From positions 44,656 to 108,655 of the forward strand of contig JAAHGF010000014.1 in NCBI GenBank assembly GCA_010672585.1: a DNA stretch of 64,000 nt. The letters run 5' to 3'. The notes beneath the pieces were generated by a model that had not been told where the DNA came from, made no database searches, and saw nothing but the letters and a program-made list of their open reading frames with translations. This document shows, in pieces, positions 1-64,000 of this stretch. A program made the position numbers and the translations under genes. Numbering within the stretch: position 1 is the stretch's first letter; each line of letters opens with the position of its first letter. The stretch comes from Okeania sp. SIO1I7 (GTDB taxonomy: Bacteria > Cyanobacteriota > Cyanobacteriia > Cyanobacteriales > Microcoleaceae).

Positions 1-675
1 AGAATAGAAACAGTCACAGGATTCGCGAGCGCTCAGTTGAGGAAGATTGATGGGGTGATTTATCTATTGTCCAATAGTTATCTTGAGAATAGAAACAGTC
101 ACAGGATTCGCGAGCGCTCAGTTGAGGGGGATTGATGGGGTGATTTATCTATTGTCCAATAGTTATCTTGAGAATAGAAACAGTCACAGGATTCGCGAGC
201 GCTCAGTTGAGGGGGATTGATGGGGTGATTTATCTATTGTCCAATAGTTATCTTGAGAATAGAAACAGTCACAGGATTCGCGAGCGCTCAGTTGAGGGGG
301 ATTGATGGGGTGATTTATCTATTGTCCAATAGTTATCTTGAGAATAGAAACAGTCACAGGATTCGCGAGCGCTCAGTTGAGGGGGATTGATGGGGTGATT
401 TATCTATTGTCCAATAGTTATCTTGAGAATAGAAACAATCACAGGATTCGCGAGCGCTCAGTTGAGGGGGATTGATGGGGTGATTTATCTATTGTCCAAT
501 AGTTATCTTGAGAATAGAAACAATCACAGGATTCGCGAGCGCTCAGTTGAGGAAGATTGATGGGGTGATTTATCTATTGTCCAATAGTTATCTTGAGAAT
601 AGAAACAGTCACAGGATTCGCGAGCGCTCAGTTGAGGAAGATTGATGGGGTGATTTATCTATTGTCCAATAGTTA
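1..675. repeat. 85-bp tandem repeat array, eight copies
   Basis: Eight head-to-tail copies of an 85-bp unit begin at 1, 86, 171, 256, 341, 426, 511 and 596; the last loses identity after about 675. Copies differ at only a few sites (GGAAG versus GGGGG near unit position 42; CAGTC versus CAATC near position 13). Each unit holds a hairpin CTATTG-TC-CAATAG and the octamer palindrome GAGCGCTC. The period is not a multiple of three and no reading frame crosses it, so it is not coding. There are no variable spacers. The array may continue left of the window. Confidence 0.95.
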
Positions 676-749
676 CAGCAGTTTCCGCGCATTATTGTTG
701 TACATCTCGGGAGTCTAGTCGCAGCTATATACTTTCATGCAACAAAGCC

Positions 750-861
750 ATTAATAATTAATAATTACCTCTCCTTGAAAATGGAATTGATTGACTCAAA
801 GGAAAAATTTTTCTTGTTTCTCCTTGAAAGGAGAGGATTTTTACCTTAATTATTCGGTAAC
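750..861. repeat. Family E dispersed element (copy E1)
   Basis: AT-rich run (TTAATAATTAATAATTA), then paired CCTCTCCTTGAA / TTGAAAGGAGAGG arms, ending in TTAATTATTCGGTAA. The same layout recurs near 8422, 20878, 30851, 32705, 54437, 59932 and 61611. No coding potential; mobile-element-like, autonomous partner not seen. Bases 862-1005 hold nothing recognisable. Confidence 0.7.
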
Positions 862-1005
862 AATAGTAAGAATAATTTTTCTGCCCAACTATGCGCCTAA
901 AATACCCTCCATGCATGAGCATCAACAGCTGAAAACTTTATATGTCAATGCTTTTAGATTTAATTAGCAGAGCAATAATTATAGCAGTTTTCATGAACAG
1001 ATGTG

Positions 1006-1190
1006 ATATCAAATCCGGTTAAACAGTTATAGAATGGTTAACTCAGGAGGAGTCAACCCACCCCTCGCCCCTCCCCCGACCGTGGAGGGGAACTCAGTCG
1101 GACCGAGTCAGTAGGAGAGAGAATTACAAAGATGAGCGTAGTTATGACGATTGGAGAATTTTTTTATGTCCAATAAAACGGATTTGATAT
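1006..1190. repeat. Family B inverted-repeat element (MITE-like)
   Basis: Bounded by ATATCAAATCCGG on the left and CGGATTTGATAT on the right. The interior is low-complexity C-rich and contains no gene. Terminal inverted repeats plus short non-coding interior fit a miniature inverted-repeat element. Confidence 0.65.
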
Positions 1191-1244
1191 TAAACCCGCA
1201 AAAGAAAAGATAATTATTAGCCATTACCCGCGAAGCATAGGTGA

Positions 1245-1365
1245 TATCAAATCCGCTTAATTTATTATCAAAAATGTTCCATCTGAGCGCTATCTCCCCA
1301 TCTCCCCATCTCCCCATCTCCCCACCCTCCCCACACTCTTTATCTAATGCTACCCGATTTGATAT
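1245..1365. repeat. Family B element overlapping a gene's 3' end
   Basis: Left end ATATCAAATCCGC, right end CCGATTTGATAT. The right end lies inside the final codons of the minus-strand gene ending at 1350, so the element supplies that gene's last residues and stop codon. The interior carries repeated CATCTCCCC units near 1300-1325. Confidence 0.65.
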
Positions 1366-3509
1366 GATGCCTCAGTGTCAACATCGCAAATATAGGCAAA
1401 ACCAGTTTTAGAACTTAACAACTCACCATTACCGCTGATAATAGCCCGACTACCGTCGAAAGCAACACCATAACCCCATTTCCCGTCTTTTGGTAAGTCT
1501 GAGGGTTGCAACTTCTGTTTTTGCTCCCATTTGCCATTTTCCAACTGAAACAGATAGACAGCACCGTAATCCCATGTACCATTAACACTAGCCTGAGATG
1601 CTCCCACAACTGCTACATTGCCTTTGATACCGACGGAACATCCGAAACCATCGTGTTGCTTTTGGTCATTAGCTTGAATCTTCTGAGATAAGTACCACAC
1701 ACCATTGTGTAATTCATAAATATAGGCCGCACCCGTATCTACTTTTCCTGATACACCAGAAAGATGTGCGCCTACAATTGCCCGATTGCCACTTACAGCT
1801 AACGACCAGCCACAGCGATCGCCAGAACCTAAGTCTGGAGGTTGAAGTAGCTGCTGCTGCCAATTGCCACCTTCTAATTGGAAAACATAAGCAGCACCAC
1901 AATTTTTTTTGCCTGGAGCATCAGCTAAATATGCTCCCACCATTGCTACATTACCCTCAATACAGACTGAGTAACCAAAACAATTGCCAGCTTCAAGGTT
2001 GTCTGGTTGCAATTTTTTGCCTTTTTGTACCCACTTACCACCTTCTAATTGAAAAACATAAGCAGCACCACAATAATTTTTTCCAGGAGCATCAGCTAAA
2101 TATGCTCCCACGATCGCAAGTTTGCCATCAATTGCCACCGAATAACCGAAATAGTCGCTAGCTTTTAAGTCCGAAGGTTGTATAATTTGTTTGTGCTGCC
2201 ACTGACCATCTTTTAATTCATAAATGTGAGCAGCACCCACATTATTTTTGTCCAAAGCACTAGCAGAATGCTGGCCGACAATTGCAAAGTTACCGCTGAT
2301 ATCTAAAGAGTGACCATACCCAGACATTTTCTGACCTTGAGGTTTGAGCTGCTGTTTTAACTTCCACTGACTGTTTTGCCAATGATAAATATAGGCATTG
2401 CCTTTACCATCATCCCCCACCAGCGCATAGTCACCATCAATACCCACAGCTTGCTTAAAAGCAAAATATTCGCTAGCACTCTTCTTGGACAGTTTTTGCC
2501 TGGGTTTTAATTTTTTGTCCAAAAGAGGAGCAGTTTGCTGCGCCCAATATTTGACATTGACTCCCTCGGGTTTATATTGAGAGCAGTAGAGACAGAAATT
2601 ATCTAGGTTTTCTACTGCTTGACCTGGTTTAGCTCCTTTATAACCAACGATCGCCCAACTACCTCCATACTCGAGATTACCTACCATTGTCGAACCAATA
2701 GAAGAACAAGCTGTTTTCATGTTCTGTTCTACTTCCGTGCCTGTATAATCTTTGGTAGCTATGGCAACTATTTCTCCTGCTTGTAAATCTTCGATGGTTT
2801 CAACGAACCTATCTACCTCCTCTGGTATCCCAGGATTAAAACTACCAGAGCTTTTCACTTGCCCATCTTTGCTGTCTAATACTATCAGATTCCAGCCAGA
2901 TTTATATCCTCCTTCTATAGCTAGAATTTTTCCGTTGAGGTGAATTTGTGCTTCTCCTCCTTGGGGGAGATAGTATGGTGCTGCGGCCAATATTGATGGT
3001 TTTGATACAGCTTCTACTGCAAAAGTTCCTAGATTTTCTACTACTTCTACCTCTTGGGTGTAGCTACTGCTGGTTTCTAACCAAAACATAGATTCATGGG
3101 CAGTGCCTGGTTCATGGCCTTTGATACCTATGAGGGTGTAGGATTGGCCAACTTTCAGGTTGTCTATTTCAGCGCTGCCTATGGTTTTAAAAGCAGCTTT
3201 GGCTTTATCTGTTAGAGGAGTAGATACGGCATCACCTTTGATTGTTAGGGCAACTATCTTTCCTTCTGGCAGGTTATTGATGAAATCAGCAAAGATGTCG
3301 CTGTTGCCAATAGGAGTATCAAATCTGTTACAAAATAGTAGTTTACCTGTGACTTCATCGAATACGGCCACATTGATACCCCGACTATAGCTGCCGAAGT
3401 TAATTTCTTGGCCATCGATAGAAATTTTTGCTTTAGGTTCTCCTCCTCCATAATATTTGGCTGTATAGCCATTGGATGTAGCAGTTATAGTGATTTTTTT
3501 GATTGCCAT
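1350..3509 (-). CDS. Protein with two ILEI/FAM3-like domains and a seven-bladed FG-GAP propeller
   Basis: Of 719 residues, about 28-145 and 190-310 are two divergent copies of an ILEI/FAM3 (GG) domain: G-x-N-V-A-V-F-D, then NLPEGKIVAL, then an ALTIKGD / IATKDY strand, closing with SYTLIGIKG / SWAIVGYKG. From about 345 to the end run seven FG-GAP_2-type blades (FGYSVAIDGKLAIVGAY...GAAYVFQLEGGKW), as in a closed seven-bladed propeller. No DxDxDG calcium motif is seen in the blades, and no signal peptide or membrane segment, so location is uncertain. Codons near 1365-1350 (SYQIG-stop) come from a family B repeat end, so the natural C-terminus may have been replaced. FAM3/ILEI domains are known in animal cytokine-like proteins and some glycan enzymes; the function here is unknown. 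Possible partner of the integrin-beta-like genes at 6455 and 8856. Confidence 0.85.
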   Translation of the reverse strand: MAIKKITITATSNGYTAKYYGGGEPKAKISIDGQEINFGSYSRGINVAVFDEVTGKLLFCNRFDTPIGNSDIFADFINNLPEGKIVALTIKGDAVSTPLTDKAKAAFKTIGSAEIDNLKVGQSYTLIGIKGHEPGTAHESMFWLETSSSYTQEVEVVENLGTFAVEAVSKPSILAAAPYYLPQGGEAQIHLNGKILAIEGGYKSGWNLIVLDSKDGQVKSSGSFNPGIPEEVDRFVETIEDLQAGEIVAIATKDYTGTEVEQNMKTACSSIGSTMVGNLEYGGSWAIVGYKGAKPGQAVENLDNFCLYCSQYKPEGVNVKYWAQQTAPLLDKKLKPRQKLSKKSASEYFAFKQAVGIDGDYALVGDDGKGNAYIYHWQNSQWKLKQQLKPQGQKMSGYGHSLDISGNFAIVGQHSASALDKNNVGAAHIYELKDGQWQHKQIIQPSDLKASDYFGYSVAIDGKLAIVGAYLADAPGKNYCGAAYVFQLEGGKWVQKGKKLQPDNLEAGNCFGYSVCIEGNVAMVGAYLADAPGKKNCGAAYVFQLEGGNWQQQLLQPPDLGSGDRCGWSLAVSGNRAIVGAHLSGVSGKVDTGAAYIYELHNGVWYLSQKIQANDQKQHDGFGCSVGIKGNVAVVGASQASVNGTWDYGAVYLFQLENGKWEQKQKLQPSDLPKDGKWGYGVAFDGSRAIISGNGELLSSKTGFAYICDVDTEASYQIG

Positions 3510-3552
3510 GTTAATTTTATGTCTGCTTTATTGGTTGATTTTATCTGATATT

Positions 3553-3897
3553 GACATCCTCCCGACGCTGCTCTACGAGACAGGGCGGGATTCCTGCTCC
3601 ATCGCCAATAGAGGCTTTCTATTGCCTCTTGACAGAGGAGCTGCGCTAATATAGCACCCGCCTTTCCTACGGAATGCTCCGCAAACGGGGATTTACTCCC
3701 AGATGGTCTTAAAGTTGCTCCACAGAAAAGCCAGCGCGGTCTTGGGGGTCTCCCCCATGAGCGACTGGCGCTGACACTGCGAGTCCCGCAGCCAATATAT
3801 TTATACTTGGGTTTATATCACGGTCATGGTAGATACCACACTCTGGACAATCCCACTGTCTGATACTTATCAGAAACACTGCTATTAAAAGGAACAA
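3553..3897 (-). pseudogene. tnpB C-terminal remnant with IS200/IS605-type right end
   Basis: On the minus strand, QWDCPECGIYHDRDIN followed by INILAAGLAV is the zinc-ribbon/RuvC tail of a TnpB protein; everything upstream is missing. Downstream (3553-3700) is the non-coding right end with a GTCGGGAGGATGTCAA terminus and a stem formed by CCCGACGCTG / CAGGGCGGG. A 21-bp insert (TCCTACGGAATGCTCCGCAAA) sits at 3665-3685. Dead element. Confidence 0.8.
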
Positions 3898-4500
3898 TGC
3901 TTTTTAGTCGATCTGGAACTTTTACTAGAAAGAAATAGAGCTAAATTGACATCTCCAGGGGTTGAAACACCCTGGATTCTGTGGTTAACCCACCGCAAAT
4001 GGGATAAATCCACATTTGCTTTAAGCCTATCAACAGACTTCTAGTCTCCTCGGCATAGACAAAAATCTAGCTGTGAGCTTACTTTCAGAGTGGTTTTACT
4101 CAAGGTGTTGGAGCAATCTTCTCGCTGCTCTAGCTGCCTACTTGCTTTTCGGTGCCGAATGCGGAGCTAACAGCCGTCGTAGGAAATCAAGTCCCCATCT
4201 CCTGTCCGCCGGAATCTCACCGCAAAGCGCGGTCTTGTCATGGCGACAAACCTTGCTCTTACTTGTTATGGTTTCTAGTATAACAGACTTTTACTCCGGG
4301 TTAAAACCCGCGTGTCATCATTCAACCAGCCGTTAAAACGGACTGGCTAACTTTCTCCCGATGTTTTTTAGGTTTAACGGAGATAATTATAGCAGTTAAA
4401 TGTATATATGTCGAGATGAAAAAGTCATATTAAATATTTAATTTTTGTTTGTCATTTGAGTCTTGACTGTAGGTTTTGTTTTTGATCGAGTCCCAATAGT
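3898..4500. other. Non-coding stretch, unclassified
   Basis: No convincing gene. A hairpin CCAGGG-gttgaaaca-CCCTGG lies near 3955-3975 and a GGGTTAAAACCC palindrome near 4298. Part may be further IS-end debris, but I do not recognise it. Confidence 0.4.
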
Positions 4501-4538
4501 AGTTTGCGGGGGAGCGCGATCGCGCTCCCCCGCAAACT
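4501..4538. repeat. Perfect 38-bp palindrome centred on a HIP1-like core
   Basis: Two 19-base arms with no loop and no mismatch, GC-rich and centred on CGCGATCGCG. It is followed two bases later by a second perfect hairpin. Not linked to a gene end within 900 bp. Confidence 0.9.
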
Positions 4539-4540
4539 CA

Positions 4541-4573
4541 AAAAAGCGATTAAACTTAGTTTAATCGCTTTTT
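4541..4573. terminator. Perfect 16-bp stem hairpin ending in a T run (terminator-like)
   Basis: Arms AAAAAGCGATTAAACT and AGTTTAATCGCTTTTT with a one-base centre. It ends in five T on the plus strand and, by symmetry, on the minus strand, so it could terminate in both directions. No gene ends nearby. Confidence 0.45.
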
Positions 4574-4579
4574 ATACTA

Positions 4580-4731
4580 ATATCATGTCCGTTGGTATCG
4601 GAGCGTGTATAAAGTTGGGGAAATATCTAGCGCCATTAATGGTTTTTCCTTCTCTTAAAGCTTCTTCCTTCTTCAAACTTCGGTCTTCCTTACCTTCACG
4701 CTTACAATACCGATGCTACCGGACATGATAT
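4580..4731. repeat. Family A inverted-repeat element (152 bp)
   Basis: Ends ATATCATGTCCG and CGGACATGATAT. Nearly identical in length and sequence to the copy at 31027-31178; both begin TTGGTATCGGAGCGTG and end GATGCTAC before the terminal repeat. Non-coding. Bases 4732-5086 hold HIP1-type GCGATCGC sites but no gene. Confidence 0.85.
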
Positions 4732-5086
4732 GAGAAATAAATAAGAATTATATCATGTTCGGATGATCACTTATAATAAAGCCAGAATCATTACAGTAGA
4801 AGTATTCAAACTTTATGGCAAAAAAGATAGCGATCGCAAACTACCTTGATGTTCATATGATCGCTTATAATTGAATAGCTCTAGCTTGAGGCCACCAATG
4901 GAAGCAAGTTAGTCCTTTAGATTGTTTTTGAGTGAACAGATATTAATAACCCATCCAGAGTTTTTCTTCTTTCAAGGTCTTATCAATGCACTTTTTTCAG
5001 GCAGGCGATCGCCTTTTTTCACAGTTTTCCTTTTGGGATTAATCAAAGCGATCGCCCCTTATTCTTCTAACAGTACCGATAACTTA

Positions 5087-5509
5087 TTAAGGTTGGCCTG
5101 CACCAATCAGAGATACTGTGACTTCTAGGGGAGTTAAAGCATCCGGACCTGTTGCGCCAAAAGCGTTGCAAACTTTACGTTCCTCTCCTGGATATACGAA
5201 ATCTCCGAAGCGAAAGCTTTCAAACGGTTCAAATTCCATCGTCCCTGAATTTTGTGTCTCAAATTCGCGGTACACAAGAACTGCCTCTGTCGCATTTATG
5301 TTATAGGGAACCATCTGCAAGAGACCTTCATAGAGTGCGCTTGCTACAACGCACTCTTGTCCATATAGTATATAAGAAACTGCCTGGTCTGGTGATACTG
5401 TCACTTGATAGGTATCTCTGTAATCAGCTTTGGCTAAACCTACATTGGAGCCAAAGGCTACTGTTATGGCCAAAATTAGACAAGCTACAATCTGGAGTGC
5501 TTTTTTCAT
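5087..5509 (-). CDS. Small secreted protein of unknown function
   Basis: 140 residues starting MKKALQIVACLILAITVAFG, a typical Sec signal peptide (positive N-terminus, hydrophobic core, small residues to a cleavage near A25-A28). The mature part has two cysteines (CVVASA and KVCNAF) that could pair. No family recognised. A purine-rich GAAAGGAAA lies about 11 bases before the ATG. It stands alone between repeat-rich spacers. Confidence 0.7.
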   Translation of the reverse strand: MKKALQIVACLILAITVAFGSNVGLAKADYRDTYQVTVSPDQAVSYILYGQECVVASALYEGLLQMVPYNINATEAVLVYREFETQNSGTMEFEPFESFRFGDFVYPGEERKVCNAFGATGPDALTPLEVTVSLIGAGQP

Positions 5510-5599
5510 TTTCTTTTGAGTTTCCTTTCTATTACTTTGTTTTTGAGTGGGCCGATATTAATCATCCAGAATTTTCCTTTTTTCAAGGCTTTAATTCTA

Positions 5600-5780
5600 T
5601 GAGTCTTGACATACTCCCGACGTTGCGCTTGAGCGACAACGCGGGATTCTTCAACCCGCACGCGGAGTTACAGTTTATACAGAGGTGATGCCCTCCCCCT
5701 GTGTTCTTATATTATAACATGGTCGCTTTCCCATACGACGTTCCCTTGCAGGAGAACGCGGAACTTCTCGCTATTTTTTG
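5600..5780 (-). mobile_element. Orphan IS200/IS605-type right end
   Basis: Contains the signature GACATACTCCCGACGTTG with a self-complementary loop to CAACGCGGGATTCTTC, then CAGAGGTGATGCCCTCCCCC. The same signature occurs at 3553, 51030 and, inverted, at 16500-16625. No transposase is attached. Confidence 0.6.
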
Positions 5781-5929
5781 TTAATTTCTGTTCCACTTCA
5801 TATTAAGACGTTTCTAGGTGGGGTTTTATGATTTTTTTCTGGAGCTAACAACAAAAACCGAATAATTGGACAAAAATTGACATAATTTTAGATATTCCTT
5901 TCAGCGATCGCCCTTGAGCATTTTTGTCT

Positions 5930-6276
5930 TCCGTTCTACTAAACTTACCCAAACTTACCCAATAGGGTTTTGGAGCTAGCTTCCTGCTTCTGTGAGAACC
6001 ACTGACCGTAGTCTGTAACTTATTCTCTCCACAGGCTTAAATTCGCTCTTGACTCAAGCTACTGATACACATAGTTTTTCAGGTTGATAGCAGCATTTCC
6101 TACGGAATGCTCCGCAAACAAATCTCTATCAGCTTCAAAACCACATTCACTACACTTATAAGTTCTCAAGTGTAACGGCATTTTCTGTTGATGCCCACAG
6201 TTTGAACATATTTGAGAACTTGGGTAAAATCTATCCGCTATTACTAATTCACTGCCGTACCATTCACATTTGTATG
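5930..6276 (-). pseudogene. tnpB C-terminal remnant with 3' flank
   Basis: Minus-strand codons 6276-6062 read YGSELVIADRFYPSSQICSN, CGHQQKMP, YKCSECGFEADRDL and NAAINLKNYVYQ with stop TAG at 6059-6061: the zinc-ribbon and catalytic-Asp tail of TnpB. An in-frame 21-bp insertion (6098-6118) adds seven codons between RDL and NAAIN, absent from the homologous tail at 16809. The flank to 5930 (GGAGCTAGCTTCCTG, TTCCGTTCTACTAAACTTA) matches those at 16640 and 20280. The N-terminal four fifths of tnpB are missing. Confidence 0.85.
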
Positions 6277-6454
6277 TAAGTTAACGTTTAAACTCATAAA
6301 AGCCACAATCAGCTTATTTTAATACTGTTGATAGCCCCACCTTTCTGGCAAAAGAGCGATCGCCATTCGGCCATCAGTCAATTTCCGTTCTACTGAACTT
6401 ATCCCAACTTACCCAACCGTTGGTCACGCTCCGCGATCGCTCAACGGATAGAGA

Positions 6455-7981
6455 TTACAAAGAGACTTGAACATCAACAACCAAATCCCCAATTCCTAGA
6501 GCACGAATGGTGACTTCATCACCGGTGCCGAGTCCCGAGTATTTGAAGGTAATGTTGGTTGTTACTTCCGAGCCTGGGGCTACATCTTCAAAACGGTCTG
6601 GCTCGATGCTTTCCACATAACCGTAGTCATCGTTTACCGCTACAATAGTCAAGTTTTGGTTGATTACCTCTAATGCTTCCTTGAGAGCCTCAATCAAATT
6701 TGAACTATCAGCCTCTAGCTCAACTACAGCTCCTACCCCTAACTGACTCACCAAGTCATTATATGTGCTTACCACATTGGTGGTTGCCAGGAAGATAGGC
6801 ACTACATTAGCTTCATTGATTGCCTGCTTCACCTGAGGGACAGAGGGAAAGTCCTCACCAGGGTCTAAAACTGCGTCTCCATTGTTGGGAGTACCTCCGG
6901 GTGGGTCCCCTGCCTTTTTATAGGTAGCATCTGTGGATACAATTGCTACCCGACGAGTATTCTGTCGGAAATTTAACTCACTTTCTGCCCGTACAGCAAC
7001 TTGCATTAGAGCTGTCAACGATGACTCTGGATAGTCACATCCACCATTAGCCGTCAACTTGTCAACCGCTGCCTCGAATGCAGCCGAGTCTGTGGTCAAA
7101 GGTAACTCGGTTCGATACACATACTCACCTGGATTATTATCTTGAAAAGTCGCTAGACCAAAAGTTGTATCGGGTTGGAGAGCGCGCAGTTCTTCCACCA
7201 AGTCAGGAATTAGTGCTCGCAGAACTGGTAAATCATCTCGGTAGGAGCCAGTCACATCTTGGGTCAACATTAGATCTAGAGGCAACGTGCCTGAATCTTC
7301 AGGAATCGGAATTGTGACTGGCAGAAGGAATTTTTCGTCAGGGGTAATGATGATTTGGCATTTCTCATCGCCCAACTTGCATACGAGGGGTTCGAGACCG
7401 ATAGCATCAACGTATGAACCCTTGCTATCAGGAAACTCTCCTATATTATCAAAGCTCAGGCGAGTCGTAGAACTGTCAGCTTGAACACCATAGCTATAAT
7501 CCTGCCAATTGCTTTGAGATAAACCTTCACCACTTGCCTCCAGTTTAACGATCTCTGTATCTCCCCACTTAACATTCAGCTTGTTGTCTGAGACATAAGG
7601 ACGGGGGGAGAATGAAAAAGTGAGTTCGTAGGTCTGACCCGCTTCCGTCGTGATATCCTGATAAATTTGAGTTACTTGCTGAATGCTGTCAAGCTGCACA
7701 TATTGCTTCCCATCTTTGGCTTTGGGAATTACTGATTCTGGGGGGAGATAAGGGATCAGATCCTCTCTGGTTTCACGATCGATTTCCATCAAGTAACCCT
7801 TGGATAAGTCCCACCCTTTAAATGAGGGTTGAAAATCTACTGTACCATAGTCACCATTAAGGACTGGCTCTTCAAAACTGCCATTGACTACTAAGTTATC
7901 AGCAGCGGCCGATGACGGACTGATATTCAAGCAGGTAAATGCCAGTAGCACTGACATTACCCAAGGTAATATTCGTTTCAT
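6455..7981 (-). CDS. Secreted integrin-beta-like protein (hybrid/beta-I head) with N-terminal DUF642-like domain
   Basis: 508 residues. Signal peptide about 1-27 (MKRILPWVMSVLLAFTCLNI). Residues 30-200 form a DUF642/choice-of-anchor type beta-sandwich (VNGSFE...GKQYVQLDS...YELTFSFSPRP). Residues 205-508 follow the integrin beta-head plan: a hybrid N-half, an inserted I-like domain, a hybrid C-half (VTIRALGIGDLVVDVQVSL). MIDAS residues D242-T244-S246, E319 and D351 are present, as are the ADMIDAS pair D249-D250 and SyMBS-type D281, D316 and P318. GGCDYPES corresponds to integrin NLDxPEGG, and DFPSV and DSSN are also shared. It ends exactly after the hybrid fold: no EGF modules, no membrane anchor. 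Likely exported and cation-dependent; ligand unknown. Confidence 0.85.
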   Translation of the reverse strand: MKRILPWVMSVLLAFTCLNISPSSAAADNLVVNGSFEEPVLNGDYGTVDFQPSFKGWDLSKGYLMEIDRETREDLIPYLPPESVIPKAKDGKQYVQLDSIQQVTQIYQDITTEAGQTYELTFSFSPRPYVSDNKLNVKWGDTEIVKLEASGEGLSQSNWQDYSYGVQADSSTTRLSFDNIGEFPDSKGSYVDAIGLEPLVCKLGDEKCQIIITPDEKFLLPVTIPIPEDSGTLPLDLMLTQDVTGSYRDDLPVLRALIPDLVEELRALQPDTTFGLATFQDNNPGEYVYRTELPLTTDSAAFEAAVDKLTANGGCDYPESSLTALMQVAVRAESELNFRQNTRRVAIVSTDATYKKAGDPPGGTPNNGDAVLDPGEDFPSVPQVKQAINEANVVPIFLATTNVVSTYNDLVSQLGVGAVVELEADSSNLIEALKEALEVINQNLTIVAVNDDYGYVESIEPDRFEDVAPGSEVTTNITFKYSGLGTGDEVTIRALGIGDLVVDVQVSL

Positions 7982-8112
7982 ATCTGATGAGATGAGTTGT
8001 CGAAAAGTTTTCAGTTTCCAGCGTAACTTCAGAAAAGCTAAGTGTCAATACCGATACACATTTTTTTTGACCGCTGCTGTATTGTCAGTGTACAGTAATT
8101 TGAGACAAAAAT
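7982..8112 (-). promoter_or_regulatory. Conserved upstream block of the paralogue family (copy 1)
   Basis: About 130 bp upstream of the gene is nearly identical to the blocks at 10356-10482 and 12902-13030. On the minus strand all three keep TTGACA (here 8048-8043) about 65 bp before the ATG, a possible -35 box; the -10 is not obvious. No strong Shine-Dalgarno sequence. Confidence 0.45.
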
Positions 8113-8378
8113 AGGACTTACGCATGAACCCTATTGGTAGTGGACCAACACTGCTAAAATGGTGAAATAAGAGTAGGTTGGGTTGAGGAACGTTAGCGGA
8201 GCTTATCCGTTAGGATAAACCCAACAATAGCGAGGTTTTGTTGGATTTCCCTTCGGGAAACTCCGCTAACACTCCGTTCTACCCAACCTACATTTTTAGG
8301 CGTGTCAGTCCAGTAGGGTGTGAAGCGCGTTAGCGTAACGCAAAAAACCCTACATCTATTGCCAGTGCCTAAGTCCTG
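8112..8378. repeat. Family C element carrying a nested insertion
   Basis: Outer ends AGGACTTACGCA and CTAAGTCCT. Inside lies a second inverted pair, GTAGGTTGGGTTGAGGAACG and CGTTCTACCCAACCTAC, which looks like another repeat inserted into the first. Confidence 0.6.
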
Positions 8379-8421
8379 AAAAATACACCCTTCCGTTTCT
8401 GGAAAGGGTTTAATGTTAACT

Positions 8422-8760
8422 TTACCGAATAATTAAGGTAAAAATCCTCTCCTTTAAAGGAGAAAAAAGCGGTCGTAGCGGAGCTTCCCGTAGGGTGGGA
8501 TGGCGTTAGCGGAGCCATATCCAATCGACCAAGAGAGAAAAAATTTTCCTTTTATTCAATCCTCTTCCTTTTAGGGAGGGGTAATTATCCATTAGAGTTG
8601 TTGGGAAATAAAAATTGAACAATGCTCAAAAGCTTATTCTATAAGGTTTTCAGGATTCTAGGGCTAAAAAACGCTATAAACTTTGACCAATAAGGGTTTT
8701 AGCCATTTTTTTAGCTTAATTCCCAACAACTCTATTATCCATTATCCATTATTGAACGAC
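8422..8760. repeat. Family E element (E2) interrupted by a family H element
   Basis: Starts TTTACCGAATAATTAAGGT and runs through CTCTCC / GGGAGGGG arms to AATTATCCATTA. It is then split by a 140-bp element at 8594-8733 with ends AGAGTTGTTGGGAA and TTCCCAACAACTCT, after which TATTATCCATTATTG resumes. Family H therefore jumped into an existing E copy, at a TA-containing site. Confidence 0.7.
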
Positions 8761-8855
8761 TGTCCTAACTCTGGCGATCGCTTCTCTGTACCTACAGATT
8801 CTCAGACAGGTGATACGGCTGACACCACGCTCCGCGATCGCTCAACGGATAGAGA

Positions 8856-10355
8856 TTACAAAGAGACTTGAACATCAACGACCAAATCGCCAATTCCTAG
8901 AGCGCGAATTGTCACATCATCTCCGCTACCTAGTCCAGTATCTTTGAAGGTGACATAAGTTGTTAATTCCGAACCAGGAACAACATTTTCAAAGTAGTCC
9001 GGTTCGATGCTTTGTACATAACCGTACTCATCATCTACGGCCACAACAGTCACAGTTTGGTTTAATATCTCTATTGCTTCCAGTACAGCTTCTACCAAAT
9101 TTGAACTGTCAGGCTCTAGTTCGACTACAGCTCCTACCCCTAACTGACTCACCAAGTCATTATAGGTGGGTATGAAATCTCTGGTTACTAGGAATATGGG
9201 AAGGATATTAGCATTATTAATTGCGTCCTTCGTTTGGGCCACAGAAGGATAGTCTTCTGCCTCATCCAGAACTGTATCTCCATTATTTGGCGTACCTTCT
9301 GGATAATCCCCTGCTTTCTTGTAAGCGTCATCTGTAGAGATAATAGCAATCCGACGAGTCTCATCTCGGAATCCTAATTCGCCATCAGCCCGTAAACCAA
9401 CTTGCATCAGAGCTGACAAGGATGACTCGGGGTAGTCATATCCTCCTCCAAGAGTGGCTAACCCTGCAACTGCTTCCTCAAATACGCTACTGTCACTCGT
9501 CAGAGGCAACTCCGTCTTGTACACATAATAATCAGGAGTTCCATAAATCTTCTTGTCTGTGAAACTTGCCAGACCGAAGTTTGTATCCGGCTGGACAGCT
9601 TTCAATTCTGTCACTAAGTCAGGAATCACTGTCTTGAGAGTTGGCAAATCATCTGAGAAGGAACTGGTCAAGTCTTGGGTGAGGATTAAATCCACAGGCA
9701 GTTCCCCTGCATCTTCTGGAATCGGAATTGTGACTGGCATCACAAATGTTCCATCGGGAGGAATGATAATCGTACAATCATCATCCCCCAAATCACAATT
9801 GAGAATTTCTAGGCCAATCGCGTCAATTAAGGAACCAAGACCATCAGGTGTCTCGTTGAGATTATCAAAGCTAATGCGAGTTTCAGTGCCAGTTGCTTTA
9901 ACGCCATAGCTATAATCCTGCCAATCGCTTTTAGATAAACCTTCCCCATTTGCCTCCAGTTCAGCAATCCTGGTATTTCCCCAATGGACGTTCAGCTTGT
10001 TTTCTGGGTTGTCTGGACGGGGGCTGAATCCAAAGGTTAATCTGTAAGTCTTATCTGCCTCAGTGGGAACATCCTGATAGATTTGAGTTACTTGATTTAA
10101 ACTATCGAGTTCCACATATTGTTTCCCATCTTTGGCATTGCTCGTTCCAAAGATATCGCGGTCTATTTCCATCAAGAAACCCTTGGACAGTTTCCAGCCA
10201 TTAAATGAAGTTTCGTAAGTTAGTGCTGTGTCGATCACTGGATCTTCAAAGCTGCCATTAAATACTAAGTTATCGGCAGCGGCCGATGATGGACTGATAT
10301 TCAGGCAGGTAAATGCCAGTAGAACTGACATCACCCAAGGTAATATTCGTTTCAT
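8856..10355 (-). CDS. Secreted integrin-beta-like protein, tandem paralogue
   Basis: 499 residues, same plan as the gene at 6455-7981 with an identical signal peptide core. DUF642-like domain about 30-185; hybrid/beta-I head about 190-499. MIDAS D228-T230-S232, E310 and D342; ADMIDAS D235-D236; SyMBS-type D267, D307 and P309. FGLASFTDK closely resembles integrin beta (IGFGSFVDK), and PIFLVTRDFIPTYNDLV resembles the integrin IFAVT segment. The 3' flanks of both genes share CACGCTCCGCGATCGCTC, so the duplication included gene, promoter block and tail. No membrane anchor or sorting signal seen. Confidence 0.85.
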   Translation of the reverse strand: MKRILPWVMSVLLAFTCLNISPSSAAADNLVFNGSFEDPVIDTALTYETSFNGWKLSKGFLMEIDRDIFGTSNAKDGKQYVELDSLNQVTQIYQDVPTEADKTYRLTFGFSPRPDNPENKLNVHWGNTRIAELEANGEGLSKSDWQDYSYGVKATGTETRISFDNLNETPDGLGSLIDAIGLEILNCDLGDDDCTIIIPPDGTFVMPVTIPIPEDAGELPVDLILTQDLTSSFSDDLPTLKTVIPDLVTELKAVQPDTNFGLASFTDKKIYGTPDYYVYKTELPLTSDSSVFEEAVAGLATLGGGYDYPESSLSALMQVGLRADGELGFRDETRRIAIISTDDAYKKAGDYPEGTPNNGDTVLDEAEDYPSVAQTKDAINNANILPIFLVTRDFIPTYNDLVSQLGVGAVVELEPDSSNLVEAVLEAIEILNQTVTVVAVDDEYGYVQSIEPDYFENVVPGSELTTYVTFKDTGLGSGDDVTIRALGIGDLVVDVQVSL

Positions 10356-10482
10356 GTCTGATGAGATGAGTTGTGGAACAGTTTTCAGTTTCCAGCGTAA
10401 CTTCAGAAAAGCTAAGTGTCAATACCGATACAGATTTTTTTTCACTGTGTTGTCGCTGTAGCAGTAATTTGAGACAAAAAAA
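10356..10482 (-). promoter_or_regulatory. Conserved upstream block of the paralogue family (copy 2)
   Basis: Near-identical to the blocks at 7982 and 12902, with TTGACA on the minus strand at 10422-10417. Bases 10483-10703 beyond it contain HIP1 hairpins (GGCGATCGCCA type) but no gene. Confidence 0.45.
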
Positions 10483-10703
10483 TTAACCACGATCAACCTG
10501 TCAAATTCGACTGAGGGAGAGAGCGGTCGCGTTTTGGAAGTTGGACTTGAGGCCAGGGGCGATCGCCACTGCGGCACTTAAGAATGGCGATCGCTTTTCT
10601 ATAGAATCCCCAATCGTATCTTTGCAGGGGGTATGTACTTTTGGTGGGAGTCCTCAGTCCTCACAAGTTGTGGAAATTCAGGAACGAGAATATGGAAAAA
10701 AAG

Positions 10704-11110
10704 GGCGTTGCTGATTTTGGGTATGATGCAAGCCCCCCTAACCCCCCAATTTTGGGGGGAATAAAACTCTAAAAGTCCCCCGATTTTATCCCCCTCCCGT
10801 CCCCCGATTTTATCCCCCTCCCGTCCCCCGATTTTATCCCCCTCCCGTCCCCCTTAGAAAGGGGGAAGCCAGAGGATGCTTCGCTTTTGAAAGATGGGGA
10901 AGCCAGAGGATGCTTCGCTTTTGAAAGATGGGGAAGCCAGAGGATGCTTCGCTTTTGAAAGATGGGGAAGCCAGAGGATGCTTCGCTTTTGAAAGATGGG
11001 GAAGCCAGAGGATGCTTCGCTTTTGAAAGATGGGAAAGCCAGAGGATGCTTCGCTTTTGAAAGATGGGAAAGCCAGAGGATGCTTCGCTTTTGAAAGATG
11101 GGGAAGCCAT
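10704..11110. repeat. Family D element with two internal tandem arrays
   Basis: Begins GGCGTTGCTGATTTTGGGTATG and shares TTTTGGGGGGAATAAAACTC with the copies at 22924 and 27243. It then expands into three 24-bp units (10777-10848) and seven 34-bp units starting at 10865, 10899, 10933, 10967, 11001, 11035 and 11069 (core AGCCAGAGGATGCTTCGC). The right terminal repeat is missing. It sits in the pseudogene that follows. Confidence 0.85.
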
Positions 11111-11521
11111 AAGTACCGAAACTATCGGGTGTTTCGTTGAGATTATCAAAGCTCAGACGAGTGGTAGCACTTGTGGCTTCGAGGTCGTAGGTTTAACGAA
11201 GTCAGCAGCCAGCAGTTAACCCACCCCTAACCCCTCCCAGGAGGGGAAGTAGAGGATTTGAGCAACTATCCAAAAATATTGCGCCTTAAAAGGCGGGGTT
11301 GCGCGACCCATATTATTTTGATTAACCTCCCACTCAGTCTTAGAAAGACCTTCACCACTTTTCTCCTCTTGGGAGACTAAAGTATCTCCCCAAAACACGT
11401 TCAGCTTATTTTCTGAAACGTCAGGACGTGGCGAGAATGCAAAGGTGAATTTGTAACTGTCCAGTTCTACATATTCCTCCCCATCTTTAGCATTGCTTGC
11501 TAATAAAACTATAGGAAGCAA
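11104..11521 (-). pseudogene. Wrecked fourth member of the paralogue family
   Basis: Reading the minus strand from 11500, SNAKDGEEYVELDS joins directly to KFTFAFSPRPDVSENKLNVFWGD, so the segment equivalent to QVTQIYQDVPTEADKTY is deleted. After GLSKTEWEVN the frame is broken by a family F repeat (11196-11325). The DUF642-like fold then resumes at 11195 (ATSATTRLSFDN...ETPDSFGTY) and ends at the family D insertion. The signal peptide and all C-terminal domains are gone. It abuts the intact paralogue ending at 11522. Confidence 0.9.
11196..11325. repeat. Family F dispersed repeat inserted in the pseudogene
   Basis: Contains CCCCTCCCAGGAGGGG, GGCGGGGTTGCGCGACCC and the TTTAACGAAGTCAGCAG flank. 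Related copies lie near 31905-31985 and, inverted, at 41335-41438. Confidence 0.65.
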
Positions 11522-12901
11522 TTAGCTTGCAGGAGCAGCTTGGAGTTCCCCACTTCCCTCGATCGTCAAGATGTTGACATCTTCCGTAGTGTGATCGGTT
11601 TCTGGATCTAAACTGGTCTCTTCCTCTATTTTGATTTCAACACCGTTATTCGTTAAGTTTTGATACCGCAGTCCAGCACTATCTGCACCGTTGTACGTGG
11701 CGATGGCCGCAATCAACTGTGGCCCTTGATCATAACCGCTCAAGCCAATATTGACAAAATTTTCATCAATACCGCTGACAATTTGAGCTTGATACTTATG
11801 ACCTGACCAATTGCCGGCATCACTTGCTTCAATAGCTAACCAACCAATGGTTTCCTCAGTGTGACCATCAGTTTTGATCTCCTCTTCTTGCATGGCCACT
11901 TGGAAGCTATCAGTAGTGGCTGGTTGTTGGCGAGTGTAAACAAAATCAGGGCCGTTGCTGGTCTGTAGCTCTGTAAATACTACTGGAGAAGCACCAAACT
12001 CGCTGCTGAAGTTCACTGTATCGAAACTGCTACTGCCCAAGTTCGAGCCAACGGTTGTTGATGTATCATGGACTCCCACTTCCAGAACAGTGCCATCATC
12101 AAGTTTCCATTGTCCAGCTTCTAGGACTATGAAACTGAGGGTTTCTGTTGTATGGGTGCCATCAAAATTACTAGGTTCCTGCAGTCGGACATCAAAGCTA
12201 TTGCTGGTGATGTTGCTCAAGCGTACTGCTACAGGGTCTGCGCCGAGGAAGGAAGGAGGTAAGGCTAAGACGACTGGAGCAGTAAAGTTATGGCTGAGAC
12301 TAACCGTTTGTATTTCATGGTTCAGGTTGGAAATACGGCCAAATTCGCCAATGACTGCAAGAGACTTCTCCACCACGCTTACTGCATCAATATAGCTACC
12401 CATACCATCTGATATCTCATCAAGATTGTCAAAGCTCAGACGAGTGCTGGTGCTAGTGGCTTTGAGATCGTAGGTATAAGTTTCCCATTCAGTATCCGCT
12501 GCTGTTTTACTGAGATTGGCAACTACGCTATCTCCCCAACCTACATTCAGCTTGCTCTCAGGAGTGTTAGGGTTACCCTTAAATGCAAAGGTAAGTTTAT
12601 AGGTCTTACCCGCTTCAGTGGGAATATCCTGATAAATTCCAGTCACACTATAACTGTCCATTTCCACAAGCTGTGACCCCTCAAAGGGCTTGCTTACCCA
12701 TTTACTATCAATTTCAATTACCAGTCCATCAGATAAATCCCACCCTTCAATTGAATGTTTGAAATCGACAAATTCGACTTCGGGTGTTTCAAAGCTGCCA
12801 TTGACTACTATATTATCGGCAGCGATCGCTGATGAAGGACTGATATTCAAAAAGGTAAATGCCAGTAGCACTGACATCATCCACGTTAATATTCGTTTCA
12901 T
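11522..12901 (-). CDS. Secreted DUF642-like protein with a duplicated lectin-like C-terminus
   Basis: 459 residues. The signal peptide (1-28) and DUF642-like domain (about 30-180) are paralogous to those at 6455 and 8856. From about 185 the protein is unrelated to them: no beta-I domain, but two copies of a roughly 115-residue module (NFTAPVVLALPPSFLGADPV...FDVRLQEPSNFDGTHTTETL and FGASPVVFTELQTSNGPD...FQVAMQEEEIKTDGHTEETI), plus a third partial copy (GPQLIAAIATYNGADSAGLR...VEIKIEEETSLDPETDHTTE). The spacing resembles H-type lectin-like repeats, but that is tentative. It shows C-terminal domain exchange behind a constant secretion and anchor module. Confidence 0.8.
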   Translation of the reverse strand: MKRILTWMMSVLLAFTFLNISPSSAIAADNIVVNGSFETPEVEFVDFKHSIEGWDLSDGLVIEIDSKWVSKPFEGSQLVEMDSYSVTGIYQDIPTEAGKTYKLTFAFKGNPNTPESKLNVGWGDSVVANLSKTAADTEWETYTYDLKATSTSTRLSFDNLDEISDGMGSYIDAVSVVEKSLAVIGEFGRISNLNHEIQTVSLSHNFTAPVVLALPPSFLGADPVAVRLSNITSNSFDVRLQEPSNFDGTHTTETLSFIVLEAGQWKLDDGTVLEVGVHDTSTTVGSNLGSSSFDTVNFSSEFGASPVVFTELQTSNGPDFVYTRQQPATTDSFQVAMQEEEIKTDGHTEETIGWLAIEASDAGNWSGHKYQAQIVSGIDENFVNIGLSGYDQGPQLIAAIATYNGADSAGLRYQNLTNNGVEIKIEEETSLDPETDHTTEDVNILTIEGSGELQAAPAS

Positions 12902-13030
12902 AGTTGATGAGATGAGTTATCAAACAGTTTTCAGTTTCCAGCGTAACTTTAGAAAAAGCTCTGTGTCAATACCGATACACATTTTTTTTCACTTTGTTGT
13001 CCCTGTAGCAGTAATTTGAGACAAAAAAAT
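12902..13030 (-). promoter_or_regulatory. Conserved upstream block of the paralogue family (copy 3)
   Basis: Third copy of the shared promoter-proximal block; TTGACA on the minus strand at 12969-12964. Conservation across three genes with divergent 3' parts suggests co-regulation. Confidence 0.45.
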
Positions 13031-13064
13031 CAACCGCGATCAACTTTTTGTCAACTAAGGAGAT

Positions 13065-14132
13065 CTAGACAACATATTCGGCATAAATCAAGCCCCAACC
13101 ATGCAGCATCTCGCCATCTAGCAAGAGCTTCACCTCCACATTACCGCTCACCTCCTCAATAAAACTATATTGACACGCTCTGTTGTCCGCCACCACCAAT
13201 TCCATGGCACTATCAAAATTCACGGCCACCGACAAACTATCGCGTTCATCTGCTGCCTCTACTCGCAAACTCTCTGGCATGGGCACACTGCGATGGGCAA
13301 ACACACTGGCCATAACACCCGGCAACCGGATCGGTAACACCCCGGTCGCAGACCATTCCCAATCGATCGCCAGAGTTGACCCAAGAAAAATCTTCCGCAA
13401 CTGATTCCCCAAATAAACAAATATATAGGACAACCCCCACTCAGAATGGTCTCTGTTAGTACGTCTATCTAAAACCAGAGTTAAAGTTCTACCATCGGCA
13501 CAAGTTGCAAAAGCGACAAACCACTCCCAACCAATATCCTCCCCCCAACGAAATCTACCGAAGTTGCGGTCATGGTAGCAAAACCAATCTTGACGGATGG
13601 GAAATTTGGTGTCCCCAACAGACAACTCCCCGGCCACTTGCAAACCAGGTACCAAACCCCAACCAATAAAACCGCTACCGAAAGGAGATTCTTCTGTTAC
13701 TAGCAGTGGTGTGGCCTCCGCAGAAGCTGTAAAGGCGATCGCCAACCCAGACTCTTCATCTCGTACTGCTACTTGTGAATTTCTACCATCTATTTCCAAA
13801 GAAACATTCTGACCCTGCAACCGCAAGGGTTCGCGACTCACCGTTCCCGCTACCCATCTCTGGGGGTAGGCAGTGCCGAATGTTGCCAAATTATTTTCCT
13901 GATGAAGTTCAGCGGTCAGAAATTCCTTCGGTATAGTGGCAATAAAACTTAATTGTAGTTCGCCCCCAGTAAGTCTACCACTGAGAGTTAAATTCACCAA
14001 AACTCTCACCCCACTTTTGGGCTCCATTAAAATAAAATGATACCAGTCTTTCCAGTCTAAAGGTGCTAATTCGTCATTAGTAGGAATGCGTAACTGTTCT
14101 ACACTAGCTAATGTTCGTTCATCCATAGTCAT
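13065..14132 (-). CDS. CrtC/AttH-like lipocalin-fold protein
   Basis: 355 residues. The segment WFCYHDRNFGRFRWGEDIGWEW (about 180-201) and the preceding GFIGWGLVPGLQVAGELSVG match the double-lipocalin fold of carotenoid 1,2-hydratase (CrtC), AttH and related proteins, where the HDxNWG-type loop lines the ligand cavity. No signal peptide. Family members bind or hydrate isoprenoid or lipid substrates; the substrate here is unknown. It lies with polyprenyl synthase, SCP2-like and glycosyltransferase genes, which supports an isoprenoid role. Start ATG at 14132; an in-frame ATG lies two codons later. Confidence 0.6.
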   Translation of the reverse strand: MTMDERTLASVEQLRIPTNDELAPLDWKDWYHFILMEPKSGVRVLVNLTLSGRLTGGELQLSFIATIPKEFLTAELHQENNLATFGTAYPQRWVAGTVSREPLRLQGQNVSLEIDGRNSQVAVRDEESGLAIAFTASAEATPLLVTEESPFGSGFIGWGLVPGLQVAGELSVGDTKFPIRQDWFCYHDRNFGRFRWGEDIGWEWFVAFATCADGRTLTLVLDRRTNRDHSEWGLSYIFVYLGNQLRKIFLGSTLAIDWEWSATGVLPIRLPGVMASVFAHRSVPMPESLRVEAADERDSLSVAVNFDSAMELVVADNRACQYSFIEEVSGNVEVKLLLDGEMLHGWGLIYAEYVV

Positions 14133-14206
14133 TTCATTTATCAGTTAGATCAAATCCGGTTAAAAAAAAGTTATAGATTGGTTAAGTACTTTAGGAGTCA
14201 GGAGTC

Positions 14207-14312
14207 ATATCATGTCCGGTTGAATAATTAGACTTTAGTGAAAGGAAGGCAGAAGGGTTTCTTCCAATTTTAACCTAATTCTATACACAAACGATACTAC
14301 CGGACATAATAT
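14207..14312. repeat. Family A element plus lone A and B ends nearby
   Basis: ATATCATGTCCGG ... CCGGACATAATAT over 106 bp. A lone family B end (ATCAAATCCGG) lies at 14152 and a further family A left end at 14403. The remainder to 14725 has T/C-rich runs and a CTTCCGGAGCTGTTGC direct duplication (about 14475-14515), no gene. Confidence 0.6.
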
Positions 14313-14725
14313 CAGGAGGAGAGAGAATCCGGTTATGTTATACCAGATATCAAAAGTCTTGCTACATCTCCTTGAGAGTAGGGAGTAGGGTTCAAAGGCA
14401 TAATATCATGTCCGCTGGTATTGTTTGTGTAAACTCAAGAGTGAATATCTAAGTTTTTTTTCTTGCTCTTAAGTATTCCTGCCTTCCGGAGCTGTTGCCT
14501 TCCGGAGCTGTTGCCTACCTTTGTAAAATTATTGGACTTCTTAAAAACTTCCTGCTTCTCTCTTCCCTTCTAGCATCTGCTTTTTGCCTCCTGCCTTAAA
14601 GTCGCCCATTTTTTTCACGAATCATTTGATATTGCTATATATAGTATATGTTTATAATTCTCTAATTACTTCAATCTCCTCCACTCCTCCACTCCCCCAC
14701 TCCTCCACTCCCCTAATTCTCCTGG

Positions 14726-16255
14726 TCAAAGTTGAATAGATTTAGATTCCCCAATTATATCTTCAACAGCAGTTTGGGGTTTGGGGGGCCGAGTTATAGG
14801 TTCTGGTGCTAAAGTAGCGATCGCTTCTAATATGGCTGCTATTCTGGGGGACATAACTGCCAACCCTAAAATAATCGCTTCAAACCAGAGATCGCCATTT
14901 ATTCCGAGTTCGGCGCTCAAAGCTTCCCTAGCGGAATTATTGGGAACTGAGCTTTGGATATTGCTGTTGTATGGCAACAAACTCCACAACCACAATTCCC
15001 AAAAAGTGAACATTCCTCCCATTCCTGTTGTCGCACCAATGGAATTAGCAAAAGCAGTAGCAGACGACTGACTAATTTGTAACCACCGAAGCACTTTTGC
15101 CGATGCTAAAGCCACTACACCATTTTTAAAGAAGCGAGTCCGACTTAGGCGATCGCTTAATTGCTTTCCCGCTGCACTTCCAGCATACTCGTTTCCTACT
15201 TGGGCAAGAATTACCAGCAGTTCTACTACTAACCACCGTACTGGCAAGAAATTTAATCCAGGCAATGCCGTTGCCAAAACATAACCTGCCTCAGCTGCCT
15301 TAGCATCAGCAATAGCTATGGGGGTTACAAGTTCAGCAATAGTGGCCAAAATCTGACCAACACGAGGCGACAACACTGACAACCCCAAGAGAATATTACC
15401 CCACCAGCGGTCGGCATCCATTCCCAATTTAGCAACCATTGCTTCTGCCAAAAATGGTGGAACAAAAATTTGCTTGCCAACCTCCTCTGCTTCCACATCT
15501 GTTTCAACCAAACTCAACAACCATTGTTCCCAGATATAAAGCAATCTTTGAGTTCCCGGTGTCTGACTGCTACCCCCTAAAATAGTATTAGCGATCGTCA
15601 AACTTTCAGATATCCAACCAGGGAGTTGAGCAGAGGTAAGAGCAACTATTCCATTTTGATAAAAAACAGTGTGTTTAAGTTGTTCCAGCAACCTACTACC
15701 AGGTAAAGTTTGAGCATATTCTTCTCCTTTTTGAGCAATAACGATTAAAAGTTCTGCCACCAACCAACGAGTAGGAATTTTATCCAGATCGATAACCCCT
15801 GATATTAAGCCCAAAATACCCGCCATAGTAGTGTCTAAGGTATGAGAAAAGCCAGAATTAGTTTTCCCAGAAACAGGAAAGGTAACAGTAAGGGGAAACT
15901 CTACAACTTGAGGATGAGGTTGCACGACAGGCATAATTTCAATATCAATAGGAATAGCTTCTTCTTGAATGCCAGGAAATCGCAACCAAGTTTTTAACCT
16001 TTGTCCAGGTAACACATCTCCAGGAAGAGAACTTGTCATCATTTGACTAGCATCACTACCCGAAAATAGATAAATGTATGGAGGATCAAGGCTTTGGCTA
16101 CCTGATACAACTAAATCGTCATCTACTACCCAATCATCTAAAGTAGGGCGTAACAATATAGCCTCCTTCATCCAGTTATGAAAAGATATTCGTAGAAGCA
16201 GAGTTGAACCAGGTTGTAGTTGGAATTTAAGTTGCGGGAGTTGCAATAATATCAT
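14726..16255 (-). CDS. Unknown protein with an internal duplication
   Basis: 509 residues, no recognised family. Residues about 1-130 look like a beta-rich domain (PGQRLKTWLRFPG...DIEIMPVVQP). Two homologous helical halves follow, each with the signature (I/V)RWLV(A/V)ELL(I/V)(I/V)(I/L)AQ.G.EYA...FF/VF.NG(V/I)VAL(T/A)SA, then a WE.WL.SL and a LSPR(V/I)..IL element. No signal peptide. The annotated ATG lies in a family A terminal repeat (ACATGATATTATTG), so the original start could be a nearby TTG. It lies between the CrtC-like gene and the polyprenyl synthase on the same strand. Confidence 0.65.
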   Translation of the reverse strand: MILLQLPQLKFQLQPGSTLLLRISFHNWMKEAILLRPTLDDWVVDDDLVVSGSQSLDPPYIYLFSGSDASQMMTSSLPGDVLPGQRLKTWLRFPGIQEEAIPIDIEIMPVVQPHPQVVEFPLTVTFPVSGKTNSGFSHTLDTTMAGILGLISGVIDLDKIPTRWLVAELLIVIAQKGEEYAQTLPGSRLLEQLKHTVFYQNGIVALTSAQLPGWISESLTIANTILGGSSQTPGTQRLLYIWEQWLLSLVETDVEAEEVGKQIFVPPFLAEAMVAKLGMDADRWWGNILLGLSVLSPRVGQILATIAELVTPIAIADAKAAEAGYVLATALPGLNFLPVRWLVVELLVILAQVGNEYAGSAAGKQLSDRLSRTRFFKNGVVALASAKVLRWLQISQSSATAFANSIGATTGMGGMFTFWELWLWSLLPYNSNIQSSVPNNSAREALSAELGINGDLWFEAIILGLAVMSPRIAAILEAIATLAPEPITRPPKPQTAVEDIIGESKSIQL

Positions 16256-16494
16256 GTCTGCTTAATTTTTCTTAGGTTGTAGGTGTAAATTGAAAAGGGA
16301 ACACTGGAAACGGAGCAGAAATTTGGGATATTCCTTCAATAGCGCTTGAATAGAACAATTTTTATTAGACTTAACTTCCCTGGCGGGAAGTCCCGCGCTC
16401 TCCCGCAGGGGAGCGGAGGGATGGGAAAGCCAGGGCCAAGATTCGGATACCTTCATAAGCTAAACGTTCATATGCCCTTGACAAGCTAGGTACA
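16256..16494. other. Non-coding stretch after a repeat-derived gene start
   Basis: Upstream side of the gene starting at 16255. Contains a GCGGGAAGTCCCGC palindrome near 16384 and a CTCTCCCGCAGGGGAG inverted repeat just after it. No gene supported. Confidence 0.3.
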
Positions 16495-16625
16495 TTTTGT
16501 TATTGTAATGTCCAACACAGGGGGAGGACATCACCTCTGTCTAAACAGCGGTCAGGGTTTCCCAGACTGAAGAATCCCGCGTTGTCCCGTAAGGGCAACG
16601 TCGGGAGTATGTCAATCATGCGGAT
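16495..16625 (+). mobile_element. Orphan IS200/IS605-type right end (inverted relative to 5600)
   Basis: AACACAGGGGGAGGACATCACC, then AATCCCGCGTTGTCCC / GGGCAACGTCGGGAG stem, ending GTATGTCAA. Reverse complement of the signature at 5600-5700. Confidence 0.6.
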
Positions 16626-16639
16626 ATGGTATAGCTATA

Positions 16640-16871
16640 TGCTTTCCGTTCTACTAAACTTACCCAAACTTATCCATACATGGTTGCATAAGCTTTGGAG
16701 CTAGCTTCCTGCGCGTGCTGACGCAATGCTGCGCAAACACGCTCAGACCACCGACCGCAGTCTGTAACTTATCTTCGAGAGCAGGCTTAAATCCGCTTGG
16801 AACTCAAGCTACTGATACACATAGTTTTTCAGGTTGATAGCAGCATTCAAATCTCTGTCAACTTGAAAACC
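16640..16871 (-). pseudogene. Terminal 20 codons of tnpB with 3' flank
   Basis: Minus-strand codons 16871-16812 read GFQVDRDLNAAINLKNYVYQ with stop at 16809-16811, the extreme C-terminus of TnpB without the 21-bp insert present at 6098. The 3' flank to 16640 matches 5930-6058 and, inverted, 20123-20280, and contains ACGCAATGCTGCGCAAACACG. Confidence 0.75.
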
Positions 16872-17092
16872 CTCCAGAGGAGCTACGCGAATGGAAATGT
16901 TTATAGAACCCATTTGATATCTATTTAAGGAGAGATGGGTAGAGAGGGAGGTGGGGAGTATTTTTCCACCTTTTCCCATATTTCTTACCTCCACCTCCTG
17001 ACTCAGTCCTTCTGACTTCTTTCTTACTCCTGGCAAACAACTGAATCGCTGACAAAGATATGGTCGGGGGTTCTATAGCTATCAGGACTTAC

Positions 17093-17197
17093 GCAAGGAC
17101 TCTACTTATGGCTAGTGCACCATTCGGAGCTTTGCGGAACGCAAATGCCATTCGCCCCTACAGATGGTGCTTTAAAGGTCAATTTGCGTAAGTCCTG
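17093..17197. repeat. Family C inverted-repeat element
   Basis: CAGGACTTACGCA ... TTGCGTAAGTCCTG, 105 bp. The interior (ATGGTGCTTTAAAGG, GCATTCGCCCCTACA) matches the inverted interior of 25499-25615. It ends 7 bp before the stop codon of the adjacent polyprenyl synthase. Confidence 0.85.
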
Positions 17198-17203
17198 GCT
17201 ATA

Positions 17204-19096
17204 TTACAAATTTCGATAAATAACATAATTAATCAATTGTTTGAGAAAGCGACGGTCTTGCAGAGACGAACCCCAATTTTCTCCCGGTTGTAAAGGAGAT
17301 TCAGGTTTGAGAAAATCCATCGACTCAAAGATATTGTCAGCTTGGTTGGCGAGAGTTCGAGCTAAATACCAACCATGGTCAATACTACCGCAACGCTTCA
17401 TTTCTTCTAAAATAAACTCAATTTGTTCTGCTTTTTTCTGTTCTCGTGGCAGGGCCAAAATTTCTAAAATCCGATCCGCGGCGTTGCTGTTAGCAATAAC
17501 ATGATTCAACATAATTGTGCGTTTACCTTCATAAATATCTCCCCCTATTTCTTTACCATAGGTTTTCAGGTCTCCCAAGATATTCAGCAGATCGTCTTGA
17601 ATCTGAAAAGCAATCCCCAGAATCATCCCAAACCGAGTTATATCTGCCAGAGGTTTAACTAGCTCCGTCAAATTTGCCGTAGGGTGTCCAATAATTAGAC
17701 CAATCCGCAAAGGAGTCATAAAGGTGTACCAACAAGTTTTCTTGACACACATAGTAAAATAATCTTGGTCTGTAAGCTGGCCTGTATTATTAGCTACCCA
17801 GTCCAACTCCATTGCTTGCCCTTCCACAGATTGCTGTGCCATAAATTCGATCTCGTGCAAGACATTAAGAGTTTTTTGTATCCCAATCGCCGATAGGTTT
17901 TCCAGCAACAGACCAACGGCTAAAACATTAGTAGCATCACCAACATTAATGGCCCGAGCTACCCCAATGGCGTGATGCAGAGTTTCCTTACCCCGCCGAG
18001 ATTCAGAACCATCTTCTATATCATCATGTATTAAAAAAGCATTATGATATAACTCCAGAGCTGCTGCTGTTGTCAAGGCCCGATCTCCCATTCCTCCCAT
18101 TGCCCTTGCTGCACTAATACACATTGTGGGTCTCAACATCTTCCCCTTACGAAATGGGTAATCTTTCAGCATTTCGTATAACGGAGCATAACCTCCGGAT
18201 ATATCGCGCTTAAAATCAATAAACTGCATAATTCTGCCAGTAATTGCTTGTCGAGATTGTTGCAATGTCTCATTAATAATAGTCTTATCAAACTGTGGTT
18301 TCTCTGCATCTGGAGGATTTACAATACTCTCCGCTTCATCTGGTAGTTGTATACTACCTCCGTTGGGCAATGGTATATTAGTTGCTTTACCCCCAGACCA
18401 ACCATTACTATCATCTTGTTTTGGTTGGTTAACTTGAGTTTGCTCAACCTTAACTTCTGGAGCAGTTTTCACCATTACCAATTGGCTTTTACTATTGCTA
18501 CTTAGATCTTCAATGTGACCATTACCATTAGTGCTAGCTTCAATGTGACCATTACCATTACTACTTAGATCTTCATTGTGACCATTACCATTAGTGCTAG
18601 ATTGATGTCCATTAGCTACTAGAGTAGTTTCTTGGTTGCTTTGAAGATTATTTTTTTTCGCTTCCTGTTCGTTGGGTAATTCTATAAAAATTTTCACCAA
18701 GACTGAATCAGCTTGACCATTACTATGACCATTACTATGACCATTACTATGACCATTACTATGACCATTAGAATAGCTTTCATTTGCTAATACAACAGTT
18801 CCTTCATTTCCTTGGAATTCTATTTTTTCAGCTCTCTGTCCTTTTGGCATTTCTATGGAAACTGTCAATGAGACTGAATCATGTTTACTATTGGAGGAAT
18901 AGTGATCGCTTTTTGCTTGATTAGAAGTAAGCTGCTGGTCACAATGGATATCTGCCTTACCGTTAGAGGAAATGGCCATTTTTAGCTTAGAAGCAAACTT
19001 GCTGTTTTGAATATCAGATTGGCCTGTTAACAAATAAAAAAAACAGAACGTTATACAAAATAAAAATATGGCAAACATAAATTTTTTATAGCTCAA
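17204..19096 (-). CDS. Membrane-anchored polyprenyl diphosphate synthase with long low-complexity linker
   Basis: 630 residues, about twice the family length. Residues about 5-25 are one hydrophobic helix (FMFAIFLFCITFCFFYLLTG). Residues 30-270 are low-complexity, with SNGH repeated five times and ...STNGNGHIE... repeats. From about 275 it is a trans-isoprenyl diphosphate synthase of GGPP type: KGKMLRPTM, first Asp-rich motif D358-D359-I-E-D362, second motif D501-D502-L-L-N505 (Asn replacing the usual third Asp), KTYGKEIGGD and a basic GKRT. It would condense IPP with allylic diphosphates at the membrane. The start is TTG at 19096; the first ATG (19078) would cut the membrane helix. It reads divergently from the SCP2-like gene at 19356. 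Confidence 0.8.
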   Translation of the reverse strand: MSYKKFMFAIFLFCITFCFFYLLTGQSDIQNSKFASKLKMAISSNGKADIHCDQQLTSNQAKSDHYSSNSKHDSVSLTVSIEMPKGQRAEKIEFQGNEGTVVLANESYSNGHSNGHSNGHSNGHSNGQADSVLVKIFIELPNEQEAKKNNLQSNQETTLVANGHQSSTNGNGHNEDLSSNGNGHIEASTNGNGHIEDLSSNSKSQLVMVKTAPEVKVEQTQVNQPKQDDSNGWSGGKATNIPLPNGGSIQLPDEAESIVNPPDAEKPQFDKTIINETLQQSRQAITGRIMQFIDFKRDISGGYAPLYEMLKDYPFRKGKMLRPTMCISAARAMGGMGDRALTTAAALELYHNAFLIHDDIEDGSESRRGKETLHHAIGVARAINVGDATNVLAVGLLLENLSAIGIQKTLNVLHEIEFMAQQSVEGQAMELDWVANNTGQLTDQDYFTMCVKKTCWYTFMTPLRIGLIIGHPTANLTELVKPLADITRFGMILGIAFQIQDDLLNILGDLKTYGKEIGGDIYEGKRTIMLNHVIANSNAADRILEILALPREQKKAEQIEFILEEMKRCGSIDHGWYLARTLANQADNIFESMDFLKPESPLQPGENWGSSLQDRRFLKQLINYVIYRNL

Positions 19097-19355
19097 TTCT
19101 CTTCAATACAAGCATTTTATCACTTAGATGAAACGCATTTTTTTGTATAATAGGCTACAAAGTCATAATAATGGGAAAAAGCTTTCCCCCATCTAATATC
19201 AGATCCGCTTTCGTAAGGTTATATTCAAAAAAGTCAAAGTCTTTGCCTAGATAGAGTTTGGGGATGCGAGATAAGTGCCCTATAATAACCGGATTATTTC
19301 TGAAGCAGCCCTTTGTTTGCTATAGTGCATCAAGAAACCGTGGGAATGGATAAGT
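19097..19355. promoter_or_regulatory. Divergent intergenic region
   Basis: 259 bp between the polyprenyl synthase (-) and the SCP2-like gene (+); presumably holds both promoters. A lone family B-like end (TATCAGATCCGC) lies near 19197. No clear operator recognised. Confidence 0.35.
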
Positions 19356-19910
19356 ATGACAAATACTAGCACAGAACGTCAGAAACAATTAGCAACATGG
19401 TTACGTCGCTTGATAGAAACTCTTCGCCTTCAAGGCGGCGAGACATGGAAAACATTAGTGCATATTGTATCTGGAAAAACTGTGACAATCGCTATTGATG
19501 ATACTATATTACAAGTAAGTGCTGAAGGAGGCGAACTCCTCCAACTTAACTTTAAGTATGTAGCACCACCAAATTCAATAGATTTCTGTTGCGATGTCCG
19601 TACTTTCAGAGATATTGTAGCAGGAAAATTAACTATGGATGGAGGACTGGCCAATGGCAGAATTTATGCCCGTAGAGGTTTTGATGAATTGTTGGGTATC
19701 TATGAAGTGGTAACGCGGATTTTAGCCGACAGCGCTACTAACTCTCAATTGCAGGAACTGTGGATGGAGTTTGACCAATCCTGGCCTGCTTCTACTGGTA
19801 ATTTGCCATTGCCCCTCGAAATACAGAAACCTACTTACGGCTACTTCATCAATAATGTCCCAGAAGATGTGTTAGGGATTGAGGTCAAACCATATCTGGT
19901 AGACAACTAA
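19356..19910 (+). CDS. SCP2 sterol-transfer-like domain protein
   Basis: 184 residues, soluble. About 40-125 has the SCP2-like pattern: TVTIAIDDTILQVSAEGGELL, DVRTFRDIVAGKLTMDGGLANGRI, with the small Gly-rich strand-turn typical of SCP2 lipid-binding folds. A lipid-carrier role is inferred from family and context (polyprenyl synthase upstream, UGT-type glycosyltransferase downstream). The stop codon TAA (19908-19910) is fused to a family A repeat end. GGGAATGGATAAGT precedes the ATG. Confidence 0.55.
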   Translation: MTNTSTERQKQLATWLRRLIETLRLQGGETWKTLVHIVSGKTVTIAIDDTILQVSAEGGELLQLNFKYVAPPNSIDFCCDVRTFRDIVAGKLTMDGGLANGRIYARRGFDELLGIYEVVTRILADSATNSQLQELWMEFDQSWPASTGNLPLPLEIQKPTYGYFINNVPEDVLGIEVKPYLVDN

Positions 19911-20548
19911 TATCATGTCTGGATGATTAAGTATAGTAGATATCTCCAGAAAATCGGGAATAGGGAACAGTAAACAGGGAAAAGGGAGAAATAATTGATA
20001 ATTTATGGATAAAAATTGATTTTATTTTGGATTTTTGGAGATGCTTAATAGAAGTAGATGGGGCTATCAACAGTATTAAAATAATTGGACAAAATTTAAC
20101 ATAAATAGACATTGTATATCAGTAGCTTGAGTTCCAAGCGAATTTAAGCCTGTGGAGAAGATGAGTTGCAGACTGCGGTCGGTGGTCTGAGCGTGTTTGC
20201 GCAGCATTGCGTCAGCACGCGCAGGAAGCTAGCTCCAAAGCTTATGCAATCGTGTATGGGTAAGTTTAGTAGAACGGTTGAACAGCATTGCTTCATGGGA
20301 GCAAGATACGAGCAAGGGGGCAAGATACGAGCAAGGGGGCAAGATACGAGCAAGGGGGCAAGATACGAGCAAGGGGGCAAGATACGAGCAAGGGAGCAAG
20401 ATACGAGCAAGGGAGCAAGATGCTCCCACTGCTGTTGTCCTTGACCAACATAATGACAATAGACCACTATTACAATGCACTACCACCGAAAGTTTTTTTT
20501 GTTCACGTCAGCGGAACGGAGTTCTATAGCTAATTATCCGGACATGAT
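19909..20548. repeat. Family A element bloated by nested IS debris and a 19-bp array
   Basis: Left end ATATCATGTCTGG directly after the stop codon of the SCP2-like gene, right end CCGGACATGATAT at 20536-20548. Inside are the tnpB 3' flank (20108-20280, inverse of 16640-16840, beginning at the TAG of the lost tnpB) and a 19-bp tandem array at 20300-20420 (unit core CAAGATACGAGCAAGGGGG, six copies plus a partial). Confidence 0.75.
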
Positions 20549-20699
20549 ATTATTCCAGATCAAAAAATAGTTACATCTTACAGTCTAAAACTTTACATTT
20601 CGTGGATTTGGTCAAAATAATACATTTTTTTCTACTGTTTTGTATACTTTTCTTTCTCTATTGCTTGTTCCTTGCTTCTTAACTGTCGTTCTATTTTAT

Positions 20700-20872
20700 A
20701 TAGAATCCGGTTATATAGTATATATCCGGTTATATAGTATATGTTTATAAATATACTTCAAGCCTTCAATCTCCCCCTAACCCCACATTCCCCTCCTGGG
20801 AGGGGCCCGCGGTTGGATCTCCTACTCCCCACAACTATATAATAAGTGTTCAACCGGATTTGATATTATAGA
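20700..20872. repeat. Family B element
   Basis: ATATAGAATCCGGTTATAT (repeated once more immediately after) to CAACCGGATTTGATAT. The interior carries CCCTCCTGGGAGGGG. Bases 20549-20699 have no gene. Confidence 0.5.
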
Positions 20873-20877
20873 CAGGA

Positions 20878-21017
20878 CTTACCGAAAAATTGTGGGTATG
20901 CGCCTCCCCTTTTAAGGGGATAATAAATAAAAATTTTCATGATTAGTCAATCCTCTTCTTTTCAAGGAGAGGTAATTATTCATTATTCATTATTCATTAT
21001 TCATTATTCATTATTGA
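20878..21017. repeat. Family E element with heptanucleotide run
   Basis: ACTTACCGAAAAATTGTGG, CCCCTTTTAAGGGG hairpin, CCTCTTCTTTTCAAGGAGAGG, then about five TTCATTA heptamers. Bases 21018-21300 are non-coding. A family C right end (TTGCGTAAGTCCTGA) lies at 21315-21329 just before the next gene. Confidence 0.65.
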
Positions 21018-21362
21018 AGCATAGCCACCATATAGAACCCCCGATCGTATCTTCATAAATTTAGCAAGGAGACAGCTATACTGGAGACAGGAGACAACCC
21101 ACCCGCGGGCCCCGACCGTGGAGGGGAAGGGAAGAAGAAAAAGGGAAGATATGGGGAGAAATAATACACAAAATTCAACACACCAACACCAAGATTTTCG
21201 GTCAAAATTGATGCGCGAAAAGACTTGAATACCATAATTATATAGCGATCAAATGGGTTCTATATAGTATGAAGCGATGGCGTTTACCCCCTACATATGG
21301 TGTATAAATTGAGATTTTGCGTAAGTCCTGATAGAATTGATTTAATTCTAAAATTATTAGAT

Positions 21363-22718
21363 ATGACCGATCATAATACACAACTCAATCCCCAAGAAAA
21401 CCTGTCACAACCTAAAACAACTAAAAGTAAACGCATTGTACTCACTACTTTCGGATCATTAGGTGACTTATATCCCTATCTGGCGATCGCTCAAGGTTTA
21501 AAAAAACGAGGTCATTTACCCTCGATTGCCACTAGCGAGAGACACCGTCAACCAGTGGAAGCTCAAGGTATTGAATTTTATCCAGTCAGGCCAGATAGTT
21601 TGCCAGATTTTGAAAGAGATGGGGAATTTCTGAGTCTGATGATGCCCCAAGGGCGAGCGTTCGAGTACGTAGTCTGTTATATGTTAATGCCCCATTTACG
21701 CGCTAGTTACGCCGATCTCATGGCAGCCACCGCTGGAGCAGATTTACTAATAACTCATCCCCTCACTTTCGCGGGTTCTCTGGTAGCAGAAAAAATTGGC
21801 ATCCCTTGGGTATCTTGTATCCTCTCGCCTTACTCTTTCTTATCTGCTTACGATCTTCAAAGTTATCTTTGGAGCGGAAATATTCCCCTCTCTGATTACG
21901 AAAAAATGCAACTAACAGGGATGCAAGATGGTATAGCACGGCATTTTCAGTGGCAATCGCGTTTTTTTTTGGCCCCTTGGCGACAACTGCGAAAGGAACT
22001 CGGTTTAGCACCCAGTTGTAATCCTCTAGTTAGTGACTTGCAATCGCCATATTTAGTTTTAGCCTTGTTTTCGGAGTTGTTGGCAGCTCCACAACCAGAC
22101 TGGCCCTCGCCCAATCTGATCGCGGGTTTTCCTTTTTATCGTCCTCAAAATTCAGAGGGTTTATCTGCGGAGTTGATGCAGTTTTTAGATAGTGGGGAGC
22201 CTCCCATTACTTTTACTTTGGGTTCATTAGCGGTTATAACTCCAGGGAATTTTTATATTGAAGCTGCCACTGCCTTGAGAGAGTTGGGACATAGAGCTGT
22301 CTTATTGATGGGAGAGGAAGCAAAGAAGGTTTCGCCAGCACTGTTGCCAGAAGGAACACTCGCTGTGGAATACGCCCCACACTCGGAACTTTTCCCCCGG
22401 TCAGCAGCGGTCGTGCATCACGGTGGAGTGGGTACTACTGGGGAAGCAATGTTGGCGGGTCGCCCGATGTTGGTAGTCCATGATGATTTTGACCGTCCGG
22501 ATAATGCAGCGCGAGTGGTGCGTCTGGGTATAGCTCGGCAAGTAAGTCGCGACCGCTATTCTGCTGCTGTATTAGCTGCGGAGTTAAAGCAGTTGTTGTT
22601 CGACCCAGTTTATCAAGAGCGAGCAGCTAGTGTGGGTCGTATGCTACAAGCAGAAGATGGTGTAGGGGTAGCTGTGGATGCGATCGAGGGTTTGTTAGGA
22701 CTGGGAATTCATAACTAA
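21363..22718 (+). CDS. UDP-glycosyltransferase (GT1/GT28, sterol-glucosyltransferase-like)
   Basis: 451 residues from ATG 21363. Upstream in-frame codons to 21297 lie in a family C repeat end and are not credible. N-terminal GT-B half: IVLTTFGSLGDLYPYLAIAQGLKKRGH (acceptor side, glycine-rich loop). C-terminal donor-binding signature: VEYAPHSELFPRSAAVVHHGGVGTTGEAMLAGRPMLVVHDDFDRPDNAARV, with the HHGGxGTxxE motif of MGT/UGT enzymes using UDP-sugars on lipophilic acceptors (sterols, macrolides, carotenoids). No membrane segment. The stop TAA (22716-22718) runs into a family A element. Probably glycosylates the product of the neighbouring isoprenoid genes (inference). Confidence 0.8.
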   Translation: MTDHNTQLNPQENLSQPKTTKSKRIVLTTFGSLGDLYPYLAIAQGLKKRGHLPSIATSERHRQPVEAQGIEFYPVRPDSLPDFERDGEFLSLMMPQGRAFEYVVCYMLMPHLRASYADLMAATAGADLLITHPLTFAGSLVAEKIGIPWVSCILSPYSFLSAYDLQSYLWSGNIPLSDYEKMQLTGMQDGIARHFQWQSRFFLAPWRQLRKELGLAPSCNPLVSDLQSPYLVLALFSELLAAPQPDWPSPNLIAGFPFYRPQNSEGLSAELMQFLDSGEPPITFTLGSLAVITPGNFYIEAATALRELGHRAVLLMGEEAKKVSPALLPEGTLAVEYAPHSELFPRSAAVVHHGGVGTTGEAMLAGRPMLVVHDDFDRPDNAARVVRLGIARQVSRDRYSAAVLAAELKQLLFDPVYQERAASVGRMLQAEDGVGVAVDAIEGLLGLGIHN

Positions 22719-22846
22719 TATCATGTTCGCTTGAATACTTAAACTTTGGTGGAAGGAAGGCAGAGGTCAGAAGACAACTATGCTGAAGGGAAAGAAAGGT
22801 TCAAAGGGAGAAGTTTTTTTGATCGTTGATTATCCGGACATGATAT
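22716..22846. repeat. Family A element fused to a stop codon
   Basis: TAATATCATGTTCGC at the stop codon of the glycosyltransferase to CCGGACATGATATAA, 131 bp. Interior purine-rich. Confidence 0.8.
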
Positions 22847-22923
22847 AATTTTAATATTTGGATTGGAGATAAATTTTTGCTCCACAAAGTGATATAATAA
22901 ACAATATTAAGTATATATCATAT

Positions 22924-23133
22924 CGGCGTTGCTGAATTGAAGTATGAATGCGCGATTGTTTGGTTCTGGTCAAGCCCCCGCGCATCCCCCATTCAACAAA
23001 AAGCGCAGCAACATCTGGCTTCCCCCTTTCCAAGGGGGACGGGAGGGGGATAAAGGGGGACTTTTAGAGTTTTATCCCCCCCAATTTTGGGGGCTAGGGG
23101 GGCTTGCATCATACCCAGAATCAGCAACACCAT
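22924..23133. repeat. Family D element
   Basis: CGGCGTTGCTGAATTGAAGT to CCCAGAATCAGCAACACC. Interior GGGGGACTTTTAGAG and CCCCCCAATTTTGGGGG match the copies at 10704 and 27243. It ends 60 bp before the FkbM fusion gene. Confidence 0.85.
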
Positions 23134-23193
23134 CATATCTTTGGTTGACAAAAAAATTAAAGATCGATTTGATTTGCGTCCTCTTTTTTTATA

Positions 23194-25326
23194 ATGAAAG
23201 CTACCCTTGACCTTGGAGAATTAAATGTCATTGCCAGATTTATTCGTTCTGGAAATGTTGTGTTTGATGTCGGTGCGTATATCGGTCAGTGGACTGATGA
23301 AGTTTTAAAATGCGGAGGCGATCGCCTCAACATACATACTTTTGAACCTCACCCACAAAACCATCAAAAATTAGTAGGCAATCTCGCCCAAGAAATTAGT
23401 CTCGGGCAAGTTGTTTCCAATAATTTTGCCCTATCTAACTCGGAAGAAATAAAAATCCTTTACGATTATCAGGATACTCGCTTCCTTAATACTTTATATC
23501 GCCGTAACTCCGAAGATGAAAAATTGTTTCATATGGGAACTCCCAGGCAGTTTCCGATTTTGCTTACCACTCTTGATGCTTATTGTCAACGGTGGCAAAT
23601 TAAACGGATTAATTTCCTCAAAATTGATGTTGAAGGCAGCGAGTTGGATGTCTTAAAAGGAGCAACATTTTTGTTGCAGTCGGGCAAAATAGATTATCTG
23701 CAATTTGAATATGGCAATACTTTTAAAGATGCAGGAATTTCCTTGAAAGCTGTTTTTGAATTCCTGCAACAATATCGCTATTCTTTGTTTAAGATTTTGC
23801 CTAATAAATTAGATTACAAACCGGAATTTTTGCCCGCAGATGAAGACTGGCAATGGTGTAACTTTTTAGCTGTTAACGAGCGTTTTGTTTCTGGAGTTTT
23901 GGGGCAGTTTCCCCAGATGTTCGATTTGGCAAAACTTTGTTCGCAAAATTCGATTCAACCAAGGGGCGTAATTCATATTGGTGCTTATGAAGGGGAAGAA
24001 ATTCAAGCATATCGAGAGATGGGAATGGCAAAGGTCTTGTTTGTGGAAGCTAACCCCCAAGTATTCGATCGCCTCCAGAAAAAGATGGCAGGAATGCCAG
24101 AGGTGCGAGTAGCTAATTATGCTTTATGCGAGCGAAATGGTTTGGTGGATTTGCACATTGCTGCTAACGAGCAAAGCAGTTCGATTTTATCACCAAAAGA
24201 TGATAGCGACCAGAGTATTTATACCAGAGAAATATCCAAAGTAACTGTAGAGGCAAAAACTCTGGATAGTCTCCTGGCAGAATTAGAATTGCCACCGGAG
24301 GATTTTAATCTGCTCAATATCGACATTCAAGGAGCTGAATTATTAGCATTGCAAGGGGCAACTAATGCGTTGCAGTTTGTGGATGGGATTAATATTGAAG
24401 TCAATTATGAGGAAATTTATCAAGGTTGCCCCTTAATTGACGATATCGACGAATTTCTAGAAAAAGTAGGTTTTGATCGGGTAGCAACGACCACACCTTA
24501 TCACCATTCTTGGGGCGATGCTTTTTATGTCAAGAAACCAACTATTATTATGTCAACTCTGGGCAAAAATGGCGGATTTGCCAATCAACTGTTCCAGTAC
24601 GGTTTCTTAAAAATTTATGCCAAAGAACATAATTTGCGAGTAGAAACCCCAGAGTGGATCGGAAAAAAGATTTTTGGGTTAGATGACCCACTAATTAGAC
24701 GACAGCTCCCGGTTATTCCCGAAAATATAGAAAGCAATGTGTCAATTTCTAATATTGTCAATTCCCCAAAAACTTTAAGCAACGTTGATTTTTGGGGATA
24801 CTTCCAATATCACACTGCTTACTATGCCAAACATCAAGAATATTGGCGATCGCTATTTCAACCAGTTGAGGAAATTCAAGGAAAAATGCAGGTTGCCTGG
24901 GAAGGTCTGAGGGCAAAAGGTAATACAATAGTGGCAATACATTTGCGACTGGGAGATTATTTTTATATCTCCCCTCATTGGATAGCTCCTTGGGAATGGT
25001 ATGGTGAATGGTTGCGGGGTTTTTGGGAAACTCTAGAAGACCCAATACTTTATGTTGCCAGCGACGATGTAGAAAAAGTGTTAGGGTGTTTTGCCCAGTA
25101 TCAACCGATAACAGCACAAGATTTAGGAGTTGAGTTACCAGAGGCAGAGTTTTATCCAGATTTTTATGTATTGAGTCACGCTGATGCTGTAGCAATATCG
25201 AATAGCACTTTCTCTTTTGCTGCTTCGATGCTCAACCAACAGGGCAAATTTTTCTGTCGCCCCCATTTTCCATCCCAGAAGTTGATTTCTTTTGACCCTT
25301 GGAATAGTTTACCGTTGTTTAGGTAG
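23194..25326 (+). CDS. FkbM-FkbM-GT11 trifunctional fusion
   Basis: 710 residues in three parts. About 1-225: FkbM-type SAM methyltransferase (NVVFDVGAYIGQWTDEVLK motif I; FLKIDVEGSELDVLKGA). About 235-450: second FkbM domain (GVIHIGAYEGEEIQAYREMG; LLNIDIQGAELLALQGA). About 450-710: GT11-like alpha-1,2-fucosyltransferase fold (STLGKNGGFANQLFQYGFLKIYAK at its start, VAIHLRLGDYF, and SNSTFSFAASML for nucleotide-sugar binding). It would O-methylate and transfer deoxyhexose onto a surface glycan or O-antigen. Fusion of all three is unusual; each alone is common in polysaccharide loci. ATG at 23194 follows AT-rich DNA with no clear Shine-Dalgarno. Confidence 0.8.
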   Translation: MKATLDLGELNVIARFIRSGNVVFDVGAYIGQWTDEVLKCGGDRLNIHTFEPHPQNHQKLVGNLAQEISLGQVVSNNFALSNSEEIKILYDYQDTRFLNTLYRRNSEDEKLFHMGTPRQFPILLTTLDAYCQRWQIKRINFLKIDVEGSELDVLKGATFLLQSGKIDYLQFEYGNTFKDAGISLKAVFEFLQQYRYSLFKILPNKLDYKPEFLPADEDWQWCNFLAVNERFVSGVLGQFPQMFDLAKLCSQNSIQPRGVIHIGAYEGEEIQAYREMGMAKVLFVEANPQVFDRLQKKMAGMPEVRVANYALCERNGLVDLHIAANEQSSSILSPKDDSDQSIYTREISKVTVEAKTLDSLLAELELPPEDFNLLNIDIQGAELLALQGATNALQFVDGINIEVNYEEIYQGCPLIDDIDEFLEKVGFDRVATTTPYHHSWGDAFYVKKPTIIMSTLGKNGGFANQLFQYGFLKIYAKEHNLRVETPEWIGKKIFGLDDPLIRRQLPVIPENIESNVSISNIVNSPKTLSNVDFWGYFQYHTAYYAKHQEYWRSLFQPVEEIQGKMQVAWEGLRAKGNTIVAIHLRLGDYFYISPHWIAPWEWYGEWLRGFWETLEDPILYVASDDVEKVLGCFAQYQPITAQDLGVELPEAEFYPDFYVLSHADAVAISNSTFSFAASMLNQQGKFFCRPHFPSQKLISFDPWNSLPLFR

Positions 25327-25931
25327 TAGGACGTACATAATTTTGGCGTTGCTAAATAAATGTATGATTTCACAGGATTCAGGAGTCAGTCCTCAGGAGT
25401 CGGAATGAATGGCTTTATATCAAATCCGGTTGAACACTTATTATATATTCCGGATTCTATATGACTCCTGAGGACTCCGTCGTTGTTGGTAAACATTCAC
25501 AGGACTTACGCAAATTCACTTTTAAACCACCATTTGTAGGGGCGAATGGTATTTGCGTTCCGCAAAGCTCCGAATGCCGCCCTCACCATAAGTAGAGTTT
25601 CTGCGTAAGTCCTGATTCAGCTATTAGCTGTCAGCTCTCAGCAATCAGGATAGGGTTTAAATGAATATAGACTTTAACGACTTTAGTAGTAAGTGTAAAT
25701 TCGGCCTCAATTAGTAAAGCTTTTATCTAAAACTAAAAGCAATAGCTGATAGCTGACGGCTAAATGCTGACCTTTGTTCATAGATTAATAGTAGTTGACA
25801 AAATCACCAAAATATAATAAGAAAGACTATATATGTGTATTTAGTTAAACAAGTTGATACAGTAAAAAAGATGAAAAAATTATATTTTTATTGGTCGGCA
25901 GAAAATTATTTATTTGTGTGAGGCAAATTCA
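25327..25931. repeat. Repeat-filled spacer (families D, B, C)
   Basis: A lone family D end (GGCGTTGCTAAAT) at 25343. A tiny family B element at 25417-25463 (ATATCAAATCCGG ... CCGGATTCTATAT). A family C element at 25499-25615 (CAGGACTTACGCA ... TGCGTAAGTCCTG). Then two AGCTGATAGCTGACGGCT-like motifs (25617-25645 and 25740-25770). No gene. Confidence 0.7.
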
Positions 25932-27236
25932 ATGTACGGAAGACTAAAAATTAGACAAATTCTAACTAGCACTTTAACGACAATAGCTAGTATTACTATA
26001 ATTTCAATTGGGAGTATAGAGAGTTCCTGGGCAGAAGAATCTTACACCCAGTCTTTACAAGAACTCTATGATATGCGCGATCGCACAGTTGCGCAATTAG
26101 AATCTCTACCTACTCCTAGAAAGCAATTATTCTTTTCTGATAACGATGACACTGTATTAAAAAAGCAAGAAAAGTTGCTACAAAAATTACAAGAAATTGA
26201 TGTTCAAATATTAATTGAACAACGAGCAAATGATAACTGGCGTCAAGCATTAACTCTGGGTGCTCAAGCATCAGAAGTAGGAGAAACGCCAAATGCAACT
26301 GTCAAAACTAGAGAAACAGAAAAACAACTCTGGCAACAAGCTCTTTATAATTTAGAGGCAATTCCCTCAGATTCATTGATAGCAGAAAAAACTACTAAAA
26401 AGATTAAAGAATACCAACGTAGTCTGAATGATTCTTATTATCAGTTAAATCTAACAAAATCAAACTTTTTAGAGAAAATTCGTAAAGACAGTGGTCTATC
26501 TAGCAGAGCAACGATCGCTATTTGTAACCTCCGGCGAAAATGTTTAGACTTAAACGGCAATAAACCACCCGCTAGTCCCGCTAGTTTAATTAAAGTTCCT
26601 GTTGCTGTAGCAGCAATGCAGAAAGCGTCCAAAGAAAATATCAGTTTAGATACTCCTATATATGTGAGTAGGGGAAACTTTACTGAAGATGCCTCAGAAA
26701 TTAGAGCTAGAAAACCCTATCCCCTCAAAACTCTGGTCGGGCAAATGATTGACCATAGTAGCAATATTGCCACAAATCAACTTATTGATTATTTAGGACA
26801 ACCTTATATTAATAAAGTTCTCAAAGACGATGGCTACAAAGTGATGAGTGTCAACTACAAACTGATGGGAAACCGGATCATGCCCAAAAATCCTGGTAAA
26901 GGTCGCAATACTCTAACTAGCAACGAACTGACAGATATGATGGTCTCAATATATAATTATGAGTATCCAAATTCTGATGTATTGATAGAAGCTTTAGCCC
27001 GTCAGAAGGATAGATTATTAGGATATGCTGCTCTAGAAGAATTACCTGAAGTTAAATGGTTGGGTGAAAAGACGGGAGAAAATTCTCGCGCTCTGGGTAC
27101 TACTTTAGGATTAAGTATTAATGGTGAAGTGTATGTAATAACTGTAATTGATAGTCGTGGTGGGCGCGACCCCCAAATTCGCACCTCTATTAATCAGGTG
27201 GCAAAATATCTAATGGATAATGATGGTTTGCTCTAG
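25932..27236 (+). CDS. PBP-A / class A beta-lactamase-like serine hydrolase
   Basis: 434 residues from ATG 25932 (an in-frame TTG at 25914 is less likely). One N-terminal hydrophobic segment (ILTSTLTTIASITIISIGSI) serves as signal or anchor; about 40-190 is helical coiled linker. The C-terminal domain has the three active-site motifs: S218-L-I-K221 (SxxK), HSSN (SxN) and EKTGE (KTG). This is the PBP-A/class A beta-lactamase fold found in cyanobacteria, acting on peptidoglycan peptides in the periplasm. The classical Glu166 loop of true lactamases is not obvious, favouring a DD-peptidase-like role. Confidence 0.8.
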   Translation: MYGRLKIRQILTSTLTTIASITIISIGSIESSWAEESYTQSLQELYDMRDRTVAQLESLPTPRKQLFFSDNDDTVLKKQEKLLQKLQEIDVQILIEQRANDNWRQALTLGAQASEVGETPNATVKTRETEKQLWQQALYNLEAIPSDSLIAEKTTKKIKEYQRSLNDSYYQLNLTKSNFLEKIRKDSGLSSRATIAICNLRRKCLDLNGNKPPASPASLIKVPVAVAAMQKASKENISLDTPIYVSRGNFTEDASEIRARKPYPLKTLVGQMIDHSSNIATNQLIDYLGQPYINKVLKDDGYKVMSVNYKLMGNRIMPKNPGKGRNTLTSNELTDMMVSIYNYEYPNSDVLIEALARQKDRLLGYAALEELPEVKWLGEKTGENSRALGTTLGLSINGEVYVITVIDSRGGRDPQIRTSINQVAKYLMDNDGLL

Positions 27237-27242
27237 ATTTTA

Positions 27243-27390
27243 AGCGTTACTGATTCTGGGTATGATTTTGCCCCCCTAGCCCCCCAATTTTGGGGGGAAT
27301 AAAACTCTAAAAGTCCCCCAAAATTGGGGATTTAGGGGGCTTGACTAGAACTAAACAATCGCACATTCATACTTCAATTCAGCAACGCCC
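27243..27390. repeat. Family D element
   Basis: GCGTTACTGATTCTGGGTATG to CTTCAATTCAGCAACGCC, 148 bp, with the shared GGGGGGAATAAAACTC core. Confidence 0.85.
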
Positions 27391-27444
27391 AGCAATGCCA
27401 AATTTTATTTAGTTAATTATTAAATATTGTTTGAAAACTTTTTC

Positions 27445-28017
27445 TCATTCAATTTCTTTGATTACGTGACAGGGGTTCCCCACCGCAACAACATTTTCAG
27501 AAATATCTTTCGTTACTACACTTCCTGCCCCAATAACTGTATTATTTCCAATCTTTAAACCAGGAAGAATGATACAACTGCCTCCGATCCAAACATTATC
27601 CCCTATTTCAATGGGATAAGCCATTTCTTTACCTGCCATTCTTTCTGTCACATTGATTGGATGAGTAGCAGTGTAGATTTGTACATTAGGACCTAACTTG
27701 ACATTACTACCAATTTTCACAATATTGCAGTCAAGAATCACACAACCAAAGTTGGCATAAAAATTATCTCCAATTTGGATGTTATACCCGTAATCACATC
27801 TAAAAGGAGATTCTATCCAACAGTCTCGATCGGTTTGGAATAAATCTTTGATAATTTTGACCCTTTCTTCTTGACTACCATCTGGAATATCATTCAATTT
27901 TTGACATAAACTTTTAGCTCTTTTTCTATCTTTTATTAGGTCTCGATCAAAGGCATTATAATATTGCCCGTTTAGCATTTTTTGCTTTTCTGTAATTTGA
28001 TTTTGGCTTGACTCCAT
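27445..28017 (-). CDS. Maltose/galactoside O-acetyltransferase-like (LbH hexapeptide)
   Basis: 190 residues. The N-terminal Mac domain (KMLNGQYYNAFDRDL) and left-handed beta-helix hexapeptides (IGSNVKLGPNVQIYTATHPI, IGDNVWIGGSCIILPGLKIG, NNTVIGAGSVV) match Maa/LacA/NodL sugar acetyltransferases. The catalytic His lies in TATHP. Acetyl-CoA-dependent, trimeric family. It converges with the PBP-A-like gene across a family D element. Confidence 0.85.
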   Translation of the reverse strand: MESSQNQITEKQKMLNGQYYNAFDRDLIKDRKRAKSLCQKLNDIPDGSQEERVKIIKDLFQTDRDCWIESPFRCDYGYNIQIGDNFYANFGCVILDCNIVKIGSNVKLGPNVQIYTATHPINVTERMAGKEMAYPIEIGDNVWIGGSCIILPGLKIGNNTVIGAGSVVTKDISENVVAVGNPCHVIKEIE

Positions 28018-28186
28018 AACAGATATTAATACTTAGGAAGGAAGAAGGAAGAAGGAAGAAGGAAGAAGTGGATGGGGATAGTCAATGACCTCTTCAACCA
28101 ACATTGAGATAAATTTATTTTGGGAATAGCAAATATAATGGGTTCCAGAAATACTTAATAAAGACAATATTACAGAAAACATAATC

Positions 28187-29005
28187 ATGGTCTCATCATT
28201 ACCACTAAATTTTCAACTCAAAGGAGAAGGTTTTCCCATTCTTTGCCTCCACGGACATCCAGGTTCAGGCCAATGTATGTCAGTCTTTACCAATTCCCTG
28301 TGCCAAAACTTTCAAACTATTGCTCCTGATTTAAGAGGTTATGGCAAAAGTTATACGAAAAAAGACTTTGAGATTACTCAACATTTAGTAGATTTAGAAA
28401 CACTGCTAGACCAACTTCAGATCCCCAAATATTTTATATTAGGATGGTCGTTAGGTGGAATTATTGCGATGGAGTTAGCTCTAAAAAACCCAGAGAAAGT
28501 TGCTGGTCTGATTTTAATAGCTACCGCAGCACGACCCAGAGGTAATCATCCACCCATTACTTGGCAGGATAATCTTTATACTGGTTTAGCGGGGATCATA
28601 AATTGGTTTATACCTGGGTGGCAATGGAATATTGATACTTTTGGCAAGCGATCGCTATTTAGATATCTCATTCAACAACACACACCTGCCACCTATAAAT
28701 ATTTAGCAAAAGAAGCAGTCCCTGCCTATTTACAAACTTCTAAATTTGCCACTAAAGCATTAAATCAAGCTTTAAGAACTGGCTATAATAGATTGAGCGA
28801 GCTGCCACAGATACAATGTCCTTGCTTAGTATTAGCTGGAGCTAGCGATCGCCACATTACTCCTAATTCCAGTCAAGAAACAGCTCTACATCTCAATCAT
28901 GCACATTGGCAATGCTATCCTAACACCGCTCATCTTTTTCCTTGGGAAATTCCTCAGCAAGTGTTAACAGATATTAACAAATGGATACAGCCTCAGCAAA
29001 GATAA
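28187..29005 (+). CDS. Alpha/beta hydrolase
   Basis: 272 residues. Oxyanion HGHPGSG, nucleophile elbow GWSLGG (Ser about 94), late acid in LVLAGASDRHITP and His in TAHLFPWE give a complete triad and a normal family length. No signal peptide. The substrate cannot be deduced. The upstream spacer (28018-28186) has an AAGGAAGAAGG microsatellite. Confidence 0.8.
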   Translation: MVSSLPLNFQLKGEGFPILCLHGHPGSGQCMSVFTNSLCQNFQTIAPDLRGYGKSYTKKDFEITQHLVDLETLLDQLQIPKYFILGWSLGGIIAMELALKNPEKVAGLILIATAARPRGNHPPITWQDNLYTGLAGIINWFIPGWQWNIDTFGKRSLFRYLIQQHTPATYKYLAKEAVPAYLQTSKFATKALNQALRTGYNRLSELPQIQCPCLVLAGASDRHITPNSSQETALHLNHAHWQCYPNTAHLFPWEIPQQVLTDINKWIQPQQR

Positions 29006-29086
29006 TCAAACATATTATAAACTCTTGTAAGAGTCAATTAAAAGTCAAAATTCAGAAAAATTGATAATTTCCTAATTATAATTTAT

Positions 29087-29247
29087 CGGCATTGCTGAAA
29101 ATAGATATGAAGACTGAAATTTAAGTAAATCAAGAGTTATTAATAAGCTTTACTATCTTTATATCTACTATCAAACAAATAGTAATTTAGTATCTATAAC
29201 TTTTATCGACTAATGACTTCAATATTATACTATTATTCAGCAACACC
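29087..29247. repeat. Divergent family D element
   Basis: ATCGGCATTGCTGAAAATAG to ATTATTCAGCAACACC, AT-rich interior unlike the C-rich copies, so it shares only the ends. Confidence 0.65.
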
Positions 29248-29269
29248 ATTTATCTTCAAATTTGATAAT

Positions 29270-29563
29270 TTAAAAGGATAAGGTTTGGGGACTAAAACCA
29301 GAACTTACTACTCTTGTATCGCTACTATTTTCCAATTCATCATAAATAGTTAACTCCATAGGTTTAGACTGCTCAATAGACACCTCAATACCCTGAGAAC
29401 CTTCATTTTGTAAATCTTCTATATAGCCATCCTCAGCAGCTTTTGCTTCTTCATATTTCAAAAAAGGTCCAAAATAATAAGTGCAATGAGGGTTAGCAGT
29501 AAAAATTTTAACCCACCAATCCAGACCAGAGAAGTTTAGTAAATTTACCAATGTTTCTTTCAT
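29270..29563 (-). CDS. DUF1816 domain protein
   Basis: 97 residues. DWWVKIFTANPHCTYYFGPF followed by EAKAAEDGYIEDLQNEGSQGI is the cyanobacterial DUF1816 signature. Function unknown; in cyanobacteria it commonly sits next to rlmB, as here (same strand, about 300 bp downstream). No signal peptide. 29564-29870 between the two shows no gene. Confidence 0.8.
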   Translation of the reverse strand: MKETLVNLLNFSGLDWWVKIFTANPHCTYYFGPFLKYEEAKAAEDGYIEDLQNEGSQGIEVSIEQSKPMELTIYDELENSSDTRVVSSGFSPQTLSF

Positions 29564-29870
29564 GCTATGTTAATTATCGTTGTATTAGTAGTTGCTTTTA
29601 AAGTTACTGATTCTCACATCTACCAACGTTTGTGACTTTACGAGTAAAAGTTCTAAACAAACTATCAGGAAAAATTTGAATCAATAACTAAACTATACAA
29701 ATTATCAAGAGTGTTTATTATAGTGAACCGGGAGTTTCAAAATCTATCTCGTTGGTAGTAACGAAGTAGCTTATAGAAAACTGTTTTACCCATGTTAAGC
29801 TATAGTTTTCCTCTCTATTTTGTTATACTACGCAACTTCTATTTTTTCAATCATATTTTTATATTTTTCA

Positions 29871-30734
29871 CTACATACGCAAACTTTTTGACCAGCGTTG
29901 TCTATGAATTTCATAAAGGGCCATACCAGTTGCTACTGATACATTGAGACTAGGTGTATTTCCTGACATTGGTATAGATACTAAGGCATCACAATTTTTT
30001 TGAATAAGAAGGCTTAAACCCTCTGCTTCACTACCAATAACTAAAACAATAGCTCCTGTAAACTTTACGGTATGAATAAGATCCCCATTGTCAGCGACAG
30101 TACCATATATCCAAAATCCCTCTTTCTTCAATTCTTCCAAAGCACGACTCAAATTAATAACTCTAGCTACCGGAAAATTTTCCAAAGCTCCTGCGGCAAC
30201 TTTTGTTACAGTCGAAGTTATTCCTACCGCTCGTCTTTGTGGAATAACTAAACCTTGTACTCCCATAGCTTCTGCCGTTCTAATAATGGCTCCTAAATTA
30301 TGGGGATCGTTGAGACCATCAGCTACTAGCAATATAGGTTGCTCGGTTTTAGATTTAGCTTGAGAAATTAGTTCGTCAAGCTCTTTATACTCGTAAGGAG
30401 ATATTTGAGCCGCAATACCCTGATGATTTTTTCTGTGGGTAATTTGATCTAGGCGTCTATCGTCTACTTCATCTATGATCGTACCTCTAGCTTTAGCCTC
30501 ATTGAGCAATGTATGAAACCTGGGATCGTATCTTAGTGGCGGAATAACCCAGATGCGGTTTAAGGAACGCTCACTTTTGAGAGCTGCTTGTACAGTATGT
30601 CGTCCATAGATTAGATCGTCATCTTGGCTTGCAGTCTCCAAATTATCATGGCTTGACTGCTTACTTTTGAGTTTAATTGATTTCTGTTTTTGGGGTTTAT
30701 CTTGATAGTTAAATTTTGAAGGTTTTATAGGCAT
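29871..30734 (-). CDS. rlmB: 23S rRNA (guanosine-2'-O-)-methyltransferase RlmB-like (SpoU/TrmH)
   Basis: 287 residues. SpoU trefoil-knot motifs: [21 protein letters not shown] (motif 1), [13 protein letters not shown] (motif 2), [22 protein letters not shown] (motif 3). The N-terminal substrate-binding part begins [18 protein letters not shown], as in RlmB/YacO. About 35 lysine-rich residues precede it. Methylates a guanosine ribose in the 23S peptidyl-transferase region with SAM. Downstream of mrnC on the same strand, a conserved pairing. Confidence 0.9.
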
Positions 30735-30850
30735 AGCTTATATCAAATCTAGTTTTATTTCTAATTGAAAGAGGGGCCTATAACAGAAGACCCTGGGTAA
30801 TATTAAGTACCTGTGCAAATGCCAAATTAATTTAACATCTGTTAAGTAGG

Positions 30851-30970
30851 GATTCAATAATGGATAATTGATAATTACCTCTCCCTAAAAAGAAGAGGAT
30901 TGAATAAAAGGAAAATTTTTTCTTGTTTCTCCACAGCGAGTGAGAGGATTTTTACCTTAATTATTCGGTA
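30851..30970. repeat. Family E element (E4)
   Basis: GATAATTACCTCTCCCTAAAAAG to AATTATTCGGTA; closest to the copy at 750-861. Confidence 0.7.
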
Positions 30971-31026
30971 AAAACTACTTTAAATGCTAATTTTCAATAG
31001 ACATCTCCAATAATAAAAAATCAAAT

Positions 31027-31178
31027 CATATCATGTCCGTTGGTATCGGAGCGTGTATAAAGTTGGGGAAATATCTAGCGCCATTAATGGTTTTTCTTTC
31101 TCTTAAAGCTTCTTCCTTCTTCCAACTTCGGTCTTCCTTACCTTCTCTATACAATACCGATGCTACCGGACATGATAT
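31027..31178. repeat. Family A element (152 bp), near-twin of 4580-4731
   Basis: ATATCATGTCCGTTGGTATC to GCTACCGGACATGATAT. Identity with the distant copy implies recent movement. 31179-31334 has no gene. Confidence 0.85.
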
Positions 31179-31334
31179 CAATTATTGCATTAGATAAATC
31201 AATTCTTTCCTTCTACGACCTACGGACTTTGCATGGAACGTCCCTAACAACCACTCCCTACTTACTTGTTTCTGGAGATGTCTAATAGAGTTTAAGTCCC
31301 CTGTGAAATTAACCTTTTTAATTCTTTCTATCCT

Positions 31335-31727
31335 TTAATCTAATTCTATGTAGCTTAGTAATTGATTTAATCGTTGAGGATCTGTTAAATATAAGTAACC
31401 AATTAAAGCTTCTAAACTGGTAGCCTGTTGATAAACTTCTGGGTCTAATCTTTTAGGTTTCCCAAAAGCAGCGTTGCGCCCTCGCTTCAGAATATCTAAC
31501 TCTAAACTGGTAAGATGAGGTTTTAAATTATGTAAATGATGAGCTTGACTTTCTGCCCTAACTTGGGCTACCACCAGTTGATGATAAGACCGCGATCGCT
31601 TGGCTGGTATTAAGTAGTAGCTCCGAATAAACAACTCATAAATAGCATCCCCCAAATATGCCCAAGATGAGGGTGTAGTTTTTTGAATTTCTGTTGGTGT
31701 TAGCGCGACAAGGTTTAAATGTTGCAA
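31335..31727 (-). CDS. mrnC: Mini-ribonuclease III (MrnC)
   Basis: 130 residues. SSWAYLGDAIYELFIRSYYL contains the RNase III catalytic Asp/Glu pattern without any dsRNA-binding domain; RGRNAAFGKPKR and EALIGYLYL are typical of Mini-III, which trims 23S rRNA precursors. The start is TTG at 31727 with AGGAGA nine bases upstream; no in-frame ATG exists before it. Pairs with rlmB. Confidence 0.9.
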   Translation of the reverse strand: MQHLNLVALTPTEIQKTTPSSWAYLGDAIYELFIRSYYLIPAKRSRSYHQLVVAQVRAESQAHHLHNLKPHLTSLELDILKRGRNAAFGKPKRLDPEVYQQATSLEALIGYLYLTDPQRLNQLLSYIELD

Positions 31728-32108
31728 ACCAATCGTTCTCCTCGTTAGCCCAGCCTTTCTATTCGATTCAATATCGATCGTAACTTAAGTTTAGGTTTCA
31801 ATTTACCAATACAGGCCAAATTTTGTTGTCACAATGTTTCTTATTTTTTCCCATACTTACAATTATTCTAAGTACCAATTTTTTTCTCATAATTTTGATA
31901 AATACCAACATAATTGGGTCGCGCAACCCCGCTTTTTAAGGTGAAATGTTTTTGGAGGCTTGCTCAAATCCCCGTTACAAAAACAACTTCTGACTTCTGA
32001 CGCGCGTTAACTCGATCAGGCTTGACCAACTCCCGTCTAGCCCTTTGTTTTTTTGACGGGAGATAGCATCTATAGCTATATTCAACAGTCGGTCATTGCC
32101 TGGCCTTG
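31728..32108. other. Spacer with a family F-like repeat
   Basis: GGGTCGCGCAACCCCGC with TTTTTGGAGGCTTGCTCAA at about 31917-31967 resembles family F. A CTCCCGTC / GACGGGAG stem lies at 32030-32062. No gene. Confidence 0.45.
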
Positions 32109-32486
32109 TCAAGATTTCTTGACATTCTCTATAGCTTCATCTAATGAAGACCGTAAGGACAAAAATTTCTCTAAACGAACCAATTTAACAGTTTGATTTA
32201 CACGGGCATTGGAGATTATTTGCAACGTACCTTCTTCATATTGTTTGGTATGCTTTACCAGTTGTACGAGTGCTCCTAACCCAGAGCTATCAACAAAGTC
32301 TATTTTGGACAAATCCAAAATAATATTTTTTGGCCCTTGATCGATTTTTGTCTTCAGTGTTTTGTTAAAAGTACCTTCTGAGAAGGCATCTAGTAACCCT
32401 GTTAGGCGGAATAGCTGGTAGTTATCCCTCTCTTCATGAGTGCATCTCAGGCTAACAGTCAGGGCTAATGGCTTAGGCTCAGGAAT
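32109..32486 (-). CDS. STAS-domain anti-sigma factor antagonist with non-canonical start
   Basis: 125 residues if started at ATT 32486. In frame, the protein continues upstream of the first TTG (32318) as ALTVSLRCTHEERDNYQLFR, LTGLLDAFSEGTFNKTLK, GPKNIILDLSKIDFVDSSGLGAL: a complete STAS fold needs this part (first strand and helix). The phosphorylatable serine lies in VDSSGLG. Frame is open back to a TAG just before 32495 and contains no ATG, GTG or TTG. AGGAGG (32497-32492) sits five bases before ATT. Role: partner-switching control, as for SpoIIAA-type proteins. Confidence 0.8.
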   Translation of the reverse strand: MPEPKPLALTVSLRCTHEERDNYQLFRLTGLLDAFSEGTFNKTLKTKIDQGPKNIILDLSKIDFVDSSGLGALVQLVKHTKQYEEGTLQIISNARVNQTVKLVRLEKFLSLRSSLDEAIENVKKS

Positions 32487-33056
32487 AACACCCTCCTAGC
32501 TTGATTTTGTATAAGTCGAAAATAAATTATACTTTTTTATGTCAAATTTGTCTACTCCTACAGATAACTTAATTTTGAAAGACAAATGATGCAAAAATTG
32601 TATAATTTAGCAGGACTTACACCAATGCACTAATTATAGTGGTTACTTCAGGAATAATTGCCTAACCATACACTATATGTAGCTGTACTGCGTAAGTCCT
32701 GATTTCATTAATTGATAATTGATAATTACCTCTGGTTAAAACCGTTACGGAATTGAATATCAGGAAATATTATTTCTTCTCTTGGTCGATGGTCGGACAG
32801 CGAGGAGACCTCGCCATCCCACCCAACGGGTGCGCTACGCTAACGACCGCTTTTTCCCCTGAAAAGGGGAGGCTTCAAGGCGCGAATTATTTAATTATTA
32901 ATTATTAATTATTAATTATTAATTATTAATTATAACGACCGCTTTTTCCCCTGAAAAGGGGAGGCTTCAAGGCGCGAATTATTTAATTATTAATTATTAA
33001 TTATTAATTATTCGGTAAGTAAGGAATACACAAAATTTGCAGGCAGAATCCTACTT
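32487..33056. repeat. Spacer with family C and duplicated family E elements
   Basis: Family C copy at 32611-32701 (CAGGACTTAC ... TGCGTAAGTCCTG). Family E at 32705-33018, ending AATTATTCGGTAA, which contains a 92-bp tandem duplication (AACGACCGCTTTTTCCCCTG at 32842 and again at 32934) with TTAATTA heptamer runs. No gene. Confidence 0.75.
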
Positions 33057-34211
33057 TTATTTTGAGTTTTTAGCTTTCCGGTCGTCTTGCATTACCTGGA
33101 CAAAACGTTCAAACAAGTAATCAGCATCGTGGGGACCGGGGCTTGCTTCAGGGTGGTACTGCACTGAGAACAAAGGTAAAGATTTATGTCGTAAACCGGC
33201 AACAGTTTGGTCATTCAAGTTAAGATGCGTAATTTCTACCTCAGTCGCTAAAGAATCTGGATTAATCGCAAATCCATGATTTTGACTTGTAATCTCCACT
33301 TGTTGCTGCAAACCTGCTGGCTGATTGAGACCACGGTGGCCAAACTTTAATTTAAAAGTGTCGGCTCCCAAAGCAAGACCGAGAACTTGGTGTCCCATAC
33401 AAATGCCAAAAACAGGTTTAGATGATTTGAGTAATTCTTTAGTAGTCTCAATACCTTCGTTAACAGCAGCGGGGTCTCCTGGACCGTTGGAAAGGAAAAT
33501 ACCATCAGGGTTATACTTGAGAATTTCTTCTGGTGGCGTATTAGCAGGAACAACTACAACTCGACAACCATAGCTAGCTAAACGTCGTAGGATATTTTTT
33601 TTCACTCCAAAGTCAATGGCCACTACTGTATACTGTTCTCCACTGTAACCAGAAACAGAAGTATTAAACTCCCAAGCTGCATTAGTAGGTTCAGACCATT
33701 GATAAACTTCTTTAGTTGTTACTTCTTGAACTAAATTCAATCCTGCCATACTAGGTGCAGACTGAACTTGTTGTAGCAATTCAGTTGGGTCTAGAATTTC
33801 TGTAGAAATTGCCCCATTCATTGCCCCTAAAGTCCGAATTTTTTTGGTCAAAGCACGGGTATCAATACCATAAATTCCTGGAATTTTATGTTCTTGAAGA
33901 TACTCTGACAAAGACTGAGTAGAGCGCCAGTTACTAGGACGTGGACAAATATTACGAGCGATCGCGCCCTTGATTTGTGGCTCATTGGACTCTTCATCTT
34001 CAGGATTTACCCCTGTATTTCCCAACTCTGGGTAAGTGAAAGTAACAATTTGCCCACAATAACTTGGGTCTGTGAGAACTTCCTGATAACCAGTCATTCC
34101 TGTATTAAATACCACTTCTCCGATAGTAGTTCCAGGGGCACCAAAAGAAAAGCCTTGGTAAGTAGTTCCATCTGCTAGTACCAGTAATGCAGGTTGAGCT
34201 GAGATTGACAT
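33057..34211 (-). CDS. carA: Carbamoyl-phosphate synthase small (glutaminase) subunit
   Basis: 384 residues, normal length. CarA N-domain begins [21 protein letters not shown]. Class I glutamine amidotransferase triad: Cys in [12 protein letters not shown], His-Glu in [19 protein letters not shown] also typical. Hydrolyses glutamine and passes ammonia to CarB for arginine and pyrimidine synthesis. carB is not in the window. Confidence 0.95.
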
Positions 34212-34457
34212 TTTAATTCCTCTAAATTAATAAATTAATTAGTATTTTAAAGATTAGCCTGAGAATATCTACTTAGGTTATAGAGAATATATTAAGTTAA
34301 CAAAATATGTAGTAGTCACAAGTACAGATTACACTCACTATTCAAATAAGATAAAATTAAGTTAAGCCATGATGAGACTATTTATTCCTATATTCCCAGA
34401 TCCGGTGTTCCCTAGAGCAATAAAACTTTTTACCTCATCAACTCGATAACTGCTGTA

Positions 34458-34614
34458 ATATCATGTCCGGTAGCATCAGTATTGTATAGCTAAGGTAAGG
34501 AAGAAGGAAGATGGAAGAGGGAAGAAGTAGGAATGCTTAAGAGCAAGAAAAAAACTTAAATTTCCAGATGTTCACCCTTGGGTTTACACAAACGCGCCCC
34601 AACGGACATGATAT
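34458..34614. repeat. Family A element
   Basis: ATATCATGTCCGGTAGCATC to CCAACGGACATGATAT, 157 bp, interior purine-rich AAGGAAGAAGGAAG. Arms show that A copies occur in either internal orientation (compare 4580). Confidence 0.85.
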
Positions 34615-34626
34615 AAATTATAAATA

Positions 34627-34716
34627 CAGGACTTACGCAAAGACACTGTGTATAGAGTCCAGTAACTATTGGACAATAGTTATGAGTACTATATATAGCG
34701 TATCTGCGTAAGTCCT
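34627..34716. repeat. Family C element with CTATTG/CAATAG hairpin
   Basis: CAGGACTTACGCAAAGACAC to TATCTGCGTAAGTCCT. Inside, TAACTATTGGACAATAGTTAT is the same hairpin found in every unit of the 85-bp array at 1-675. 34717-35070 has no gene. Confidence 0.8.
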
Positions 34717-35175
34717 AAAATAGTTAAAATTCTTAAAAAATTTAGTAATTATGATCGAAAATTATTCACCGAAAAAGTGGGTCTGAAGCCTCTCCCTTCT
34801 AGAGAGACTTTTTGATTTTGTGTGTTATAATTAAATTGGTATTAAAAACACCCACCCGACTTGTAAGCCATTATCAATTTCTATATTGAATTGATTGAAT
34901 GTACCTTAAGCAGATACGGGGTAGCGCAGAGTTAATGAGAAGTTTAAACTTGAAGCACTATCTAAAAATCAGATTTTTAGATTGTCGCCGGGGGGCACTC
35001 GGAGACTCAAAATGGATGTGGAGGGAAGCGTAACCCACCCCCATCGCCTCCCGGGAGGGGAGCAAGAGGGGTGGGTGCAGTACCTGGTGTTAGCGTAGCT
35101 TTGCGGAGCGCAAAACGTCAACCCGCCGAGGAACTAAGGTTCGGTAGGAATCTCCGTCCGTTCACAGGGGAGAGG

Positions 35176-35847
35176 ATGTCAATCCACAACTCTAGTAATA
35201 ATAGAAGTAAAGTAAAGCAGATGGAATCAGATACTGGAAAAAAGCAACAAGTCAAAACAATATTTGGGCAAATACCATCAATATTACTGACAACATTACT
35301 TTCTATAACAGGATTTGGCCTTGGTTATACTGCAGGTGCGATTGCCCAAGAATATCCAGGATGTTTTCTGCTTGATGAATTTGGAAACAGGAGAGATTTA
35401 ACAATATCAGTTTGTGGTCTGTTTCCAGAAGAATTACCAGAGGAAGTATCAACTTCGAGTACCACAGAAGGAATATATGAAATTCCGATTAAAAGTCGTC
35501 GGGGAGGTAGTCCTGTAATTGATGTTACTTTTAATGGTAATCAAACTTATGAAATGATCCTAGATACTGGTGCTAGTTCTACTTTAATCACTCAAGAAAT
35601 GGCAACAGCTTTGAAAGTTTTGCCTTTTGACAAAAGAACTTTTATTTTAGCTGATGGTAAAAATGTAGAACTAGGAGTTGGCATTGTCAGTTCTATTTCT
35701 GCAGGAGGTTTAACAATTAACCAGTTTAATGTTGCTGTTGCTCCTCCAGATAAAGAAAAGGGTTTGCTAGGACAAAACTTTTTTGGTAGTTATGATATGA
35801 CAATTAAGGAAGATGTAGTGGAGTTGCGGGCACGTTCTAATAGCTAA
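35176..35847 (+). CDS. Retropepsin-like aspartic protease
   Basis: 223 residues from ATG 35176 (GGGGAGAGG just upstream); codons before it lie in repeat-like DNA. One hydrophobic segment at about 36-56 (ILLTTLLSITGFGLGYTAGA) serves as signal or anchor. The single retroviral-type aspartyl domain has DTGASSTLIT (catalytic D130) and the later GLLGQNFFGSYDM flap/psi strand. One domain means it must dimerise. Likely periplasmic or membrane-anchored. The stop TAA adjoins a family A-like end (ATGTCATGTCTGG). Confidence 0.75.
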   Translation: MSIHNSSNNRSKVKQMESDTGKKQQVKTIFGQIPSILLTTLLSITGFGLGYTAGAIAQEYPGCFLLDEFGNRRDLTISVCGLFPEELPEEVSTSSTTEGIYEIPIKSRRGGSPVIDVTFNGNQTYEMILDTGASSTLITQEMATALKVLPFDKRTFILADGKNVELGVGIVSSISAGGLTINQFNVAVAPPDKEKGLLGQNFFGSYDMTIKEDVVELRARSNS

Positions 35848-36512
35848 TGTCATGTCTGGTTCCATTAGAGTGTGGGGAGTAGGGGAGTAGGGGAGTAGAG
35901 GAGATTGAAGTAATTAGGGGTTGCTGATTAATTATAAAAGTATTGATATATAAAGCTTTGAGTACTATGAGGGTCGAAAAAAAAGCGCCTGTTTCAGTTG
36001 ATTTGGCTCAAAAAGCGAGTATTTTATGCTCATAGTTGAGCAGAAAAATCATTCTTACAATCCTTACTCCTACCTCCTCGCTCCCAAGCCATTTCTCTCC
36101 TCCCCTCCTGGGAGGGGTTAGGGGTGGGTTGGGAAGGGGAGGGGCGAGGGGTGGGTTGTCTCCTGTCTCCTGTCTCCTACAAAAAAAACTTTATTCAGCA
36201 AACCCTAATTATAGAATGATCAACATATATTATATAACCGGATTCTATATCAGGAGGGAAGAAGAGGGAGTTTTAAGGTATAATATCATGTCCGGTAGCA
36301 TCGTTTGTGTATAGAATTAGGTTGAAATTGCGGGAAACCCTTCTGCCTCCTGCCTCCTGCCTCCTGCCTTACCTCCTCCAAAGTGTAAGTATTCAGCCGG
36401 ACATGATATAAGAAGGAGAAAGTTTTTTCGATCGCTTAATTTCACAGGACTATCGTACAGAAATTATCAATTATTTCCCCCTCCATACCTATTCCCTCTT
36501 TTCTAGAGATGT
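35848..36512. repeat. Spacer with family A and B ends and a complete A element
   Basis: Family A-like left end fused to the stop codon (35845-35860). CCCCTCCTGGGAGGGG at about 36103. Family B end (AACCGGATTCTATAT) near 36237. Family A element 36283-36409 (ATATCATGTCCGG ... CCGGACATGATAT) with TGCCTCC repeats. No gene. Confidence 0.65.
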
Positions 36513-37580
36513 CTAATGATTTAAGAATTGAACTAACTGCTCTAACTTCAACCAAGCTGAACCACTCTGGAGAATATCTTTAGCTTTAGCAATACCTTCT
36601 GCATGAGCTTCTAGTGGTACAATACCTGCTACTTGTAGGGCAAGAGAAGTATTTAGAGCAACTACATCTGTCTGTGCAGAAGTGCCTTTACCTTGGAGAA
36701 CATTCTGCAAAATTTCAGCATTTTTTTCTACCTCCCCGCCCTGTAAAGCACTTATGGGAGCCAAATTTAATCCCAAATTTTGGGGGTTAACGGTTGTCAT
36801 TCGTACCTCACCATTAGATAAAATAGCCAGATCGGTAATATCCCCCAAACCAGCTTCATCTAGTTTTTCTCTACCGTGGAGAACGATCGCCGATCCTACC
36901 CCCAATATTCCTAAAGCTTGAGCTATAGTTTCTACTAGATGAGAATTAAACACTCCGATGACTTGACCTTGAGGACGTAAAGGGTTAACTAAAGGACCTA
37001 AAAGATTAAATACAGTTCGTACTTTTAAAGTGCGACGTAGAGGAACTACAGATTTCATTGCTGGATGCCAACCTGGTGCAAACAGAAAAGTTACTCCTAC
37101 CTCAGATACTGCGGATATTACTTTTTCAGTGGGAGCGCTCAAACGTATTCCCAATGCTTCTAATACATCAGCAGAACCAACTTTACCAGAAGCAGAACGG
37201 TTTCCATGTTTAGCTACTGGCACTCCGGCCGCAGCTACGACAAAAGCAACAGCAGTAGAAATATTGAATGTTGAAGCTCCATCTCCACCAGTACCACAAG
37301 TATCAATGACTGGATATTTAGAGTCTGTGATGAGAACAGAGCGATCGCCATCTTCTTTTGTCAAGGATAAAGACTGTAATACTTTTGCCATACCTGCTAA
37401 TTCTTCCGCAGATACGCCTTTAGCTTGTAGAGCAGCCAAAATTGCTCCTGATAGAACAGGTGGAATTTCTTCTTGCAACCATCCTTGCATTAAATTCGAT
37501 GCTTGAGATGAAGATAAAGATTGGCCATCAAGTAACTGTTGTAATAAGCTCGGCCATTCATTAGTAGAAGATTTAATCAT
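36513..37580 (-). CDS. trpD: Anthranilate phosphoribosyltransferase
   Basis: 355 residues from ATG 37580, preceded by AGG at seven bases; an in-frame upstream ATG at 37646 has no ribosome-binding site and would add an atypical extension. PRPP site [17 protein letters not shown]; anthranilate site [30 protein letters not shown]. Second step of tryptophan synthesis. Normal family length. Confidence 0.93.
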
Positions 37581-37928
37581 TGATGTACCTTGTTGATTTT
37601 GAGGAATAAAAGCAGTCATGCTTAAAAGTAAATATACATTTTTCAACTATCTGATTATCTTATGTTTATCCTGTATATATATCCATGAAAAGAATATTTT
37701 TAACAACTAAACATAAGTCTATAAAAAAAAGTCAAAAGTCAAGCGCATTTATTTCTAACCTTCTCTGGAGTAATTTTATTTCTAAGGTAATAGTCAAATT
37801 TTAAACTCAACAAGTTAGAAATATGTCAATATATATAATAACTAAAAGGGTGCAGTAATTCAATAATAAACTTCTTCAGTAGGTAAAAATAGTTACATAC
37901 AAGGATAAATCTGGAACGGGAAAATTGA

Positions 37929-40922
37929 ATGATTAATAGTCAGAAAAGCCTGGAGACATTACAGAAAATGGAAGATAAATATCACAGTATATTTGAGAAT
38001 AAAGTTGTAGGAATTTACCAAACAACACTTGAAGGACGTTACATAAGCGCTAATGCTACACTAGCTCGTATCTATGGTTATGATTCTTCTACAGAAATGA
38101 TTGCTGCACTGGCAGATATTAAAGATCAACTTTATGTAGATTCTCAGCGACGTGACGAATTTGCTGATATTTTACGAGAAAAAGGAGAAGTTTCCGAATT
38201 TGAATCCCAGATTTATCGCAGAGATGGCACAATAATTTGGATTACTGAAAATGCCTGGGTAGTTCGCGATAAGCAGGAAAAATTTTTATATTATGAAGGA
38301 TTTGTTGAAGATATTACTAGACGTAAACAAACAGAAGTCGCTTTGCAAGAGAGCGAAGAAAGACAAAGATTATTAATAGAAAGTGTTCAAGATTATGCCT
38401 TATTTATTTTGGATTCAGATGGATATGTAGTAAGCTGGAATCCTGGAGCAGAACGTATTTATCAATATCAATCAGAGGAAATTATTGGTAGACATTTATC
38501 TACTTTTTATACTCAAAAAGACCTGAAAAATAACCGACCAGAACAAGAATTAAAAATTGCTAGAGAACAAGGGAGATTGGCGATTGAAAAAATCTGTTTG
38601 AGGCAAAACAAAAAGCAATTCTGGGCTAATGTAATTACGACGGCTTTGTATGATAATAAACAACAATTACGTGGTTTTTCTCAAGTGACAAGAGATATTA
38701 CTGAGAGTAAACAAGCTATAGCTATTCAAACAGGATTAATTGCTACTCTACAAGCTTCAGAAAAAAAGTTTCGTGATTTATATGAATCCACTCAAGATGC
38801 AGTTTTATTTATAAATGAACTAGGTTGTATTGATTGTAACTTTGCTGCTTTAAAATTATTTGGCTGTACTAATAAATCAGAATTACGAGGAAAACAACCT
38901 TGGGAATTAAGTCCTCTAAAACAGTCTGAAAAAGAAGATTCAAGTATTATATTTCAACATTATTTAGAAATAGCATTACACAGAGGCATAGTTCGTTTTA
39001 ATTGGCGATATAAACGTTTAGATGGTTCTGAATTTCCGGCAGAAGTTTTCTTAAGTTCTATGAAGTTTGATGGTAGAAGTGGTTGGCAAGCAGTAGTTTT
39101 AGATATTAGCCATCGGGTGTTAGCACAAGAGACACTAAAGAAGGCAAATGAGGAGTTAGAAAAGTGGGTAGAAAAACGAACAGTTGAACTACAGGAGGTA
39201 GTTGAGCGATTACAGAAAGAGATATCTGAACGTCAACAAGTAGAAGCAAAGTTACGGTTATCGGAGGAAAAATTCTCAAAAGCATTTCGTTGTAGTCCCA
39301 ACCCGATCAGTATTACTACTTTTGAGAATGGGCGGTTTATCGAAGTAAATGATGGCTTTTTGGAGATAATGGGTTATTACCGTGAAGAAATAATCGGTTT
39401 TACTGCAGAAGAGTTGAAGATATGGGTATATCCAGAAGCAAGAACCGAATTTAGGCAGAATTTACAACAACAAGGAATTGTGAAAAATCAGGAATACGAG
39501 TTCAGAGTTAAATCTGGTGCAATTAGAGTATGGTTGTTGTCTGCAGAGATTATTGATATTGGTCATGAACTTTGTGTATTAGCAGTTATTACAGATATTA
39601 CTGAACGCAAACGTGCAGAAGAAGCTTTATATGAAAGTCAAAGAAAATTAGCTACTTTAGTGAGTAATTTACCAGGTATGGCCTATCGTTTTCACAACGA
39701 TCTACATAGAAGTGTGGAATTTGTCAGTAAAGGTTGCTATTCATTAACTGGTTACCGAGTCAAAGATTTTTTTGGTTCACAGAAAATATTTTTATCACAA
39801 TTAATTCACCGAGAAGATCGACAACGTTTATGGAATGCTATACGGTTTGCTATACAGGAAAATAGACATTATCAAGTAGTTTATCGAATTACTACTAAAA
39901 CTGGAACAATTAAATGGGTTTGGGAACAGGGAATAGGAGTATTTTCGGAGTCAGGAAAATTAATAGCTTTAGAAGGTTTTATTACAGATATTACTGAGAG
40001 TAAAAATGCAGAAGCAGCGCTAAAGCAATCTCGAAATGAGTTAAGAAAACAAAAGCAAAAATTAGAAAATACTTTGCAAGAACTGAATGAAGCAGAGACG
40101 ACTTTAACTAATAGTGAAAAGATGTCTAGTTTAGGTCAATTAATCGCAGGAATTGCTCACGAAATTAAGAATCCTATAACTTCTGTCTATGGAAATATAG
40201 TGCATTTGAATCATTATGTTCAAGACATGATGAATTTACTAAATCTTTATGAAGAATATTGTTCAGATCCACCAGATTACATTAAAAAAGAATTTGAGGA
40301 GATAGATCTAGATTTTATGAGGCATGATTTACCCAAGGTAATATCAGCAATGCAAATAGGGGCAGAAAGAATTCGTGATATTGTGAGTTCTCTGCGCAAT
40401 TTCTCTCGTAAAGATGACGTGAAAAAAACTCTAATGAGTTTTCATGATGGTATTAATGGTACTTTAGTAATTCTCCAAAACCGTTTGAAAGGCCGTGGAA
40501 AAAAACCTGAAATTAAAATTCATAAGAAGTATGGAGAATTGCCTTTGGTAGAATGTTATGTGGGTATGATAAATCAGGTATTTATGAATTTAATTGGTAA
40601 TGCTATTGATGCTTTAGAAGAGGCTTATGATAATTCTAGTTGCCTAGATAAAACTCCTATTATTACAATTAAAACAGAAGCCACATTAGACAAAGTTACA
40701 GTGAAGATTATAGATAATGGTTTAGGTATGGATGAGGAAGTTAAGAAACATTTATTTGAACGATTTTTTACTACTAAACCTGCAGGGAAAGGTACTGGTT
40801 TAGGTTTGTCTATTAGTTATCAAATTATTGTGGAAAAACACAAGGGAAAGTTGAGTTGTATTTCTGCTCCTGGTGAAGGAGCAGAGTTTGTCATGGAAAT
40901 TCCGATTACACAGCCAGTATAA
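37929..40922 (+). CDS. Five-PAS soluble sensor histidine kinase
   Basis: 997 residues, no membrane segment. PAS/PAC domains at about 10-135, 145-262, 280-400, 445-565 and 580-695, most ending in a DIT(E/R)RK-type linker. Coiled coils lie around 400-445 and 695-735. H-box AGIAHEIKNPITSVYGN with His744. ATPase: NLIGNAIDALEEAY (N box), IDNGLGMDEE (G1), KGTGLGLSIS (G2). No receiver domain and no adjacent response regulator, so the partner is elsewhere. Cytoplasmic redox, light or ligand sensing is inferred from PAS content only. Confidence 0.92.
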   Translation: MINSQKSLETLQKMEDKYHSIFENKVVGIYQTTLEGRYISANATLARIYGYDSSTEMIAALADIKDQLYVDSQRRDEFADILREKGEVSEFESQIYRRDGTIIWITENAWVVRDKQEKFLYYEGFVEDITRRKQTEVALQESEERQRLLIESVQDYALFILDSDGYVVSWNPGAERIYQYQSEEIIGRHLSTFYTQKDLKNNRPEQELKIAREQGRLAIEKICLRQNKKQFWANVITTALYDNKQQLRGFSQVTRDITESKQAIAIQTGLIATLQASEKKFRDLYESTQDAVLFINELGCIDCNFAALKLFGCTNKSELRGKQPWELSPLKQSEKEDSSIIFQHYLEIALHRGIVRFNWRYKRLDGSEFPAEVFLSSMKFDGRSGWQAVVLDISHRVLAQETLKKANEELEKWVEKRTVELQEVVERLQKEISERQQVEAKLRLSEEKFSKAFRCSPNPISITTFENGRFIEVNDGFLEIMGYYREEIIGFTAEELKIWVYPEARTEFRQNLQQQGIVKNQEYEFRVKSGAIRVWLLSAEIIDIGHELCVLAVITDITERKRAEEALYESQRKLATLVSNLPGMAYRFHNDLHRSVEFVSKGCYSLTGYRVKDFFGSQKIFLSQLIHREDRQRLWNAIRFAIQENRHYQVVYRITTKTGTIKWVWEQGIGVFSESGKLIALEGFITDITESKNAEAALKQSRNELRKQKQKLENTLQELNEAETTLTNSEKMSSLGQLIAGIAHEIKNPITSVYGNIVHLNHYVQDMMNLLNLYEEYCSDPPDYIKKEFEEIDLDFMRHDLPKVISAMQIGAERIRDIVSSLRNFSRKDDVKKTLMSFHDGINGTLVILQNRLKGRGKKPEIKIHKKYGELPLVECYVGMINQVFMNLIGNAIDALEEAYDNSSCLDKTPIITIKTEATLDKVTVKIIDNGLGMDEEVKKHLFERFFTTKPAGKGTGLGLSISYQIIVEKHKGKLSCISAPGEGAEFVMEIPITQPV

Positions 40923-41438
40923 CGAAGTCAGAAGTCAGAAGTTAGAAGTCAGAAGTTATTTTTGTAATATCAAATCCGTTTAATTCGGTATAAAAAAATG
41001 TTCCATCTTCAACCATTACCAAATATTTCTCGATCTCCCCATCTCCCTATCTCTCTAACTCCCCTACTCCCCTACTCACCATCTAATTACACCGATGCTA
41101 CCGGACATGATATTATTCTTATTTTTACTACTCCCCCAATCCCCTACTCCCAACTATTGAATAAGTATTCAACCAAATTTGGTATTATCAAAATAATTGG
41201 GTCTAATATCAAATCCGGATAATTACTATACCCAAGTCATTGCAACTGGAACGGAGTGGAAGGAAGCAATCTCAGGGGTGCGCGAAGATTGCTTCCTATC
41301 GTCGCAATGACCACTGTTCAAGGAGATTTTATATAGAGCCCCGCCTTGATTGGCGAAATATTTTTGGAGGCTTGCTCAATCAAATCCGCTACTTCCCCTC
41401 CACCGGAGGGGTTAGGGCTGAGTTAACTTCTGACTTCG
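40923..41438. repeat. Spacer with A/B chimera, family G and family F repeats
   Basis: A hybrid element starts with a family B end (ATATCAAATCCG, 40968) and finishes with a family A end (CCGGACATGATAT, 41101-41113). B ends recur near 41170 and 41205. 41236-41312 is an inverted repeat, CATTGCAACTGGAACGGAG to ATCGTCGCAATGACC (family G). 41335-41438 is an inverted family F copy (CCCCGCCTTGATTGGCG, CTTCCCCTCC). Confidence 0.65.
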
Positions 41439-44400
41439 TTAAATGATGGCTCCCAATGTCAGCAGAGTCTCTTTTTGACCCTCTGTCAAACCTGTCGCAC
41501 CTGTAATATTCATTCCTTCATAGAGGCGTTTTGCTTTCAGAGTTTTAATGCAGTTACCTGTTTGAGTATTCCACAGTTTAATAGTCTCGTCTTCGCTACC
41601 ACTTGCAAGCATCGATCCGTCACTACTAAAAGCAACAGAACGAATACTATTTTCATGTCCTGTTAAACTTTGCCACAGCTCACCACTGGAAACATCCCAG
41701 ATTTTAATTGTACAATCATCCCCACCAGTTGCTATCAGATTACTATCAGGACTAAATTCCATTGCTCTAATTTGCTTGGTATATTCTCCCAGAGTATGCA
41801 AACATTCACCTGTATTGGCATTCCAGAGCTTAACAGTTAGGTCATCACTAGCACTAGCAATAATTTTACCATTAGAACTCCAGGCAACTTGACGCAACTT
41901 ATCTTGATGTTCTCCTATATCTGTAAGCTTTCCCGTTTCAATATTCCATGTTTGTAATAATTTACCATCACTGGCGATCGCTAAATTCTGACTATCAGGA
42001 CTGACAGCAACCCACCACATCCAATGTGGATAATCTTTGAAAGTTTGCAGACAGCTATTTGTATTCATATCCCATAATTTAATACAACCATCATCCCCAG
42101 CACTAATCAGTTTTGTTCCTTCCCCATAAAAAGCAACTAACCAAATCCAGTCTCCATGTCTTTCGGAGAGAATAGAGCATTTTCCAGTGGCAATATCCCA
42201 TAACCTAATCTGACCATCATTTCCCCCACTAGCTATTTTGGTTCCTTGAGGATGGAAAGCAACTGATTGAACTCGCTTTGTATGACGACCTAAAATTTGA
42301 CTGTTACCTGTTTCAATATTCCAAAGTCTAATTGTGCAGTCGTCACTCCCACTTACTAAAGTTTTACCATCAGGAGAGAAAGTAACTGACCATACTCTTT
42401 GAGTATAACCATTGATAGTCTTCAAAGGTTCACCTTGAGGGATATCCCACAATCTGACACTTTGATCGTCGCTGCCACTAATTAGAGTTTTGCCATCACT
42501 ACTGAAGGTTATTGCTCGGATGCGTCGATTTTTTTCCGGTAAAGTAAGTAATAATTCACCAGTTTCGATATCCCATAATTTCACAGTTTGATCTGTACTA
42601 CCGCTAGCTAGAATTTGATTGTCAGGAGTAAAAACAACTGACCAAACTCGTCCGTTGTGTCCTGAAAAAGTTTTCAGACATTCACCAGTCTGGATATCTA
42701 TTAACCAGACAAGATTATCGTCGCCACCAGTAGCTAGAGTTTCTCCATCAGGACTAAAAGCGATGGAGCGAACCTTATAATCACGGTTCCAAGTTGTGAG
42801 ACGTTCACCACTCTGAACATTCCATAATTTTACTGTTTGATCTACACTAGCACTAGCTAAAATTGTTCCTTGAGGATTGAAAGCAACTGCTATTACCCAA
42901 TAACGATGCTCTGGTAAAACGTGAAGACATTGATGAGAGTTAATATCCCACAATCTTACGGTACCGTCATTACTAGCACTAGCTAAAGTATTACCATCTG
43001 GACTCAAAGCAATAGACCAAATGTGACCAGTATGTCCTTCTAATGTAGCCAGACATTCACCTGTATTAATATTCCATAATTTGATAGTGCAGTCATTACT
43101 GCTACTAACTAAAATTGGTTTTTGAGGATGAAAAACAAGAGACCTTACCCAATTAGTATGACCTAAACAATTAGTTATAAATTGACCGTCCGCTACTCGC
43201 CAAATATAAATATTTTTATCCGCATCTCCAGCTGCCCAAAGTTTTTTATCATAACTAATTGCAACACAAATAATGCTGCCTAAAGGTTCGGAAAAAATTG
43301 ATTTAGATAAATTAGAATTGGTAAAATTAACCTCATGTAATTTAACTCCTTGAAGATAGGCTTGACAAATAGTTAAATAAGAAAAATCATAGTTGCTTAA
43401 ATCAGTCTTTAGGTGATACAATATGTTAAGAATATTACCTCCTAAATACCCAGGAGCTTGAGGAAATTCTTTTTGCCAATTGGAAATAATTTGTTGGAGT
43501 TTATTTTCAACATTTATTTTCCCTCCTAGTTCTTGAAGTAATCTTTCTAGTAATGGTTGAAGAATCAGGCGAATTTGAGTTTCTCGAATATAGTCTTTGG
43601 CTGTTGCTTTGCAGAGACAGTAGTTGTTAAAAAGTTGGATTTGAGCTGTCTTAATTTCTTGGCAAACTTCATCTATTAATCGAGCAATAATATATTCCCT
43701 AATTACGGGTAGGACTGTATATCCTAATTCGGTAGTTTTGATGAGCGATCGCCGTTTTAAAGAGCTTAATGATTGGAGTAATTCTTGTTTGGTTTCCCAT
43801 GAAATAATATCTTCTCTTAGTTCTGCATCTGAAGCTGGTTTATAATTAATTGCTAGCCAATAGATAACTTGTTGTTCTGAGGTAGATAAACGGTTAAACT
43901 GACGTTCATATAAATCATTAATTTCATCGAATTTCAGTTGACCTGATTTTAAATGATTTTCTACAAATTTAGATAAATTTCCCCCTAATACTTCTTGAAT
44001 ATTTGCTGCTACAATTTCCAAAGCATAAGGATTACCACCATAGTGTTCAATAACTAATTTCCATTCATCTTCCGAGCCAGAAAATTATCCATATTCTGTA
44101 AATATTTTTTGACTGTTTTTCAAATCTAACCCCTGTAATTCTAAAATTTTTATAGTTTTATTTTTTTTAGCTATTAAATCAATTCCTTGTAGTTTTTCTC
44201 GGCTAGTAATTAACAAGCAGCTTTGATGAGATGATTCAGCTATTCGCCTGAATAAATTCCCATAGCCTTGATAACCTCCCTGATATTTACCTGTTTGATT
44301 ACCACTTTGAAGAATTGATTCTGCATTATCTAGTATCAGTAAACAACGAGAGGATGCAAAATAATGAATTAGTCTGTTTATTTTTTTATCTAAAGTTTCT

Positions 44401-44999
44401 GGTAGTATAGTTTCTTGTTGATCAGAAAAAAATTTAATTGAATCTTCCAAAATGTTTTCTATTTTTGGAGATGCTTCAAGACTTTGCCAAGTTATATATT
44501 CAAAATTGTTCTTAATTTCTTTTATTAATTTAACTGATAAACTTGTTTTCCCAATACCTCCTCGACCAAGCAACAAAATTAGGTTACATTTGTCTTGTAA
44601 AATCCATTCTTTTAATGTATCTAGTTCTTTAGTACGTCCGTAAAAGTAAGTAACTTTAGGAGCATTTTTTAAATCCGAAGATACAGTAAAAGTATTTTTT
44701 AAATCCGAAGATACAGGTTGAGTATTATCAACTATTTCTTCCCAATTTAATCCCAAGACTTGGCAGAATGCTTGGAAATACTTAGGACTTACACCCGTAT
44801 TATTTCGGAATCGTTTCCAGGTGCCAATTGAAACAGTATCCGGTACTTCTTTCTTCCCATTTTTAACTATGGGTAGAAACTTACTAGCTTCATCCAGCCA
44901 ATTTTTGTTATCTAAGGCCCATCCCTTTTCTCTTTGGATTTGCTTGATAGCTTCCTTAATTTTATTAAGTCCTTCAGATGAGGCTTTCAGAGTTTTCAT
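41439..44999 (-). pseudogene. NB-ARC/WD40 STAND protein interrupted by one in-frame stop
   Basis: One open frame of 1,186 codons except for TAA at 44087-44085. The peptide before it (KIFTEYG) and after it ([20 protein letters not shown]) are contiguous in the same frame, so this is a nonsense change, not a frameshift. N-terminus: about 1-95 helical, HTH-like (GTWKRFRNNTGVSPKYFQAF). NB-ARC NTPase with P-loop LLGRGGIGKTSLS, Walker B CLLILDNAES, LLITSRE. Winged-helix region about 330-470. Then 14 WD40 blades (SVAFSPDG...ASGSDD.TIKLWD), i.e. two seven-bladed propellers. STAND proteins of this type act as sensors, some in defence. Read-through of TAA cannot be excluded. Confidence 0.85.
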
Positions 45000-45242
45000 T
45001 TAAAACCTTACTCCCTTGATTGTCAAGAACAATTTTAGATCATTATAGATTAAATCTAACTGATCTCTTTTTGTGCTAGCGACCTGATGAAAACCAATGT
45101 CAAAATCTAAAGTAATAGGACTTACGGAGAGAGACCAAATAACATAGCCTTTAAAGGCTATAGATTTATGGATATGTAATGTTTAAAATGCAAAAATCCG
45201 TAATTTCTGTTGGTAATAAAAACATTCAGAAAAAGGAAAAAA

Positions 45243-45641
45243 ATGCCCATAGAATCTACGCTATTTTTCGCCATACTTATGCCAACATTTTTGGCGGTAG
45301 ATCCCATAATAACCCCAATGCTTGTTGGCAAACTAATTGCTGTTTTGGCTGGAACCACTGCTGTAGCAGCTATTGCTATCAAAATAATTGATTCAGTAGT
45401 TGAAAGACAGTGGAAGAAGCTTAGTAACAGCCAACGAAACAAGGTGAAAAGGATCTACGCCAAAGCTTATAAATTTTGGGAAAATCACAGCCCCAAAATT
45501 AAATTTGTTGTCGATTTTATGTCAAGCGGTTGTACTATCGCGACAAGCTGGCAAACTATGTCTTTTAGTTCAGCTCCTTCCGATATGCAAAATACTTTGA
45601 ATAACCAAGGGTCAATTAGTCAAGACTATACCGTCAGCTAA
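45243..45641 (+). CDS. Small membrane protein upstream of an AAA+ ATPase
   Basis: 132 residues from ATG 45243 (AAAAGGAAAA upstream). Two hydrophobic segments at about 5-20 (TLFFAILMPTFLAV) and 25-48 (MLVGKLIAVLAGTTAVAAIAI), then a basic soluble tail (RQWKKLSNSQRNKVKRIYAKAYKFWE). No family recognised. Same strand as the ATPase, about 210 bp upstream, with a possible stem AGGGGAAA / TTTCCCCT and a family G repeat between them. Confidence 0.6.
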   Translation: MPIESTLFFAILMPTFLAVDPIITPMLVGKLIAVLAGTTAVAAIAIKIIDSVVERQWKKLSNSQRNKVKRIYAKAYKFWENHSPKIKFVVDFMSSGCTIATSWQTMSFSSAPSDMQNTLNNQGSISQDYTVS

Positions 45642-45696
45642 TCCCACCAAAATTAGGGGAAAATAAAAATCTATTTCCCCTCACATTAGAATCCGG

Positions 45697-45790
45697 TTGA
45701 AAACTCCTCTGTAGCGACAATAGGAAGCAACCTCGTGCCATCCCTGAGATTGCTTCCCTCCACTCCGTTCCAGTCGCAATGACTTAACTA
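45697..45790. repeat. Family G inverted repeat
   Basis: GCGACAATAGGAAGCAACCTC to CACTCCGTTCCAGTCGCAATGAC. Matches the inverted copy at 41236-41312; palindromes with GAAGCAATCTC cores of this kind occur in many bacteria. Confidence 0.7.
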
Positions 45791-45854
45791 CAGTAATTAC
45801 CGAGATTTTAGATCGCACAACACATTTATTCCAACTAAATTAGGAGACAAAAAA

Positions 45855-47036
45855 ATGGCAAAAGTAGACACCACTTGGAACAAAAATTTTAAGCCAATGT
45901 TTGGTCAGGAAAAACAAATGCAAGTAACAGTCAAGGAATTACCCAGTCATGGTAACTCTTATAATCCAGATCCAAAAATTAGGAGCTATGTAGAAGAAAA
46001 GATGGTTAAACCTATTTTTTCTACCCTAGAAAGATATTCAGAAATAGAAGGAGCACCCACACCAAAAAAAGTAACTGTTGAGTTTACAGATAGCCCCAAT
46101 ACAACTACCAATAATTCCAGCCAAGAACAAATTCAAGAACAAAAAATTCCTGGAGAGATTGATGCTAGTTTATTAATTAAAGAGCCACAAAATTCTCTAG
46201 AGAAAATTATCACCCCTCCTACCACAAAAAAACGGATTAAAGAAATCCTAAATTTGTGTCAAAAAATAGGCTTAATCAACTCATGGGGTTATAATGATTT
46301 ATCAGGAATGGTTATATTAGAAGGTCTTCCTGGCACGGGTAAAACAAGTATTGCTCATGGCATAGCTAAAGCTCTAGGTAAGAAAATTCTAGAAGCTAAT
46401 AACGGACAATTTTCTAGTCGATATGTAGGTCAAACGGAAAACAATATCTGCAAAATTTTTGCTGAAGCAGAAAAGCAAGATGCCGTAGTTTTTCTAGACG
46501 AAGTTGACACAGCAGCAGGCAAGCGTTTATCTAACCCTGAAGATAGTGCTTCCAGAGGTATAAATTCATCTGTAAATACTCTCCTTGCCGAAATAGAAAA
46601 GTTTTCTGGTCTAGTAATAGTAGCAACAAATAATGCTCAAGTTTTAGACCCTGCTTTTGTCGATCGTGGTCTAGATGCTATTTCTATTAGTTTGCCAGAT
46701 GTCCAATGTCGGCAACGCATTTTTGAAGTTCATATATCAAAAAAACACCCCCTCGCGCCAGATATTTCTCTAGCAAGATTAGCAGATATGACTGAAGGAT
46801 TTTCTGGTCGAGAAATTACAAAAGTCATTAAAAAGGTAGTATTAAAAACTGCTTCTAGAAACTGTGAAAATGAACAAAATGTTTCGACAATGAACGACTT
46901 TATAGAAGCAATTGAAGAAGTGCGTCACACAAAAAATATCATTTCAAATAGCCAAGATTCCCAAACCAAAAATTGGATGTTAAGCCAAGCAATGGAAATT
47001 AAAAATGGTCAGGAAAATGAGAATCCTAAGTTATAG
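45855..47036 (+). CDS. AAA+ ATPase of unknown role
   Basis: 393 residues. The N-terminal 150 residues are poorly conserved, with an acidic/Gln stretch. AAA+ core: GLPGTGKTSIAHGIAK (Walker A), DAVVFLDEVDTA (Walker B), VIVATNNAQ (sensor 1), FVDRGLD (Arg finger), FSGREITKVIKKV (sensor 2). It resembles classic AAA proteins such as FtsH/CDC48-type modules but lacks protease or second AAA domains. Likely a remodelling ATPase paired with the membrane protein upstream (inference). Good Shine-Dalgarno AGGAGA before the ATG. Confidence 0.8.
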   Translation: MAKVDTTWNKNFKPMFGQEKQMQVTVKELPSHGNSYNPDPKIRSYVEEKMVKPIFSTLERYSEIEGAPTPKKVTVEFTDSPNTTTNNSSQEQIQEQKIPGEIDASLLIKEPQNSLEKIITPPTTKKRIKEILNLCQKIGLINSWGYNDLSGMVILEGLPGTGKTSIAHGIAKALGKKILEANNGQFSSRYVGQTENNICKIFAEAEKQDAVVFLDEVDTAAGKRLSNPEDSASRGINSSVNTLLAEIEKFSGLVIVATNNAQVLDPAFVDRGLDAISISLPDVQCRQRIFEVHISKKHPLAPDISLARLADMTEGFSGREITKVIKKVVLKTASRNCENEQNVSTMNDFIEAIEEVRHTKNIISNSQDSQTKNWMLSQAMEIKNGQENENPKL

Positions 47037-47081
47037 GTAATGACTTATTGTTAGAGTTAAAATACTGTGATCAAATAAATC

Positions 47082-47108
47082 AAGGTAGGTGTAATGCCTA
47101 CCTTTAAT
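47082..47108 (+). terminator. Rho-independent-like terminator after the AAA+ gene
   Basis: Stem AAGGTAGG / CCTACCTT with a seven-base loop, followed by TTAATT. It lies 46 bp after the stop codon. Confidence 0.6.
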
Positions 47109-47276
47109 TCATATAAAAACTAATGTATGGTATTACCTTAAGGAAGTGGCTTTATTTTTGGTTGGTAATATAGTGATTTTTGAGTTTGTTCGAGTGAGTA
47201 GAAAGTCATAGCAAACCCACTGGGTTTTTGCTGGGTTCTGAGCTGTATAATATTATTTGTAGTCCTTGTAGTAAAA

Positions 47277-47501
47277 ATGCTTAAAATGGTTAAAAAATCC
47301 CAAGAACTAAGAATATGGGAGATCGAAGAAAAGTATCCTAAGCAATGGGTAATAGTAGACATTACTCAAAGAGATAAATACCATCTTCCTGCTAGTGGAA
47401 AGGTATTATTTCAAACAAACGATGTAGACTCAATACTAGACAAAACCCAAGATGTCGAAGGGGAACTCTACATCTTCTACACAGGTAGTATTGATGATTA
47501 G
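47277..47501 (+). CDS. Short conserved-looking protein
   Basis: 74 residues (ATG 47277; a second ATG three codons later may be the true start). KSQELRIWEIEEKYPKQWVI...TQRDKYHLPASGKVLFQTND...GELYIFYTGSIDD resembles small cyanobacterial proteins often found beside retropepsin-like genes; no protease follows here. A family A right end (CGGACATGATAT) lies at 47537-47548. Confidence 0.55.
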   Translation: MLKMVKKSQELRIWEIEEKYPKQWVIVDITQRDKYHLPASGKVLFQTNDVDSILDKTQDVEGELYIFYTGSIDD

Positions 47502-47602
47502 GCTTAGTAAGGTAAACTTAGACTTGAAATACTACAGCGGACATGATATAGTTCCTAAGATTGATGTTAGGTTTCCCAAGTTCAACCCAACCTACAAAGC
47601 TA

Positions 47603-48724
47603 CTAAAATTCATCAAATTCTTCACACAAATCTTGTAACTGCTGATGCTGTAATCTTCTGGAAGAACGCCGATACTTTTTACTAGCTAACTTCGGTTCCA
47701 ACTTTTGTTCCCCACCTGACTTCATTTTTGCCTTCCAATTTGACTCAACATCAGGTTTTTGTTGCAAAGCTTCTTGATGGGCGATCGCCTCCTCCAAAAA
47801 CATCAAATAATATTCATACCTATCCCAATCACCCCTGACTACACAATTAGGTTCATCCCGATGCAAACAGTCACTAAATTGACAACTTCCTTCTTCTAAA
47901 TACTGTCGCACTTCCGGAAACAAATACCCCAACTCCAGAGGTTCGCACTCTAACTGTGGTTGATTAAAACCAGGAGTATCTGCTAATAAACCACCAGTCG
48001 GTAGCTCAAATAATTCAACGTGACGAGTAGTATGTCGTCCTCGCGACAACTTTCCTGATACTGCAGCCACTCTTAAATTAACATCAGGAATCAAATAATT
48101 AATTAAACTTGACTTCCCAACTCCAGAAGGACCAGAAATTACCGTAATTTTATTTTTCAGTTTTTCCCACAGAGAAACCGAATTATCTTTTGCTATCCCC
48201 AAACCTACATCTGTTTCCACACTAATAAAAAATGGATCGTAACCCCACTGAGAAATTTTATTGCGCCATTTCTCTATTTGCTCTAGTGTCACAAGATCGC
48301 ATTTATTCAAACATAAACATACCTCTAAACCAGTTGACTCTGCCTTTACTAAAAATCTAGTTAAAGCAACAGGGTCTAAATCTGGTTCTGCCATAGCAAA
48401 CACTAGCATTACCTGATTTGCATTAGCTACAGGAGGACGGTCTAGTTCTGTTGTTCTGGGCAAAACCTCAGCAACAGCACCTCGTCCACCTGACCAGTCA
48501 GGATCTTCTATCACCACGCGATCGCCCACCATCACCTTCTGGCCAATTTTCTTCAATCGCGATCTGCGGGTACATAAGAGTTGGGTAAAATTTTCTGTTG
48601 TTTTTTTTACCAAATCATCTTTTTTATCCAGCTTAACTTGGTAAAAATTTGCTTGGACTGCGACAACTGTCCCAACCAAATCGTTATTTGCTTCTAAGAT
48701 AGCACCCTCTTCTGAAAAACTCAT
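47603..48724 (-). CDS. rsgA: Ribosome small-subunit-dependent GTPase A
   Basis: 373 residues. Circularly permuted GTPase: N-terminal OB fold (GTVVAVQANFYQVKLD), NKCDLVT (G4), GPSGVGKSSLINYL (G1), RHTTRHVELF (G2), LLADTPGF (G3), and zinc motif CQFSDCLHRDEPNC. Matures the 30S subunit. The ATG overlaps the tusA-like stop by four bases (ATGA), indicating translational coupling. The C-terminus is extended by about 60 basic residues. Confidence 0.95.
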   Translation of the reverse strand: MSFSEEGAILEANNDLVGTVVAVQANFYQVKLDKKDDLVKKTTENFTQLLCTRRSRLKKIGQKVMVGDRVVIEDPDWSGGRGAVAEVLPRTTELDRPPVANANQVMLVFAMAEPDLDPVALTRFLVKAESTGLEVCLCLNKCDLVTLEQIEKWRNKISQWGYDPFFISVETDVGLGIAKDNSVSLWEKLKNKITVISGPSGVGKSSLINYLIPDVNLRVAAVSGKLSRGRHTTRHVELFELPTGGLLADTPGFNQPQLECEPLELGYLFPEVRQYLEEGSCQFSDCLHRDEPNCVVRGDWDRYEYYLMFLEEAIAHQEALQQKPDVESNWKAKMKSGGEQKLEPKLASKKYRRSSRRLQHQQLQDLCEEFDEF

Positions 48725-48990
48725 GCAACCATTTCTGGGCGACGTACTTTCAGGATAAAATATTCAGAGCGATCGCTTATTTCTTCTATTTGATAACCTT
48801 CTATAATCAAACTATCAGGTACTTGCTCTATCGGTTCCCCTGGGTCTAGCCAAACTTCCAAAATTTCTCCAGGCATCATCTTTTCTAGGTGTAGTTTTGT
48901 CTTGACAAAATTAATTGGACAGGGAGTACCTCGCAGGTCTATTTGGGAATCTGGTATTTTTTGCTGCTGAACTTGAGGTTGAGAATCCAT
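48721..48990 (-). CDS. TusA/SirA-like sulfur carrier
   Basis: 89 residues. IDLRGTPCPINFVKTKLHLE has the Cys-Pro active-site motif of TusA; PGEILEVWLDPGEPIEQVPDSL is typical of the family. Carries persulfide sulfur for tRNA thiolation or cofactor synthesis. Between dnaJ and rsgA, overlapping rsgA by four bases. Confidence 0.88.
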   Translation of the reverse strand: MDSQPQVQQQKIPDSQIDLRGTPCPINFVKTKLHLEKMMPGEILEVWLDPGEPIEQVPDSLIIEGYQIEEISDRSEYFILKVRRPEMVA

Positions 48991-49383
48991 AATTTAATAT
49001 TGTCTCTCCAATCTTTTAGTATTTAATAGTCTCAATAAACTTTTAATAATTCGGAAGCAAATAAGTTTTTATACCCTTTTTTAAGATATTTTCATCAGCA
49101 AACCAAATAGGAATACTTTTATGGCAGTTGAAGGAAGGCACGGACATATCAAAAGCTTAAAGCTCAGACTATACAAGATTTTTCCTCCTTCCTTCTTGCT
49201 TCTGCTATAATCTATTTCTCAAAATCCTAAGATTTTACCATCAATAAATTATTATCTTTTTATTTTGGGTTTAATACCCCACCGTCAACGGGGGTGTTTA
49301 CAATTGGTTGGGGTTTGAGTCCCCATCCATTTTTTCTTCCTTCTTCCTTCTTCCTTCTGCCTTCTTCCTTCTTTAGATCATTT
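48991..49383. other. Spacer with a small hairpin repeat (family J)
   Basis: GGGTTTAATACCCCACCGTCAACGGGGGTG at 49267-49297 is shared with 56101-56130 (CCACCG-tcaa-CGGTGG stem). A CTTCCTTCTTCC microsatellite precedes dnaJ's stop. No gene. Confidence 0.5.
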
Positions 49384-50505
49384 TTAGTGAAATAAGTTTC
49401 CTAAAAATCCTTCTATGCCACCTTTTCCAATACGATCGCCCTTAATACTTGCCAGTTTTTCCAGCAACTCACGTTCTTCTGTAGTAATTTTTGTGGGAAT
49501 ATCTATCGCTATTGTAATCAGATGATCGCCACGACTTACAGGATTACCCAATCTCGGTACACCTTTATCTTCTAAAGTTAGAACAGTATTTGGTTGAGTA
49601 CCTGCTGGAATTGTTAATTCTGCTTTACCATCAACTGTATTTATCTCCAGACTACAGCCCAAAATTGCTTGTAAATAACTAATTTTTATTTCAGATAGAA
49701 TATTAATTCCATCTCTTCTAAACTCTGAGTCTTTTTTGACCCCCAAGAAAACATACAAGTCTCCAGGTGGTCCACCCATCTTACCTGCATCTCCTTCTTT
49801 AGATACTCGTAGCTGAGTACCATTGTCTACCCCTCCTGGGATAGTAATTTTTATCTTTTTAGTAACCTCATTTTGCCCACGACCACCACAAGTTGGGCAC
49901 TTTTCTTCTATTATTTGCCCAGTACCATTACAGGAAGGACAAACTGAAACTTGAGTGAAACTTCCAAAAGGAGTCCTTGTCGCCCGGCGTACTTGACCAG
50001 TTCCTCCACAAGTAGAACAAGTTTTAGGTTTTGTGCCTGGTTTGGCACCCGAACCGTTGCAAGTTTCACAAACCTCTAAATGTTTGATGGTTAGTTCTTT
50101 ATCCCCACCAAATACAGCTTCGTGGAAATCCAGATTCAGGTCTATGCGTAGGTCATCACCTCTAACTGGACCTGTACGCCTACGCCCTTGTGTCCCCATT
50201 CCTCCAGAAAATCCACTGAAAAAGCTTTCAAATATATCAGCGAAACTGTCTGAAAAATCTGTGGAGAAACCTTGCGCTCCTGCTCCTGATACTCCTGCTT
50301 CCCCAAAGCGGTCGTAACGAGCTTTTATTTCTGGGTCTGAGAGAACTTCGTAAGCACGATTTATTTCTTTAAAGCGTTCTTCTGCTCCTGGCTCTTTGTT
50401 CACGTCTGGGTGGTACTTACGAGCCAAGCGACGGTAAGCACGCTTTAGTTCCTCTTTATCTGCTGTACGAGAAACACCTAGAATGTCATAATAATCGCTG
50501 GCCAT
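49384..50505 (-). CDS. dnaJ: Chaperone DnaJ (type I Hsp40)
   Basis: 373 residues. J domain with [11 protein letters not shown] (HPD), Gly/Phe region about 75-115, four CxxCxGxG zinc repeats ([32 protein letters not shown]), C-terminal substrate domains. Stimulates DnaK ATPase. Separated from dnaK by about 1.8 kb of insertion debris, so co-transcription may be lost. Confidence 0.96.
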
Positions 50506-50559
50506 AGAGCTGATTGCCTAGAATTAGTGTTAATAAGTATACTTTTGAACTTTTATCTT

Positions 50560-50752
50560 TGAAGTACCCATTATAGATACATCAAGCCCGGCAATTCCCG
50601 GTAAAAGTCGGGAAAACCGTTCATAGCAACGCAATGGCAGAACCATCAACGTAGGCGGTATCGCGCAATGCTTTGAGAAAAATTCCCAAAGCGCCATTCC
50701 AATCTCTCGGCATTGAGTGGCCGCAATGCGGACATTTAAAATGCTTTGAGCC
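50560..50752 (-). pseudogene. tnpB C-terminal remnant (second TnpB type) with right end
   Basis: Minus strand from 50752: SKHFKCPHCGHSMPRDWN, GALGIFLKALRDTAYVDGSA, IALL, stop TGA 50633-50631. This CPHCG...RDxNGALGIFLKAL tail is a different TnpB lineage from the NAAINLKNYVYQ type at 6059. A hairpin (CCCGACTTTTACCGGG region, 50585-50620) follows, as in IS605 right ends. Upstream is cut off at about 50753 by another element. Confidence 0.8.
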
Positions 50753-51346
50753 TCGTGACATACTCCCACACTATACCTTATGGTTAGTGTGGGCTTCTCG
50801 CTTCGCAGTCCTGCCATTGCATCGGACTCCACGAGTTTTAAGGACGGGATACCCCGCCGCCCTTTTTGCAGAGCGAAAAGCTACGCACCTAGCTCCGCAA
50901 TCAGATTTTACGATCCCAACGGATTACTAGGATTTCTGGGATACAACCCCATATCCTATTTGATTTTCATAGTTCATCACTGGTGGTTGTTAACTCGCGC
51001 TTCCCAGCTCGGTACTACTTTAACTTGACATCCTCCCGACGTTGCGCATGGCGCGACAATGCGGGATTCCTAAACCTCGCGGCTCAGGACTTTCTGCTTC
51101 GCTCCGCACCTGCCTCCGAGGCCAAACCTCTTTCTGGTCTAAAGGCGCGCTCCACAGACTGACACTGCTAGCCCAGCAGCCAAATTTTAAGACTAACACA
51201 CTATTGGCATGCGCCGCAAAATTGATTAGTTTTCCCATCCCTCCGATCCCCTTCGGGAGAGCGCGGGTCTTCAACCAACGTTGAGATAAAATTTGTAAAT
51301 GAATAGGACGTCGAATCCCATTCATTTACTGCCGATTCATCTCACA
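50753..51346. mobile_element. IS200/IS605-type terminal modules in the dnaK-dnaJ gap
   Basis: 50755-51015 begins GTGACATACTCCCACACTA with its GTGTGGG stem and runs to GGTTGTTAACTCGCG. This module recurs twice more in 51347-52261. 51028-51300 is a different end type (GACATCCTCCCGACGTTGCG ... GACAATGCGGGATTC) like those at 3553 and 5600. No transposase gene. Confidence 0.6.
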
Positions 51347-52261
51347 GTGACATACTCCCACACTAAGCTGAAGCTATAGTGTGAGCTTCTCGTTTCGCAG
51401 TCCCGGTATTCCGTCGGACAAGCGCGAGCTTTAAGGACGGGATGCCCCGCCGCCCTTTTGGCCAATCAAAAAGCTGCTCACCTAGGGCCGTCATCAGATT
51501 TGACATTCCCAACGGATTACTAGGATTTCTGGGTTCTCACCCCTAATCTTATTTGATTTTCATGGTTGATCGCTGGCGGTTGTTAACTCAAACCAGCTTA
51601 AATTTATCATAACATAAAATTTGTCAATTAATGGGACATCGAGTCCCATTAATTTACCGTCGATTCATCTCACACCATAATTGAAAATTTGGTGTGAGAT
51701 AAATCGACGCTCTAGCTAAATTTAAAATTATGGTGTGAGGCTTCTCGACGGTTTAGCTAAAATCTAGTCAATGCACCTTTACAGCTAGAGTTAGCTGCAA
51801 GTAGTATATTATATTATATTATCAAAAATTTCATCCACATTTCCATAATACTTCAAGTAAACTTGAGTCTTGAAGACCTCTAAAATTTTTTAGCTAGAGC
51901 GTCGAGAAGCCTCACACCATAATTGAAAATTTGGTGTGAGATGAATCGACGGTAAATTAATGGGACTCGATGTCCCATTAATTTACAAATTTTATGTTAT
52001 GATAGATTTAAGCTGGTTTGAGTTAACAACCGCCAGTGATCAACCATGAAAATCAAATAAGATTAGGGGTGAGATCCCAGAAATCCTAGTAATCCGTTGG
52101 GAATGTCAAATCTGATGGTAGCCCTAGGTGAGCAGCTTTTTGATTGGCCAAAAGGGCGGCGGGGCATCCCGTCCTTAAAGCTCGTGGAGTCCGACGGAAT
52201 ACCGGGACTGTGAAACGAGAAGCCCACACTATACCGTCAGGTTAGTGTGGGAGTATGTCAC
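51347..52261. repeat. Large inverted repeat (arms about 340 bp) between dnaK and dnaJ
   Basis: The left arm from 51347 (GTGACATACTCCCACACTA) and right arm ending 52261 are near-identical in inverted orientation over about 340 bp, sharing GACGGGATGCCCCGCCGCCC, CCAACGGATTACTAGGATTT and CATCGAGTCCCATTAATTTA. The centre (about 51690-51905) holds further GGTGTGAG / CTCACACC stems. Could extrude as a cruciform or fold as a long RNA hairpin. Confidence 0.85.
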
Positions 52262-52300
52262 CAAATAAAAATACTAATCCACCTAATTATTACATTACTA

Positions 52301-54334
52301 CTAAAGAAATGGATTTTTTCCAAATTCACTCTCAGGCTCTTCAGTTGATTCTTCAGCCTTAACTGAAGTGGCCTCATCTTTAGTTGGATTATTATCAATT
52401 GATGTATTAGTTTCTTGCTCCAAAGCTTCTTCCTCTAAGGTTTCTTCTTCTGTAATTTCTGAATCTACAGGAAGCTGAGGAACTTTCTCTTTTTCTGGTG
52501 AATCTATCTTTTCACCCCCACTTTGGTCATATAAAGTTTCACCTAAAGCAAAAAGCTTTTTCCTGAACTCTTCAATTTGCTGATTTAACTGGTCATAATT
52601 ATTTTCAGTTTCTGAGTTAACCAAAACTTGCTTCAATTGTCCATAGCTTTCTTCCAGTTCTGTGGCTAACTCTTCATCAATAAAATCACCATGTTCTTTA
52701 ATAGTTGCTTCGTAATTGTATAGAAGAGTATCTGCCTGATTTCTCAATTCTGCTAATTTTTGTTGTTGAATATCCTGTTCCGCATACATTTCTGCTTCTT
52801 GTTGCATTCGTTGAATTTCTGCTTCATTCAGACCACCTGTATTACTAATTTCAATACTTTGTTCTCTACCCGTGCCTAAATCTAAAGCCTTAACTTTCAG
52901 AATTCCATTAGCATCAATATCAAAGTTAACTTCTATTTGAGGTACCCCTCTAGGAGCTGGAGGAATTCCTTTGAGTAAAAACTTACCCAGACTTTTATTA
53001 TCTTTAACCATTGCCCGCTCACCTTGAAGGACATGAATTTCCACAGAAGTTTGTCCATCTACAGCAGTAGAATACATCTGAGAGCGACTGGTAGGAATTG
53101 TGGTATTCCTTTCTATCACCTTGGTATATATCCCCCCCAAAGTTTCTAACCCCAGGGACAAAGGAATAACATCTAATAGCAAAAGGTCTTTAACTTCACC
53201 ACCTAAAATACCAGCTTGAATTGCTGCTCCCGATGCCACAGCTTCATCTGGATTAACAGAGGTATCAGGAGTTTGAACCTTAAAATAATTACTTATTGCT
53301 GCTTGAACTGCTGGTATTCTAGTAGAACCTCCCACCAGAATAATTTTATCTATCTTTTCTGGCGACATACCAGCATCTTTGAGAGCTTGTTCCACTGGTT
53401 TAATCGTACTTTGAGTCAGATTTTTTACTAATTTTTCAAATTGAGCACGAGTTAATTGGGTCTCCAAGTGTTTTGGCCCTGTTTCGTCAGCAGTGATAAA
53501 TGGTAAATTTATATTAGTAATCTGGGCAGAAGATAGTTCGATTTTCGCCTTTTCTGCTGCCTCTCGCAGTCTTTGTAGAGCCATTCTATCTGCCGATAAA
53601 TCTGTACCTTCCCGGTCTTTAAACTCCTCTACAAACCAACGGACTAAATAATTATCAAAATCATCTCCTCCTAGATGGTTGTTACCGGAAGTTGCCTTAA
53701 CTTCAAATACACCATCTCCTAACTGTAAAATCGAAACATCAAAAGTCCCACCACCAAGGTCGAATACTAAAATGGTCTGGTCTTGGTCTTGCTTATCTAA
53801 GCCATAAGATAAAGAAGCAGCAGTTGGTTCATTGATAATTCGCAGCACTTCTAGACCAGCAATTGTCCCTGCATCTTTTGTCGCTTGTCTTTGTGCATCT
53901 GTAAAGTAAGCTGGTACTGTGATTACTGCTTGAGTAACAGATTCTCCTAAATATTTTTCAGCATCCTGCTTCATTTTTTGCAGAATCATTGCTGAAATTT
54001 CTTGAGGTGTATAATTCTTACCTCTGATCTGGACATTTACAGTATTATCTTTACCCTTAATACAGGTATATGGAACTCGGGAGCGTTCTTCTTCTGTATC
54101 GTCCCATCTTCTCCCAATAAACCTTTTGATACTGTAAATTGTATTTACTGCATTGGTTACTGATTGTCTCTTTGCTAGTTGGCCAATTAAGCGTTCGTTT
54201 CCTTTCGCAAATCCCACAATACTTGGTGTTGTACGCCCACCTTCTGAGTTGGAAATTACAATTGGTTTGCCCCCTTCTAAGACGGCCACACAACTATTAG
54301 TGGTCCCTAAATCAATGCCAATGACTTTTCCCAT
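52301..54334 (-). CDS. dnaK: Chaperone DnaK (Hsp70)
   Basis: 677 residues. [18 protein letters not shown] (phosphate 1), [12 protein letters not shown] (phosphate 2), GGSTRIPAV (adenosine), substrate domain to about 500, helical lid, then an acidic Glu-rich tail of about 60 residues ending FGKNPFL rather than the common EEVDxxK-like end. Cyanobacteria carry several DnaK paralogues; this is the one linked to grpE. Confidence 0.96.
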
Positions 54335-54436
54335 AGTGCTTAGGCGTTCTTAATAGTCAAAATTCTTCTGAGTTTTCTTTGTTAAGTTGTATTCAGAACA
54401 TATCGAGTAATCTTTGTCAAATTTAGATTAACATTT

Positions 54437-54626
54437 TTACCGAATAATTAAGGTTTAAAGTCTCTCCTTTAAAGCAGAAAAAAGCGGTTGAGGGATGGCG
54501 AGGAAACCTGCGCCATATCCAATTGACCAAAAGAAGAAAAAATTTTCCTGTCTCGTCAATCCTCTTCTTTTCAAGGAGAGGTCATAATTAATTATTAATT
54601 ATTAATTATTAATTATTAATTATTGA
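54437..54626. repeat. Family E element (E6) with TTAATTA heptamer run
   Basis: TTACCGAATAATTAAGGT start, CTCTCCTTTAAAG, GCGGTTGAGGGATGGCG, CCAATTGACCAAAAGAAG, AAGGAGAGG, then about five TTAATTA repeats. Lies between grpE and dnaK. Confidence 0.75.
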
Positions 54627-54713
54627 AGCCTGTATTTTCTTGGAGCTGATTCTGAATAGTCTGAATACAACTTAATTAAGTATGGCAATTAAACAAAAAT
54701 ATGGAAATGCTGT

Positions 54714-55439
54714 TTAACCTTCTGCATCAGTTTGAGCTTCTTCTGTAGACTCTTCAGGTTCTGGAGCTGTCGCTACTTTTACCATGGCGTGTCGGAGTAC
54801 ACGGTCTCCTAGAGTATATCCCCGGACTAACTCTTCTGTAACAGTTCCTTCTGGATATTCTGCTGTTGGTTCTCGCATTACTGCTTCATGTAGATTTGGG
54901 TCAAACTCTTGACCTTCTGGACGCATAGCAGAAACTCCCAGTCGTTTGAGAGTCTCTACCATTTGTTTATAGACAGTCTGATAGCTTTTGTGGATATTCA
55001 TTTCTCCATCATTAGCTGGTTTAATCTGGGAACGAGCACGGTCAAAATTGTCAATTACTGGTAATAATTCGATGATTGTGGAGCACTTCGCTTGTACATC
55101 TAGTTCTTCTTTTTCTTTTTGTGTACGTTTACGGAAGTTCTCAAAGTCTGCTGCTAGTCTTTTGTATTGAGTATCTTTTTCTTCTAGCTGAACTTTGGTA
55201 GTTTCTACCTGAGTTTGCAGAGATTCATTTGCCTCTTTTAAAAGGACTATATTCTGTGACATTTGCTCGAAGCTTTCTTGCTCTGTATTTTCTGTATTTA
55301 CAGAAGCATTGTCTTTAGACTCTTCATCAATATTCTCAAGTTTTTGAGATGAGTCTAGTTCTGCGTTTTGCTCAACCGCTTGCATATTTTCTTGTCTTTC
55401 TTGATTTGTTGTTTCTGCTGATGGTATCTCTCCTACCAT
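54714..55439 (-). CDS. grpE: Nucleotide exchange factor GrpE
   Basis: 241 residues. Acidic N-terminal about 70 residues, long coiled coil (about 70-130), then [31 protein letters not shown], and the C-terminal beta domain ([37 protein letters not shown]). ADP release factor for DnaK. Head of the chaperone cluster. Confidence 0.95.
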
Positions 55440-56449
55440 TTAATTTTCTCCTGAATACTGACGGTTGTTACTGTTTTTTATTTGGCTTTTTTGAGCTGAT
55501 TTATTGATCATCAAAAAGCGCTATAAAAATACATATTTTTCACTACTATATATGATTATGACTACCTTTTAACTTATTAAGTTATCAGGTTTTTAGCGCC
55601 AAGGTTATAAATTATTAGCAAATACAGTGGTTTATAGTAAAGAAATTATAGAGTACTTGATTTTTCAGAAAAATACCTAATTAATTTCTTTGTTAAAAGT
55701 TTGCTAATATTACTAATTAAGTCTTTGTCACAAATAAAATTGTGGCGATCGCTAGGAAAGTACTGAGTTATAGTCAAGACAAAGATTTTTTTTTTACATA
55801 ATTTTAAACTAGCAAAGGTTAAGATTGTTTAACTGGTAAACTATCAGCATTAGTTTATTATATAGTTAGGCTTTCTTAAAATTTAAGATATATTGTAATA
55901 CTATCTCAGTCACTCTGAAATACTTCCTGAGATATCAAAAATAAATCATAATAAAAAATAGACTGTCCTAGTTCTATGGCCTGATGTTTTTCGCCGACAT
56001 TGTGTCCCTGAATATTTCTTGACTATAGTTTCAGATTATACCGAATTATTTCATATTAACCAAAACATTTTTATGGTCGATATTTTGATCTTTTCTTTTG
56101 CGGGTTTAATTCCCCACCGTCAACGGTGGCTTGTCGAGGACTATCCATCAGCAATTAGACCTTCAGCATAGCTGCCTTCTTCAAGATTAATCAAGATTAA
56201 TTAAGTTGCTAAGATTTTTACAGTAGTATGATAATAACTGGCCTTATTTTTAGTTTGGGAGTTTTGTAGGATGTAGACTATCCCTAGATTAACCTAAAAA
56301 TGCTATTCAAAGACTTAGAGAAACAATATTCAACCATAAGACCGGAAATACTTAATTAAGTAAACTCAGTTAACGACTTGTTAAGCTGGTGTAAATTTTA
56401 TCAAAAACTTAGGGAATACTTAGATTCAGGAGAACTTAATTTATCAGCC
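55440..56449. other. About 1 kb divergent spacer between grpE and pilB
   Basis: AT-rich; no credible gene on either strand. One family J hairpin at 56101-56130 and a GGCGATCGC at about 55744. It should hold the grpE and pilB promoters; I saw no CIRCE-type inverted repeat. Confidence 0.5.
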
Positions 56450-58624
56450 ATGGCCCAAATCTCTTCACGGAATTCACGCACCGCTATAGTTGCCCTTAGT
56501 AATCTTTCTCCTTTTGGGAACAAACTGGTTCAGGCAGGCTATGTCAACATTGAACAATTCCAAAAATGTCAAGTTGAAAGCCGTAAATCAGGTAAATCTT
56601 TGACAGATATACTGGAAGCTCTGACAGGACAACCTTTACCCCCTGAATTACTGAGGCATTATAAGAAGCAGCAGCTATTTGAACTAATGATTTTCTACGG
56701 TGTAGCTGCCTTTGACCCAGAAATTACTCAAATTCCACCACAACAAGTATCTTATCTAATAGACAAAGTAATACCCATAGAAACTTGTCGTCGTAACCGG
56801 ATCGTACCACTATTTAGCCACGAAACTCATTTGGCAAATCAGTTAGTCCAAGCTGGTAAAATAGACCAAAACCAAATGTTAAAAGTTTTGACTCAAAGCA
56901 TTGGTTCACAAGGTACATTCGTTGAGGAACTAGAAAAGTTTACTGGAGATTCACTGCCATCAAATTTGCTGAGTGAATATGAAAAACAGCAACCCTTTGT
57001 CATGGTGGCAATGGCCGAACCAGATAACCTCCAAGCTTTAGATGAACTGAAAAATAAAATTCTCAGACATCGTGGATTAACTTTACAGCGTCTGGTAATT
57101 ACTCCAGAAGATTATCAACATCTAATTAATTACTACTTAGACGAACAAACGAAAAGGGAGGATGTTGCTGCGAAACAGGCACAAGAAAAAGAGTTAGAGC
57201 TGGAGTCAGGGATATTTAATGATAATGAGTTACAAGATGCTGAAGACGACTCTGCAGTAGAAGATATAGGAGAAAGCCTAAAAGATGCTGCTGAGGATGC
57301 CCCTATTATTAGGGTTGTGAATGTAATTTTGGCAAAAGCACTGACTGAGGGGGTATCTGATATTCATGTAGAACCACAAGAAGAGAGTATCAGAATTCGG
57401 ATGCGTAAAGATGGGGTGTTACAACAATATTTTGAATTCCCCAAAAAAGTTATCCCAGCTATTACTTCCCGCTTCAAAATTATCGCTAACTTAGACATCG
57501 CTGAACGACGGCAAGCTCAAGATGGTCGTATTCGTAAGGTATTTAAGGGACGTACTATTGACTTTCGGGTAAATAGTTTACCGAGTCGCTATGGTGAAAA
57601 GATTGTTTTACGGATTTTGGACAGCTCTAGTACCCAGCTAGGGTTGGGTAAGTTAATTACAGACCAGGAGACTCTGGCTTTAGTGAGGGAAACTGCTAGT
57701 CGTCCATTTGGATTAATTTTGGTAACAGGGCCAACAGGTTCTGGTAAGTCTACTTCTCTATATTCTATTCTGGCAGAAAGAAATGACCCTGGGATTAATA
57801 TTAGTACGGCAGAAGACCCCATTGAATATGCTTTACCTGGAATTACTCAGTGTCAGGTGATTCGGGAAAAAGACTTGACTTTTGCTAATATCCTCCGGGC
57901 ATTTCTACGACAAGACCCTGATGTTCTATTGGTGGGTGAAACACGAGATAAGGAAACAGCAAAGACGGCCATTGAAGCAGCATTAACTGGACACTTAGTT
58001 TTAACAACCCTACATACTAATGATGCGGCAGGAGCGATCGCTCGACTTGATGAGATGGGGGTCGAATCTTTTATGGTCTCTGCTGCTTTGTTGGGTGTTT
58101 TGGCACAACGTCTAATGCGTAGGGTTTGTAGTGAATGTAGAATTCCCTATACTCCTGAACCTAAGGAGCTGACTCGCTATGGTTTAGTTCCTTCTCAGGA
58201 GGAAAATGTCACATTTTATAAAGCAAACACTATACCAGTGGAAGACCGCAGAGTATTGGCAGAAACAGAGCAACTTTGTAAAAAATGTAATGGTGTAGGT
58301 TACAAAGGTCGTGTAGGTGTTTATGAATTTATGAAGTCTACAGAGCGACTACAAACTCTAATTACTCAAAGAGCACCTACAGAGCAAATTAAGGAAGTAG
58401 CAGTTGAAGAAGGAATGACTACTTTATTGCAGTATAGCTTGGATTTGGTGCGACAAGGTTATACCACTTTTGAAGAGGTGGAGCGGGTAACATTTACTGA
58501 CTCTGGTCTGGAGGCAGAAATGAAGCGCCAAGCTAAACAGAACCTAGTTTGTAAGTCTTGTAATGCTGAGTTAGAGGCAGAATGGCGATATTGTCCATAT
58601 TGTATGACACCCCGCTTTGAGTAA
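56450..58624 (+). CDS. pilB: Type IV pilus assembly ATPase PilB
   Basis: 724 residues from ATG 56450 (an in-frame TTG lies at 56378). Two N-terminal MshEN-like segments (FGNKLVQAGYVNIEQFQK, HLANQLVQAGKIDQNQMLK) suggest c-di-GMP or nucleotide sensing. GspE core: GPTGSGKSTSLYS (Walker A), STAEDPIEYALPG (Asp box), LVGETRDKETAKTA (Walker B), TTLHTND (His box). Tetracysteine zinc site (CSEC...CKKC). Extra C-terminal zinc ribbon CKSCNAELEAEWRYCPYC. Powers pilus extension for motility and DNA uptake. Confidence 0.94.
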   Translation: MAQISSRNSRTAIVALSNLSPFGNKLVQAGYVNIEQFQKCQVESRKSGKSLTDILEALTGQPLPPELLRHYKKQQLFELMIFYGVAAFDPEITQIPPQQVSYLIDKVIPIETCRRNRIVPLFSHETHLANQLVQAGKIDQNQMLKVLTQSIGSQGTFVEELEKFTGDSLPSNLLSEYEKQQPFVMVAMAEPDNLQALDELKNKILRHRGLTLQRLVITPEDYQHLINYYLDEQTKREDVAAKQAQEKELELESGIFNDNELQDAEDDSAVEDIGESLKDAAEDAPIIRVVNVILAKALTEGVSDIHVEPQEESIRIRMRKDGVLQQYFEFPKKVIPAITSRFKIIANLDIAERRQAQDGRIRKVFKGRTIDFRVNSLPSRYGEKIVLRILDSSSTQLGLGKLITDQETLALVRETASRPFGLILVTGPTGSGKSTSLYSILAERNDPGINISTAEDPIEYALPGITQCQVIREKDLTFANILRAFLRQDPDVLLVGETRDKETAKTAIEAALTGHLVLTTLHTNDAAGAIARLDEMGVESFMVSAALLGVLAQRLMRRVCSECRIPYTPEPKELTRYGLVPSQEENVTFYKANTIPVEDRRVLAETEQLCKKCNGVGYKGRVGVYEFMKSTERLQTLITQRAPTEQIKEVAVEEGMTTLLQYSLDLVRQGYTTFEEVERVTFTDSGLEAEMKRQAKQNLVCKSCNAELEAEWRYCPYCMTPRFE

Positions 58625-58818
58625 TTTAGGAGGCAACGGGCAACAGGCAACAGGCAACAGGCAACAGCGGTCAGACCCCGCGACGACGTCAGTCGCAAGG
58701 GAACGCTGACCAAGAGAGGCAACAGGGAAGAAAGATAAAAGTACTTCACCCTTACTGAGAAACGCTATAAATTTTTTTAAGTACAGCAAATCCAACTTTT
58801 TTTCGGGAGATTTAAATT
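58625..58818. repeat. Short spacer with GGCAACA heptamers
   Basis: Four GGCAACA-type heptamers at about 58632-58665. A lone TTTTTTAAG-side family K half (GAAACGCTATAAA) near 58759. A Shine-Dalgarno CGGGAGA lies before pilT. Confidence 0.55.
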
Positions 58819-59922
58819 ATGTCTTTTATGATTGAGGATGTCTTGGAGTCCCTTGTAGAACAGGGCGGTTCAGATGTACATATTCAAGCTCGCGCTCCAA
58901 TTTTTTTTAGAATTAGTGGCCAACTTACGCCTCAGCCACAGTTTGGAGAAAATCTTGACCCACTGGAAGTGCAAAATCTGATTTTCCAGATGCTCAACAA
59001 TATGCAGCGTAAGCAGTTGGAACAAAATTGGGAACTTGACAGTGCTTATGGTGTTAAGGGGTTGGCTCGTTTCCGTTTAAATGTCTACCGAGAGCGGGGT
59101 AGTTGGGCAGCTTGTATGCGTGCTTTGGCTTCTCAAATTCCTAATGTTGATAAGCTTGGAGTGCCGATGATTTTACGGGAGATGACTGAGCGACCAAGGG
59201 GGATGTTTTTAGTGACAGGACAGACTGGGTCTGGGAAAACAACTACTATGGCGGCTTTGCTAGATTTGATTAACCGTACCCGTGCTGAACATATTCTCAC
59301 TGTTGAGGACCCTATTGAATATGTTTTTCCTAATGTTAAGAGTTTGTTTCATCAACGGCAAAAGGGAGAAGATACAAAAAGTTTTTCTAATGCTTTGAAA
59401 GGAGCACTTCGTCAAGACCCGGATATTATTCTGGTGGGAGAAATGCGGGACTTGGAAACTATTGCTTTGGCTAGTACCGCAGCAGAAACAGGTCACTTGG
59501 TATTTGGGACTTTGCACACTAATTCGGCTTCTGGTACGGTGGACCGGATGTTGGATGTTTTTCCACCAGAACAACAACCTCAAATTAGGGCACAGTTGGC
59601 TAATTCTATTGTTTGTATTTGTAGCCAAAACTTGGTGAAAAAAGTTGGTGGGGGTCGTTGTGCTGCTCAGGAAATTATGATTAATACTCCGGCGATCGCT
59701 AATTTAATCCGGGAATCTAAAAATGCTCAACTTTATTCTCAAATTCAGATGGGTAAAAAGTTGGGTATGCAAACTATGGAAATGGCTCTTGCCGATCTAT
59801 ATAGAGAAGGAAAGGCTACTTGGGCTAATGTGATGGCTAAAGCGGTAAAGCCGGATGAGCTAGAAGCTTTGATTGGTCCAGAACCTAAAGGCAAGGTAGA
59901 AAAAGCTAAGGCTCGTCGTTAG
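58819..59922 (+). CDS. pilT: Twitching ATPase PilT
   Basis: 367 residues. GQTGSGKTTTMAALLDL (Walker A), TVEDPIEYVFPN, GEMRDLETIALA (Walker B; AIRAGEM-like element), ETGHLVFGTLHTNSA (His box), RCAAQEIMINTPAIANLI. Drives pilus retraction. Follows pilB by about 190 bp, likely one operon. Confidence 0.95.
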   Translation: MSFMIEDVLESLVEQGGSDVHIQARAPIFFRISGQLTPQPQFGENLDPLEVQNLIFQMLNNMQRKQLEQNWELDSAYGVKGLARFRLNVYRERGSWAACMRALASQIPNVDKLGVPMILREMTERPRGMFLVTGQTGSGKTTTMAALLDLINRTRAEHILTVEDPIEYVFPNVKSLFHQRQKGEDTKSFSNALKGALRQDPDIILVGEMRDLETIALASTAAETGHLVFGTLHTNSASGTVDRMLDVFPPEQQPQIRAQLANSIVCICSQNLVKKVGGGRCAAQEIMINTPAIANLIRESKNAQLYSQIQMGKKLGMQTMEMALADLYREGKATWANVMAKAVKPDELEALIGPEPKGKVEKAKARR

Positions 59923-59931
59923 ATATTGTTT

Positions 59932-60112
59932 AAATTATTAATTATTAATTATTAATTATTAATTATTAATTATTAATTATTACCTTTCCTTTCAAACGGA
60001 TAGGATTGACAAAAATTTTCTTCTCTTGGTCGATTGGATATGGCGCAGGTTTCCTCGCCATCTCACCCTACGGGAAGCTCTGCTTTTTCCTACGGAATGC
60101 ATAGTAATTAAA
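59932..60112. repeat. Family E element (E7)
   Basis: About seven TTAATTA heptamers, then CCTTTCCTTTCAAACGG, GGTCGATTGGATATGGCG and TTTTCCTACGGAATGC (part of the 21-bp insert sequence). Lies between pilT and pilC. Confidence 0.7.
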
Positions 60113-60208
60113 AACTTTTTCAACAGCAATTTAAAACAACGCAACCCAACCTAAAAGACATCTTCAGTAATAAAAAATTAAATCAATTATTGCACTATAT
60201 ACATCAAT

Positions 60209-60327
60209 TATAGCAATTCCCAAAAAGCGTGAGGTACAAAATTTTAGGCTTGAGGGAACAGGGAACAGGAAACAGGGAATAAAAAGACAAAAAGAAACTG
60301 TACCTCACGACCTTGGGAAACGCTATA
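60209..60327. repeat. Family K inverted-repeat element
   Basis: TATAGCAATTCCCAA ... CGTGAGGTAC to GTACCTCACG ... TTGGGAAACGCTATA, with AGGGAACAGG repeats inside. A half copy occurs at 58752-58770. Confidence 0.7.
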
Positions 60328-60414
60328 TTTCCCCCCTACTTTGTACTCCTTACTCCCTGGTGGAGATGTCTAATAGTAATTTATTCAAGATTAAATAAAT
60401 GAGGAAACTAAACT

Positions 60415-61548
60415 ATGACTAGCAATTTAGCCAGGAAAAAATCGAAAGGTGGATTAGAGGAACAATTAAAAGCATTTGAAGAAAAATTAAACGTCGCTCT
60501 TGCTACGATTACAGTTAAAGATTTAGCTGTCTTTGCACGTCAATTTGCTGCGATGTTTAATGCAGGTGTGCCGATGGTTAGGTGTCTTAAAGTATTACAA
60601 GAACAAAGCTCTAATTATAAGATTAAATATGCTCTGAAAATGATTAGTGCAGAGGTAGAAGAAGGCACTGAATTGTCAGAAGCAATGAGGAAACATCCTG
60701 CTTGTTTTGATGAATTATTTCTGAGTATGGTAGCTGCTGGAGAGGTGGGTGGTGTCCTTGATGAAGTGCTTGAGCGTCTGGCAGTTATGTTGGAGAAAAA
60801 TGCTAAGACTTTGAGTGAAATTAAGTCTGCTATGTCTTATCCAAAAACTGTCATGTTTATTGCTCTGGCAGTATTTTTTGGGATGACGACTTTTCTATTA
60901 CCAACCTTTGCCCAAATTTTTGAAGACATTGGTACTGAGTTGCCAGCTTTTACTGTTTTTATGTTAGGTATTAGTGCTTTTTGTAGAACTTGGCCTCCTA
61001 TTCCTCAAGCAACGGCAATAGGCACAATTATTTTTATTTACGTTGTTTATACAATGGTTTATAAAACGGAGCAAGGTAGGTTATTTTTTGACAAAATATT
61101 TCTGAAACTTCCTATTTTTGGAGATATTATTGAGAAGTCGGCAGTGGCTCGTTTTTGTATGATTTTTGGTACTTTGACTCGCTCCGGTGTACCAATGTTG
61201 AAGTCTCTAGAAATTGTGAGAAATGTGGCAGGAAATGCGGCGATCGCTGAGTCTGTTGAGTATGCAAGGCAAGAAATTCAAAGTGGGGGAATGATTAGTT
61301 TAGCTCTGCAAGAAAAGAAGGTTTTTCCTGCTTTAGCAGTTCAAATGATGGCTATTGGAGAGGAAACTGGTGAGTTGGATGCGATGTTGATGAAGGTGGG
61401 AGCTTTTTATGAACAAGAAGTTGAGGAAGCTGTTAAGTCTTTGACAAGTATGTTGGAACCTTTAATGATTGTTGTTATTGGTGGGATGGTTGGTGCGATT
61501 TTGCTTTCTATGTATTTGCCTATGTTTAAGGTGTTTGAAGATTTGTAA
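60415..61548 (+). CDS. pilC: Type IV pilus inner-membrane platform protein PilC
   Basis: 377 residues, two GspF domains (FARQFAAMFNAGVPMVRCLK... and ARFCMIFGTLTRSGVPMLKSLE...). Three membrane helices at about 145-165, 195-220 and 350-372. Couples PilB/PilT to the growing pilus. Third gene of the pil cluster, 490 bp after pilT with two repeats between. Confidence 0.93.
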   Translation: MTSNLARKKSKGGLEEQLKAFEEKLNVALATITVKDLAVFARQFAAMFNAGVPMVRCLKVLQEQSSNYKIKYALKMISAEVEEGTELSEAMRKHPACFDELFLSMVAAGEVGGVLDEVLERLAVMLEKNAKTLSEIKSAMSYPKTVMFIALAVFFGMTTFLLPTFAQIFEDIGTELPAFTVFMLGISAFCRTWPPIPQATAIGTIIFIYVVYTMVYKTEQGRLFFDKIFLKLPIFGDIIEKSAVARFCMIFGTLTRSGVPMLKSLEIVRNVAGNAAIAESVEYARQEIQSGGMISLALQEKKVFPALAVQMMAIGEETGELDAMLMKVGAFYEQEVEEAVKSLTSMLEPLMIVVIGGMVGAILLSMYLPMFKVFEDL

Positions 61549-62159
61549 AAGGAAGGAAGAAGGAAGAGGGAAGAAGGAAGAAGGAAGAGGGAAGAAGGAA
61601 GAAGGAAAAGTATTACCGAAAAATTGTGGTCAAAAGCTGACCCTTTTAAGGGGGTAAAAAAAGAGCATATTCCTGATTTCAAGCCTCCTTATTGCAGAGG
61701 TACTGATAACTGATAACTGAAATGAGGTTGTCTGAGTTTTAAACTTTTGAGCTTCTGCACCCTTTCCTTAGACTGCTATAACAACTTGTATTCTCTGTTC
61801 CTCTTCAAATTTTATATAGCAGAAAACGAGTTGGTATTTGACTTATGCTGATGATAAACTTTAGACAGGAAAATGTTTTTCCTACTTTTCCTTACTCTTT
61901 ACCGAATAATTAAGGTCTGAGGTAATATCATGTCCGGTAGCATTGGTATTGTATAGAGAAGGTAAGGAAGAAGGAAGAAGGAAGAAGGAAGAAGCTTTAA
62001 GAGAAGGAAAAACCTTATATGGCGCTAGATATTTCCCCAACTTTATACACAAACGATACCAACGGACATGATATAATTATTAATTATTAATTATTAATTA
62101 TTAATTATTGAATTCCTACTCCCTATTTTAAATAAATATAAGAAAATATTAAAATTATT
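61549..62159. repeat. Repeat-rich spacer (microsatellite, families E and A, heptamers)
   Basis: GGAAGAA-type microsatellite 61551-61607. Partial family E (TTACCGAAAAATTGTGG) 61611-61690. A lone E end (TTTACCGAATAATTAAGGT) 61897-61916. Family A 61925-62074 (ATATCATGTCCGG ... ACGGACATGATAT). TTAATTA heptamers 62073-62110. No gene. Confidence 0.75.
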
Positions 62160-62750
62160 ATGGTTATAAAAAAATCAGATTACGAAGCATTACTAGCAGA
62201 ATATAGTAATTCACAAGCAACAATTGCACTACTGAAACAACATAGACCATACTTAGAAATGCTTCCCAGTATGCGTCGTCCAGAAGACAGTTTAGTTGTT
62301 ATTCCTCTACCTATTATTCGGTTAAGAAAACAGGGTGATGAGTCAGGAAAAACTGTTAATTTGCCTTGCGATATAGGAATTTTTATGTGCGACCCTGAGT
62401 GGAAGGTTAAGACAGGGGCAGAAATTTTTATTTTTATTTATAGACCTCAAGAAGACTTTTCCGATCTTATTAGTCGTTGGCGACAAACTCAGATTTTATT
62501 AGATAAGGAATATGAGTGGGTAATGCCTCAAGATTATAAACATATCTACTCTCAAGAAACGGAAGAAGTTTATCCTTTATTTGTTTTATTTTCAGAGACT
62601 CCAGAAAGGATTAAAAGAGGATTGATAGGAGCAGCTTTACCTTTTGTTGTACAGCCTACTTTTGATTCCATAGAAATGGAAGTTGAGGAGTCGAATATTG
62701 AAATACAGACAATGTTATCTCAGATGGATGATGGGATTAATGATGGTTAA
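62160..62750 (+). CDS. Unknown soluble protein
   Basis: 196 residues, no signal peptide or membrane segment, no family recognised. A short helical start (SDYEALLAEYSNSQATIALL) is followed by a beta-rich centre (SLVVIPLPIIRLRK, NLPCDIGIFMCDPEWKVKTG) and an acidic C-terminus. Followed 86 bp later by the next gene on the same strand. Confidence 0.6.
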   Translation: MVIKKSDYEALLAEYSNSQATIALLKQHRPYLEMLPSMRRPEDSLVVIPLPIIRLRKQGDESGKTVNLPCDIGIFMCDPEWKVKTGAEIFIFIYRPQEDFSDLISRWRQTQILLDKEYEWVMPQDYKHIYSQETEEVYPLFVLFSETPERIKRGLIGAALPFVVQPTFDSIEMEVEESNIEIQTMLSQMDDGINDG

Positions 62751-62836
62751 GAAAAATAGAGGCTAAATTAAGGATTATTGTTTCAGAATTTACCCACTAA
62801 CATATAATAGTAGAAATTTTTGATTAGAGTTTAATT

Positions 62837-63757
62837 ATGACCAAAATTGGAGAAAAGCCAAAGACTTTAAACTTAGCTCACATGATTAATCCTGTGATTG
62901 TACCTGAATCTTCCGATTTGTTTGTGGCACAACCAATAACTTTTCAGACTATGAAAAATGCTCAAGCTCAGGCACAAGGAAAAGTTAATGTTACTTTATA
63001 TTCAACTCAGTATCCTGAAGATGAATCTATAGTTCCTGATGGTTTTGTGAAAACTCCAAATTTGGAAACTTCTGTGCTGGATGTGGGAAAATTTGCAGTT
63101 CCTAGAAAATTGCCATTAATTAAGGATATATTAGACAGACTGTATGAAGCTTCTCCAAATGCAGATTATTTAATTTATACAAATGTAGATATTGGTTTAC
63201 AACCTCATTTTTATACAGACGTAGCTAAATTTATTGAACAAGGATATGATTCTTTTGTGATTAATCGACGGACTATATCTGATTCATATAAAAGTGTCGC
63301 AGATATACCTTTAATGTATGCTGAAAAAGGGGAGCGTCACCCTGGTCACGATTGTTTTATTTTTAAGAGAAGTTTATATCCGAAGTTCAATTTAGGTTTG
63401 GTTTGTATTGGTACTATCTGGATTGGTAAATGTTTTTATATAAACTGTTTATTAAATTCAGATAAGTTTGCTCAGTTTAAAGATTTATATCTTACTTTTC
63501 ATGTGGGGGAAGACGGAAGTTGGAGGAAAAATAAGAAGAAATTTAAAGATTATACTTTGCATAATTCTCAGGAAATGATCAAGATAATGAGAAAATATGA
63601 AGAAATTCAGCAGCTTCCTTACGATCCTGTTTTTGAAAAATATTTGGCAATAGTTGAGCGGCTAGAACAAGAGCAAAAGTGGTATAACTTTATCATCAGA
63701 AGGCAGCGATTGGTTAAAAATTGGTTAACATCTTTACTAAATAATGGAAAGCGTTAA
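62837..63757 (+). CDS. Putative nucleotide-sugar transferase-like protein
   Basis: 306 residues. NADYLIYTNVDIGLQPHFYTDVAKFI has a DxG-type nucleotide-sugar/metal site reminiscent of GT-A folds; FVINRRTI and GHDCFIFKRSLYPKF follow as in putative glycosyltransferases of unknown family. The basic C-terminal 30 residues end RQRLVKNWLTSLLNN. No signal peptide. May act with the unknown gene upstream. Assignment tentative. Confidence 0.5.
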   Translation: MTKIGEKPKTLNLAHMINPVIVPESSDLFVAQPITFQTMKNAQAQAQGKVNVTLYSTQYPEDESIVPDGFVKTPNLETSVLDVGKFAVPRKLPLIKDILDRLYEASPNADYLIYTNVDIGLQPHFYTDVAKFIEQGYDSFVINRRTISDSYKSVADIPLMYAEKGERHPGHDCFIFKRSLYPKFNLGLVCIGTIWIGKCFYINCLLNSDKFAQFKDLYLTFHVGEDGSWRKNKKKFKDYTLHNSQEMIKIMRKYEEIQQLPYDPVFEKYLAIVERLEQEQKWYNFIIRRQRLVKNWLTSLLNNGKR

Positions 63758-63924
63758 ATTCACAATATTTATTGGTAATTAAAAATGTTGATATTTGGGA
63801 AATACCTGAATTTTTATGGGTATTTTAATAGTTGAGTTTCTGTTAGAACCCACATTCCGTACCACAAAATTCTGATTGCTAAATGCTAATAGCTGAATGC
63901 TTACTTAAACGCAAATAGTCAACT

Positions 63925-64000
63925 ATGGACACAATAACAAAACAAAGATTAACTTTTGACAAATTTATAGAGAATTATCCTGATGATGGTAAGTTTTATG
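63925..64000 (+). CDS. Uma2-family (DUF820) endonuclease-like protein, 5' part only
   Basis: 25 codons reach the window edge: MDTITKQRLTFDKFIENYPD then DGKFY. This matches the typical Uma2/DUF820 opening (LTFEEFLEYYPDDGKRYEL). Uma2 proteins have a restriction-endonuclease-like fold and are very numerous in cyanobacteria. Confidence 0.65.
   Translation, partial: MDTITKQRLTFDKFIENYPDDGKFY

Follow-up and report, generated by a model that had tools for sequence, protein, structure and literature searches.

The window analysed here is a stretch of 64,000 nucleotides from Okeania sp. SIO1I7, and three genes on its minus strand, within 9 kb, encode a propeller protein and two integrin-beta-like proteins (table 1), at the places that an earlier note on this DNA had given for them. 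That note had also described the genes as lying side by side, which holds for their common region and strand, but the arrangement is loose, because about 2.9 kb, including an ORF of 140 amino acids, intervenes between the propeller gene and the nearer beta-like gene. Its caveat on repeats also holds, tandem repeats being found in the region at 1-675, 1292-1333, 10775-10853 and 10862-11109. A promoter and terminator scan gave counts close to those of shuffled sequence, 25 promoters against a mean of 21.1 and 10 terminators against 10.5, which provides no operon evidence. In comparison with the sister Okeania genome, dN/dS is 0.25 for the propeller gene, 0.10 for beta-like gene 1 and 0.41 for beta-like gene 2, and judging from these ratios, which come from few substitutions, all three reading frames look to be under selection.

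Table 1. Features of the locus, with their positions in the window and the basis of each assignment
Feature	Position	Strand	Basis
ILEI x2 (FAM3-like) and seven-bladed FG-GAP_2 propeller protein, 719 aa	1350-3509	-	Pfam, fold match
Propeller part, about residues 340-715, without DxDxDG calcium loops	1365-2492	-	blade profile, motif scan
Small protein, 140 aa, signal-peptide-like N-terminus, no family above cut-off	5087-5509	-	ORF list, Pfam
Beta-like protein 1, 508 aa: signal peptide, DUF642, hybrid/beta-I/hybrid	6455-7981	-	Pfam, alignment
Beta-like protein 1, integrin-beta head, about residues 199-507	6461-7387	-	profile, alignment
Beta-like protein 2, 499 aa: signal peptide, DUF642, hybrid/beta-I/hybrid	8856-10355	-	Pfam, fold, alignment
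Beta-like protein 2, integrin-beta head, about residues 184-498	8862-9806	-	profile, fold
ORF of 101 aa, possible remnant copy, resembling part of the neighbours' DUF642 region	11216-11521	-	by-eye comparison only
Sister protein, 459 aa: similar signal peptide, DUF642, H-type-lectin-like stretch	11522-12901	-	Pfam

The head of the beta-like proteins

Both beta-like proteins exceed the Pfam cut-offs for Integrin_beta (E 6.4e-28 for protein 1 and 5.2e-29 for protein 2) and for DUF642 (E 4.1e-10 and 2.6e-9, respectively), share 69-70% identity with each other and begin with a signal peptide, leaders being judged throughout by hydropathy sum. The profile built from 14 cyanobacterial relatives matches human integrin beta-2 with E 1.8e-54, and the alignment, which spans profile positions 7-321 of 329, is colinear through both hybrid halves. 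The predicted fold of beta-like protein 2, modelled from cyanobacterial input sequences only, finds its best PDB matches in integrin beta heads (E 9.2e-27), and integrin beta chains account for 50/50 PDB rows among the matches listed. The head of the Okeania pair is genuinely related to the one with which the animal integrin beta chain binds its ligand. Pfam, the profile match and the fold thus agree with the earlier description of two secreted proteins that end in hybrid half, I-like domain and hybrid half, and the structural comparison with integrin beta heads that had been proposed for them gave the expected result.

The colinear order of hybrid half, beta-I domain and hybrid half is shared with metazoan integrin beta (PF00362), as are the ligands of the MIDAS, most of those of the ADMIDAS and some of those of the SyMBS. 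The two proteins differ from it in that DUF642 stands in front of the head, the chain ends at the C-terminal hybrid half, and no PSI, I-EGF, beta tail or transmembrane family is found by Pfam at E<=1. The sister protein resembles them in its leader and in DUF642, has an H-type-lectin-like stretch slightly under the Pfam cut-off, and shows no beta head in Pfam. Given that the tandem paralogues share a signal peptide and that DUF642 is common to all three proteins, the betas could assemble into a secreted, lectin-like complex, either as a homo- or heterodimer or together with the sister protein; this is possible but unlikely, as loci with two beta heads are limited, among the flanks scanned, to the window and its G002 orthologue.

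The residues that form the metal sites were counted in 34 cyanobacterial rows aligned to human beta-2. The MIDAS Asp, Ser/Thr, Ser and Glu are each present in 34/34 rows and the last MIDAS Asp in 32 of the 33 rows that are readable; in the window betas the beta-I domain with these residues is inserted in the hybrid domain. The Asp pair of the ADMIDAS is kept in 26/34 and 31/34 rows. In the SyMBS, the place of Asp151 is occupied by Asp in all 34 rows, and the Asn is kept in only two of them.

The integrin beta chain has a specificity-determining loop and a basic residue, the latter of which docks in the alpha propeller. The long loop with two Cys residues of beta-2 is shorter and Cys-free in all 34 cyanobacterial rows, and the alpha-docking loop is shortened to GDPPGG and GDYPEG in the window betas (GDGKLGAIL in beta-2), so that these two proteins have neither the long cysteine-bearing specificity-determining loop nor the docking basic residue. 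Three relatives retain Lys or Arg at the alpha-docking place (GDGKKAGI, GDGRKAGI and GDGREAGI), and further relatives have a basic residue beside it.

The earlier note had considered that the families may not be new, and integrin-beta-like proteins of cyanobacteria have indeed been in print since 2009, and again in 2011: integrin beta chain-like proteins are tabulated for cyanobacteria (PMC2651865), and a cyanobacterial protein, of Trichodesmium erythraeum, is described as having integrin beta homology without EGF repeats or a membrane segment (PMC3192720). Set against that protein, as far as its published description goes, the Okeania proteins are distinguished by the DUF642 fusion and the tandem pair. 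The present analysis adds to this the DUF642 architecture, the wide range of architectures in which the module is found, and the conservation of the metal sites.

The propeller protein and its proposed pairing with beta heads

The propeller protein has the seven-bladed FG-GAP propeller that characterizes integrin alpha, although of the FG-GAP_2 class (E 5.9e-64, seven stretches in Pfam), as had been claimed for it, and also two ILEI (FAM3-like) stretches (E 1e-43), which had previously gone unnamed. Comparison with integrin alpha heads turned out as anticipated, since these are the best PDB fold matches of the propeller (E 5.1e-12), but the match is remote, with most rows at 11-17% identity, a TM to target of no more than 0.62, and the WD40 protein Fbw7 close behind. 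Thigh or calf domains and a membrane anchor were not found by Pfam and hydropathy sum, the ILEI domains being present instead.

The two caveats raised earlier about this protein also stand. No signal peptide or hydrophobic leader is visible by hydropathy sum, and a hidden leader is ruled out by an in-frame stop at the seventh codon upstream. The motif scan found no DxDxDG calcium loop, as against 6 to 8 matches in each of two other propellers used for comparison. The text pattern used for the Cage motif does not discriminate, with one match in the window protein and none in these two calcium-loop propellers. Bacterial integrin-type FG-GAP propellers, in which Chouhan et al. 2011 describe a calcium motif in all seven blades (PMC3192720), share the seven-bladed FG-GAP class and the likeness to integrin alpha with the window protein, and on that description differ from it in their calcium loops. 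The calcium-loop propellers of genome G199 and of G000:C33 are likewise without a visible leader, and other export routes are possible for the propeller protein.

A multi-blade propeller gene occurs in the fetched flanks of 3/36 cyanobacterial beta loci, two of them orthologous, and is absent from those of the other 33, some of which are short owing to contig ends (in total 5.8 kb for L032, 9.8 kb for L035, 9.4 kb for L152, 10.2 kb for L159 and 7.4 kb for L176; on one side for L068, L069, L149, L154, L178 and L079). Ten of the 36 loci match the beta-I part only, without the N-terminal hybrid half (L075-L078, L155-L158, L177 and L178), L159 is truncated by the contig end, and for the three Calx-beta loci, L068, L072 and L079, the alignment is poor in the hybrid halves. 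The count omits L161, L162 and L163 as well as profile matches of <=97 bits, which are the only ones in 51 of the 78 matching genomes; no blades were seen at the 10 of these weaker loci that were scanned. The blade profiles used 30 and 12 blades as input and may overlook FG-GAP_3/VCBS propellers.

The propeller-beta adjacency of the window was seen otherwise only in the sister Okeania genome, and in genomes G001 and G008 the propeller is present with no full beta head found. For the loci and flanks covered, a conserved alpha-beta gene pairing is thereby rejected, and the survey of co-occurrence and synteny that the earlier note had suggested goes against it. In G199, a seven-bladed calcium-loop FG-GAP propeller gene and a beta gene lie about 10 kb apart. 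Together with the window this makes two close pairs in 17 genomes, where a rough hand estimate, which is no proper control, gives about 0.2 expected, and some weak clustering of propeller and beta genes may exist. As a separate observation, the relatives with Lys or Arg in the docking loop and the G199 pair indicate that some members of the family might still use a propeller.

The interpretation put forward in the earlier note, that the propeller protein joins the beta-like proteins in an adhesion complex of the integrin alpha-beta type, is very improbable. It draws on the integrin head subunits as nearest matches of both folds, on the nearness of the genes on one strand in two Okeania genomes, and on the excess of close pairs over the rough estimate. 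It is not supported, considering that the propeller has no visible leader whereas the betas carry signal peptides, that the calcium loops and the cysteine loop are missing and the docking loop is shortened, that the propeller fold match is remote and that the pairing is not conserved. The nearby propeller gene is probably not an integrin-alpha-like partner of the betas.

Probable single-chain binding proteins and the possible origin of the head

Among the relatives, the head or the beta-I part occurs on DUF642, RTX, Calx-beta, cadherin-like/PPC and He_PIG proteins, and also on TPS+CHAT, lipase-like, subtilase and PEP-CTERM-like proteins; this variety of architectures fits a stand-alone module. 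The unions with lipase-like, subtilase and CHAT domains allow a reading in which the heads serve to regulate or target secreted hydrolases or conflict proteins and are not adhesins, the window pair being enzyme-less offshoots. This is doubtful, for the short relatives consist mostly of the head and a PEP-CTERM-like tail (1/4 such tails being above the Pfam cut-off), and the window proteins themselves show no enzyme domain above cut-off.

The explanation we favour, and consider rather probable, is that the beta-like proteins are alpha-independent, metal-dependent, secreted single-chain binding proteins, to which the adjacency of the propeller gene is incidental. The pair would have arisen by tandem duplication, each product acting as a single chain. 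The head could bind an acidic group of its ligand through Mg2+ held in the MIDAS, as I domains do, and would need no alpha partner. The N-terminal DUF642, which we take to be a sugar binder from the plant family and from the family names, may anchor the protein on extracellular polysaccharide, be it that of the filament's own sheath or that of a neighbour. The ILEI/FG-GAP_2 propeller protein would be separate and probably cytosolic. In favour of this explanation are the homology and fold of the head, the signal peptides of both betas, the conserved metal ligands, the variety of architectures, the altered loops and the 33 of 36 loci without a multi-blade propeller gene in the fetched flanks; the SyMBS Asn, kept in so few rows, the relatives with a basic residue at or beside the docking place and the G199 pair speak against it. 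There is a parallel in TRAP/MIC2 of apicomplexans, described as a single-subunit adhesin with a MIDAS-bearing I domain (PMC7351488), which to the extent of that description is likewise a MIDAS I domain working in one chain.

In a tree of 43 rows with human beta-2 as the sole eukaryotic sequence, the branches are long and the fork that holds beta-2 is not resolved, so that the tree gives no direction of transfer. It is conceivable, though quite improbable, that bacteria had the hybrid/beta-I head as an independent adhesion module before there were integrins, and that a few cyanobacteria, such as G199 or the Lys/Arg species, already pair it with a propeller; if true, such pairing would foreshadow, in prokaryotes, the alpha-beta head. 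The usual account of integrin origins is a eukaryotic one. If bacteria have a soluble head with a hybrid domain and a metal site, and no alpha chain, it would become possible to ask whether the binding head or the heterodimer is the older, and to test what a beta head does by itself. The case also checks the attractive but weak inference that leads from a gene neighbourhood to a bacterial integrin.

Integrin-beta heads behind a DUF642 domain

The two beta-like proteins (beta 1 and beta 2 in the table) are paralogues, 69-70% identical. A single-sequence search matches human integrin beta-7 at E 1e-19, and a profile built from 14 cyanobacterial relatives matches the integrin beta-2, -7, -1, -3, -6 and -8 chains. 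The match to beta-2 (E 1.8e-54) extends over profile positions 7-321 of 329 and covers both hybrid halves, which upholds the integrin beta plan of hybrid half, I-like domain and hybrid half read earlier in both proteins. The AlphaFold2 model of beta 2, built on an alignment of cyanobacterial sequences only, has a mean pLDDT of 74; residues 1-78 are poor, and the head lies mostly at 80-95 with dips to 50-58 at residues 271-280 and 301-310. Compared with the PDB, this model finds integrin beta chains in all 50 matches listed (best E among them 9.2e-27, TM to target at most 0.73), so that the structural comparison proposed in the earlier note bears out its reading for beta 2.

Features of the window and of fetched loci in other genomes or plasmids
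Feature	Position	Strand	Length	Content
Propeller gene	1350-3509	-		two ILEI stretches, seven FG-GAP_2 stretches
beta 1	6455-7981	-	508 aa	signal peptide, DUF642 domain, Integrin_beta match
beta 2	8856-10355	-	499 aa	same signal peptide as beta 1, DUF642 domain, Integrin_beta match
Window left end	1-675			tandem repeat, unit 85 bp, 7.9 copies, 98% match
Repeats between beta genes and DUF642/H-lectin-like gene	10775-11109			24-bp and 34-bp tandem repeats, the bulk of a mechanical 126-aa ORF
Polyprenyl synthetase	17204-19096			~300 additional N-terminal residues; best NCBIfam match family 2 encapsulin cargo prenyltransferase, under that family's cut-off
Vibrio gigantis plasmid p1	L180:2-2029			head downstream of subtilase domain, at record start; no gene listed there in plasmid table
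G040 protein	L031:7359-12242		1627 aa	TPS secretion domain, integrin-beta head, CHAT domain
Lipase-like/RTX proteins	L034:8586-12368, L148:7220-11077, L150:4662-7976, L152:5232-9071			single polypeptides with integrin-beta head, lipase-like domain and RTX repeats
VWA proteins	L038:9126-10718, L040:6716-8761			partial integrin-beta match; ricin-lectin-like stretch (below cut-off) or beta/gamma-crystallin domains
G199 propeller	L079:13035-16376			seven-bladed FG-GAP protein with calcium loops
Propeller on another contig (C33) of the window's own genome	L080:6509-9889		1126 aa	more alpha-like; seven FG-GAP stretches, DxDxDG loops, no visible leader
ORF adjoining broken G001 propeller copy	L160:5183-5773			resembles transposon-borne TnpB by eye

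There is overlap between the samples in which the head was counted, and the window's own genome is part of them. PF00362 matches occur in 14 of 59 relatives and in 17 of the 386 genomes of the phylum sample. With the profile at E <= 1e-8, 78 of 388 genomes of the order sample are matched, 27 of them above 140 bits and 51 by weaker matches only (at most 97 bits); at E <= 1e-40 the class sample gives 14/388. At E <= 1e-10, relatives turn up in two of 72,556 plasmid records, one from Vibrio gigantis and the other a Rhodobacteraceae plasmid. The head, or its beta-I part alone, sits in many secreted architectures, with Calx-beta, RTX with or without lipase-like domains, cadherin-like/PPC, PEP-CTERM-like, He_PIG, and TPS plus CHAT. 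The tree places human beta-2 in an unresolved fork.

Metal sites and the alpha-contact loops

Human beta-2 was aligned with 34 cyanobacterial rows, including the window pair and their two orthologues in G002, a sister genome of the same genus. The MIDAS Asp, Ser/Thr, Ser and Glu are each present in 34/34 rows, and the last MIDAS Asp in 32 of 33 readable ones. The ADMIDAS Asp pair is retained in 26/34 and 31/34 rows. At the SyMBS, Asp151 is found in 34/34 and Asp209 in 32/34, Asn207 in just two, Gly standing there in most.

The cyanobacterial heads differ from human beta-2 in the loops. The long loop with two Cys is shorter and lacks Cys in all 34 rows. A second loop docks into the alpha propeller of integrins through a basic residue, which is Arg261 in beta-3; it reads GDGKLGAIL in beta-2 but GDPPGG or GDYPEG in the window pair. 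Lys or Arg occupies the same place as in beta-2 in 3 of 33 readable rows, and other rows have a basic residue nearby, such as GDR in seven RTX-type rows (L076-L078, L155-L158); ARL lies near that place in L151 and L152.

The propeller protein and its neighbourhood

The integrin-alpha-like architecture proposed for the propeller protein stands in its seven blades and in its fold, though remotely. Its PDB sequence relatives to E 1 (FAM3, POMGNT1 and cell-surface hyaluronidase) all match through the ILEI part. For the model (pLDDT 78, pTM 0.59), the best PDB matches are integrin alpha heads at E 5.1e-12, most at 11-17% identity and with TM to target of at most 0.62, and the WD40 protein Fbw7 also matches at E 5.1e-10; because of these values the predicted fold is of the integrin-alpha class but remote. 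The caveats of the earlier note hold as well, since neither a DxDxDG motif nor a hydrophobic leader was found in the protein, and an in-frame stop lies at the seventh codon upstream. The Cage pattern, as worded in a passage of PMC3192720, is non-discriminating, with one match here and none in two calcium-loop propellers. A second FG-GAP_2 propeller of the window's genome (contig C32) has a leader-like N-terminus.

Co-occurrence of the two types is not conserved in the flanks taken. Flanks were taken for every profile match above 140 bits across the relatives, phylum, order and class samples, giving 36 cyanobacterial beta loci, the window included, 10 of which match over the beta-I part only. 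In three of the 36, a gene with at least three blades lies in the flank. Two of these loci are the window and its G002 orthologue; the third is that of G199, where a calcium-loop propeller and the beta gene are ~10 kb apart and the ORFs between them run on both strands. In G173, one strong blade occurs in a flanking ORF, and neither of the two plasmid loci has a gene of three or more blades in its flank. Conversely, 19 of 61 family genomes match the propeller, mostly in parts. The genome G001 has an interrupted copy, 90% identical, on an 8.1-kb contig, flanked by genes for a polyprenyl synthetase and a DUF642 protein; no beta head was found on that contig, and elsewhere in G001 there is just a short VWA-type match. 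G008 (85% complete) has a near full-length protein, 39% identical, on a 3.5-kb contig with its neighbours beyond the contig, and no PF00362 match.

Against G002, dN/dS is 0.25 for the propeller, 0.10 for beta 1 (12 substitutions) and 0.41 for beta 2; between beta 1 and beta 2 it is 0.24. The propeller and beta genes look maintained in the window and G002 pair, though the G001 propeller copy is broken. Okeania sp. SIO2B3 is the one named relative found at the locus, which belongs to a 9.48-Mb genome. To the right of the locus lie 24 further ORFs of at least 150 aa; among the 20 scanned, one has no family and the remainder are mostly of ordinary cellular families (carbamoyl-phosphate synthase, DnaK/GrpE, type IV pilus proteins, glycosyltransferases and a sensor kinase, for example).

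Function of the DUF642-fused heads

An integrin-like complex of propeller and betas is unlikely; the propeller protein is probably cytosolic and functionally unrelated to them. In the likeliest reading, the betas are single-chain binding proteins that the cell exports, and their binding would not require an alpha chain. I domains generally take an acidic ligand group at the MIDAS Mg2+, as passages of PMC7351488 describe. By analogy, the Mg2+ of the betas would bind an acidic group of the ligand, and DUF642, with its putative sugar binding, would anchor them to the matrix. Among the open-access titles listed, none concerns DUF642-fused heads or surveys bacterial beta heads. The observation from which this analysis started is confirmed and sharpened; DUF642 joined to an integrin-beta head is a new architecture within a known, little-studied bacterial family.
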